From: an uncultured Lactobacillus sp.
Lineage (GTDB): Bacteria; Bacillota; Bacilli; Lactobacillales; Lactobacillaceae
Assembly (NCBI GenBank): GCA_946482425.1
Contig: CAMLRO010000007.1
Coordinates: 1-42,402, forward strand
Length of the DNA: 42,402 nucleotides
Direction: 5' to 3'
Shown piece by piece: positions 1 through 42,402 of this stretch; the stretch's first letter is position 1; each line of letters starts with the position of its first letter. Position numbers and translations under genes: made by a program. The notes below the pieces were generated by a model. It was not told where the DNA came from. It did no database searches and saw nothing but the letters and a program-made list of their open reading frames with translations.

Positions 1-3000
1 CCTTAGCAATATCAACTGCATCGTCAATTGCGCCTTTAGAAATTTCCTTATCAGCATTGGTTTTATCAGAGTTGATACCATCTTGCGATGAACTATGAAC
101 ATGCTTATTCTTTTCGTAAGCATCATCGGTCTTAGGTGTCTTGCTATCATCACCAAATTCATTGTGAATGGTATCAATCGCATCACTATGGTTCTTGGAA
201 ATTTGGTTGTTGGCATCAACAACATCGTTAGACTGGTCTTCAATACCAAAGTCGTTTTCAATGGTGGAAATATCGCTTTGAGCATCATGAGTAATCTGAT
301 CAATCTTGTCCTTGTTAGTTGACGCGTTACCAACAGAAGAATCGATCTGGTTAAGCTTATCCTTGGTGTCTTCAACAACTTTCTCAACGTCACCCTTTAG
401 ACGATCTTTAGCATCTTTATTTAAATCACTATTTTCAATATCACTCTCAGCCTTATTAGCATCTGCCTTAACTTTTTCAAGAGCCTTCAACTTGTTAAGA
501 GAAGTCATACCCTTGTCGTAAGCTGAACTGGCATCCTTAATGTTTTTAGCATCTTTAATTGCTGCAATAGCATTAGTAATATCGTCGATGTAGTCTTTGT
601 AATCAGCCTTTTGCTTGTCGGTTAATTTATCAAGACCAGCTTCAGCTTCTAAACCAGCTACACCATCTGTACCTGACAAAGCATTCTTTTGTTCGGTATC
701 AAACCAATCACTAGGTTTAGTCCAAATAGCGTCGATTACTTTACCTATCTCGTCCTTATTAGTTGGAACATCCTTAATGTCAGTCTTAGCATCAATATCA
801 GACTTTTCTTTATTAAAGGCATCGTCGATTGCTTTATTAGCTTTTTGCTTCTGATCTGCAGTTAACTGTGAGCCGTTAATAACGTCATGCGCTTGAGCAC
901 GTTTATTATTAAGAGTTTTTTCAGCTGTTGTCTTAGCACCATCAAGTTGAGCATTGTTAATAATATCGCTAATTCCAGGTACTTTATTACCACCATTGTC
1001 TTGATCATCAAAGCCATTAACAGTATTGTTAATAATTGTATCAGCTTCGTCTTTTACCTGTTTAGGAGTCTTAATATTACCCTTATCATCTGTGTCAGAG
1101 ATATTAATTATCTGATCCTTAGCTTTATCAACGAGCTTTTGTACTTGATCCTTCAAAGGTCCTTGATCAGCAGGAGACATGCCAGAGTTTTCGATATCGC
1201 TATTGGCATCTTTCTGTTTCTGCTCAAGTTCAGCAATTGCGTCATTCTTAGCCTTAACAATATCGGCTTTTTGTTTGGCAAGTGTCTTAACTTTGTCAAT
1301 TCCAGCTTCACCAAAGTCAACTGTTTCGTTATTTTCAGCAACACCTTTTTCGGCATTTTGAACATTAGTTTTGGCTTTGTCAAAGTCAGCCTGGCTTGCA
1401 CCTTTTGCTAAAGTAACACCATTAATCTTAGAAATAGCCTTATTCTTGGCCGCTTCAACTTGTTTCTTAAGTGCTGTGATAGTATCAGCTGGCAGACCAT
1501 CCTTATTCTGATCGGATTGAACAAATTTATCAATTTCACTTTCAGCAGCAGTAGCATACTTGTTGATAGCAGCAATCTGTTTATTCTTTTCTGCAAGAAG
1601 TTCAGTTGGTAATTTCGCTAACTCAACCGCGTCTTCAGCTTTTTGTTCCGCTGTTTTTGCATCATCTACAGAAGATGCTTGGTAAATATTGCTGGTTCCA
1701 GTTTGCACAGCATCGTCAATATCAGCTTCACCTTGTGCAACATCACTTGCAGTAAGTACAGGGTTGTCATTTTCATCTGTCTTAAGTTTGTTAAGATCAT
1801 CCTTAGCTGCATCGGCTTTTTGTTTCAGAGTCTTAATTTGGTCAACCTTATCGGTGTAATCATTAGTCAAACCGGTAATGGTATCGACACCTTTTTGACC
1901 AGCAGTCTTAATTGCATTTAATGGATCATCTGTTGCATTTTGAGCATCTTTAATGTTCTTAGCTGCAGCAGCACGCTGTTTTTCAATAGCATCCTTCATT
2001 TCTTTAGCAAGTTTTTGCTGCTCTTCATCAGTCTTGCCTACTTCTTTAGCAACCGCATCAGCAGCAGCATCAGCTTTGTTAACAGCATCAGATAGCTCGC
2101 CTAAAGCGGTGTTAACTGCTTCGACTTTATCAATATCGGTATTAATTCCGCTTAAGGCACTTTCACCATCACTTTCAGCACCGTTAATGTTTGATGTACC
2201 GTCAGCATTTGAAATGGCTCCATTAGCTGCATCAACAGCATTATCTACCTTGTCTTTCAGGTCTTGATATTGATTATAATCTAGCTTTCCACTATCCCTG
2301 TCTTTCTTTAGACGGTCATAAATTTTATCAGCGGCAGCAGCAAGCTTATCTTTAGCAGTCTGTTTCTCTTTTGCTGATGAGGAACCATTATCAACGTGAC
2401 CCTTGATTTCTCCTTCACCATCGTTTTTAGCATTATTAACTTTATCAGGTGTGTCGGCATTATCAATGTCTTCTTTAGTCTTGTCACGGTCTTTGTTGAT
2501 ATTATCGATGATATTTTGTTTATCATCTTTATTAATAGTATCGTCTTTATTAACTTGATCAATGGCATCATCAGCGGTCTTGTCAACATCTGCTTTAGCA
2601 ACATTCTTAACAGCTTGCAGTTTAGCATCTGTTAGTGCTTTATCAATATTAGTCTTGCCAAGGCCTTTTTCAGAATCGATTTGATCCTCAGTAGCACCTT
2701 CAATTCTGATATGTGCTCTATCGTGAGCAGCCTGAGCCTGATCTTTAAATTGCTTCTTCTGTTCGTCAGTTAAGTCGGTCAGTTTGTCAATAGCACCGGT
2801 AGTATCGGCAAGTTCTTGAGCAAGTTCCTTATTAGCAGCATTCTTTTTATCCCAGAGAGCATTATCTTTATCTGTATCACCAGTACCAGAATCTTTAATG
2901 TTCTTAATACTGTTAAGGGCATTATCTTTGATGTCAAGTACTGTCGAACTGGTAGTTGCCGCATTAATATCAGCAATTCCTAAGTTAGCAACATCATCAA

Positions 3001-6000
3001 CGCCGGCTTTGTCTCTTGGGTTAGTCAATTTATCCTTAGCGGCTTGTGCGGCATCCTTAACAGCTTGAACAGCGACAACCTTAGTCATTGCTACGTTAGC
3101 TGTGTCACCAGTTGAGTTAATTGAATTGATGGCATCGTTAGTTAAGTCACTGATAGCATCTTTGTCGAAGGCATTATCAATTGCAGACTCAGCTTGTTCA
3201 GCAAGTGCTGGAATATCTTTGAGAGCCTTATCGTATGCAGCCTGAGCTTGCTTCTGTTCATCCTTACTTAAAGTTTTATATACATCTTCTAAGTTTTGTA
3301 AAGCTTTGTCTCTAGCACCATCAATTCTAGCTTTGGCTGCATCCTTGGCCTTGTCCATATCATTCTTATTTGCCTTGGCCTCAGCTTTTTGGATGCTGGT
3401 TTCACCATCTTTTTCAGCCTGATTAGCATCTTCAACGGTAAGTTTGTTGCCAACTTCTGTTTTAGCATCATCACGAGCTTTTTGAATATTGTTAATGGCT
3501 GCTACCTTATCAGTATCTGACATAGTTGAGCTGTTAATCCGATCAACTGCTTTTTGAGCATAGTCTTCCAGCTTTTTCTGATCATCAGCTATTGTCTGGT
3601 CTAAGCCCTTGGCCTTACCCAGAATATTCTCCATATTGGTAATGCCAGCATCACTTGCCGAATTAATCAAAGCAATAGTATTAGAAGTTGGATCTTTAAC
3701 CTTGTTGACGGCTTCATTATACGCATTTTGCAGGTCCGTCTTAATACCAGTTTTACCAGCAGTACTAATATTGGTTAAGCCATCAATAGCAGCACTATCA
3801 GCATTAAATTCGTTTTGTAAATCAGTTAGAGCCTTGTCTCTAGCAGATTGCAAGTCAGCGTTATTTCTAATGTTATTTAATTCTTCAATACCTGCATTGT
3901 GTGCTGAATTAACAGTGTTCTTATCAGCTGCGCTAACAGCTTGTTCTGCATTATTCAAAGCAGAAGCAATCTGGTCAAGGTAATCGTTCTTTTCAGTGTT
4001 AGATAAATTAGGGTCTGCTTGAATATGGTCATGCAGTTTTTGAGCTTGATCTTTCAGATCTGCAATCGCTTTATTCTTAGTTTTTGCTAATTCAGCCTGT
4101 TCTGCATTTCCAGAAACGCTGTCAACAACTGTCTGCATAGCATTGATACCAGTGTTCTTGTCAGTAACAATATCGGCTGGAGTATGGTCATTAGATACAG
4201 CAGTTATCGCAGTGGTATAGGCATTGTCAATAGCATCAAGAGCTTTCTCCCAGTCATCGTCAGGAAGTGAACCATTCTTATGAGCAGCATTAATAGCTTT
4301 CTTGTCATCACTCTTTGCCTTATTCAGTTCCGCAATTGCTTGTGATTTAGCGGCAGCAACTTGGGCTGAAACAAGATCACTATTTATGTTGCTTTCACCG
4401 TCTTTTTCAGCAGTATCAATATCATCTTTGTTACTTGCTGAGTTGATGGCGTTAGTTGCGGAAGCAGCATGCTTATCAATCAAATCTTTGTAGTACTGCT
4501 TGTCACTTGGGCTGAGATACTTGTTATCAATCTGGTCAATAGTTTCCTTAGCTTTTGCAGCTGCATCTTGTAAAGCTGCAGTTTGTGTTTTTTGCTCATT
4601 CTTAAGATCTGCCAAATCTTTGCTTGAAGCAGTGGCCTTGACACTATTAATTTTGTCTATTGCCGCCTGTTTATCAGTTTTGATTTTAGCAGGATCAGTA
4701 TCTTTGTTGACATTATCAACACCTTCAGTGGCATCATCTTTAATAGTGTTAATTAATGAATTTCTATCTTCATCAGATAAGTTAGGATATTTAGTTTTAT
4801 CATTAATATCATTAATAGCTTTGTCTCTTGCTTGATTAATAGCATCGATCGCATCGTTCTTGTTACCAAGAGAGGATTTGTCTGTCAATAATTTGTTTAG
4901 AGCAGCAATACCATCCTTAGTGGCAGTATTAACATCCTCAAAAGTTTCAGCAGCATCAACTTTGTCCTTGTAACCAGTCTTCTCATTATTAGTTAGCAGA
5001 CCTTTAGCTACTTTCTTAGCGTTTTCAATATCATTAGCAGTCAAGCCCTTGACGTTTTCAAGTTTACTTTCAATATCCTTTTCAGCTTGATCAAGTTGCT
5101 TCTTTGCTGAGTCCTTGTAGGCAGTTAAAATAGTATTCTTACCGTTAGTAATATCTTGTTTAATATCATCTGCTGCCGTATGACCATCTATAGCATCTTC
5201 AGCCGTCTTAGCAGCAGCATCAATACCAGCATCTGTGTCAACACCGAGATTGCTCTTAGCTTCATCGGCATAATCTTGAACTTGCTTCTTAGCAGAGTCC
5301 TTGAACTTGTCCGCAACATTGGACTTAGCACTATTTAAATCTTCAGTAACTAATTCAACCGAGCTAGCCTGATCAATTAAAGTATTGGCGTTATCAACAG
5401 CTTGGTCAATATTAGAGTCAGATTCTACACCAAGTGCCTTTTTATCGGACTTAGCAATTTCAGCAAGTTGGTCCTTAGCAGCGTCCCTATATTTGCTTAA
5501 GACGTTGTTCTGACCTGTGGCCACATCATTTTTGATATCATTAAAATCAGTATGACCATCAATAGCTTTTGCAGCATCACTAACTGCTTGATCAATGTTT
5601 GTGTCTGATTTAACTCCAAGACCGGTTTCAGCAGCAGTAGCGTCTTTTTGAACTTTAGCTTTAGCTGCAGTCTTTAGTTTATCTAATATAGCTTTCTTAG
5701 CATTCTGTTCAGTCGCATCTATATCAGTGGCACCCTCAATAGCGGTAAGTTGATCAGACAAAGCTTTATCAATTTCATCTGAAGAAACACCTAAAGTTTT
5801 CTTGCCGTTTTCAGTATAGCCTTCAACTTCGGCTTTTGCTGCTTCTTTATTAATCTTGTCATTAGCTGCTTTTTGGATATTTTTAATGGCATCAGTAGTG
5901 TTAGCTGGATTGTATATTGAATCCTTATCAGTCGAAGGATTTGCTAAAGCTTTATTTTTAGCACTATTAATGGCGTCAATGTATTGTGCTTTTTCCGCAC

Positions 6001-9000
6001 CAGATAAGTAGTCTGATTGCTGATTTACACGCGAAATCGCTTTATTAGCTGCATCAGTGATAGCTTTTTGTGCATCGGCTTTAGCCTTTTCAGCGGCTTG
6101 AATTTGTTTAACCACTTTCTGAGCTGGATCCATAGCATCATCTAAAGCTTTTAATGCAGCTTCTTCACGTTTAGATACATCATCTACGGTTCCTGCACCA
6201 TATACTGACTTACTTGAATCGTAACCAGGATCCAGTACAGCTTGTACTACTTTTGACACTTTACTAATTGCTTCTTCTAGAGCAATTTGTTCTTTAGATT
6301 TAGGATCTGACTTAGGGAATTGACTATCTAAATCATTAGCTGCGTCAATTTTTGATTTGATATTTTTAGCAGCAGTATCCTGTGCTATTTTTAAGATGCT
6401 TACAATTACTGGACGTTCTTTACTGTCTTTGTCCAGTGGGTTGTAGTCAATGAAGTTAGCAGTAGGTGTTAGTTTAATTTTAGTATTGGAATTAATATGG
6501 CCAACAACATCAGCAGGTACATTGACCTTAAATATATAATATCCATTTTCAGATTTGGTAACTTCACCAGCAAACGCAGTTGGCAAATCATTATCCCCAT
6601 TATTCGTATATTTATATGGCGGATCTGGGATCTCATTATTTAAGCTTAAAGGTGTAGTACCTTTTCCATAATCTATCTCTGCCATGATATATGCTTTAGT
6701 GCCAAGAGGTAATTTCAAATACTGTCTAAATGGGTTCTTGAGATCTGAATCAGGTCCGTCTTTTTCACTACTATAACCATCAACAGTTCCAGAAATTGTC
6801 CAGGAACCATCTTTTTTACCTGAAGCATCAACATTTGCTGTGGCAGTGACATTTTCAGGCTTGATATCTAAAAATCCAGAACTATTAGCCGGACCAAAGG
6901 CAATGTCATTATATCCAATGTTCTTTGGATCAGAGAAAGCAGCATCAATAATTTTTGAGAAAATTGTATCATAGTTTATTGGGTTGCCCTCTCCAGCCAA
7001 TCCATCTAATAAAGTCTTAATGTTCTTTAATGCTGGAATTTTAAAGTAAGGTAATTGACTAACTTTCTCCCACAGCTCAGGTGTGAACATATATTCGCCA
7101 TTTTTACCACCTTGACCATTAAGTAGTACCAGTTTATCAACTACAATATTTTTAGTAGTTTTATCTTTGCTAACTTGTAAAGTATGGAATGGTGGCAAAG
7201 TTAAACTATTACCTAAAAAGTTTAATTTCTGGCGAACATTGGTAATCGTGACAGCACTACTATCACCAATAATACTTGTGCCTGTTGCTGTGTTTAAATG
7301 TGAATCAAGTACAAGTGACTGTGGGTTGTTCACAATCAATTTACTATCACTACCAGTAACGTCTACTAATACAATTGGATTAGTTCCTGCACCAAAGATT
7401 TGAGCATCCTTATTTTGAGCACTGGTTGGATCGCTTTTATCATAAGGATGGTTCGGGTCTTCTTCAAGTCTGATTTCGAATGTACCGTTTTGGACATTAG
7501 CTACTCCAGCAATTTGAACCAAAGTACCCTTATAATCACCCATATGTTTACCGATAATACTTAATTTTCCATCAGGCTTGACAGTAAAATTACCACCGTC
7601 ATAAATCAGGTTGCCACTGTTAGAGTCTGAAATATCACCGTTTGTTGTAACATTAACCGAGCCACCACTTTCAACAGTAAACTGAGATGCCTTGTCATTT
7701 AATCTGATGGCTGTAGCTCTATTTGCATCAAGTTTGCCTTGGTAAGCGTTATCTCCTTTTTCAATTCCGACGTTAATATTTAATTCACCTTTAACGTCAA
7801 CTTTTCCAGTACCTGAGATATAGATTGCGTGGACTGCACCAGTATTTTCTGCTGGATTATTTCCTAACGTTTTCCCGTCAGAATTGAGTCTTGGATTTAA
7901 GGTTACTTTTACGTCTTTTTCGACTGTGACGTAGCAGTTACTGCCCCCCATTTCGATAACGTTACCACCAAATGTGGCACCGGTAAAGTCGCCTTTAAAG
8001 TCGATACTATTATCACTTCCACCAAATTCAAATAGTTGTTGGTGATTGGCACTGCTTGCTCCCCCATCTTTATAAGGAGTATAGATTGTTTCAGCGGTAT
8101 TTGTCCCTGTAAATGTAATATGAGTGTCCGAAGCAGAGTGAACCATTTGAGAACCATGGAAGTCAATATTATTAAATGTTAGATTGGAGATACCAATTTT
8201 TTCTCCACTATTGTCATGAGGCTTACTTGTACTATTATTACGGTCAGTCATAATAATGCCCCAATAATCGGCACACCAAAGTTCAAGGTTACTATACGTT
8301 AAGTTAGTAACTTCAGAACTATTTCCTCTAATTCTAGGGTGATAGCCGTTAAAGTCTATTTTGTATTTATTCGTACGACCATCGGCATCATAAGATTTTA
8401 TCAATAAAGTTCTACCGTATACGTCTAACCCATTTTGACCACCTTTATTATCCGCTGTGATATTATTCATGATATCTATTTCAGAAATACGTTTAGTCTC
8501 ATCAGGGTTTTGTCTATCTTTATCAAAACACTCTTTATTATCAAGAGCATAAACAAGCTGATTCCAATTATAAACATGTGCTACCCCATTTATGACAGTT
8601 GGAGTGTCACCAGTTTTATCATCATTAGCTAAATCATTAGCTAATTTTTTAGCTTCATTAGCTTTTGAATCTTGTGTAGTATCAGTATCTTTACCTGAAT
8701 TAGTAGTGTCACCAGTTACATCAGTTGGCAACTTACTATTGTCAGAATTTTGATCATCTGAACTAGTTATGTCAGTTGGAGTTTTATCAGCAGTATCACC
8801 CTTATTAACTTCATCTGAACCGATTGCAGGTGTAGTTGCACTATTACCAGTTGAATCAGCTGTAGTGGTTTCCTGCTTATCTTTATCTGCAGTATCCTTA
8901 TCAGCTTTATCTTTAGTAGTATCAGCCTTGTCCTTAGCTGTAGTATCTTTCACCTCACTAGTCTTTGAGTCTTTTAAGAATGAACTCAAGCCTGAAAAAG

Positions 9001-9295
9001 TTGACAAGTCTGTTTCAGTCTTCTTTTTAGAAGTAGTGGCCTCAGCCTTAGTTGTATCCTTAGTACTTGTTTCCTTAGTTTCAGTAGTAGAGTTGTCCTT
9101 ATTCGACTCCTCGCTTACTTGTTGTGCAGGTTCAACTGTGTCAGCTTTTACGCTTTGACTATTTAAGCCAAAGAAGGTGAAACCCAACAAAACAGAAGCA
9201 GCACCAATACTCAATTTACGTATTGAGAAATGGTCCTGCTTGTCCTGCATCTCCATCTTTCTTAATCTTTCATTGTAATTATTTTTACCTAGCAT
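1..9295 (-). CDS. Giant YSIRK-type surface adhesin with DUF1542-like repeats, C-terminus outside window
   Basis: The frame stays open from an ATG at 9295, preceded by the strong site AGGAAGGA (9301-9308), to the left edge: 3,098 codons with no stop. The N-terminus has an FSIRK/LSIGAASVLLG signal peptide of the YSIRK class, probably cleaved after about residue 52 (SVKA|DT). Residues about 53-220 are a Thr/Lys/Asp-rich low-complexity stretch. About 235-750 is rich in short Asn/Gly strands and resembles the pectate-lyase-like adhesive (beta-helix) domain of lactobacillar adhesins. From about 965 onward there are helical, Ala/Lys/Asp-rich repeats (DUF1542/FIVAR/Ebh-like). Family knowledge predicts a secreted, wall-bound, fibrillar adhesin; the anchor (LPXTG or SLAP) would lie beyond the window. 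The domain class is inferred from composition and motifs, without a profile search. Confidence 0.88.
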   Translation of the reverse strand, partial: MLGKNNYNERLRKMEMQDKQDHFSIRKLSIGAASVLLGFTFFGLNSQSVKADTVEPAQQVSEESNKDNSTTETKETSTKDTTKAEATTSKKKTETDLSTFSGLSSFLKDSKTSEVKDTTAKDKADTTKDKADKDTADKDKQETTTADSTGNSATTPAIGSDEVNKGDTADKTPTDITSSDDQNSDNSKLPTDVTGDTTNSGKDTDTTQDSKANEAKKLANDLANDDKTGDTPTVINGVAHVYNWNQLVYALDNKECFDKDRQNPDETKRISEIDIMNNITADNKGGQNGLDVYGRTLLIKSYDADGRTNKYKIDFNGYHPRIRGNSSEVTNLTYSNLELWCADYWGIIMTDRNNSTSKPHDNSGEKIGISNLTFNNIDFHGSQMVHSASDTHITFTGTNTAETIYTPYKDGGASSANHQQLFEFGGSDNSIDFKGDFTGATFGGNVIEMGGSNCYVTVEKDVKVTLNPRLNSDGKTLGNNPAENTGAVHAIYISGTGKVDVKGELNINVGIEKGDNAYQGKLDANRATAIRLNDKASQFTVESGGSVNVTTNGDISDSNSGNLIYDGGNFTVKPDGKLSIIGKHMGDYKGTLVQIAGVANVQNGTFEIRLEEDPNHPYDKSDPTSAQNKDAQIFGAGTNPIVLVDVTGSDSKLIVNNPQSLVLDSHLNTATGTSIIGDSSAVTITNVRQKLNFLGNSLTLPPFHTLQVSKDKTTKNIVVDKLVLLNGQGGKNGEYMFTPELWEKVSQLPYFKIPALKNIKTLLDGLAGEGNPINYDTIFSKIIDAAFSDPKNIGYNDIAFGPANSSGFLDIKPENVTATANVDASGKKDGSWTISGTVDGYSSEKDGPDSDLKNPFRQYLKLPLGTKAYIMAEIDYGKGTTPLSLNNEIPDPPYKYTNNGDNDLPTAFAGEVTKSENGYYIFKVNVPADVVGHINSNTKIKLTPTANFIDYNPLDKDSKERPVIVSILKIAQDTAAKNIKSKIDAANDLDSQFPKSDPKSKEQIALEEAISKVSKVVQAVLDPGYDSSKSVYGAGTVDDVSKREEAALKALDDAMDPAQKVVKQIQAAEKAKADAQKAITDAANKAISRVNQQSDYLSGAEKAQYIDAINSAKNKALANPSTDKDSIYNPANTTDAIKNIQKAANDKINKEAAKAEVEGYTENGKKTLGVSSDEIDKALSDQLTAIEGATDIDATEQNAKKAILDKLKTAAKAKVQKDATAAETGLGVKSDTNIDQAVSDAAKAIDGHTDFNDIKNDVATGQNNVLSKYRDAAKDQLAEIAKSDKKALGVESDSNIDQAVDNANTLIDQASSVELVTEDLNSAKSNVADKFKDSAKKQVQDYADEAKSNLGVDTDAGIDAAAKTAEDAIDGHTAADDIKQDITNGKNTILTAYKDSAKKQLDQAEKDIESKLENVKGLTANDIENAKKVAKGLLTNNEKTGYKDKVDAAETFEDVNTATKDGIAALNKLLTDKSSLGNKNDAIDAINQARDKAINDINDKTKYPNLSDEDRNSLINTIKDDATEGVDNVNKDTDPAKIKTDKQAAIDKINSVKATASSKDLADLKNEQKTQTAALQDAAAKAKETIDQIDNKYLSPSDKQYYKDLIDKHAASATNAINSASNKDDIDTAEKDGESNINSDLVSAQVAAAKSQAIAELNKAKSDDKKAINAAHKNGSLPDDDWEKALDAIDNAYTTAITAVSNDHTPADIVTDKNTGINAMQTVVDSVSGNAEQAELAKTKNKAIADLKDQAQKLHDHIQADPNLSNTEKNDYLDQIASALNNAEQAVSAADKNTVNSAHNAGIEELNNIRNNADLQSARDKALTDLQNEFNADSAAIDGLTNISTAGKTGIKTDLQNAYNEAVNKVKDPTSNTIALINSASDAGITNMENILGKAKGLDQTIADDQKKLEDYAQKAVDRINSSTMSDTDKVAAINNIQKARDDAKTEVGNKLTVEDANQAEKDGETSIQKAEAKANKNDMDKAKDAAKARIDGARDKALQNLEDVYKTLSKDEQKQAQAAYDKALKDIPALAEQAESAIDNAFDKDAISDLTNDAINSINSTGDTANVAMTKVVAVQAVKDAAQAAKDKLTNPRDKAGVDDVANLGIADINAATTSSTVLDIKDNALNSIKNIKDSGTGDTDKDNALWDKKNAANKELAQELADTTGAIDKLTDLTDEQKKQFKDQAQAAHDRAHIRIEGATEDQIDSEKGLGKTNIDKALTDAKLQAVKNVAKADVDKTADDAIDQVNKDDTINKDDKQNIIDNINKDRDKTKEDIDNADTPDKVNNAKNDGEGEIKGHVDNGSSSAKEKQTAKDKLAAAADKIYDRLKKDRDSGKLDYNQYQDLKDKVDNAVDAANGAISNADGTSNINGAESDGESALSGINTDIDKVEAVNTALGELSDAVNKADAAADAVAKEVGKTDEEQQKLAKEMKDAIEKQRAAAAKNIKDAQNATDDPLNAIKTAGQKGVDTITGLTNDYTDKVDQIKTLKQKADAAKDDLNKLKTDENDNPVLTASDVAQGEADIDDAVQTGTSNIYQASSVDDAKTAEQKAEDAVELAKLPTELLAEKNKQIAAINKYATAAESEIDKFVQSDQNKDGLPADTITALKKQVEAAKNKAISKINGVTLAKGASQADFDKAKTNVQNAEKGVAENNETVDFGEAGIDKVKTLAKQKADIVKAKNDAIAELEQKQKDANSDIENSGMSPADQGPLKDQVQKLVDKAKDQIINISDTDDKGNIKTPKQVKDEADTIINNTVNGFDDQDNGGNKVPGISDIINNAQLDGAKTTAEKTLNNKRAQAHDVINGSQLTADQKQKANKAIDDAFNKEKSDIDAKTDIKDVPTNKDEIGKVIDAIWTKPSDWFDTEQKNALSGTDGVAGLEAEAGLDKLTDKQKADYKDYIDDITNAIAAIKDAKNIKDASSAYDKGMTSLNKLKALEKVKADANKAESDIENSDLNKDAKDRLKGDVEKVVEDTKDKLNQIDSSVGNASTNKDKIDQITHDAQSDISTIENDFGIEDQSNDVVDANNQISKNHSDAIDTIHNEFGDDSKTPKTDDAYEKNKHVHSSSQDGINSDKTNADKEISKGAIDDAVDIAK
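5096..5833 (-). repeat. Four tandem ~62-residue repeats inside the adhesin
   Basis: Four consecutive units each carry a core LGV-x-(S/T)D-x-x-ID followed by IDG/IE-x-(T/A) and end in a KDxAKxQ-like motif. The region is 738 bp, about 61.5 codons per unit. They resemble each other more than the rest of the repeat domain does, so they look like a recent local expansion. Confidence 0.7.
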
Positions 9296-9341
9296 ATTTA
9301 TCCTTCCTAAAAAGTATGTATGATTAGTATGTTCGAATACT

Positions 9342-9370
9342 ATTTTAGGATTGATAATAGCAATTGTCAA
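9342..9370 (-). promoter_or_regulatory. Promoter of the giant adhesin
   Basis: On the minus strand there is a perfect -35 TTGACA (9365-9370), a 17-bp spacer, and -10 TAAAAT (9342-9347). It lies about 45 bp upstream of the adhesin start. Confidence 0.75.
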
Positions 9371-9896
9371 TATAATATCTTAGCCAAATATAGTATTTAT
9401 AAATAACCACACTCTAAAAATTGATAAATTTTAAAAATTAAAAAACGTTATAAACATTAAACTTTTTATTAAGCTGTAACTTTTTATACTAAAAATAACA
9501 TTATGAAGAACATAAAAATTGACTTTTATTTCCTTTTCTGAAACAAATAATTAGTATAAATAATTTAGTGAAATTAATAACTATGCTTTTTTGAATAAGT
9601 TAAAACGCTAAAATGTATTTTGCAACAACTGCAATTTCGTTATTCAAATGTAGTCTGGAAAATAATAAAATATTTTTCTTTTCTAAATTGGGAAAAACAT
9701 AAAAACTGATCGCGTTTGACAACAAATTTTGTTCTCGGCTTGAAAATTTTGTAATAAAAAACTTACTTTTGTAATATATTTGTACAATTTTTGCAACTAT
9801 AACAAAGAGTTAGAAAAACAGTATTATTAAATATACACCGATGATTTTTGAGAAATAAAAATATGATTTTGGTAAAACAGATATTTAGTTTCTATC
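9371..9896. other. AT-rich intergenic spacer, no gene seen
   Basis: About 525 bp of very AT-rich sequence between two outward-facing promoters. I see no credible reading frame with a ribosome binding site. It contains several short A/T palindromes, such as AACAAATTTTGTT near 9720, to which I assign no function. Confidence 0.5.
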
Positions 9897-9928
9897 TTGA
9901 CAAAAGTTACGATGCTTAGTACTATAAT
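9897..9928 (+). promoter_or_regulatory. Promoter of the 6S-like RNA
   Basis: A perfect -35 TTGACA (9897-9902) is followed by TACTAT (9920-9925) at 17 bp and an overlapping TATAAT (9923-9928) at 20 bp. No ribosome binding site or reading frame follows, which fits a non-coding transcript. Confidence 0.7.
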
Positions 9929-9930
9929 AA

Positions 9931-10130
9931 TTGATCTGAGTCGATCGAATAGCTTAATTGTATAAGGTTGACCGGTCAAACATAAGACATGCGAGATAGT
10001 AAATAACTTTCGAATCGGAAAACTATCTTCAAAGATAGGATCCATATTCGTTGCGATACATCTCATTTTTTGAACACTGCGGGTTCAACAAGCATTGTTT
10101 TGCTATGTTTCGATGACTCGGATTTCTTGA
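9931..10130 (+). ncRNA. ssrS: Probable 6S RNA
   Basis: The transcript between a strong promoter and a terminator can be folded by eye into the 6S rod. A closing stem pairs 9934-9942 with 10115-10123 and 9945-9949 with 10109-10113. A central bubble follows, with a small hairpin on its 3' side (10091-10104). An upper arm pairs 9967-9973 with 10081-10089. An apical hairpin pairs CGAAT 10011-10015 with ATTCG 10046-10050 and CTATC 10023-10027 with GATAG 10034-10038. From memory, lactobacillar 6S genes lie near uspA, as here. 6S RNA binds the sigma-A RNA polymerase holoenzyme and dampens transcription in stationary phase. Ends are approximate; identity rests on structure and synteny. Confidence 0.75.
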
Positions 10131-10140
10131 GAATATTAGG

Positions 10141-10164
10141 AAACGGTCTGTGGACCGTTTTTTG
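10141..10164 (+). terminator. Terminator of the 6S-like RNA
   Basis: Stem AAACGGTC/GACCGTTT with a TGTG loop, followed by a run of T. It ends the RNA unit just before the next gene. Confidence 0.8.
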
Positions 10165-10176
10165 TTTGGAGATTTT

Positions 10177-10458
10177 ATGGCTATAAAAGTTGTTATCACA
10201 ATATATCTTGCAATATTACTTTTGACTGCCTTTTATTTATGGCATAATCGACACAGTCATTTTCTTATCTATGATAGTAAAAACATTTCTAATTTCAGCT
10301 CTATCATGTCCTGGACTGCAATCATTTTGGGTATAGAGACCTTATTGGGTCTAGTTTTAGTATTTCAAACAAATAAGTACCTTAATTTAATTACCTTAGC
10401 TCTCAGTAGCATTACTATTTTAATTTTTAGTCTTTTACTTAATCAAAAGGGTAATTAA
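10177..10458 (+). CDS. Small three-helix membrane protein, function unknown
   Basis: 93 residues from the ATG at 10177, chosen because GGAG (10168-10171) sits just upstream; an in-frame GTG at 10150 lies inside the preceding terminator hairpin and is unlikely. Three hydrophobic segments are visible (about residues 4-21, 43-63 and 69-88) with a short basic tail ending KGN. It sits between the 6S-like RNA and uspA on the same strand, 44 bp before uspA. I do not recognise the family with certainty. Confidence 0.65.
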   Translation: MAIKVVITIYLAILLLTAFYLWHNRHSHFLIYDSKNISNFSSIMSWTAIILGIETLLGLVLVFQTNKYLNLITLALSSITILIFSLLLNQKGN

Positions 10459-10502
10459 TTACACTGAAATTTGGTAAAATAGTGGTAAGAGAGGTGTTTT
10501 AA

Positions 10503-10958
10503 ATGATGAAACAATATCACCGTATTCAAGTCGCAGTTGATGGTTCGAAGGAAGCCGACCTAGCTTTTAAAAAGGCTATCTCTGCAGCTAAACGGAATGA
10601 TGCTGCATTGGAAATTCTGCATGTCATTGATACCAGATCTTTCCAAAATGTTTCCAGCTTTGATTCAGAGATGGTTGAGCAAGTATCAAATGATGCTAAG
10701 GAAAAATTGCAGAATTACTACAAGCTAGCTACGGAAGCTGGCGTCAAGGAAGTTCACTATTCAATTGAATTTGGAGCTCCCAAGGCAATTATTGCCCACC
10801 AATTTCCTAAAAAGCACCAAATTGATTTAATCGTATTAGGAGCTACTGGTCTGAACGCTGTTGAGCGCATATTAATCGGCAGCGTGACAGAATATGTTAC
10901 CAGAACTGCTGATTGTGACGTCTTAGTCTGTCGTTCAAACGAAAACTTAACCAAGTAA
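10503..10958 (+). CDS. uspA: Universal stress protein, UspA family
   Basis: 151 residues, normal for a single-domain cytoplasmic Usp. The N-terminus has the first beta strand and Asp (QVAVDGSKEA). The C-terminal half has the ATP-binding pattern G-x2-G-x9-G-S (GATGLNAVERILIGSV), so this is probably an ATP-binding member that may act as a stress-linked nucleotide switch. The ribosome site GAGAGG is at 10490-10495; ATG codons at 10503 and 10506 are both possible starts. A strong terminator follows directly. The exact role of Usp proteins in lactobacilli is not settled. Confidence 0.9.
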   Translation: MMKQYHRIQVAVDGSKEADLAFKKAISAAKRNDAALEILHVIDTRSFQNVSSFDSEMVEQVSNDAKEKLQNYYKLATEAGVKEVHYSIEFGAPKAIIAHQFPKKHQIDLIVLGATGLNAVERILIGSVTEYVTRTADCDVLVCRSNENLTK

Positions 10959-10991
10959 AAAAGAGCATTTCATCACTGAAATGCTCTTTTT
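10957..10991. terminator. Bidirectional terminator between uspA and rodA
   Basis: A long perfect stem (AAAGAGCATTTCA/TGAAATGCTCTTT) with a TCAC loop has T runs on both strands. It serves convergent uspA (+) and rodA (-). Confidence 0.9.
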
Positions 10992-11008
10992 GTATGTTTC
11001 TTAAATTG

Positions 11009-12202
11009 TTAGAAGTCTCCTGCTTGGCTGAACATGTAGTCTTTATTATGAAACTTCATGGACAAAATCATCCCAATACCAATCATATTTCCAATTAGGG
11101 CTGAACCACCCTGAGAAATAAACGGCAATGGAATACCTGTAAGCGGTAATAGATCAATACTCATGCCGATGTTTTCAAACACATGGAAAAGTATCATCAT
11201 AATTACACCGGTTGAGACATAAGAATAAAATGCGTTCTTAGTATCAAATGTAATGCGTACCATCTGCACGATCAAGTACAAGTAAAGCAGAATGACGGCC
11301 ACACTACCAACAAAGCCGAATGATTCACCAATTACTGAATAAACCATGTCAGAACCTCTTACTGGTACGTAAACACTCAGTTTGCCAAAGCCATTGCCAA
11401 AAATTTGTCCAGAACCAATCGACTGCATACTTTGCCACAATTGATATGCGGCTTTAGAAGTATCAGTAGATGGATTCAGCCATGACATGATACGTCTGAA
11501 CTGGTATGGCTGGAAAAAGTGACTTAAAATTGATTGTCCTCCAGGCGTTGTAACCATGTAAATGACTACGACTCCTAGAACAAAAACTGCCGCAAACATC
11601 GGTGCAATTATCTTCCAGGAAATGCCGGAAACCAGTACCACGCCACCTACAATTGCAATAAAGACCAGCATCGTACCGAAGTCATTTTGCAATTTTAACA
11701 GAATGGCAATCGGTAAAAGCCAAGCCAGCATTTTGCCAATTAAAACCCAATCATTTTTGATAGTATGGGCAAACTTGTCATTATGCTCGCGCACGACCCG
11801 CGCCAGCATTAATATAAAGGCCGGTTTCATGACTTCAGATGGCTGAAAAGAAATTGGCCCGAGCTTAAACCAGCTTTTGGCACCGGCATCTGCCGCAATG
11901 CTGCGATTGTAAAAGAACAACACTGCAATCAGGAGCAAGATACCGAGTCCATAAACATACGGCGCGATGCGGAAAAGTTGCTCAGCATCAAACTGGATCA
12001 CAAACACCACGATGGCCACTGAAATAATATACCAAAGTCCTTGCATTGCCACAGCTTTAATCGGGCTACCCATGTGACTGGGATCGTCAACCGCTGCAAA
12101 ATAAATGGAATAAAGGCCCACTGCTGCTAGCAGCAATACAGGGACAACAATATTCCAGGCAATGCGATCAAAAAGACTGGATTTATTTTGTACTTTGACC
12201 AT
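11009..12202 (-). CDS. rodA: RodA/FtsW-type SEDS peptidoglycan glycosyltransferase
   Basis: 397 residues with about ten hydrophobic segments. The SEDS signature near the C-terminus reads LPLTGIPLPFISQGGSAL, and the loop around FQPSEVMKP is also typical. SEDS proteins polymerise glycan strands from lipid II at the membrane together with a class B PBP. RodA (elongation) is preferred over FtsW because mbl lies upstream in the same gene run. The ATG at 12202 follows an AGG-rich stretch, 16 bp after the DUF2969 gene. Confidence 0.88.
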   Translation of the reverse strand: MVKVQNKSSLFDRIAWNIVVPVLLLAAVGLYSIYFAAVDDPSHMGSPIKAVAMQGLWYIISVAIVVFVIQFDAEQLFRIAPYVYGLGILLLIAVLFFYNRSIAADAGAKSWFKLGPISFQPSEVMKPAFILMLARVVREHNDKFAHTIKNDWVLIGKMLAWLLPIAILLKLQNDFGTMLVFIAIVGGVVLVSGISWKIIAPMFAAVFVLGVVVIYMVTTPGGQSILSHFFQPYQFRRIMSWLNPSTDTSKAAYQLWQSMQSIGSGQIFGNGFGKLSVYVPVRGSDMVYSVIGESFGFVGSVAVILLYLYLIVQMVRITFDTKNAFYSYVSTGVIMMILFHVFENIGMSIDLLPLTGIPLPFISQGGSALIGNMIGIGMILSMKFHNKDYMFSQAGDF

Positions 12203-12218
12203 TAATTATCACAACCTA

Positions 12219-12446
12219 TTATTTTTCATGTAAAGCAAAGTATGAAAGCAAATCATTAATGCTGCTTTCCAAACTTTTTGCATACAAGATGCTATTGGTT
12301 TTGCCAGTTGTAGCCCGGTAACGACCAGCAATTTTTTCAATTACTCCAATAGATTTTTTCTGAGGGATTACTACTTCCCAGGTCGGGTTTTCTTTACCCT
12401 TGACTTCATTAATTTCAACGTTAATATTTTCAGGTTTTTTTGACAT
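12219..12446 (-). CDS. DUF2969 family small protein
   Basis: 75 residues, charged, with no membrane segment or signal peptide. The central region (WEVVIPQKKSIGVIEKIAG) and the C-terminal helix (SLESSINDLLSYFALHEK) match my memory of the DUF2969 family, found in lactobacilli next to yidD and rodA. It lies 8 bp after yidD and 16 bp before rodA, so it is co-transcribed with envelope-growth genes. Function unknown. Confidence 0.75.
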   Translation of the reverse strand: MSKKPENINVEINEVKGKENPTWEVVIPQKKSIGVIEKIAGRYRATTGKTNSILYAKSLESSINDLLSYFALHEK

Positions 12447-12454
12447 AAATTCTC

Positions 12455-12748
12455 CTACTTTATATTTGGATGAAATTTTTTCGCTATAATTTCATCTTCA
12501 TATCGTTCTGGATGAGGATTGCGAAAAATAGTAAATTTATCTGGTACAGGATCAACTCCACCGCGCACAAAAGGATTGCAACGCAATATCCGGCAAATTC
12601 CCATTATTAGTCCTAAAAATGGCCCAAATTTGGTTAATGCATCAACCATATAGGTTGAACATGTCGGATAATAACGGCAAGATTTTGGCAAAGCCGGAGA
12701 AATAAATCTCTGGTAGATTTTAACTATATAAATCAGTATTTTCCGCAA
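12455..12748 (-). CDS. yidD: YidD, membrane protein insertion efficiency factor
   Basis: 97 residues. The family block with invariant Cys is clear: [12 protein letters not shown] near residue 23, then [11 protein letters not shown] and GGVDPVP. An N-terminal amphipathic or hydrophobic segment ([13 protein letters not shown]) fits peripheral membrane attachment. YidD assists YidC-type insertases. It lies 17 bp after mbl. The length is normal, with a short extra C-terminal tail. Confidence 0.92.
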
Positions 12749-12765
12749 ATCGAGCCTCCAAAAAG

Positions 12766-13755
12766 TTAGTGGCGCTGATGCTTTTCAATGTTCTTGAGCA
12801 AAATCCCAGTACCAAGTGCTACCGCCTCAAGTGGATGATCTGCTGTAAGTACCGGCACTTTAAGGTAATAAGAAATCAGCTTGTCAATATTTTTCAAAAG
12901 TGCCCCGCCACCAGTGAGCATGATGCCGCGATCAATGATATCCGCCGAAAGCTCAGGCGGTGTTTTTTCCAGAACCTCTTTAGTAGCCGCAATAATAGTC
13001 ATTAAGCCGTCGTGGAGTGCTTCCTGAATTTCAGGTGCAGTCACAGTTGCCTGTTTTGGCAAGCCATCAACCACATCACGTCCGCGAACAGTGATTGTTT
13101 CATCCTTGTCTGGTTCAAAAGCACTACCAATTTCAATTTTAATTTGTTCAGCGGTACGAGAACCAATCAGCAAGTTATGCTTATTTTTGATATAAGAAAC
13201 AACAGCCTGATTCATATGATCACCGGCATAGCGCAGTGATTGACTGGTAACAATTTCACCCATCGACAGAACAGCAATATCAGTAGTACCACCGCCAATA
13301 TCGATTACGATGTTGCCTTGAGGTTTAAAAATATCAAGACCAGCACCGACAGCAGCAACTTTAGGCTCAAAATCAAGGTAGACTTTGCCTCCACCAGATT
13401 TTTCAGCAGCCTGAATAATCGCTTTCTGTTCAATTGATGTTACTCCTGTAGGAGCACAAATCAAAATATTTGGCTTGGACATAAAGCCCTTGACGTTCAG
13501 CTTTTCAATAAAGTATGACAGCATTGCTTCGGTAATATCAAAATCGGCAATAACACCATTTTTTAAAGGACGAATTACACGGATATTGCCCGGAGTTCTC
13601 CCCACCATCTTGTAAGCTTCTGTCCCAACAGCTACTACTTTATTTGTACTTGTATTAACGGCAACAACTGAGGGCTCATTTAAGACAATTCCCTTGCCGG
13701 AAACATTAATGAGCACATTTGCTGTCCCTAAATCTATTCCTATATCTCTTGCCAC
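12766..13755 (-). CDS. mbl: MreB/Mbl actin-like cell-shape protein
   Basis: 329 residues, full length for MreB homologues. The actin-fold phosphate 1 motif [12 protein letters not shown] is at residues 5-16, phosphate 2 is [13 protein letters not shown] near 150-162, and the adenosine-motif glycines are in [13 protein letters not shown] near 280. It forms membrane-bound filaments that position the RodA/PBP elongation machinery, and rodA is in the same run. Mbl rather than MreB is inferred from its place away from mreC/mreD and next to DUF1146 and the ATPase operon. Confidence 0.88.
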
Positions 13756-13836
13756 GATAATCCTCCATCATATTCAATGTATATTTTACCATAAAGATTT
13801 CAAGTTTGTTTGCGACTTTATTCGCTTTACCAAGTC

Positions 13837-14067
13837 TTAAAAGAAATTACTTAATTGCAAAGAAGTATCAATTAATGTGATTAAAAAATTACCAACAAGA
13901 AAACCCAGAGCAATCGCAGCAAAAATCAGCAGCAGCTGTGCTTCAAAGACCCTGTTTTTACGAATTATTTTTTCAATGCGGACACTTTTCATAATCTGAA
14001 AGGACAAGCCGATCGTAATTAAATAAATTACTATACTAATTAAGGCATGGACGCCAAGTTGAAACAT
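13837..14067 (-). CDS. DUF1146 (YwzB-like) small membrane protein
   Basis: 76 residues from the ATG at 14067; the longer open frame to 14163 would run through the atp terminator hairpin, so it is not used. Two hydrophobic segments (about 5-24 and 43-66) flank a basic linker (MKSVRIEKIIRKN). The family commonly sits between atpC and an mreB-like gene in Bacillota, exactly as here. Function unknown. It is probably the first gene of the DUF1146-mbl-yidD-DUF2969-rodA run. Confidence 0.75.
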   Translation of the reverse strand: MFQLGVHALISIVIYLITIGLSFQIMKSVRIEKIIRKNRVFEAQLLLIFAAIALGFLVGNFLITLIDTSLQLSNFF

Positions 14068-14096
14068 ATTCTTTCTCACTTTTCTTAAGTCACAAT

Positions 14097-14130
14097 AAAA
14101 GCGGACGCACAAAGCAGTGCATCCGCTTAA
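14097..14130 (-). terminator. Terminator of the ATP synthase operon
   Basis: Stem 14101-14110 / 14117-14126 (GCGGACGCAC with GTGCATCCGC, one mismatch), flanked on the minus-strand 3' side by TTTT. It starts about 11 bp past the atpC stop. Confidence 0.85.
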
Positions 14131-14140
14131 AACTTTAATT

Positions 14141-14578
14141 CTATTTGTCTGAATTGTAAACACTTATTCGATTAATGGCTCTTCTGAGTGCAACCTGTGC
14201 CCTCTCAAGTGACCGCTGGTCATGGGCAGCTTGAGCTTTTTTCAGTGCATTTTGTGCACGTTCTCTAGCTGCTTTAGCCCGAGATACATCAATATTGCCA
14301 GCTCGCTCAGCACTGTCAGCAATTATGGTAGCTACGTTATTGGAAAATTCAAAGTAGCCACCGCTAACAGCAATGTGATTGACAACATTATTCATTTCGC
14401 GGCTTCTTTTGACCTTAATCTCACCAATTGCCAGCGGAGTCAATATCGGCAAGTGATTGTACATCACCGAACGTTGACCGTCAATTGCCCGCATTTCCAC
14501 AATACTGGAGTGATGAGAAAAAATCAGCCCATCTGGAGTTACAACATTTACCATAAAAAGTTTTTCTGGATCTGCCAT
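14141..14578 (-). CDS. atpC: F1Fo-ATPase epsilon subunit
   Basis: 145 residues. The N-terminal beta-sandwich ([19 protein letters not shown], then [17 protein letters not shown]) is followed by the two-helix C-terminal domain ([22 protein letters not shown]). Epsilon couples the rotor to F1 and can inhibit hydrolysis. It is the last gene of the operon, 11 bp after atpD. In lactobacilli the enzyme works mainly as an acid-tolerance proton pump. Confidence 0.96.
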
Positions 14579-14589
14579 TTGACATCACC

Positions 14590-16047
<1,458 letters not shown>

Positions 16048-16051
16048 TTAA

Positions 16052-17014
16052 TTATTTCAAAGCATTAGCACCACTGACAATTTCAGTAATTTCAGTAGTG
16101 ATTTCTGCTTGTCTTGCACGGTTTAATTTAGTAGTTAAACTCGAAACCAAATCATCAACGTTGTCCGTAGCACTCTGCATTGCAGTCATTGAACTGGCAT
16201 GCTCTGCAGTTTTAGCATCCAGAATAGCACCGTAAATGGTAGAGCGGGCATATTGAGGAATTAGTGTTGTTAAAACGGCATTAACATCAGGTTCGATATC
16301 GTATTCTAAGTCTTTATGAGCTTCAGCTTCTTTGACACCAATATCAATGTCAACGATCGGCAGCATTTTTTCAACCCGAAATGCAGATGATAACGAGTTA
16401 ATATGGTGGGTATAACAAACATACAGCTCATCATAAACTCCGTTCAAATACATTTTGATCGCAGTTGAAACAATAGGTAAAACTTCATCAAATGTAGGTA
16501 CATCAGTGATACTGTCATTTTCATAGACAACATTGAGATTGTTTTTCTTGAAAAAATCAGCACCTACTGACCCCACGGCTAAGACTTTAATATCTTTATG
16601 TTCAGCTTTTGAATCCTCAAACAGACCCATCATGTTTTTAATGACAGCACTGTTATAAGATCCGACTAGACCACGGTCACCGGTAATAACCAAATAACCG
16701 GTAGAATTGATCTTTTTGCGTGCCTGGACCATATCGGAAACAATCCCTAAACCAAAGACATTTTCATAGTCAATTTTGCCAATGCTGTCTTCATCAATTG
16801 CCACATGCGCTTTACGCAAGTGATTGACTACCTCAGCACTCATCAAGCGTGATAAAGTTTGCCGCACATGATCATTATAGATTGTGTAACCTTTGTCCCG
16901 CTTCTCAGTTTGGTTTAACTTTGATGCCGAAACCATTCTCATGGCTTCAGTAATTTTACCAGTTTGCTTAACTGAAGCTATTTTTTTCTTCAACGCAAGT
17001 AAAGATGCAGGCAT
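16052..17014 (-). CDS. atpG: F1Fo-ATPase gamma subunit (central stalk)
   Basis: 320 residues, longer than the roughly 285 of Bacillus, as I recall for lactobacilli. The N-terminal coiled coil ([24 protein letters not shown]) and the C-terminal coiled coil ([19 protein letters not shown]) form the rotor shaft, with the Rossmann-like globular part between ([15 protein letters not shown]). The site AGGAGGT precedes the ATG at 17014. It lies between atpA and atpD in standard order. Confidence 0.96.
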
Positions 17015-17025
17015 ATAACTACCTC

Positions 17026-19099
<2,074 letters not shown>

Positions 19100-19100
<1 letters not shown>

Positions 19101-19612
19101 TATTTATTCAGCCCCTTAATAAACTGATCAACCAAATCTTTTTGGTCATCAGCAGATAAATTCTTAGAAATTACTTTTTCCGCAATCGTTACAGAAATAT
19201 CTGCTACTTGTGCACGGGCTTCATCTAAAGCATCAGCTTTTGCCTGAGCGGCAGCAACCTTTGCCTTTTCATGAATTGAAGCCGCGTTATCATTTGCTTC
19301 TGCCACAATCTGCGTACTGGTTTTTTCAGCATTCGCCTTTGCGTCAGTAAGAATTTGCGTTGCTTCTTGTCTTGAGTTCTTCAAGGCAGCTTCACGCTCA
19401 TTAGCCAAAACTTCGGCCTTTTTGCGATTGTCTGCAGCTGAATCAAGATCATTGATTACCTTTTGGCGTCTTTTTTCCATCATGTCGGAAACAGGTCCCC
19501 AAGCATAATGTTTAACCAAAATAAGTAAAATTGCAAAAACAATTAAATACCAGATAGTATTACCCAGATAAATATGACCTGCCGAGGCTGCAAATAAAAT
19601 TTGAAATGTCAT
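19100..19612 (-). CDS. atpF: F1Fo-ATPase b subunit
   Basis: 170 residues: one N-terminal membrane helix (NTIWYLIVFAILLILVKHYAW, about 18-38), then a long Ala/Lys/Glu-rich coiled coil to the end (VINDLDSAADNRKKAEV onward). It forms the peripheral stalk as a dimer. The ATG follows GAAGGGC. It lies 45 bp after atpE. Confidence 0.95.
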
Positions 19613-19657
19613 TTACTGCCCTTCTCTCTTTTATCTAAAATGTTTTAAATAAAAAAA

Positions 19658-19882
19658 CTAAACGAAGAGAATCAGGAAAGCAACAACAATCGCCAAAATA
19701 GGAACGGCTTCAATCAAACCAACACCGATAAACATTGTTGATCTCAAGTTACCAGCACTTTCAGGTTGACGGGCCATGCTCTCAACTGTCTTAGTGATAA
19801 CTTTACCATTACCCCAAGAAGCTGCCAATGCAGCAATACCAGCTACAATCGCTGCTGAGATATATTTAAAAGCTTGTGACAT
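19658..19882 (-). CDS. atpE: F1Fo-ATPase c subunit (rotor ring)
   Basis: 74 residues: two transmembrane helices around a polar loop with the conserved RQPE (residues 38-41). The ion-carrying Glu58 is in [13 protein letters not shown]. No Na+-type Gln/Ser signature is evident, so a proton ring is expected. A strong GGAGG site precedes the ATG, in keeping with the high copy number of c. Confidence 0.97.
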
Positions 19883-19900
19883 ATTTAAACCTCCAATAAA

Positions 19901-20614
19901 TTATTCTTTTGTAACTTTTTTCCCAACATAAACCATGGATAAAGTTACGAAAACATATGCCTGGATAGAGCCAATGAAGACAGAGAATCCTTGCCAGATC
20001 ATAGCAAGCGGTGCTGCTAACACCAAAGTGATAACACCAAAGCTAGGAGCAAAGCTATTACCTATTAAAGTTAATAACACTTCGCCAGCGTAAATATTAC
20101 CATATAAACGCAAAGATAATGTCAAGAAGTTAGTGACCTCTTCAATCATATTAATGGGAAACAGGAAACTAACAGGTTCGGCATAATTGCGCCAATAGCC
20201 ACCAGTACCGAATTTTTGCATTCCAAATGTAAATGAAAGAAGCAAGGTCATCATTGCAAATGACATTGTCGTCACTGGGTCCGCAGTAGGAGATTTAACA
20301 AAGATATTATCTCCTGCTTTAACCTCTAAGAAGAGGCCTAACTGGTTCATAAACCAAATATAGATGAATAGAACAAAAGCATACAAGGAAAGGTGCTTTC
20401 TAGCATCCACATCACTGACATTGTCTTTAACAATACCATCAGTGAAGTCTATTAGGTATTCCATGATATTTTGCTTTTTATTCGGTTTCATCTCAACTTT
20501 GCGTGATAGCCAGATGCAGACAAACAATACTACAGCAGCCATTAACGTTGAGCCTATGATCCCAGACAGATCAAATGTTAAACCCAGAAATTTAAAAACA
20601 AATGATTGCTCCAA
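19901..20614 (-). CDS. atpB: F1Fo-ATPase a subunit
   Basis: 237 residues, hydrophobic, with about six helices. The essential Arg is in LTLSLRLYGNIYAGEVLL near residue 172, and the C-terminal helix carries the GSIQAYVFVTLSMVYV motif. It forms the proton half-channels against the c ring. Start is TTG at 20614 behind GGGAGG; no ATG in a suitable position. First gene of the operon: no atpI precedes it. Confidence 0.95.
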   Translation of the reverse strand: MEQSFVFKFLGLTFDLSGIIGSTLMAAVVLFVCIWLSRKVEMKPNKKQNIMEYLIDFTDGIVKDNVSDVDARKHLSLYAFVLFIYIWFMNQLGLFLEVKAGDNIFVKSPTADPVTTMSFAMMTLLLSFTFGMQKFGTGGYWRNYAEPVSFLFPINMIEEVTNFLTLSLRLYGNIYAGEVLLTLIGNSFAPSFGVITLVLAAPLAMIWQGFSVFIGSIQAYVFVTLSMVYVGKKVTKE

Positions 20615-20662
20615 TTCTTCGTGACCTCCCTTCTCGTGCCCAAATTATCGAACACTCATACA

Positions 20663-20691
20663 ATATTAACACCATTCAATAATTTTGTGAA
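20663..20691 (-). promoter_or_regulatory. Promoter of the atp operon
   Basis: Minus strand: -35 TTCACA (20686-20691), 17-bp spacer, -10 TAATAT (20663-20668), about 50 bp before the atpB start. Confidence 0.65.
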
Positions 20692-20731
20692 AAATGTAAG
20701 CGAATTTTGCGACTATTTTACCTAAAAACAG

Positions 20732-21361
20732 TTATTTAGTACCAAATAGCCTGTCGCCGGCATCCCCCAAACCTGGTGTAATATAGCCGTTTGGCAGCAA
20801 TTTTTCATCTTCTGCAGCAGCATAAATATCAACGTCTGGATTTTCTTCTTGAATAGCTTTAACGCCTTCAGGAGCAGCTACCAGTACAGCCAGCTTAATA
20901 ACTTTGACGCCACGCTTTTTAAGCGCACCAATCGCCATATTAGCAGAACCACCAGTAGCAAGCATTGGATCAACTACCAAACATTCTCGTTCGGCAACAT
21001 CTTTTGGCATTTTACAGAAATATTCATGTGGAGTAAGGGTTTCTTCATCCCGATACATGCCAATTACTCCAACTTTAGCCGAAGGAATCATTTCCATAAC
21101 ACCATTAAGCATACCAATACCGGCACGTAAAATTGGCACAATAGTCAATTTTTTGCCGGCAATTTCTTTTTGTGTGGTCTTGCCAATCGGTGTTTCAATT
21201 TCAACATCTTTTAGCGGCAAATCTCTGGTAATTTCATAAGTCATCAGTCCCCCGATTTCACCGACTATCCGCCGAAACTCGTTGGAACTTGTTTCCTTAC
21301 GCCTAATAATTGTTAACTTGTGTTGAATTAACGGATGATTCAAAACCGTAAATTTGCCCAT
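20732..21361 (-). CDS. upp: Uracil phosphoribosyltransferase
   Basis: 209 residues, the usual length. The PRPP-binding loop [14 protein letters not shown] is near 129-142. The uracil-binding C-terminal region ([19 protein letters not shown]) is intact. It converts uracil plus PRPP to UMP in pyrimidine salvage, in the cytoplasm. AGGAGG lies 7 bp before the ATG. It sits between the sua5 terminator and the atp promoter, the usual lactobacillar place. Confidence 0.97.
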
Positions 21362-21374
21362 CTTTTTCCTCCTA

Positions 21375-21392
21375 TAAACATAATTACGTTTA
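21375..21392. promoter_or_regulatory. Imperfect 18-bp palindrome ahead of upp
   Basis: TAAACATAATTACGTTTA differs from its own reverse complement at two positions. It lies between the upstream terminator and the upp ribosome site. It may be a protein-binding site or chance in AT-rich DNA. Confidence 0.3.
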
Positions 21393-21404
21393 CGAGTATT
21401 TTAA

Positions 21405-21436
21405 TAAAAAAAGCAAAGGGTTTAAAGTCCTTTGCT
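21405..21436 (-). terminator. Terminator of the tdk-prfA-prmC-sua5 run
   Basis: Stem GCAAAGG (21413-21419) with CCTTTGC (21429-21435), followed on the minus strand by seven T. It lies 9 bp past the sua5 stop. Confidence 0.88.
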
Positions 21437-21445
21437 AGTAAATTT

Positions 21446-22453
21446 TTATTTTGCCATATAATGATGACCTGCAGCAGCCTTATTAAGCCGATTCATGTAG
21501 GCTAAGGTATCTTCGCTGCCGTTAAATCCCTGCACAAAAATTTGTTTAATTTCGGGCTTATCATCGAAGTAACGCAAACCCCCGAACAAGTTATGATCGG
21601 CATCAGCTAAATTTTTGCCTAGATTAAATTTATTAACTGCCGGTAAATTGATTTTGTTAAGCACATCGTTTAAAGCCATTACGCCTGTTGCACTCGTCAA
21701 TTCAATATTTGCAAAATCCTGCGGATCATCTACAACGACTACAGGAGCACTAGGAGCATAATGGCGATATTTCATTCCCGGAGCTTTTGGAACATCCTTA
21801 TCAGAAACCTTGCCACTGTTAATTAAAACTTTTTCTCCCAAGGCATTGCTCAACTCTTCCGGTGTTATTGCGCCCGGACGTAAAACGACTGGAGTTGGAA
21901 CAGAGAGGTCAATAATTGTTGATTCCAACCCCACTTCTGTAGGTCCGCCATCAATAATCCCTGCAATTTTACCTTTTAAGTCATGATAAACATGCTGGGC
22001 AGTAGTTGGGCTGGGCTTAGTTGATGTGTTTGCAGAAGGCCCGACAATTGGATAACCTAATTTACTGATCAATTCATGAGTCAGAGCATCATGAGGGCAA
22101 CGAAAAGCCACGGTGTCAAGACCACCGGTGACAGCTTTAGGCAAACTGTCAGGTTTAACATATAGCAAGAGAGTTAGCGGACCAGGCCAAAATTTTTTAA
22201 TTAATTTTTGAGCACGTTCTGGAACTTCTTTGGCATATTTAGACATCATTTGAGCATCAGAGACTGTCACGATTAACGGATTGTCACTGGGACGACCCTT
22301 AGCTGCGTAAACATTTTTAACAGCTTGCTCATTTGTAGCAATCGCACCTAAGCCATAAACGGTTTCAGTGGGAAAAGCAACTAACTCCCCTTCAGCGAGC
22401 AACTTTACTGCATCATCTATTTGATCTTGTGAAAAAATTTTTGTTTCCATCAT
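21446..22453 (-). CDS. sua5: L-threonylcarbamoyladenylate synthase (Sua5/YwlC)
   Basis: 335 residues: an N-terminal YrdC domain (LVAFPTETVYGLGA near 23-36; GPSANTSTKPSPT; LESTIIDLS) and the C-terminal Sua5 domain after about 210. It makes threonylcarbamoyl-AMP for the t6A37 modification of ANN-decoding tRNAs. Its first ATG overlaps the prmC stop (ATGA), so the genes are translationally coupled; a second ATG follows immediately. The length is typical for the two-domain Sua5 form rather than TsaC. Confidence 0.94.
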   Translation of the reverse strand: MMETKIFSQDQIDDAVKLLAEGELVAFPTETVYGLGAIATNEQAVKNVYAAKGRPSDNPLIVTVSDAQMMSKYAKEVPERAQKLIKKFWPGPLTLLLYVKPDSLPKAVTGGLDTVAFRCPHDALTHELISKLGYPIVGPSANTSTKPSPTTAQHVYHDLKGKIAGIIDGGPTEVGLESTIIDLSVPTPVVLRPGAITPEELSNALGEKVLINSGKVSDKDVPKAPGMKYRHYAPSAPVVVVDDPQDFANIELTSATGVMALNDVLNKINLPAVNKFNLGKNLADADHNLFGGLRYFDDKPEIKQIFVQGFNGSEDTLAYMNRLNKAAAGHHYMAK

Positions 22454-23298
22454 TTATTCCACTTTCCCTTAACCATACGCGGTTTCCCGGCTAAATCTTT
22501 CTTAAATTCAATAGTAAAATCAGGCAATTCTTGAGCAAATAATTCAGCCAGCTGGTCTTTTTCGCTAAAGCCAAACTCCAGGAAAAATTCTCCGCCACTA
22601 TTTAAGTGATCGCGCACCTGTTTAACAAATTTTTGATAAAATTCAATGCCGTTTTTACCACCAAAAAGCGCTTCTTTCGGTTCATTTTGCAGAACATTTT
22701 GGTCCATTACGTCTTTTTCTGTTTCCTTAATATAGGGTGGATTAGAAATTATTTTATCGAATTTTTCCAGTCCGATTAAGATATTGGCTTTGCGGACTGT
22801 TACATCCACTTTATGAATCAAAAAATTTTCTTCACTTGTTCTTAAGGCAGCATCGGTGACATCAGAAGCGTATAAATCAAGATTCGTAATTTGCTTTTTG
22901 GCAGCTTCTTTAGCTAGGGCTACAGTAATGCATCCAGAACCAGTACCTAAATCAAGCACCTTGTCACCATTATCTAGATCCTGCAGAGTCCATTCAACCA
23001 ATTCTTCTGTTTCAAAGCGGGGTATTAAGACGCCGCGTTTTACTAAAATCTTGTAGCCAAAAAACCAGGAATAACCCAAAATATACTGAGGTGATATCCC
23101 TTTAGCCAGCTTACGCACATCATTTTGTGCCTGTTTAACCTGCTGAGGCGTTAGTTCCATATCTTGTTTTAATTGAAACTCACTTGGACTGAGTTGCAAT
23201 CTTTCAGCCAGCAAAAAAGCGATGTCTTCCGGCCTTTCTTCTGGTGCCGTTTCCGCAGCCCAGATTCTCAGACTCTTTAAAGTGTCAATCTTAGACAT
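22450..23298 (-). CDS. prmC: Release factor glutamine methyltransferase PrmC
   Basis: 282 residues: a helical N-terminal domain, then an AdoMet Rossmann fold with motif [17 protein letters not shown] (near 114-129) and the catalytic NPPY ([11 protein letters not shown], near 186). It methylates the Gln of the GGQ motif in RF1 and RF2. The gene overlaps the end of prfA, its substrate gene, by 8 bp, the usual arrangement. Confidence 0.96.
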
Positions 23299-24379
23299 TT
23301 TGTTCAGCCAGCTCCTCTAGTTGCTTAGTTTGGTTATACAAAATCAAAGCATCAATGATTTCATCAAGTTCACCATTCATTACCCGGTCAAGTTTATTAA
23401 GCGTCAAGCCGATACGATGATCAGTCACACGATTTTGCGGGTAGTTATAAGTTCTGATACGCTCTGACCTGTCACCAGTCCCGACAGCATTTTTGCGTTT
23501 AGCATCATATTGATCCCGATTTTGACTTTCATAATAATCATAGACACGAGATTTTAAAATTTGCATCGCTTTTTCCCGGTTTTGCTGCTGACTACGTTGA
23601 TCCTGCATTGCGACAACGATTCCTGTCGGCAAATGCGTCATACGCACAGCACTTGAAGTTTTGTTAATATGCTGACCACCGGCACCACTAGAACGGTAGA
23701 CATCAACTCTAATATCTTTGGGATCTAAATCAAGGTCAACCTGCTCATATTCAGGCATTACGGCAACAGTTGCCGTTGAAGTATGAACACGACCTTGGGA
23801 TTCAGTTACAGGAACGCGTTGTACGCGGTGCGCTCCGTTTTCATATTTAAGTTTTGAATAAACCTTATTGCCAGTAATCATAATGGCAACCCGTTTGTAA
23901 CCGCCAACTTCGGTTGGTTCACTGTCGACAATAGAAACCTGCCAGTTTTGTCTTTCTGCATATTTTTCATACATTCTGAGCAAATCACCGGCAAATAAGG
24001 AAGCTTCATCCCCACCAGCTGCTCCCCTGATTTCCATAATGATATCTTTGTCATCATTAGGATCCTTTGGCAGCATTAAAATCTTGATTTCATCTTCCAG
24101 TTTGTCAATATCCTGCTCTAAATCTTCATTTTCTTCTTTGGCCATTTCTACCAAATCAGAATCATTTTCATTAGCAATAATATCCTTGTTATCAGAAATC
24201 TCTTTTTTATCAGCTTTATATTTGCGGTATTTTTCAACTACATCTCGCAAATCTGCTTCTTCTTTAGAAACCTCCATGTACCTTTTAGTATCATTGATAA
24301 CTTCTGGGTCAGCCATCATTTCTTGTAATTCATCATAATGAGCAACAAGACTTTCAAGCTGTGCCATAATTTTATCCAT
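23291..24379 (-). CDS. prfA: Peptide chain release factor 1
   Basis: 362 residues. The stop-codon recognition tripeptide region [14 protein letters not shown] marks RF1 (P-x-T type, UAA/UAG), and the catalytic GGQ is in [19 protein letters not shown] (about 230-248). The N-terminal coiled-coil domain is rich in Asp, Glu and Lys. It releases peptides at the ribosomal A site. It lies 17 bp after tdk and is coupled to prmC. Confidence 0.97.
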
Positions 24380-24396
24380 GTTGTTCTAATCCCTTC

Positions 24397-24996
24397 CTAT
24401 CTTGTTTGATCAGGGTGAAAATAATGAAACCGACAAACCGGATAATAACTTTCATCCCCGCCAATTTGAACCTGTTCACCCTCGTAAACTGGTTTACCAT
24501 TGTGTATCCGTTGATTCATTGTAGCCTTTCTACCGCAGTAGTGGCAAATTGTTTTGATCTCTTTTATTTTATCAGCAAAAATCAACAAATTCTTGGTTCC
24601 TTCAAATAAATTATTTTGAAAGTCGTTTTTTAAGCCGAAAGTCATTACGGGAATGCATAAGTCATCCACTATTTTGGCGCATTCCACCACATGATGACGC
24701 TCCAAAAACTGAGCTTCATCAACAAACACGCAGGCAATCGCACCATCTCCACGTGCTTTTTCCTGCTCATTCAACTTTTTTATATAAGCAAAAATATCAA
24801 AATCATGGTCAATCGGAACTGCATTTCTGTGAAGTCCAATTCTTGAGGCCACAGTTCCAACTCCGCTACGATCATCAATCTTACTGGTTAACAAAGCGAT
24901 TTTACGACCTTGAGCTTCATAGTTATGAGCATCCTTTAGTATCTCTAAAGTTTTGCCACTGCTCATCGTGCCATACTCAAAAAATAATTGTGCCAT
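24397..24996 (-). CDS. tdk: Thymidine kinase
   Basis: 199 residues, the tetrameric type II enzyme. P-loop [13 protein letters not shown] is at about 8-20, the Walker B-like [14 protein letters not shown] is near 110, and the zinc-binding lasso has Cys pairs in ICHYCGRKA and [11 protein letters not shown]. It phosphorylates thymidine for salvage. It is the first gene of the tdk-prfA-prmC-sua5 run and is divergent from murT. Confidence 0.96.
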
Positions 24997-25101
24997 TTTT
25001 GCTCCTTTGTTTCATTTAAATTCACCTAACTAATCTAGTATAATGTAAAAATAAAATATGTGTAGTTAAATGGTTAAAAACTCGTTTTCAATTTGTGGCT
25101 A

Positions 25102-25110
25102 TGCTATAGT
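25102..25110 (+). promoter_or_regulatory. Extended -10 promoter of murT
   Basis: TGC followed by TATAGT (25105-25110) is an extended -10. No good -35 is seen 17 bp upstream. The start codon is 29 bp downstream. A further TATAAT on the plus strand near 25039 could contribute. Confidence 0.4.
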
Positions 25111-25139
25111 TGATAGTGATTTTAAAGCGAGGGAAGAAT

Positions 25140-26492
25140 ATGAGTTTTAAGTCTGTAATAGCAAAAAGCGCGGGTAAATCAAGTTACTGGTTTTTACATA
25201 ATGTTTTAAAAGGCGGTACCAGTTTTCCCGGCAAGTTGGCAATGGACCTGGATCCTGAAATTTTAAAAACACTAGCTGAAGGATATGAAACTGTTGTTGT
25301 TACCGGTACAAATGGCAAGACCATGACTACAGCTTTGATCGTGGCTGCACTAAGAGAAAAATACGGCGACGTTTTGACCAATCCATCGGGTTCCAACATG
25401 CAACAAGGAATTGTGACGGCCTTTTTAGCACACAAAAAGAAAAAATCTTCAAGACCAATTGCAGTGTTAGAAGTTGACGAAGCAAATGTCAAAATGGTGA
25501 CGGAACTGCTTCATCCCAGCGTTTTTGTTTTAACCAATATTTTTCGCGACCAAATGGATCGCTATGGTGAAATCTACACTACATACGATAAAATTGTTGA
25601 AGGAATCAAACTGGCACCCGAGACTACTATTATTGCCAATGGTGATGCCAGTATCTTTTCTTCAGTCGACTTACCTAATCCTAAAATTTTTTATGGCTTT
25701 AAACTGCCTAGCGATGAGCCGCAAAATGACAGCAAGGCTCCTGTCAACACGGATGGCATCTTATGCCCTAAGTGCGATCATATCTTACATTATCATGAAC
25801 GTATTTATGCTAACCTGGGAGATTTTTTCTGTCCTAACTGCAATTATCACAGACCCGAATTAACATATTCTGTTAACAAAATTATTGAGCAGTCACCTAA
25901 TAAACTCAAATTTCAAATGGGCAAAAAAGACTACAGCATTAACATTGGCGGCACTTACAATATTTATAATGCTCTAGCTGCCTATTCTGTGGCACGTTAT
26001 TTTGACCTGAGTGAAGAAGAAATTGCTCAGGCTTTTGCTAAAAACAAGCGGATTTTTGGCAGACAAGAATTAATTAAATATGAAGGAAAAGAAATTGATT
26101 TGATTTTAGTTAAAAATCCGGTTGGTCTAGATGAGGTGCTGCACATGCTTAACACTGAAAAAGATGATTATTCATTAGTAGCCTTGCTTAATGCCAACCA
26201 CGCTGACGGCATTGACACTTCCTGGATTTGGGATGGTCAGTTTGAAGACCTCAACCATAAACAAATTAAAAAAATTCTGGTTGGTGGAGAGCGCTGGCAC
26301 GACATGGGCTTTCGTCTGGAGGTTGCCGGTTTTGACCCGGGTAAAATGGTTACCTGCACCGACAATGAGGAAGTAATTGCCAATATTGCTAACTTACCAA
26401 CGAAAAAGGTTTACATTTTGTCTACCTATACTGCTATGCTCTCTTTACGCAAGACTATGGCTGAGAAAAAAATGATTAAGGCTGGGATGTAA
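25140..26492 (+). CDS. murT: Lipid II isoglutaminyl synthase, MurT subunit
   Basis: 450 residues from the ATG at 25140, preceded by GAGGGAAG; an in-frame start at 25110 lies in the promoter and is discounted. Mur-ligase P-loop TGTNGKTMTT is near 54-63, and a four-Cys zinc ribbon (CPKC ... CPNC) is near 205-230. The C-terminal DUF1727 domain follows the KNPVGLDEVL motif. MurT activates the D-Glu of lipid II with ATP, and its partner GatD supplies ammonia from glutamine. gatD usually follows directly, but here a terminator follows and no amidotransferase is in the window. Confidence 0.93.
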   Translation: MSFKSVIAKSAGKSSYWFLHNVLKGGTSFPGKLAMDLDPEILKTLAEGYETVVVTGTNGKTMTTALIVAALREKYGDVLTNPSGSNMQQGIVTAFLAHKKKKSSRPIAVLEVDEANVKMVTELLHPSVFVLTNIFRDQMDRYGEIYTTYDKIVEGIKLAPETTIIANGDASIFSSVDLPNPKIFYGFKLPSDEPQNDSKAPVNTDGILCPKCDHILHYHERIYANLGDFFCPNCNYHRPELTYSVNKIIEQSPNKLKFQMGKKDYSINIGGTYNIYNALAAYSVARYFDLSEEEIAQAFAKNKRIFGRQELIKYEGKEIDLILVKNPVGLDEVLHMLNTEKDDYSLVALLNANHADGIDTSWIWDGQFEDLNHKQIKKILVGGERWHDMGFRLEVAGFDPGKMVTCTDNEEVIANIANLPTKKVYILSTYTAMLSLRKTMAEKKMIKAGM

Positions 26493-26515
26493 AAGTAACA
26501 GTAATATAAATTGAA

Positions 26516-26557
26516 AACCCGCAAAGTGTGCAATGAAACATTTTGCGGGTTATTTTT
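26516..26557. terminator. Bidirectional terminator after murT
   Basis: Stem AACCCGCAAA (26516-26525) with TTTTGCGGGTT (26541-26551) has T-rich tracts on both sides. On the minus strand it lies just past the stop of the remnant ABC 3' end, so it was probably also the exporter's original terminator. Confidence 0.85.
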
Positions 26558-26610
26558 ATTTTGTATTTTTCGCTAAGTTAAAGATCTTGACGTTGTTTTC
26601 TTGTGCTATT
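26556..26610 (-). pseudogene. Orphan 3' end of the ABC exporter gene, left flank of the cassette
   Basis: In the exporter frame this reads IAQENNVKIFNL then AKNTK and a stop at 26556-26558. The intact gene has the same IAQENNVKIFNL followed by EKNDA. The first 38 bp (26573-26610) match 28569-28606 exactly. It is a stub left where the cassette separated the gene from its former tail. Confidence 0.85.
26573..26610 (-). repeat. 38-bp direct repeat, left copy
   Basis: Identical to 28569-28606 over 38 bp, beginning CTAAGTTAAAG and ending GTGCTATT on the plus strand. Flanking bases diverge at once on both sides. Interpreted as an att-like target duplication. Confidence 0.9.
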
Positions 26611-26647
26611 AGGAAACTAGAATTAAATATCCCCATTTATAGAAGAA

Positions 26648-27574
26648 TCAAAGATGTATTCCCTTTTTTCTTTCATCTAAATATCTGTTCAGCACTTCTA
26701 AATGATGCATAATTGAGTATTCTTTAATTTGTCCCAATGCAGGAGATTTTTTACTAGTATAATCTTTTATTAGAATATCTGCCCCTGAAGATTGATTTTT
26801 CTTTGGTTGGTCAACATACCAATCTGCAAACTTTCTAAGAGCCTCTGATACCTTACCTTTTTGGTCTGAAGTATCATCATTGCTGTTAGAAGTAAAATGT
26901 TGAATTCTGAGCTCATCGTTTTCATCAAAATAAACAATATGTATTGAAACAGCTTTAGGTATCCAGCCCTTTTTATTATATTCTTTTCCAATTATTGAAT
27001 AGTCACTGAAACCAAAGTAACCGGCATTGTCAAAAATCTGATGATCTATTGAAAAGAATTCATCTGGCTTATTTAAGTACCCCGAATTGTTTTTTTGTTT
27101 ATTAAATTTATCATCTAACAAAATAAGTTTTTTTGAATTTTGAAATTTCATTTTAAAAGATGTATTATCCGGTATTATTTTAAGGACTGTTTCATTATCA
27201 ATTTTTGAAACATCTAAATTAAAGATATCTGAATTTAGAAAGAGAGCTGCTGTATCTTCAGAAGACATTTTTTTTAATATATCAATGTCAGTCTGAGATT
27301 TTATGATTCGACCTTTAATAAAGAATCTACTATTTCTTGCATCATTAAACTCTTTTGTATTAATAGGCTTATAGGAACCTACCTGAGGATTCTGGATAGC
27401 CACAAATTTTTTCTTATGTGCTATCATGTACATCACAAAGTTATTAAAATCTGAACTTTTCTCATTAACAGGCTCTATAATTGGCAAAATTTTATCATTA
27501 ATTTTCTTATCATTAATTAGTTTTTTAATTGCTATTAATTCATATCTTTTTCCTCGTAAATATGGAAAATACAT
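26648..27574 (-). CDS. sce7725 family protein (paired with sce7726)
   Basis: 308 residues. The opening MYFPYLRGKRYELIAIKKL and the following ILPIIEP match my memory of the sce7725 family, which resembles the phage T4 beta-protein type. There is no signal peptide or membrane segment. Middle and C-terminal parts are rich in Lys, Asn and Asp and show no catalytic motif that I recognise. It begins 13 bp after the sce7726-like gene on the same strand, so the two form an operon. The family is known as a conserved neighbour of sce7726; its function is not known to me. A role in defence is inference. Confidence 0.65.
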   Translation of the reverse strand: MYFPYLRGKRYELIAIKKLINDKKINDKILPIIEPVNEKSSDFNNFVMYMIAHKKKFVAIQNPQVGSYKPINTKEFNDARNSRFFIKGRIIKSQTDIDILKKMSSEDTAALFLNSDIFNLDVSKIDNETVLKIIPDNTSFKMKFQNSKKLILLDDKFNKQKNNSGYLNKPDEFFSIDHQIFDNAGYFGFSDYSIIGKEYNKKGWIPKAVSIHIVYFDENDELRIQHFTSNSNDDTSDQKGKVSEALRKFADWYVDQPKKNQSSGADILIKDYTSKKSPALGQIKEYSIMHHLEVLNRYLDERKKGIHL

Positions 27575-27587
27575 AATTTAACCTCCC

Positions 27588-28436
27588 TCACTTATATATT
27601 TCCTTTAGTCTCAGATTTAGATCTTCAATTTGTTTTTTTCGATAGTCAGAAAAATAAATTACTTCTCTTAAAGCAGGTGGAAAATTTAATATTAAAGAAT
27701 TATTATTTTTAAATTTATTTATATAGCGGAGTTTAAGCATTATAGCTAGTTCTTCTTGAACTACTTCGATAGGTATCTGTTTAAACATTTTTAAACTATC
27801 TTTAAAATAGTGAAAATCATCTGCTTTCGATAATGTACCTAAATTTTTAAGCAAAATTGATTCATATTCCTTTTTTCTTAAAATTTTAAATATTACTGTA
27901 TGATCAAGAAATTTATTATATTTAGTTGCTTTTCGAATTCTTTTAATAGTATTTCTTTTAGTTAAAACATATAATCCTACATTTTTATTAAGTACGGCTT
28001 TTTCCACATTTTTCAAATGACTTTCATCCATAATGACGTTAACGTAAGAAAATGCTTTATAATAATCTTGAAGTTGTCCTGACAGCCTTTGTAAACTATC
28101 AAGACCACTTTTTATTTCAAAAACTTCAGCTTTACCATTAATGAGAATAAAATCAGCTATTGAATTACTGATTGGGAGCTCTCTAATTGCACTTGTAGTA
28201 TTTAAACTGTGTCTGCCTATTAATAAATTATTCAATAATTGATTCTTATAATAATATTCATTACGATAATTTTTTCTCATAAAATTATAAATTGCGACAA
28301 AACCGTCCTCTTGAGTTTCAATTTGTTTTGAAAGAGAGTACTTATCTATAACTGTTTCATTGATCACACTTTTTCCACTTTTTAAAATTTGATTTATATT
28401 TTTTTTTGTAAAAACACGATTAATTATAGAATCCAT
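27588..28436 (-). CDS. sce7726 family protein, putative PD-(D/E)XK nuclease
   Basis: 282 residues. The core reads SIADFILINGKAEVFEIKSGLDSLQRL: Asp95 then Glu107-Ile-Lys109 fits the D-x(n)-E-x-K pattern of the PD-(D/E)XK nuclease fold, and the run after it (GQLQDYYKAF) is typical of sce7726 proteins as I recall them. The C-terminal half is basic and helical, perhaps a nucleic-acid or partner surface. It is the first gene of the cassette operon, behind AAAGGAGC. Nuclease activity is inferred only from the motif. Confidence 0.68.
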   Translation of the reverse strand: MDSIINRVFTKKNINQILKSGKSVINETVIDKYSLSKQIETQEDGFVAIYNFMRKNYRNEYYYKNQLLNNLLIGRHSLNTTSAIRELPISNSIADFILINGKAEVFEIKSGLDSLQRLSGQLQDYYKAFSYVNVIMDESHLKNVEKAVLNKNVGLYVLTKRNTIKRIRKATKYNKFLDHTVIFKILRKKEYESILLKNLGTLSKADDFHYFKDSLKMFKQIPIEVVQEELAIMLKLRYINKFKNNNSLILNFPPALREVIYFSDYRKKQIEDLNLRLKEIYK

Positions 28437-28456
28437 TATATAGCTCCTTTAAAAAT

Positions 28457-28485
28457 ATTATAAATAGGTATCCTTGCATTCTCAA
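28457..28485 (-). promoter_or_regulatory. Promoter of the sce7726-sce7725 pair
   Basis: Minus strand: -35 TTGAGA (28480-28485), 17-bp spacer, -10 TATAAT (28457-28462). A second TATAAT lies in the 11-bp near-palindrome 28489-28499 (GGTATTATACC), a possible operator. Confidence 0.6.
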
Positions 28486-28518
28486 GTGGTATTATACCTA
28501 ATGCGGATAAATCTAATT

Positions 28519-28553
28519 TTTAAAAGAGTCAATTAAATAATAAGTTAGACTCT
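28519..28553 (-). terminator. Terminator at the exporter's 3' end, carried by the cassette
   Basis: AGAGTC (28525-28530) pairs with GACTCT (28548-28553), extended by AA/TT, and is followed by T-rich sequence on the minus strand. The stem overlaps the exporter stop codon. Confidence 0.6.
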
Positions 28554-30153
28554 ACGCATCGTTTTTTTCTAAGTTAAAGATCTTGACGTTGTTTTCTTGT
28601 GCTATTTTTTCTTTAAAGTTGTGAGCCACTTCAATAACAATTGAAGGCAGTTGGTAAATTAAGCGGTGTACTTCATCAGCATTTTGATGATCCAGGCTAG
28701 AGGTAATTTCATCTAGTAAAAAGATCTTCTTATGACGCAGCAGTCCTCTGGCAACAGCCAGTCTCTGCGCTTGCCCACCTGAAAGATTGCTGCCTTGCTC
28801 TTTAATTTCAAAATCCAGTGCCTTGCTCCCTAACTCTTTGTCTAAACCTACCTTTTTCAGAGAAGCAACTAATTCTTCGTCTGTGAAATTTTGCAAAAGA
28901 GAAAGATTTTCCCGAATCGTTCCTGCAAATAACCAAATATTCTGTGAAATAAACACAAAATCTGAATATTTCAATTTGTGCCCGCCAAATTTCACATCAC
29001 CCATTTCAATTGGAATGTATCCTGCTATGGCATTTAGCAAGGTCGATTTGCCAATACCTGAGGGGCCAGTAATAATCATTTTGTCGTTTTCATTTAGGCT
29101 TAAAGACAGGTTTTTAAAAATTTCCCGGTCACCACGTTTAACCGACAGGTTTTCAACAACCAGTTTATTGTCAGCGACTGGCTGAGCAATTTCTTGATCC
29201 GTTTTTGTTTCAGTCCAAGAAATCTTTCTAATTCCTTCTGTACTTTGAATTTGAGTTTCAAAATTAGTTAGCTGCCGAAAGCCACCAACCACGTGATCCG
29301 CAGTCAGAGTCAAGGTAAGAATCGTACTTACTGTGACCCCTAAGATGCTGTTTTTGGCCATCCAAAGCCCTATGAAAATCGGAGTTAAAGTTATTAATAT
29401 GGCAAATAACCAAGAAATAAACTGCAGAACATATTGGAAAGCATTCAATTGGTAATATCTTTGTTCCTCATCGTGCAAAGAATGATCAAATTTCTGCATA
29501 AATAGTTTTTTAACGCCAAAATTCGTAATTTCAAAACGCCCTGCAAATAAGTCACGCGTAATCGCTAAAAAATTGGAATTAGAATGACTCCACATGTCTG
29601 TCTTAATTTTCATCTTTTCTTTCCCCAAATAACTGGGAAGAAGCGATATAAAGGAAAGAGCCAAATAAATCAGACCTGAAACTGGATTAGTCATTAATAC
29701 TACAACTGTAGAAGATATGACTGTCATCAAACTTTGAAAAAGCAATAAAAGCGGTTCAAAATACTTTTCTTCTATCTGTTTGGAAATACTAGTCATGTTG
29801 TTCAAAACTTCAGATGAATCCAAGTTAGGATTGTTAAATGAACTGGCAAAATTTGCCCTAAAATAAATGCCTTTTATCTTTTCATTTAAAGTCTGAATTG
29901 CTTTTTGCATTAACAGGCTAAATAAGAAAAGAGAAACATAAACGGTTAAATATGATAAAACTGCGGCTATGCCAAATACGATCAAACTGTTTCCATCTTT
30001 GACGTTAAGTCTGGGAATATAACCTAAAATATAGCCATTTAATACTCCTTCAAAAGAACTGGTAACACCAAAGATAAATAAACAAAGTATCATCCAGGGA
30101 TTAAGATTGCTCAAAACCCATTTTAGTGTGACATTTACCTCTTTTTTGTTCAT
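28552..30153 (-). CDS. ABC exporter, membrane and ATPase domains fused
   Basis: 533 residues: six hydrophobic segments in about 1-300, then an ATPase domain with Walker A GPSGIGKST near 362, signature LSGGQAQRLAVARGLL near 456 and Walker B KIFLLDEITSSLD near 478. The H-loop is in EVAHNF. It is a half-transporter that would work as a homodimer; the substrate cannot be told (bacteriocin/peptide or drug export are both possible). It stands alone, preceded by no partner. The last five residues (EKNDA) come from the inserted cassette and replace AKNTK. Confidence 0.9.
   Translation of the reverse strand: MNKKEVNVTLKWVLSNLNPWMILCLFIFGVTSSFEGVLNGYILGYIPRLNVKDGNSLIVFGIAAVLSYLTVYVSLFLFSLLMQKAIQTLNEKIKGIYFRANFASSFNNPNLDSSEVLNNMTSISKQIEEKYFEPLLLLFQSLMTVISSTVVVLMTNPVSGLIYLALSFISLLPSYLGKEKMKIKTDMWSHSNSNFLAITRDLFAGRFEITNFGVKKLFMQKFDHSLHDEEQRYYQLNAFQYVLQFISWLFAILITLTPIFIGLWMAKNSILGVTVSTILTLTLTADHVVGGFRQLTNFETQIQSTEGIRKISWTETKTDQEIAQPVADNKLVVENLSVKRGDREIFKNLSLSLNENDKMIITGPSGIGKSTLLNAIAGYIPIEMGDVKFGGHKLKYSDFVFISQNIWLFAGTIRENLSLLQNFTDEELVASLKKVGLDKELGSKALDFEIKEQGSNLSGGQAQRLAVARGLLRHKKIFLLDEITSSLDHQNADEVHRLIYQLPSIVIEVAHNFKEKIAQENNVKIFNLEKNDA
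28569..28606 (-). repeat. 38-bp direct repeat, right copy
   Basis: Exact match to 26573-26610. It lies inside the coding end of the intact ABC exporter. Confidence 0.9.
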
Positions 30154-30334
30154 GCTTTTACCCCATATTAGCTTAAGTTATTTAGTTTGTAATTATAGCA
30201 AGATTAAAAACAAATGACTATCAGATGTGAGTAAGAGGTCGATTTTTTCAGCTAAGTGGTTTAAAAAAGGATGTGGTACATATAACATTTGCTAGATCTG
30301 ATGGATGTTTTGTGGATTTTAAAAGCTAAAGTTA

Positions 30335-30367
30335 CAAAAAAACGATAAATTCAAATTAAAATTTATC
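30335..30367 (-). terminator. Terminator of the BspA/SLAP surface gene
   Basis: GATAAATT (30344-30351) pairs with AATTTATC (30360-30367), followed on the minus strand by G and seven T. It lies about 70 bp past the stop at 30440. Confidence 0.7.
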
Positions 30368-30439
30368 ATTTTATTAGTATAAGAAAATTAAATTTTTTAA
30401 ATAACTATATTGAAGTTAGACTCAAGAAGTGTGGTTTTA

Positions 30440-31114
30440 TTAAAAGTTTGCTTTCTTAACAAATCTATTTTTATCTACAATGTAATATTTCTTATTCTTA
30501 ATTATGACGGGATCACCATATGTTTTTACAGTTGAACCTTTTTTCAAAACTTTCTTATTCTTGCGATCACCATACTGATTATAAAGGTAGGCATTATGTT
30601 TTAATTTACGGACAACAGGATCAACATTACCGGCAGCAATGTAATATTTTATGTTGCTATTGCCCTTATCATTTAGAACGTAAAAATTGCGTCCGCTGAT
30701 AGTCGTTTTACCACAGGTCTTTAGTTGCGAACCAATTTTTAAAACAATTTGGTTTGCACGAGTACCAGTATTGTCATAAAGATAAGCATTGTGCATCAAC
30801 AATACAGTCTTTTCACTGCTTGAATCCTTATTATTGTTTTCGTCTTTGTCCTTATTTTCATCATTATTCTCCACTGGATTTGTCGGCTCAACCGGAACGG
30901 GATTAGGAGCAGGATTATTATTGTCGGTATCATCTGGTGGTGTTACTAGTTTCTTCCAAGTATAAGCACCCGGCTTGAGAGATCCATCTTGACTTTTTTG
31001 AATTAATTCAGCAGTAGTTAGTTGAGGCTCGTTATTATTATTGGTTAATCGCCATTTGTTGATAAAGTTCTCTTTATTCGGTGTTTTTTCAGGATTTGGT
31101 TGCCCCAAAGCCAC
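30440..31114 (-). CDS. C-terminal fragment: two SLAP domains
   Basis: 224 residues, with no credible ribosome site at its first Met. A Pro/Asn/Asp/Glu-rich linker (about 60-102) is followed by two related units, each with HNAYLYxxxGxR and then a KxGS-like turn and a (N/K)(F/Y)Y(V/I) strand. These are SLAP (S-layer protein) repeats that attach proteins to lactobacillar cell walls. It is probably not translated separately. Confidence 0.7.
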   Translation of the reverse strand: MALGQPNPEKTPNKENFINKWRLTNNNNEPQLTTAELIQKSQDGSLKPGAYTWKKLVTPPDDTDNNNPAPNPVPVEPTNPVENNDENKDKDENNNKDSSSEKTVLLMHNAYLYDNTGTRANQIVLKIGSQLKTCGKTTISGRNFYVLNDKGNSNIKYYIAAGNVDPVVRKLKHNAYLYNQYGDRKNKKVLKKGSTVKTYGDPVIIKNKKYYIVDKNRFVKKANF

Positions 31115-31325
31115 ATCGGTACTTAATTTTGTTTTTGAGCCTAAAACTAAAGTAGTTATACCTGGTGCGTTTTGTACACAACCTTACCGTTCACAATAGC
31201 CCCCACTGGTAGAGTCAAATCATATGCCAGCATATTTTTTATATTGGGACTTTGGGCAGTATCAAACGAACTCAAATCCAAGTAGTTGAGGCTAATCAAA
31301 TAACTAAGCATATCGTCCATGTCAG

Positions 31326-32201
31326 TCACTTTTTCAGTTTGAAATGACTTAAATCAAGTTCAGTTAAATTATAATCACCATGAAACATATTTTTCATTGA
31401 AGTAACAGAACTGGTATTAAGATTTTTGACTCCATCAATTTTAGTAAGATTTGCACAGCCATTAAACATAAAAGTCATATCTTTGACATTTTTTGCATTG
31501 GAAGCAAAATTACCGCCAATATTTAATGATCCGTCATCACTATCTATGAACATATCCGTAAACATGTAACTCATATCAGTAACTGCAGAAGTGTCCCAGC
31601 TTGATAAATCAAGAGACTTAATTTTACTGGCATAAAACATCCCTTTCATGCTAGTTACTTCTGAAGTATTAATGTTACTTAGACCACTAATCTCCGTGAG
31701 ATTTATTAAACGCTCATCCTTTACAAATCGAAACCAATAGCCAAAGTCGCCTACTAGTTTTAAATGTTGGTCAAATTGGATTTTCTTTACGTTTTTTAAT
31801 ATATCTGGGTCCGCAAATGCGCCCGCGCCATTATCTGCACCCTTAATTGTACCGGCACCCACTTTTAATGTGTTATTTGAAGGATCATAACTCCATTCAG
31901 GACCGTCAGCACCCCATTTGCCAGACTTGACAACAGTTGATTCATCTTGAGTTTGTACAGAATTTTTTTGTTTCTGAGAATCATCATCTACTCTTTTATC
32001 CAGTTCTTGATAACCAATTTTAATAGATCCAAATGTGTTTTTATTGCCCGCTAACGGCATTTTATTTGCAAGAGTTTGGTTTGACTTTCCCGCTGAATCA
32101 TTAGCTTTGACGACATTATTGTTAGCATAAAGAAAAATACTTAAGCCTGCAAAAGCCATACTGCAACTGATAAAAATTTTCTTGTATTTGCTTGTAATCA
32201 T
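31326..32201 (-). CDS. N-terminal fragment: signal peptide and BspA repeats
   Basis: 291 residues of open frame, ending in LDLSHFKLKK at the first frameshift. It would be secreted but unanchored if made alone, because the SLAP domains are in the downstream fragment. DUF285-type repeats begin about residue 160 (INTSEVTSMKGMF). Confidence 0.75.
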   Translation of the reverse strand: MITSKYKKIFISCSMAFAGLSIFLYANNNVVKANDSAGKSNQTLANKMPLAGNKNTFGSIKIGYQELDKRVDDDSQKQKNSVQTQDESTVVKSGKWGADGPEWSYDPSNNTLKVGAGTIKGADNGAGAFADPDILKNVKKIQFDQHLKLVGDFGYWFRFVKDERLINLTEISGLSNINTSEVTSMKGMFYASKIKSLDLSSWDTSAVTDMSYMFTDMFIDSDDGSLNIGGNFASNAKNVKDMTFMFNGCANLTKIDGVKNLNTSSVTSMKNMFHGDYNLTELDLSHFKLKK

Positions 32202-32240
32202 ATTTATATTCCTTTAATTTAATAATTTAAAAACTATTAT

Positions 32241-32268
32241 TTTATATTCAATTTTAAATATATCACAA
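32241..32268 (-). promoter_or_regulatory. Promoter of the BspA/SLAP gene
   Basis: Minus strand: -35 TTGTGA (32263-32268), 16-bp spacer, -10 TATAAA (32241-32246). Confidence 0.5.
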
Positions 32269-32535
32269 GAACTATAAAAAGCACTGAATCTGCTTAATTA
32301 TGCATTTAACCAAACAGCATATAGATATTCACAATATTATATACCCCTAAAAACTATAAAAATTATAGCAACTATAAACTTAAATATTAACTGTAGTTAT
32401 AAAAGTAGTATTGCTTTTTATTTAATCTTTATAATTTGCTTATTCATCAGTTAAGTTTTTAGAAACATATCATTTCTATATTGATTAAAATACTATGACA
32501 ACTGGAATTTAAGCATTAAAACCTCTCCAATTTGG

Positions 32536-32589
32536 CCGTAAATAAGATTGGTGAATATCATTTACGGTATTAACAATGTACGATAAAAT
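32536..32589 (+). promoter_or_regulatory. Lipoprotein promoter with overlapping inverted repeat
   Basis: CCGTAAAT (32536-32543) and ATTTACGG (32560-32567) are exact inverted repeats 16 bp apart. The right arm overlaps a weak -35 TTTACG (32561-32566), which is 17 bp from -10 TAAAAT (32584-32589). A regulator bound there would control the lipoprotein genes. The rest of the spacer from about 32270 to 32700 holds no gene that I can see. Confidence 0.4.
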
Positions 32590-32713
32590 TAAAGTATACT
32601 TGATTAGAAATTAATTATAAATCTAAAAATCGTCAATAATATTTGCTATCAGGTATTCTGTCCACCACGCCAGTGACACCAAACCTACGGCAATATCACT
32701 TCAGGAGGAAGTA

Positions 32714-33130
32714 ATGGCTAAATTTAAGAAAGCCCTTTCGATTGGCATCACTATTTTAGCGGCACTGACAATTGCAGGTTGTTCTAGCAATAAAACTAGT
32801 AAAGTTAGTGGTAACAAATCTGTTAAAACAACTCATCAACAAAAGAAACCTAAGCCAAAAGTTGCAGACTATCCCAATATTAAAGACGCGGAAGCTGAGC
32901 TCAGTAAAGGTAAAAATTTGAAAGGTAAAACGGTACAATTCAAAATTAAAAAATTTGAGCCTCAAAGTTCCTTTGGTTACAACATGGAAACCGGCAAACA
33001 TCTTAATTTTGTTAGTCCAGAAAATCCCAACGTTAAAAAGGGAGATACTGTTTTTCTAAAAATCAAAAAAGTAAAATCGGTACTTGGCTCCTTTGTCATC
33101 ACCTATTCTGATCTATCTAAAGTAAATTAA
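32714..33130 (+). CDS. Small lipoprotein, possibly OB-fold
   Basis: 138 residues. Signal peptide with lipobox LTIAGC; Cys23 is the lipidation site. A Lys/Ser/Thr-rich linker follows, then a domain rich in beta strands (LKGKTVQFKIKKFEP, DTVFLKIKKVK, GSFVITYSDL) that looks like an OB-fold (tRNA_anti-like) lipoprotein domain. The site AGGAGG precedes the ATG. Its leader AGGAGGAAGTAATG is identical to that of the next gene, so the two genes probably arose together. Function unknown; anchored outside the membrane. Confidence 0.75.
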   Translation: MAKFKKALSIGITILAALTIAGCSSNKTSKVSGNKSVKTTHQQKKPKPKVADYPNIKDAEAELSKGKNLKGKTVQFKIKKFEPQSSFGYNMETGKHLNFVSPENPNVKKGDTVFLKIKKVKSVLGSFVITYSDLSKVN

Positions 33131-33191
33131 TGATTACAATCTCGAAAGCTTCGTAATATTTTTAAAGACCTGAAAAATATAGGAGGAAGTA

Positions 33192-33821
33192 ATGAAAAAA
33201 CGTAAGAACATTTTGTCAGTAGCTGCTATTTGCTTAGCAGCCTTATCCCTAATTGGTTGCTCAAACAGTAGCAAAGGTAATAAGTCTGACAACAATAAGC
33301 CAAAAAGCAGCCAAAAAGCAAAGAAAACAAACACTCAAAAAACTTCTTTTAGGAAATCTTTTGACAAAATTCAAGTCGGTGACGTCATGCAGCAAGGTAA
33401 TGGCGGGAGCACTCTTAAAGATGTGAAAAACATTTTAGGTCAGCCAAATTCGATTTCTTCCACTGAGGTTAAAGGCTTTAAGGTAAAATCATATTCATGG
33501 ATTAAATATGGAACTACAATAATGGTTCAATTTAGTCATAAAAAGGCTATCACCAAAACAGTCTCGGGCTTTAAATGGAGCCGCAGCAGCACTAAGCTAA
33601 CGCTTAAAGCATTTAATTCAATAAAAACAGGCAGTTCTTACAGTACACTTGTCAAAACTTATGGTGAACCCGATGGATTGAACGAAAATGTCGTTTTAGG
33701 AAAGAAAAATTTAACTGCGGTTTACTTCACTGGAATTAAAGCAAAAAGTGCAGGAGCAAATGTCAGTTTCACATTTGCCGATGATAAACTAGTGACTAAA
33801 ACTGAAACTAATTTAAAATAA
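33192..33821 (+). CDS. Lipoprotein with DUF3862/SmpA-like repeats
   Basis: 209 residues. Lipobox LSLIGC (Cys23), then a Lys/Asn/Ser linker to about 55. Two related units follow, beginning FDKIQVGDVMQQGNGGSTLKDVKNILGQP and FNSIKTGSSYSTLVKTYGEP; the G-x-(S/T)-x3-(V/L)-x6-G-(Q/E)-P pattern is that of the BLIP/SmpA-like fold of DUF3862 proteins. It lies 61 bp after the other lipoprotein on the same strand. Function unknown. Confidence 0.75.
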   Translation: MKKRKNILSVAAICLAALSLIGCSNSSKGNKSDNNKPKSSQKAKKTNTQKTSFRKSFDKIQVGDVMQQGNGGSTLKDVKNILGQPNSISSTEVKGFKVKSYSWIKYGTTIMVQFSHKKAITKTVSGFKWSRSSTKLTLKAFNSIKTGSSYSTLVKTYGEPDGLNENVVLGKKNLTAVYFTGIKAKSAGANVSFTFADDKLVTKTETNLK

Positions 33822-33841
33822 AACAGCCTTCCCAGAAGTTG

Positions 33842-33965
33842 TCTAGCTTTTGGGACTCAGTACATATGGTTTGTAAGGACTGTAGCAAGAAGTTTAGAAA
33901 TAAGGGGAAATTAAATGTCAAATGTCCATTACAATAGCGACACTTGTCCTACAGCAAATTTATAA
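33842..33965 (+). pseudogene. Remnant of a small zinc-ribbon protein
   Basis: The frame reads SSFWDSVHMVCKDCSKKFR then KCP before a stop at 33935-33937; a shifted frame continues YNSDTCPTANL. The CxxC...C pattern suggests a decayed zinc ribbon. No ribosome site or clear start is seen. The rest of 33965-34120 holds no gene that I can support. Confidence 0.35.
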
Positions 33966-34121
33966 AAATATTAAGTTTTAATAAAAATGCTTAAAGATAT
34001 ATAACTTTTTTATTTATAGCTATTATGTGAAAAAATACAAGATGTTGTGTAATCTTCTCTATTTTTGGTGATTTTTGCAGAAAAACTACCAAATATTGTA
34101 TATTTACTATAAAAATAAATT

Positions 34122-34130
34122 TGCTATAAT
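34122..34130 (+). promoter_or_regulatory. Extended -10 promoter of the abi-associated RNA
   Basis: TGC followed by a perfect TATAAT (34125-34130); no good -35. Directly upstream, 34064-34093 is an interrupted palindrome (TTTGGT and TTTTT against AAAAA and ACCAAA), a possible operator. Confidence 0.6.
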
Positions 34131-34136
34131 ACGAAT

Positions 34137-34224
34137 ATGGATCAAGTTCGAAGGGCCCGAGGAGTAGGTGTCGAACTAACAAAGCCTCATATTCTGTATT
34201 ATTACAGATATGGGGCTTTTTGTT
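34137..34224 (+). ncRNA. Structured RNA upstream of the AbiF-like gene
   Basis: About 88 nt between an extended -10 promoter and the abi gene, with two stems. Stem 1 is AGTTCGA (34145-34151) with TCGAACT (34171-34177) around a purine-rich loop containing GGGCCCGAGGAG. Stem 2 pairs 34181-34198 with 34203-34219 over about 17 bp with one bulge, then a T tract, which is a strong intrinsic terminator. There is no reading frame. From memory, AbiF-family genes often carry a conserved RNA just upstream, described as an RNA motif and in recent work as an RNA antitoxin-like partner. It could instead be a transcription attenuator for the gene. Confidence 0.65.
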
Positions 34225-34252
34225 TTACTAAAATATTTTTTAAGGAATACAA

Positions 34253-34639
34253 ATGTCAGTAAATGATTTTATTAATAAAAAACCGTTTAAAAGTCATAAT
34301 CAACAAATGAAAATTCTTCGCAAAAGAGGTCTTACGGTAAAATCTAGTGATAAACGTGCTTTAGAAGAACATGGTTACTATTCAATAGTTAATGGATACA
34401 AGCCATTATTCTTACAGAGGGATTCCAGTGGTACTCCTGTATCACCAGAAAAATATTTAAAGAATGCTAGTTTTAAAGAAATAAAAAGTTTATACGATTT
34501 TGACAAGAACTTGCGTAAAATTCTATATACACCATTAATGGAATATGAAAGCAACTTGGGCTCCGAAATATCTTATAGGTTTTCTGAAGAATACAAAGAG
34601 CCTCATTCCTATCTAGCGATAGATAAGCCAAAATTCTAA
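34253..34639 (+). CDS. Truncated AbiF/AbiD (Abi_2) abortive infection protein
   Basis: 128 residues against about 300 for the family. The N-terminal Abi_2 pattern is clear: KPFKSHNQQMKILRKRGL, then EEHGYYSIVNGYKPLF, then IKSLYDFDKNLRKILYTPLMEYESNLGSEISYRFSEEY. The frame stops at 34637-34639, so the C-terminal part, with the second half of the HEPN domain, is missing. Shortly after the stop a shifted frame reads NEATIIKILN, so decay by small lesions is possible. The full-length family blocks phage by killing or arresting the host. This copy is probably inactive. It sits beside the prophage regulators, a common site for such cargo. Confidence 0.72.
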   Translation: MSVNDFINKKPFKSHNQQMKILRKRGLTVKSSDKRALEEHGYYSIVNGYKPLFLQRDSSGTPVSPEKYLKNASFKEIKSLYDFDKNLRKILYTPLMEYESNLGSEISYRFSEEYKEPHSYLAIDKPKF

Positions 34640-34677
34640 CATCCATAATGAGGCAACCATTATTAAAATTCTTAACA

Positions 34678-34932
34678 TTATTTTTTGTCTCTTTGGTAAT
34701 CACTTTGCTCTATCTTAAATTCCGTGCCATCTACCCAAATGTATATATCCGTTGAATGCTGTTTATCAGGTAATATATCTAAGAGCAGCTTTTTCATGTC
34801 ATCATTTGGGTGAATTATAAAATCAAATGATTGCCCCAAAGACGCACCTGCAATTAGTGGAACTCTGTCACCGTTTTTGTTGAAGTAAAAATAAATATAA
34901 TTACTTTCTTTTTGAATGCGTTGTATTTTCAT
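34678..34932 (-). CDS. Hypothetical phage protein
   Basis: 84 residues from an ATG behind AAAGTGAG. Charged and soluble, with alternating hydrophobic strands (NYIYFYFNKNG; TDIYIWVDGTEFKI). It follows the Cro-like gene in the same direction, in the position of early lytic genes. No family recognised. Confidence 0.55.
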   Translation of the reverse strand: MKIQRIQKESNYIYFYFNKNGDRVPLIAGASLGQSFDFIIHPNDDMKKLLLDILPDKQHSTDIYIWVDGTEFKIEQSDYQRDKK

Positions 34933-34965
34933 TTTTTACTCACTTTCAAATTTCAGGTATTGCAA

Positions 34966-35139
34966 TTAGCAAGTAATTGTCACTTTTAATAATTCTGTGA
35001 TGGCTTTGACCATTTCAGGATTATTTTTTGTATTAAGATCTTGCAAAACTTCCGAACCTAATTTCCACGCTTTGCACAAAGTCTCGCGGTACATTTGCTC
35101 TTCACGTTCATTCCATTTCTTTATTGTTGGCTCAGCCAT
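34966..35139 (-). CDS. Small phage hypothetical protein
   Basis: 57 residues from the ATG at 35139 behind AAGGAGGTG; an in-frame GTG at 35148 is part of that ribosome site and is discounted. Helical and charged (AEPTIKKWNEREEQMYRETL). It lies 16 bp after the Cro-like gene and is probably co-transcribed with it. No family recognised. Confidence 0.55.
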   Translation of the reverse strand: MAEPTIKKWNEREEQMYRETLCKAWKLGSEVLQDLNTKNNPEMVKAITELLKVTITC

Positions 35140-35155
35140 GTTCTTCACCTCCTTT

Positions 35156-35410
35156 CTAAATTATTATTGGCTCACCTTTTCTTATCGAACGAATAAACTC
35201 GTTTTTAACTCCAAAAAAAAGTAAATCTGGTGATACTCCATAAACCTTTCCAATATTAATAGCATCCAGATAAGACAACTTAGTGCTATTCTTTTCCCAA
35301 CTTGACAAAGTCGTTTGAGGAATACCAAGCTTCTTTGCCGCTTCAGCCTGCTTATATCCTGCATTAACTCTTGCTGCTTGCAAGGTTAGCTTGATATTTT
35401 TTGTGTTCAT
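35156..35410 (-). CDS. Cro-like XRE-family HTH regulator
   Basis: 84 residues. The HTH spans about 8-60: TLQAARVNAGYKQAEAAKKLGIPQTTLSSWEKNSTKLSY-type sequence with the recognition helix in TTLSSWEKN. AAAGGAGGT precedes the ATG. It is divergent from the CI-like gene with 143 bp between them that hold operators, the standard lysogeny switch layout. Its 3' end contains an exact copy of the 16-bp operator (35188-35203). Confidence 0.85.
   Translation of the reverse strand: MNTKNIKLTLQAARVNAGYKQAEAAKKLGIPQTTLSSWEKNSTKLSYLDAINIGKVYGVSPDLLFFGVKNEFIRSIRKGEPIII
35188..35203. promoter_or_regulatory. Intragenic operator copy
   Basis: AACGAATAAACTCGTT is the exact reverse complement of the intergenic operator at 35447-35462. 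It lies in the coding sequence for KNEFIRS of the Cro-like protein. Confidence 0.55.
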
Positions 35411-35441
35411 TGCCTGACCTCCTTTCTTAATCTATCTAAAT

Positions 35442-35470
35442 ATTATAACGAGTTTATTCGTTTTTAAATG
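35442..35470 (-). promoter_or_regulatory. Promoter of the Cro-like gene with operator in its spacer
   Basis: Minus strand -10 TATAAT at 35442-35447 with a weak -35 near 35465-35470. The 16-bp palindromic operator AACGAGTTTATTCGTT (35447-35462) fills the spacer, so a bound repressor would block this promoter. Confidence 0.55.
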
Positions 35471-35475
35471 ATTAA

Positions 35476-35527
35476 AACGAATAAATACTAAAAAGCTCGT
35501 TTTACAAATTAACGAAAACTTTATAAT
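35476..35527 (+). promoter_or_regulatory. CI-side operator half-sites and promoter
   Basis: Half-sites AACGAATAAA (35476-35485) and CTCGTT (35496-35501) repeat the operator arms with wider spacing. TTTACA (35501-35506) and TATAAT (35522-35527) form a promoter with a short 15-bp spacer, so its activity may depend on a regulator. Confidence 0.45.
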
Positions 35528-35553
35528 ATATAGTGAGAAAGGTGGAGAATTAA

Positions 35554-36216
35554 ATGCCACGAAATGAATTATCGGACCCAGAAAAAATAGCTAGAAATAC
35601 AATTGCAGAAAATCTACGGAAATTTTCGCACGGAATGACTCAGGCAGAACTTTCTGATAAAACGGGTATCCCCAAATCAACCTTATCAGGTTATTTTGCG
35701 CAAAGATCAACACCTAATGCAGGGAACCTTGAAAAAATTGCTGATGTTTTAAATGTCAGCAAAAGTGATATTGATCCTAGGTACAATTTAACTCTTCCGA
35801 CCAACGTAGTAGAGTTTGATCAGTCTCAATTACATTCTATTCGAATACCCATCGTGAGTGAATTTGCTTGTGGCACACCGATTACCGCCGAACAAAATAT
35901 CGAGGGATATCACGAAGTTAATCTAAAGCATGTTCCAGCAGGAACAGTGTTTGGATTCCGCTGCAAGGGCGATTCAATGGAACCCTTAATACCAAATGGT
36001 GCAATTGTAACTATTCATCAGCAGCCAAATGTCGAAACTGATGAGATAGCTGCTGTAATGATTAAAGGAGAAGCTACCCTTAAACGTTTTAAGGAATTGA
36101 GTAACGGACACGTTGTGCTTTATCCGATTAATACAAAGTACGAGCCCATTTTTTTAGACGGCGAAGACGATATAAAAATTATTGGAAAAGCCATTCATTA
36201 CGATAGTGACTTATAA
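35554..36216 (+). CDS. CI-like phage repressor, HTH plus S24 (LexA-type) self-cleavage domain
   Basis: 220 residues. N-terminal XRE HTH at about 15-75 (MTQAELSDKTGIPKSTLSGYF). C-terminal S24 peptidase: likely cleavage at Cys106-Gly107 (EFACGTP), catalytic Ser141 in CKGDSMEP, and Lys177 in GEATLKRF. Cys-Gly replaces the more common Ala-Gly, as in phi80 CI. It would hold lytic genes off and be cleaved when RecA is activated by DNA damage. All catalytic residues are present. Whether it still controls anything here is open, since most lytic genes are gone. Confidence 0.9.
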   Translation: MPRNELSDPEKIARNTIAENLRKFSHGMTQAELSDKTGIPKSTLSGYFAQRSTPNAGNLEKIADVLNVSKSDIDPRYNLTLPTNVVEFDQSQLHSIRIPIVSEFACGTPITAEQNIEGYHEVNLKHVPAGTVFGFRCKGDSMEPLIPNGAIVTIHQQPNVETDEIAAVMIKGEATLKRFKELSNGHVVLYPINTKYEPIFLDGEDDIKIIGKAIHYDSDL

Positions 36217-36273
36217 ACTTCAACGAGTAACTATTAGCGCTACATCCAAGAAAATATCATAAAGGAGGCAACA

Positions 36274-36690
36274 ATGAATAATTCAGTCAATTTCAAGGAT
36301 CCTAATACCGGAAATACCCAGACGGTCAATCTTGGATTAGCTTGGCCAGCCATAATTTTCAACGTTTTCTATTTATTGTATAAAAAGGATTGGAAATAGA
36401 GCGGCATCTTCTTCATCATTGATTTTGCATTTGCCTGGCTACCTCATGATTATCAAGACCCTGCAATATTCGCAGTCAGCATAATCATTTTCGCTTTTTA
36501 CAATGAAATCAAATTCAAAGATCTGTCAGCTAAAGGGTGGATTTTAACCGACGAATCAGAGCAAACATATAAGGCTCACGAGACTCAAAAAGCCGAAAAA
36601 GCTGCAGCCCGAAAGGAACAGCAAGAACAGGCATTTAAAAGGTTAAAAGAGAATGCTGCTAAATTAGAACCGGCCCCTGAGTCTCTTTAA
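36274..36690 (+). pseudogene. Membrane protein broken by an in-frame amber stop
   Basis: The frame from the ATG at 36274 (behind AAAGGAGG) runs 138 codons but has TAG at 36397-36399 (codon 42). Before it: LGLAWPAIIFNVFYLLYKKDWK; after it: SGIFFIIDFAFAWL and a second hydrophobic segment, then a Lys/Glu/Ala-rich tail. The DWK-stop context suggests a Trp codon (TGG) mutated to TAG. It resembles the small DUF2628-like membrane proteins often found near phage repressors. Confidence 0.7.
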
Positions 36691-36697
36691 AAGGCAT

Positions 36698-36829
36698 ATA
36701 CGCTGTCCAAAATGCAGATCTACAAACGTTCAAGTCGTGGGTCAACACCGCAAAGGGTTCTCTACAGGCAAAGCAACAGCTGGTTATCTATTGACCGGTG
36801 GTAAGAAATTTAGATACCAGGGAAAATAA
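36698..36829 (+). pseudogene. Remnant of a zinc-ribbon protein with Gly-rich segment
   Basis: The frame reads RCPKCRSTNVQVVGQHRKGF then STGKATAGYLLTGG and ends after KKFRYQGK. The CPxC and STGKAxAGxLLTGG blocks match small zinc-ribbon/glycine-zipper proteins of lactobacillar prophages; the middle and second Cys pair are missing and there is no start codon. 36830-36970 holds nothing else that I recognise. Confidence 0.5.
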
Positions 36830-36987
36830 AGTCGAGATTGCCCATCCACCACACCAGGTTACAATAAGATGTTTTGTTTAACCATGCGAATTTATGCGTG
36901 CTTATGGTATACAGATTCGTATGTATGATGATGTGATTAATTTATAAAAAAATCATAATAATTTATTGTTTTAAGGAGATACAAAAA

Positions 36988-38838
36988 ATGTGGATTTCTA
37001 AAATTCATATAAATGACTTTAGAGAATTTAATAATAAAGATATAAAGTTGGGCGAAAGACTGACATGTATTGCTGGCAGAAATGGAGTTGGAAAATCACA
37101 GATATTGGCTTTACTGGGAAATTGTGGGGAGCTTCCAGCAAAGTATAAAACTCTACAGGGTAAACAATATAGAGCTGACTGGGGAGAAATAGTTCGTGGA
37201 GATATTAAATACGATTCATTAGACCCAAAAGCAAATATCCTAAATATTTCTTTTGAGAATTTACCTACAGATTATTCGTCAAAAGAGAAAGAAGCAGACA
37301 AATATACAAGTAACTTATCATTCAGAGTTTCTTGGCAATCAACTAAACTAGCCCTTGAAGAAACATCCACTAAAATTGATTCTTTACCTTCGGTTCAACA
37401 GCAAAGCAATAAAATACAACGAATTGCAAGTCAAATTGAGAAAGTAAAAAATGAAAATAAGCAAGAAAAGAATGAAAATAAAACAAAATTTAACTTTCCG
37501 AGTAGATTTAGAATTATTCCAGAAAAATCAAAAGAAAGGTATTCCGAAGCAAAATTAGTATGGCCTACGTATTATTTAGGATTAAGTCGACTATATCCAA
37601 TCGGTGAAGCAGAAAAAGTAAAAGTTCAACAAAATAATAGTCTTAACGAACAATACATAGACTTTTTCCAAAATGCCTATAAACGTATTTTTACATCCCA
37701 AGATGAAATAAAAAGTCTTGATAATACAACTGTTTCTGATACCTCACGAAAAAATGGAATTGGAATTAATAGTATTAATTATGGTGCCTTAGGCAATTCA
37801 AGTGGTCAAGACAATTTAGGGCAAATTATATCTATTGTAGCTTCTTTTGACAACTTAAAAACAAAATTAGGAGACAAATATATAGGTGGCCTACTATTAA
37901 TTGATGAGATAGATGCCACGTTGCATCCATCTGCTCAAAATCGATTATTAGAATTTCTAAATGATCAGTCGAAAAAATTAAATCTTCAAATTGTATTTAC
38001 TACACATTCGTTAAACCTAATAAAGCATTTTATTAATTTGCAAAAAAATAGAAATGATAACAGTCTAGAATTATGTTACTTATGGAAAAATGCAAAGCAG
38101 ATATGTATTGAAGAAAATCCTAGCTACACATGGATTAATAATGAATTGAGCCTAAGTTATTATTCATACACTAGAAAACATTCAATTGCTGTATTTACTG
38201 AAGATGATACAGCTAATTGGATATTACAAAAAATTTTAGAAATTTATAAAGTTGATTCTATGGACTTACTTTATATTAAAATATCTGCTGGATGGCAGGA
38301 AATAATAAAACTTGTGTCAAGTGATTTTGATTATTTCTCAAACAGTATTACAATTGTGGATCCCGATGTTGAAGAGGTAGCCTGTGTCAAAGAACTGAGT
38401 AAGTATGATTCTCTCTTCATTTATAATCCAGACAGTCAACCAAAGAACGTTGGTATTAGAGATATCTTGAGATTTCCAATTATACCTAATACTGATAAAA
38501 AATACTTTGAAGGGATTATATGGGATTATTTTAAAAACTTACCTGAAGATAATGAGTTTTACTTAAGAGATGACATTAGAAAAATTCCTTTTTCTAAAGC
38601 TTCCCTTATGGCATGTGAGCCTGATACATATAGAAAAGGTAACGAAGAAGCCAAAATCAAAGCATGGTTTAAAGATACAAAACCAATAATTAATTTGCTT
38701 TTACCACAATTTATAAAAGAGTATTCGTCCATATTCGATAAATTTGTAGAGAAACTAACCAATAAGTATAATTCAATAATTAAAAACAGCTATCCTCAAG
38801 TATCCCCTGCTATTTTCAAAAAAATTAACAATATATAA
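36988..38838 (+). CDS. OLD-like ATPase with C-terminal TOPRIM-like nuclease domain
   Basis: 616 residues, behind AAGGAGAT. Walker A GRNGVGKS is at residues 30-37, the family-like YLGLSRLYPIGE near 195-206, Walker B LLLIDEIDATLHP near 302-314 and the H-loop FTTHS near 340. From about 400 a TOPRIM-like region begins: SIAVFTEDDTANWIL (acidic residue) and ITIVDPDVEE (DxD-type, near 455). This order is that of OLD-family ATP-powered nucleases, including Gabija GajA. Coiled, Lys/Gln/Asn-rich sequence fills 125-170. It lies 54 bp before an adenine methylase on the same strand. DNA cleavage is inferred from motifs. Confidence 0.78.
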   Translation: MWISKIHINDFREFNNKDIKLGERLTCIAGRNGVGKSQILALLGNCGELPAKYKTLQGKQYRADWGEIVRGDIKYDSLDPKANILNISFENLPTDYSSKEKEADKYTSNLSFRVSWQSTKLALEETSTKIDSLPSVQQQSNKIQRIASQIEKVKNENKQEKNENKTKFNFPSRFRIIPEKSKERYSEAKLVWPTYYLGLSRLYPIGEAEKVKVQQNNSLNEQYIDFFQNAYKRIFTSQDEIKSLDNTTVSDTSRKNGIGINSINYGALGNSSGQDNLGQIISIVASFDNLKTKLGDKYIGGLLLIDEIDATLHPSAQNRLLEFLNDQSKKLNLQIVFTTHSLNLIKHFINLQKNRNDNSLELCYLWKNAKQICIEENPSYTWINNELSLSYYSYTRKHSIAVFTEDDTANWILQKILEIYKVDSMDLLYIKISAGWQEIIKLVSSDFDYFSNSITIVDPDVEEVACVKELSKYDSLFIYNPDSQPKNVGIRDILRFPIIPNTDKKYFEGIIWDYFKNLPEDNEFYLRDDIRKIPFSKASLMACEPDTYRKGNEEAKIKAWFKDTKPIINLLLPQFIKEYSSIFDKFVEKLTNKYNSIIKNSYPQVSPAIFKKINNI

Positions 38839-38871
38839 GTCTGGCCAAGGTCACCTATTTACATTATACTT

Positions 38872-38884
38872 CTCCTTGAGGAGG
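38872..38884 (+). promoter_or_regulatory. Hairpin over the methylase ribosome site
   Basis: CTCC (38872-38875) can pair with GGAG (38880-38883) across a TTGA loop and so cover part of the GGAGG site of the methylase gene. The stem is only four base pairs, so the effect would be small. Confidence 0.3.
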
Positions 38885-38892
38885 TAATAATT

Positions 38893-39804
38893 ATGCCTAC
38901 AACAGAATCACCATTTAGATATCCAGGTGGAAAAACACAACTTTACGATTTTGTTTCTAACTTAATTCAACTTAATCAACCGGTTCAAACATACATTGAA
39001 CCTTTTGCTGGTGGTGCTGGAATACCGTTAAAGCTCATCAAAAACAATGTAGTAGATAATATTTGGATTAATGATTTTGACCCATCTATTTATTCAGTTT
39101 GGTATCACATATTAAATTCACCTAACCAATTAATTTCAAAACTGAATGAATTACCATTTTCATACAAGAACAGAATAAAAGACATAGATTTATTGATGAA
39201 TTTTTGGAAAAAGCAAAAAGATATTTACCTTCATGAAAAAGATAATCCCACATCGTTTAATGGCGCATTTGCTACTCTGTTTTTAAATCGAACTAATCGT
39301 AGTGGGATTATAAATGGTGGACCGATTGGCGGTTATCATCAGACAAGCAACACTAAATTATATGATCGGCTTAATACAGATACTCTAATCAAAAAAATTA
39401 AATTTATTTCATTAAACAAAGATAGAATTAGATTAACTAATCTTGATGCAATTGATCTAATTAAAGAGATTGGAAGGTCAACGGATAAAGATAATTCTTT
39501 TACATTTTTTGATCCACCTTACTATCGCCAAGGTAAAAATTTATATTTTTCATCTCTAGATAATTATGGACATGAAAAGTTGGCCAAAAGCATAATTGAA
39601 TTGTCTGATTATAAATGGATATTAACTTATGATAATGCTGAACCTATTCTAGACTTTTATGACTCCATTCAGCAAAAGTATTCATACTCGTTGAACTACA
39701 CTGCTAACAATAAAAACAGAGGTAAAAAACGAGAACTTTTCTTTTCAAGTCCAAAAATCAAATTAGAATTTTCGGAAAACAAATATAATTTTATAAAAAT
39801 ATAA
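38893..39804 (+). CDS. D12-class (Dam family) DNA adenine-N6 methyltransferase
   Basis: 303 residues, full length for the class. N-terminal PFRYPGGKTQLY (residues 7-18), AdoMet-binding motif I YIEPFAGGAGIPL (near 35-47), NRTNRSGIINGGPIGGY in the target-recognition part, and catalytic motif IV FFDPPYYRQGK with DPPY at about 207-210. It methylates N6 of adenine in a short site; GATC is the most usual Dam target but cannot be read off here. It lies directly after the ATPase-TOPRIM gene, which suggests self-protection from that nuclease. Confidence 0.88.
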   Translation: MPTTESPFRYPGGKTQLYDFVSNLIQLNQPVQTYIEPFAGGAGIPLKLIKNNVVDNIWINDFDPSIYSVWYHILNSPNQLISKLNELPFSYKNRIKDIDLLMNFWKKQKDIYLHEKDNPTSFNGAFATLFLNRTNRSGIINGGPIGGYHQTSNTKLYDRLNTDTLIKKIKFISLNKDRIRLTNLDAIDLIKEIGRSTDKDNSFTFFDPPYYRQGKNLYFSSLDNYGHEKLAKSIIELSDYKWILTYDNAEPILDFYDSIQQKYSYSLNYTANNKNRGKKRELFFSSPKIKLEFSENKYNFIKI

Positions 39805-39811
39805 TACAAAA

Positions 39812-39852
39812 AAGCCTTTAAGAACTCGCTTGGAACCAATTCTTAAAGGCTT
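39812..39852 (-). terminator. Long hairpin after the methylase, terminator-like on the minus strand
   Basis: A perfect 13-bp stem (39812-39824 with 39840-39852) and a 15-nt loop. On the minus strand it is followed by six T; on the plus strand by AGTAGTAG. It therefore looks like an intrinsic terminator for leftward transcription, and may still stall rightward transcription. Confidence 0.6.
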
Positions 39853-39856
39853 AGTA

Positions 39857-39886
39857 GTAGACAATTAGCCAAAGCTTTTTGTCTAC
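39857..39886. promoter_or_regulatory. Nested palindrome before the integrase
   Basis: GTAGACAA (39857-39864) with TTGTCTAC (39879-39886), enclosing AGC/GCT across symmetric TT/TT mismatches and a CAAA loop. It lies 33 bp before the integrase start; a regulator or recombinase site is possible. Confidence 0.4.
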
Positions 39887-39919
39887 CCTATTTTAGCAAA
39901 AAAATGAGGTAAATTAAAT

Positions 39920-41024
39920 ATGGCAGTCAGAAAACGTGGTAAATCCTGGTCCGCTAGAATTAACTGGCGCGATGCCAATGGGCAGCTCCACCAGATGGAA
40001 AAAGGCGGCTTTAAAACTAAGGTTGAAGCTGAACAATATTCTGTTGAACAACAATATCTGCATACCAAAGGCGTAGATATTGAAAGCAATCCAGTTTTTG
40101 CTGATTACTTTCACGAATGGTGGACCACCTTCAAGAAACCACATATTAGACACGAAACACAAAAGCGGTATGAGACAAATGATAAAATCATTCATCAATA
40201 TTTTGGCGATGTCAAAATTAAAAAGAATAAACGGCTCAACTGGCAGCAATTCATTAATGACGTTTGCAAGACGCGGTCGACAACGACAGTTAGGCTACTT
40301 AACCGGCAATTCAGGGCCTGCGTCAAGAATGCAATTGCAGAGGGATTGATTACATTAGACTTCACTCAGGGCGTCAATATCAAAGACAATGACGCTAATA
40401 CGCGCAAGCCTGTCTTTCTTATCCTATGCCGAAGCTCAAACGCTCCTGCGGACCGCTATGGACGACAGAGAGCCTACTGTGCCCACGACCTACATTATCA
40501 TTGCAATTATTCTAACTGGTGCTCGTGTCGGCGAAATTAGCGCACTTAAGTGACACAATTTAGATAGTAAAAAGCACACGATCACAATCCATCATTCATA
40601 TAACAGCGACATTAAAGAGCTAGGTCCAACTAAGAACACCGCCTCCTACCGCATAATCAGAATCAATACTAAACTGATTGACCTGCTGCGAGAAATAAAA
40701 ATAGACAATAAGGAAGGTTACATTTTTCAAGAAGCCGCCACCGGTCTCCCACCTGCTAACAGGACCATTAACAGCAAGCTGCAGGTAATTATGCGTCATG
40801 CTGGGCTAGATAAAGCAGATTTTACTATTCATAGCCTGCGGCACGTTCACGTCGCAATTCTGCACCACAAAAATGTCGATTGGATGGCCATATCTAAAAG
40901 ACTTGGCCACAAAAACTTATCCATGACCTTAGGCGTCTATGCCTACTAAATTGATGAGGATAAGAGAAAAAGCGATAAAGAGATAGAAAAAAAGCTAGAT
41001 GATTTATTCATCAAGCTTTTTTAG
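39920..41024 (+). pseudogene. int: Phage tyrosine recombinase (integrase), three lesions
   Basis: Start at 39920 behind GAGGT. The N-terminal Arm-binding domain (KRGKSWSARINWRDANGQLHQ) and SAM-like core-binding domain (about 60-165) are in frame 1. A +1 shift near 40410-40423 (after RKP) moves to FLSYAEAQTLL and the catalytic domain: Arg in TGARVGEISALK, then TGA at 40551-40553 where TGG is expected, HSLRHVHVA with His-x-x-Arg, LGHKN, and the Tyr region VYAY, then TAA at 40947-40949. The frame goes on to 41024. Catalytic residues are still readable, so the loss is fairly recent. No active enzyme can be made. Confidence 0.88.
40988..41023 (+). terminator. Terminator at the end of the integrase gene
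   Basis: AAAAAAGCT-A-GATGA pairs with TCATC-A-AGCTTTTTT around a TTTAT loop, overlapping the last codons and the terminal TAG. Confidence 0.75.
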
Positions 41025-41101
41025 TTCAAATACCCTGATGGACATTTGATGGGCAAATCAGTTTTAAGACCTGCTTGAAGCCTACTGTTAAGCCATTCTT
41101 A

Positions 41102-41173
41102 TTGGGATATCCGGGCTCGAACCGAAACATGCAGGAACCAGAAACCTGTGCCTTACCATTTGGCTATATCCCA
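41102..41173 (-). tRNA. tRNA-Gln (CTG)
   Basis: A 72-nt cloverleaf: acceptor TGGGATA/TATCCCA, D stem GCC/GGC, anticodon loop TTCTGGT (CTG), T arm TTCGG-TTCGAGC-CCGGA, discriminator A, no encoded CCA. The anticodon stem has a T31-T39 mismatch. The 3' end faces the integrase remnant 78 bp away, so it is the likely attachment site. Confidence 0.88.
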
Positions 41174-41181
41174 GTGTTAAA

Positions 41182-41253
41182 TCACCCGCACGAGAATTGA
41201 ACTCGTAACTCCACCTTGAGAGGGTGGCGTCTTAACCATTTGACCAGCGGGCA
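41182..41253 (-). tRNA. tRNA-Glu (CTC)
   Basis: A 72-nt cloverleaf: anticodon arm CCACC-CTCTCAA-GGTGG (CTC), T arm ACGAG-TTCAATT-CTCGT, D stem GTC/GAC, discriminator A, no CCA. Acceptor TGCCCGC/GCGGGTG has G-T wobbles at 1-72 and 2-71, unusual for tRNA-Glu. It is the first gene of a two-tRNA unit. Confidence 0.85.
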
Positions 41254-41268
41254 AAATCAACAGTAATT

Positions 41269-41297
41269 ATTATGCTTGAAGAGACAGTTATTGTCAA
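41269..41297 (-). promoter_or_regulatory. Promoter of the tRNA pair
   Basis: Minus strand: perfect -35 TTGACA (41292-41297), 17-bp spacer, -10 CATAAT (41269-41274), 15 bp before tRNA-Glu. Confidence 0.75.
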
Positions 41298-41349
41298 GTA
41301 CTTTCAGTTCAAAAACTAAATTTAACTAATGAGTATTTTTAGCACAAAG

Positions 41350-41388
41350 AAAAACTTCCGAAAAGCTTTTCAATCCGGAAGTTTTTTA
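41350..41388. terminator. Terminator after the antiterminator gene
   Basis: AACTTCC (41353-41359) pairs with GGAAGTT (41377-41383), with T runs on both strands. It closes the leftward beta-glucoside unit. Confidence 0.8.
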
Positions 41389-41411
41389 TTATCGCTCATA
41401 TTTTTTACCAA

Positions 41412-42263
41412 CTACACTTTTTTGCAGTTTTCTTCAACTACTTTGTGCAAATGAACAATTAGGTATATTTTCTCCTGTTTAGTAATCCTCAAGTTAATTT
41501 TTTTCCTAATAAACTCATCGAAAGCATTAATAATTTCAACTTCCTTGGGCATTTTTGCAGCCAGGTCTTGGTAAAGTCCTTCCTGATCTTCATCTGAAAA
41601 GAGTTTGTTTTCATAAACTCTTTCACAAAAATAATTTAGATGAGTCAAAAAGCGCGAATAAGTGAAAGTATTTTGGTCGATTTTTCCACCAATAATCCTT
41701 TGAGCTATTTTCTCGAGACTACTCACAAGTTTAGCTATTTCCCTGTTTTTCTGTTGGTCACCAACGTCAACTTCCGCATCCACAAAATGTAGACCAATGC
41801 CCGTTGCTTCGCTATTTGGTAACGAAACATGCATTTTTTTATTAATCAAATTAACTGCAAATAACCCTACTTGATATTCATTTCTATGGTGAAGTAAAAC
41901 ATCAGGATAGTTGAAATTTTCGCCAATATTTCCCTCTTTAACTCGTTTTACCACAAACGAAATATGATCAGCCAAGGATAAATAAAGGTAATCTTTTACT
42001 TTGATTTGATATTTTTTGGCGGCAAAATCTATTATTTCTCTAACCATATTTAGATAAGTTTCGTCTATCGTACTGGCTAGCTGAATAAAGTTTTTTAGCA
42101 TTTTATTATCGGTTAAGACAAAAATCTTTTGAATTTCATCTTTTTTAACAGGATAACCAATTGCTTTATGGTAGCCCAGACCCTTGCCCATTAGGATACA
42201 CTCTGCACCTGATTCATCTAATGCCAAAATAAGCGAATTATTCAAAACTTTTAGCACTTTCAT
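41412..42263 (-). CDS. licT: BglG/LicT-family transcription antiterminator
   Basis: 283 residues from the ATG at 42263, preceded by GGCGGTGAG; seven extra codons to 42284 lack a ribosome site. The N-terminal RNA-binding CAT domain is MKVLKVLNNSLILA, with GKGLGYHKAIG. PRD1 has His in SLADHISFVVKR and HHRNEYQVG; PRD2 has His in FLTHLNYFCERV and IVHLHKVV. EII/HPr of the PTS phosphorylate these His to set activity; the active dimer binds a ribonucleic antiterminator hairpin and lets transcription pass a terminator. It follows a 6-phospho-beta-glucosidase gene by about 30 bp. Confidence 0.9.
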   Translation of the reverse strand: MKVLKVLNNSLILALDESGAECILMGKGLGYHKAIGYPVKKDEIQKIFVLTDNKMLKNFIQLASTIDETYLNMVREIIDFAAKKYQIKVKDYLYLSLADHISFVVKRVKEGNIGENFNYPDVLLHHRNEYQVGLFAVNLINKKMHVSLPNSEATGIGLHFVDAEVDVGDQQKNREIAKLVSSLEKIAQRIIGGKIDQNTFTYSRFLTHLNYFCERVYENKLFSDEDQEGLYQDLAAKMPKEVEIINAFDEFIRKKINLRITKQEKIYLIVHLHKVVEENCKKV

Positions 42264-42292
42264 CAGCTCACCGCCTAATTGCATACAATTGC

Positions 42293-42402
42293 TTAGTTGA
42301 CCAATCCGTTATTGGCAATAACTTTTTGGTACCAGTAAAAACTGTTTTTGGGAATCCGACGTAGATCTTTTAGATCATTGTCAGTTCTATTGACGTAAAT
42401 AA
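42293..42402 (-). CDS. 6-phospho-beta-glucosidase (GH1), C-terminal end only
   Basis: The last 35 codons and stop of a gene entering from the right edge: IYVNRTDNDLKDLRRIPKNS then FYWYQKVIANNGLVN. The pattern IYV(D/N)R...R..K.SF.WY.KVI..NG is the usual GH1 C-terminus. It hydrolyses PTS-imported, phosphorylated beta-glucosides, which fits the BglG-type regulator just downstream. Substrate specificity cannot be judged from this part. Confidence 0.8.
   Translation of the reverse strand, partial: IYVNRTDNDLKDLRRIPKNSFYWYQKVIANNGLVN

What the first reader, a model, noticed from the sequence alone, without database searches (positions are those of the whole stretch)
26573..28606. Two-gene sce7726/sce7725 cassette bracketed by an exact 38-bp duplication of an ABC exporter's 3' end
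Seen directly: 38 bp at 26573-26610 equal 28569-28606. The left copy is a stub of the exporter's C-terminus (IFNL-AKNTK) beside the terminator shared with murT; the right copy is in the intact exporter, now ending IFNL-EKNDA. Between them are only two co-directional genes and one promoter. This is the footprint of integration at a gene's 3' end with repair of the host frame, but with no recombinase. The gene pair is a conserved family of unknown role, one member with a PD-(D/E)XK-like motif (Asp95, Glu107-x-Lys109). A minimal mobile defence cassette is the inference.
Basis: partly seen in the sequence, partly recalled or inferred. Interest (0 to 1): 0.8.

Follow-up and report, generated by a model that had tools for sequence, protein, structure and literature searches.

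The report
Defence-type cassette that lost its toxin
A two-gene Lactobacillus cassette set into the end of a transporter gene is probably a toxin-less version of a widespread three-gene set that resembles a known anti-phage system and normally ends in an NAD-consuming type of toxin gene; the short repeat around it is better explained by a one-off faulty DNA join than by a dedicated integration machinery.

Summary
The 38-bp exact repeat (26573-26610 = 28569-28606), the exporter stub and the two-gene cassette are real. Of 75 Lactobacillus genomes, seven show the empty site with one copy and two (L. laiwuensis F551-2 and a MAG) carry a related cassette at the same base. Those two have a third gene, a RES-domain protein (NAD-consuming type), and no left 38-bp copy: the insertion is clean. 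RES lies directly downstream of intact sce7725 in 23 of 23 other loci examined. So the window most likely holds a toxin-less remnant, and its repeat is not the general footprint of insertion; one illegitimate join could make both the repeat and the loss of RES (inferred). sce7726 is the family of phage P4 CII, part of the anti-phage system gop-beta-cII; sce7725 is a distant Beta-like protein (N-terminal match only). The cassette is 99% identical in two carriers whose murT genes are 93.6% identical, so it has moved between species; how is not shown. The interesting, untested inference: RES as effector of a CII/Beta-type defence system.

The parts
25110..26492 (+). murT (left host flank, convergent with exporter and cassette)
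   Evidence: PF08353 127.6 bits, PF08245 55.6 bits
26516..26551 (.). terminator-like hairpin after murT; in empty sites the exporter runs straight into it from the other side
   Evidence: 14-pair stem with T tail; empty sites
26556..26610 (-). stub of the host exporter 3' end (native C-terminus AKNTK and stop), holding the left 38-bp copy at 26573-26610
   Evidence: 26566-26610 identical to the empty site of G020/L032
26611..26663 (.). stretch of unknown origin (it holds the last codons of sce7725) where carriers have the RES gene; its likeness to RES is not significant
26648..27574 (-). sce7725 family protein, 308 aa; distant Beta-like protein with a predicted TIM-barrel-like fold; putative antitoxin or partner
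   Evidence: NF033831 278.7 bits; PF14350 18.6 bits, below its cut-off of 27; model pLDDT 91.9 and fold matches; hhalign to a Beta profile E 5.9e-5 over 58 N-terminal columns
27588..28436 (-). sce7726 family protein, 282 aa; same family as P4 CII; PD-(D/E)XK-like residues D95, E107, K109
   Evidence: NF033832 168.8 bits; PADLOC 'cll' 73.5 bits, a model that P4 CII matches at 375.9 bits; model pLDDT 94.4 and fold matches
28437..28568 (-). right end of the cassette: promoter-like site (28485-28457) and the replacement last codons EKNDA of the exporter
   Evidence: promoter match 11 of 12, total matches not above shuffles; right junction at the same base as in the carriers
28552..30153 (-). ABC exporter, 533 aa (right host flank), holding the right 38-bp copy at 28569-28606
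   Evidence: PF00005 84.6 bits, PF00664 56.5 bits

Best explanation
The window carries a reduced copy of a three-gene cassette, sce7726 - sce7725 - RES, that sits at the 3' end of an ABC exporter gene in some Lactobacillus species. The full operon most likely works like the P4 gop-beta-cII system: a toxin (here a RES-type NAD+ consumer in place of Gop) is held in check by the Beta-like sce7725, with the CII-like, PD-(D/E)XK-like sce7726 as sensor, nucleic-acid-acting part or both; phage infection frees RES, NAD falls and the infected cell stops (inferred). In the window the RES gene is gone and the two partner genes remain, probably as a decaying or immunity-only remnant. The 38-bp duplication most likely arose together with the loss of RES: recombination between cassette-bearing DNA and an empty-site chromosome, homologous on one side and illegitimate on the other (cassette end just past sce7725 joined to the exporter 38 bp inside the insertion point). 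It is then not an attachment-site repeat. Shown: the three-gene norm in the loci examined, empty sites, clean insertion in the carriers, movement between species, family relations. Inferred: function, order of events, a single event.
For: Empty site with one repeat copy in 7 genomes and occupied site in 2, of 75 searched. RES (PF08808, 44.8 and 44.9 bits, cut-off 23.2) overlaps the end of sce7725 in both carriers. RES directly downstream of intact sce7725 in 23 of 23 loci: 11 of 11 Lactobacillaceae, 2 of 2 carriers, 7 of 7 from a phylum sample, 3 of 3 from the plasmid and phage collections; in three of these the RES frame is truncated (L059), split (L087) or cut by the contig end (L066). R172, R174, Y211, E222 and S316 (L028 numbering) invariant in the 19 of 23 RES proteins that I aligned. 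P4 CII matches NF033832 at 151.4 bits; hhalign of the sce7726 alignment to P4 CII E 2.5e-11. gop-beta-cII protects against lambda and P1, and Gop is toxic without Beta (PMC9122126, passages). The carriers have no left copy and clean ends. The left stub is identical to an empty-site relative up to 26610, where the join lies. The terminus GIHL of the window's sce7725, found where carriers have the RES start, also occurs in a separate ENA protein cluster that differs at two residues (P0001).
Against: The stretch 26611-26665 shows no significant likeness to RES in open tests (27 of 400 shuffles and 28 of 400 window pieces reach the protein score; 46 of 1000 shuffles and 40 of 1000 window pieces the DNA score, and the antisense RES strand scores higher, 18 against 17); a test restricted to the N-terminus after the fact gave 7 of 2000 shuffles and 24 of 2000 window pieces. 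So no trace of the lost gene is proven. sce7725 and sce7726 are intact, with dN/dS to the carrier of 0.18 and 0.13, which fits continued use as well as recent loss. sce7725 resembles Beta only at its N-terminus. No defence activity was tested for any RES version; a 2024 paper says that no RES toxin-antitoxin system has been implicated in immunity (PMC11535050, passages).
Confidence: 0.6

Rival explanations
1. Site-specific integration at the exporter 3' end by a recombinase acting in trans: the 38-bp repeat is attL/attR, and the carriers lost their left copy later.
For: Exact 38-bp repeat in the window; the same right junction in window and carriers although the cassette genes differ by 13-20%; insertion at a gene's 3' end with the frame kept; carriers about 99% alike in the cassette with a host difference 5-6 bp outside the left end and about 20 bp outside the right end.
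Against: The carriers have no left copy and both their ends fall within 3 bp of one host position, a coincidence under later loss. No recombinase in the cassette. The repeat core is found once per genome in 7 of 75 genomes, only at exporter loci, and in no viral contig by exact match. The repeat abuts the place where RES is missing.
Confidence: 0.17
2. The two-gene form is a working unit in its own right (a CII-type protein with its Beta-like partner) that never had RES, or does without it.
For: Both genes intact with low dN/dS against the carrier; motif residues kept; stand-alone sce7726-like genes exist; Beta-CII pairs recur in all 11 genomes with a PF14350 match.
Against: RES follows intact sce7725 in 23 of 23 other loci examined; the window's sce7725 runs on into extra codons where carriers have the RES start.
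Confidence: 0.15
3. Assembly artefact or chance repeat.
For: The window's own assembly is not held, so the junctions could not be checked in reads.
Against: A separate ENA protein cluster with two different residues ends in the same unusual GIHL terminus (P0001); its contigs are short (longest 1653 bases), so the repeat itself was not seen there. 38 bp against at most 16 in 300 simulations.
Confidence: 0.03

Closest known systems
gop-beta-cII anti-phage system of satellite P4 (Rousset et al. 2022, PMC9122126, passages)
   Same: sce7726 and P4 CII are one family by curated profile (P4 CII 151.4 bits to NF033832; the P4 record NC_001609 itself names it sce7726 family protein); a Beta-like partner; a third gene that is or looks like a toxin.
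   Different: The toxin-type gene is RES, not Gop, and is missing in the window; sce7725 matches Beta only N-terminally; genes are co-directional, whereas P4 has beta and cII convergent, as do the PF14350 Beta loci seen.
RES-Xre toxin-antitoxin modules (NatT/NatR, MbcT, ParT)
   Same: RES domain with conserved Arg, Glu and Ser in the full cassette (the R-E-S residues are described as the putative catalytic triad in PMC12457610, passages).
   Different: Partners are sce7725 and sce7726, not an Xre/MbcA/ParS antitoxin; an N-terminal part weakly matches HEPN_RES_NTD1, below its cut-off, in 4 of the 5 RES proteins scanned.
PD-lambda-2 (PMC9519451, passages)
   Same: Its third component is related to a P4 phage antitoxin; P4 Beta matches its PADLOC models at 49.5 and 31.9 bits, sce7725 at only 13.8.
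   Different: HigB-like and Xre-peptidase components instead of RES and CII.
CIME-type remnants (elements flanked by att sites without integrase; recalled, papers only seen as a listing)
   Same: Cargo between direct repeats at a gene's 3' end, no recombinase.
   Different: The two sister insertions at the same site have no repeat; no larger element with this repeat was found.

Membership tests
sce7726 / CII family (NF033832) | Profile match over the curated cut-off | tested here: met
   168.8 bits against 70; P4 CII 151.4 bits
sce7725 family (NF033831) | Profile match over the curated cut-off | tested here: met
   278.7 bits against 60
gop-beta-cII system | CII homologue | tested here: met
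   PADLOC cll 73.5 bits; hhalign E 2.5e-11
gop-beta-cII system | Beta homologue | tested here: inconclusive
   PF14350 18.6 bits, cut-off 27; 9 of 50 aligned relatives match it at E 0.01 or better; hhalign to single P4 Beta probability 6.5, to a Beta profile E 5.9e-5, probability 65, 58 columns
gop-beta-cII system | Gop toxin gene next to beta | tested here: not met
   No third gene in the window; RES in the carriers and no PADLOC match for it
gop-beta-cII system | beta and cII convergent | tested here: not met
   co-directional in window and carriers; convergent in P4
gop-beta-cII system | Protection from phage | not testable with these tools
   needs a phage challenge
PD-(D/E)XK superfamily (sce7726) | D...E-x-K residues | tested here: met
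   D95, E107, K109 invariant in 46 of 46
PD-(D/E)XK superfamily (sce7726) | PD-(D/E)XK fold | tested here: inconclusive
Integrative element with att repeats | Direct repeat at both ends in independent insertions | tested here: not met
   absent in both other occupied sites
Integrative element with att repeats | Own recombinase | tested here: not met
   only sce7726 and sce7725 (plus RES in carriers) between the ends

The most novel reading that the evidence does not exclude
CII (sce7726) plus a Beta-like protein is a conserved chassis that takes interchangeable toxins (Gop in P4, RES here), and the widespread sce7726-sce7725-RES operon is an anti-phage system in which a RES NAD+ consumer is the effector. 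In the window the toxin has been discarded and the pair is kept as an immunity remnant against incoming RES cassettes.
Probability: 0.4. Interest if true: 0.65.

Novelty: new variant of a known kind. Interest (0 to 1): 0.5.

Why it matters
RES toxins are common, but a 2024 study states that none of the RES toxin-antitoxin systems has been implicated in immunity and that known NAD-targeting immunity uses TIR and SIR2 (PMC11535050, passages). A conserved operon that joins RES to the CII family of a proven anti-phage system gives a direct test. It also gives two families of unknown role, sce7725 and sce7726, a working hypothesis, and shows how a defence-type cassette can move between species and then lose its toxin while its partner genes stay.

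Tried and rejected
38-bp repeat as att core: rejected as the general explanation, because the carriers lack the left copy and no other cargo is flanked by it in 75 genomes or in viral contigs by exact match of a 29-base core.

Window 26611-26665 as RES remnant: first looked convincing (REYIFD shared with L058) but failed in the open tests; the restricted test (7 of 2000 shuffles, 24 of 2000 window pieces) was chosen after seeing the match and is not used as proof. Its origin stays open.

sce7725 as a full-length P4 Beta homologue: hhalign to the single P4 sequence gave probability 6.5; a profile of P4 Beta plus 9 of the 12 PF14350 loci (three partial ones left out) gave E 5.9e-5 over 58 columns only, with controls at E 0.79 and 0.32. 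Fold searches gave a TIM-barrel-like fold (PDB; no Foldseek match at E 0.001 or better) and one good viral match of unknown function, a Gordonia phage Powerball protein (E 4.1e-9).

A second empty site, for the G022 cassette: the left flank found only itself strongly among 75 genomes, the right flank one 87% match; not pursued.

RES by sequence against solved structures: no RES entry found by phmmer. Viral contigs: no relative of sce7725 confirmed. Five genes upstream of Beta in three Proteobacteria plasmids were scanned: no toxin domain stood out in Pfam, and one near Beta in Sinorhizobium matched HamB models weakly; one further upstream in Neorhizobium is a reverse transcriptase.

Not counted in the 23 of 23: L092 and L098 (sce7725 broken), L063, L069-L073, L093, L095, L097 (sce7726-like gene, no sce7725 detected), and the sub-threshold match in G414 (not fetched). 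Of the 27 plasmid records with a hit I opened six (H14, H17, H21, H23, H27, H28), and of the 13 phage-collection records one besides P4 (H1); these were chosen by hand.
Full report
THE OBSERVATION. The repeat is exact over 38 bp (26573-26610 and 28569-28606) and 96% over 45 bp; simulations of the same composition never passed 16 bp in 300 trials. The left copy belongs to a stub of the exporter's 3' end next to the murT terminator-like hairpin; the right copy is in the intact exporter. Between them lie sce7726 and sce7725, both over curated cut-offs.

EMPTY AND OCCUPIED SITES. A search of 75 Lactobacillus genomes with the exporter DNA gave 18 with a match, of which nine are near relatives. In seven (G001, G020, G028, G030, G038, G065, G066) the exporter runs straight into the murT terminator with one copy of the repeat region. 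They include three at about 87% identity, so the empty state is most likely ancestral. In the same 75 genomes the sce7726 profile matches four: G031, G064, G022 and G069.

THE OCCUPIED SITES DIFFER FROM THE WINDOW. Both carry a third gene, 358 aa, whose start overlaps the stop of sce7725, with a RES domain (44.8 and 44.9 bits, cut-off 23.2). Both lack the left 38-bp copy: the murT terminator passes directly into cassette DNA. Their left and right ends fall within 3 bp of one host position, so the insertion is clean. The right end, with the replacement codons EKNDA, is at the same base in carriers and window. Of 38 sites on the right where carrier L028 differs from four near empty relatives, the window has the carrier state at the 8 from 28552 to 28568 and the empty-site state at 29 of the 30 from 28572 on, the exception being 29413. 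On the left, where the same four relatives agree with each other, the window has the empty-site state at 69 of 81 sites that differ from L028 and at 70 of 75 that differ from L029, with no carrier state after 26039; up to 26610 it is identical to the empty site of G020 over the last 45 bases.

RES IS THE NORM. I fetched loci for 17 of the 18 sce7726 matches in 397 Lactobacillaceae genomes, all 8 sce7725 matches in 398 genomes of the phylum, and seven records from the plasmid and phage collections. Wherever sce7725 is intact, RES is the next gene downstream: 11 of 11, 7 of 7 and 3 of 3, plus the two carriers, 23 of 23 in all. RES is truncated in L059, split in two frames in L087 and cut by the contig end in L066. 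sce7726-like genes without sce7725 occur too (L063, L069-L073, L093, L095, L097). The window is the only intact pair without RES among the loci that I examined. Its sce7725 terminus is not an oddity of one assembly: P0001, an ENA cluster that differs at two residues, has the same terminus, though its contigs are too short to show the repeat.

MOVEMENT. Carriers L028 and L029 are 99.0-99.6% identical in the three genes and 93.6% in murT; I count 21 differences over about 3,008 bp of cassette in the list. The nearest host differences lie 5-6 bp outside the left end and about 20 bp outside the right end. Between window and L028 the reverse holds: dS 0.56 (sce7726) and 0.84 (sce7725) against 0.13 (exporter) and 0.27 (murT). 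So the cassette's history is uncoupled from that of its flanks, which points to horizontal exchange. Ordinary homologous recombination in flanks this similar would suffice; a site-specific route is not excluded.

HOW THE REPEAT AROSE (INFERRED). The window needs three things explained: a host-type stub, a missing RES gene, and a carrier-type right end. One recombination between cassette-bearing DNA and an empty-site chromosome, homologous on one side and illegitimate on the other, gives all three; the repeat length is then just the distance from the insertion point to the illegitimate join. The 53 bp between join and cassette are unexplained: their likeness to RES is within chance.

FUNCTION (INFERRED). 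gop-beta-cII protects E. coli from lambda and P1, and Gop is toxic without Beta (PMC9122126, passages). By analogy RES is the toxin, sce7725 its restraint and sce7726 the sensor or nucleic-acid-acting part. In the window the toxin is gone. Low dN/dS (0.18 and 0.13 against the carrier) fits recent loss or a kept function such as immunity to incoming RES cassettes.

LITERATURE. 'sce7726' is in 4 and 'sce7725' in 3 papers of the library, 5 different papers; I read passages in two. One reports a statistical association of an sce7725 family protein with aminoglycoside resistance in E. coli proteomes and finds no earlier link (PMC8203672); the other only lists the name (PMC13414232). The other three I saw as a listing. 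'gop-beta-cII' is in one paper, and the spelling 'Gop Beta Cll' in one other, seen as a listing. A search for RES domain with anti-phage, abortive infection, NADase and Xre listed 6 papers, of which I read passages of two. A wider search found 134 papers, 15 listed, of which I read passages of three. I found no report of this operon as a defence system within these searches, which do not cover most subscription journals.

VERDICT. Observation confirmed; the integration-footprint reading is not supported; the defence-cassette reading is partly supported, with the correction that the window most likely holds a toxin-less form of a wider three-gene system.

Noticed in passing
L029:8620-9110 (G031, L. 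laiwuensis), opposite window 28552-31248: In this carrier only about the last 280 bp of the exporter gene match; the exporter's remainder, up to about window position 31128, is missing there, while the cassette is intact.
   Followed up: partly
window 30268-30432; L028:10579-13680 and the same gap in L030, L032, L033: About 3.1 kb of extra DNA lies just beyond the exporter in four relatives; in L028 it holds two long open frames that look to me like an antiterminator and a PTS permease (reading of the translation, no family search). It is absent from the window and from G001/L031.
   Followed up: no
L069:5989-6567, L070:5983-6552, L071:5869-6459, L072:5974-6552: Short (about 190 aa) distant sce7726/CII-like proteins without sce7725 lie among many small genes that look prophage-like to me; tblastn also finds CII-like stretches in Lactobacillus plantarum phages Iacchus, Bromius and Dionysus. 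Their role is open.
   Followed up: no
L107-L118: PF14350 Beta genes in 11 genomes of the phylum all have a CII homologue beside them; in the nine loci with a complete Beta frame it is on the opposite strand with overlapping 3' ends, as an arrangement like that of P4. The toxin of these loci was not identified.
   Followed up: partly
L099 (Salmonella enterica subsp. houtenae AGRM01000005.1): The three-gene sce7726-sce7725-RES set lies beside genes annotated as a phage-type integrase and an integrating conjugative element protein, so elsewhere it may travel on conventional mobile elements.
   Followed up: no
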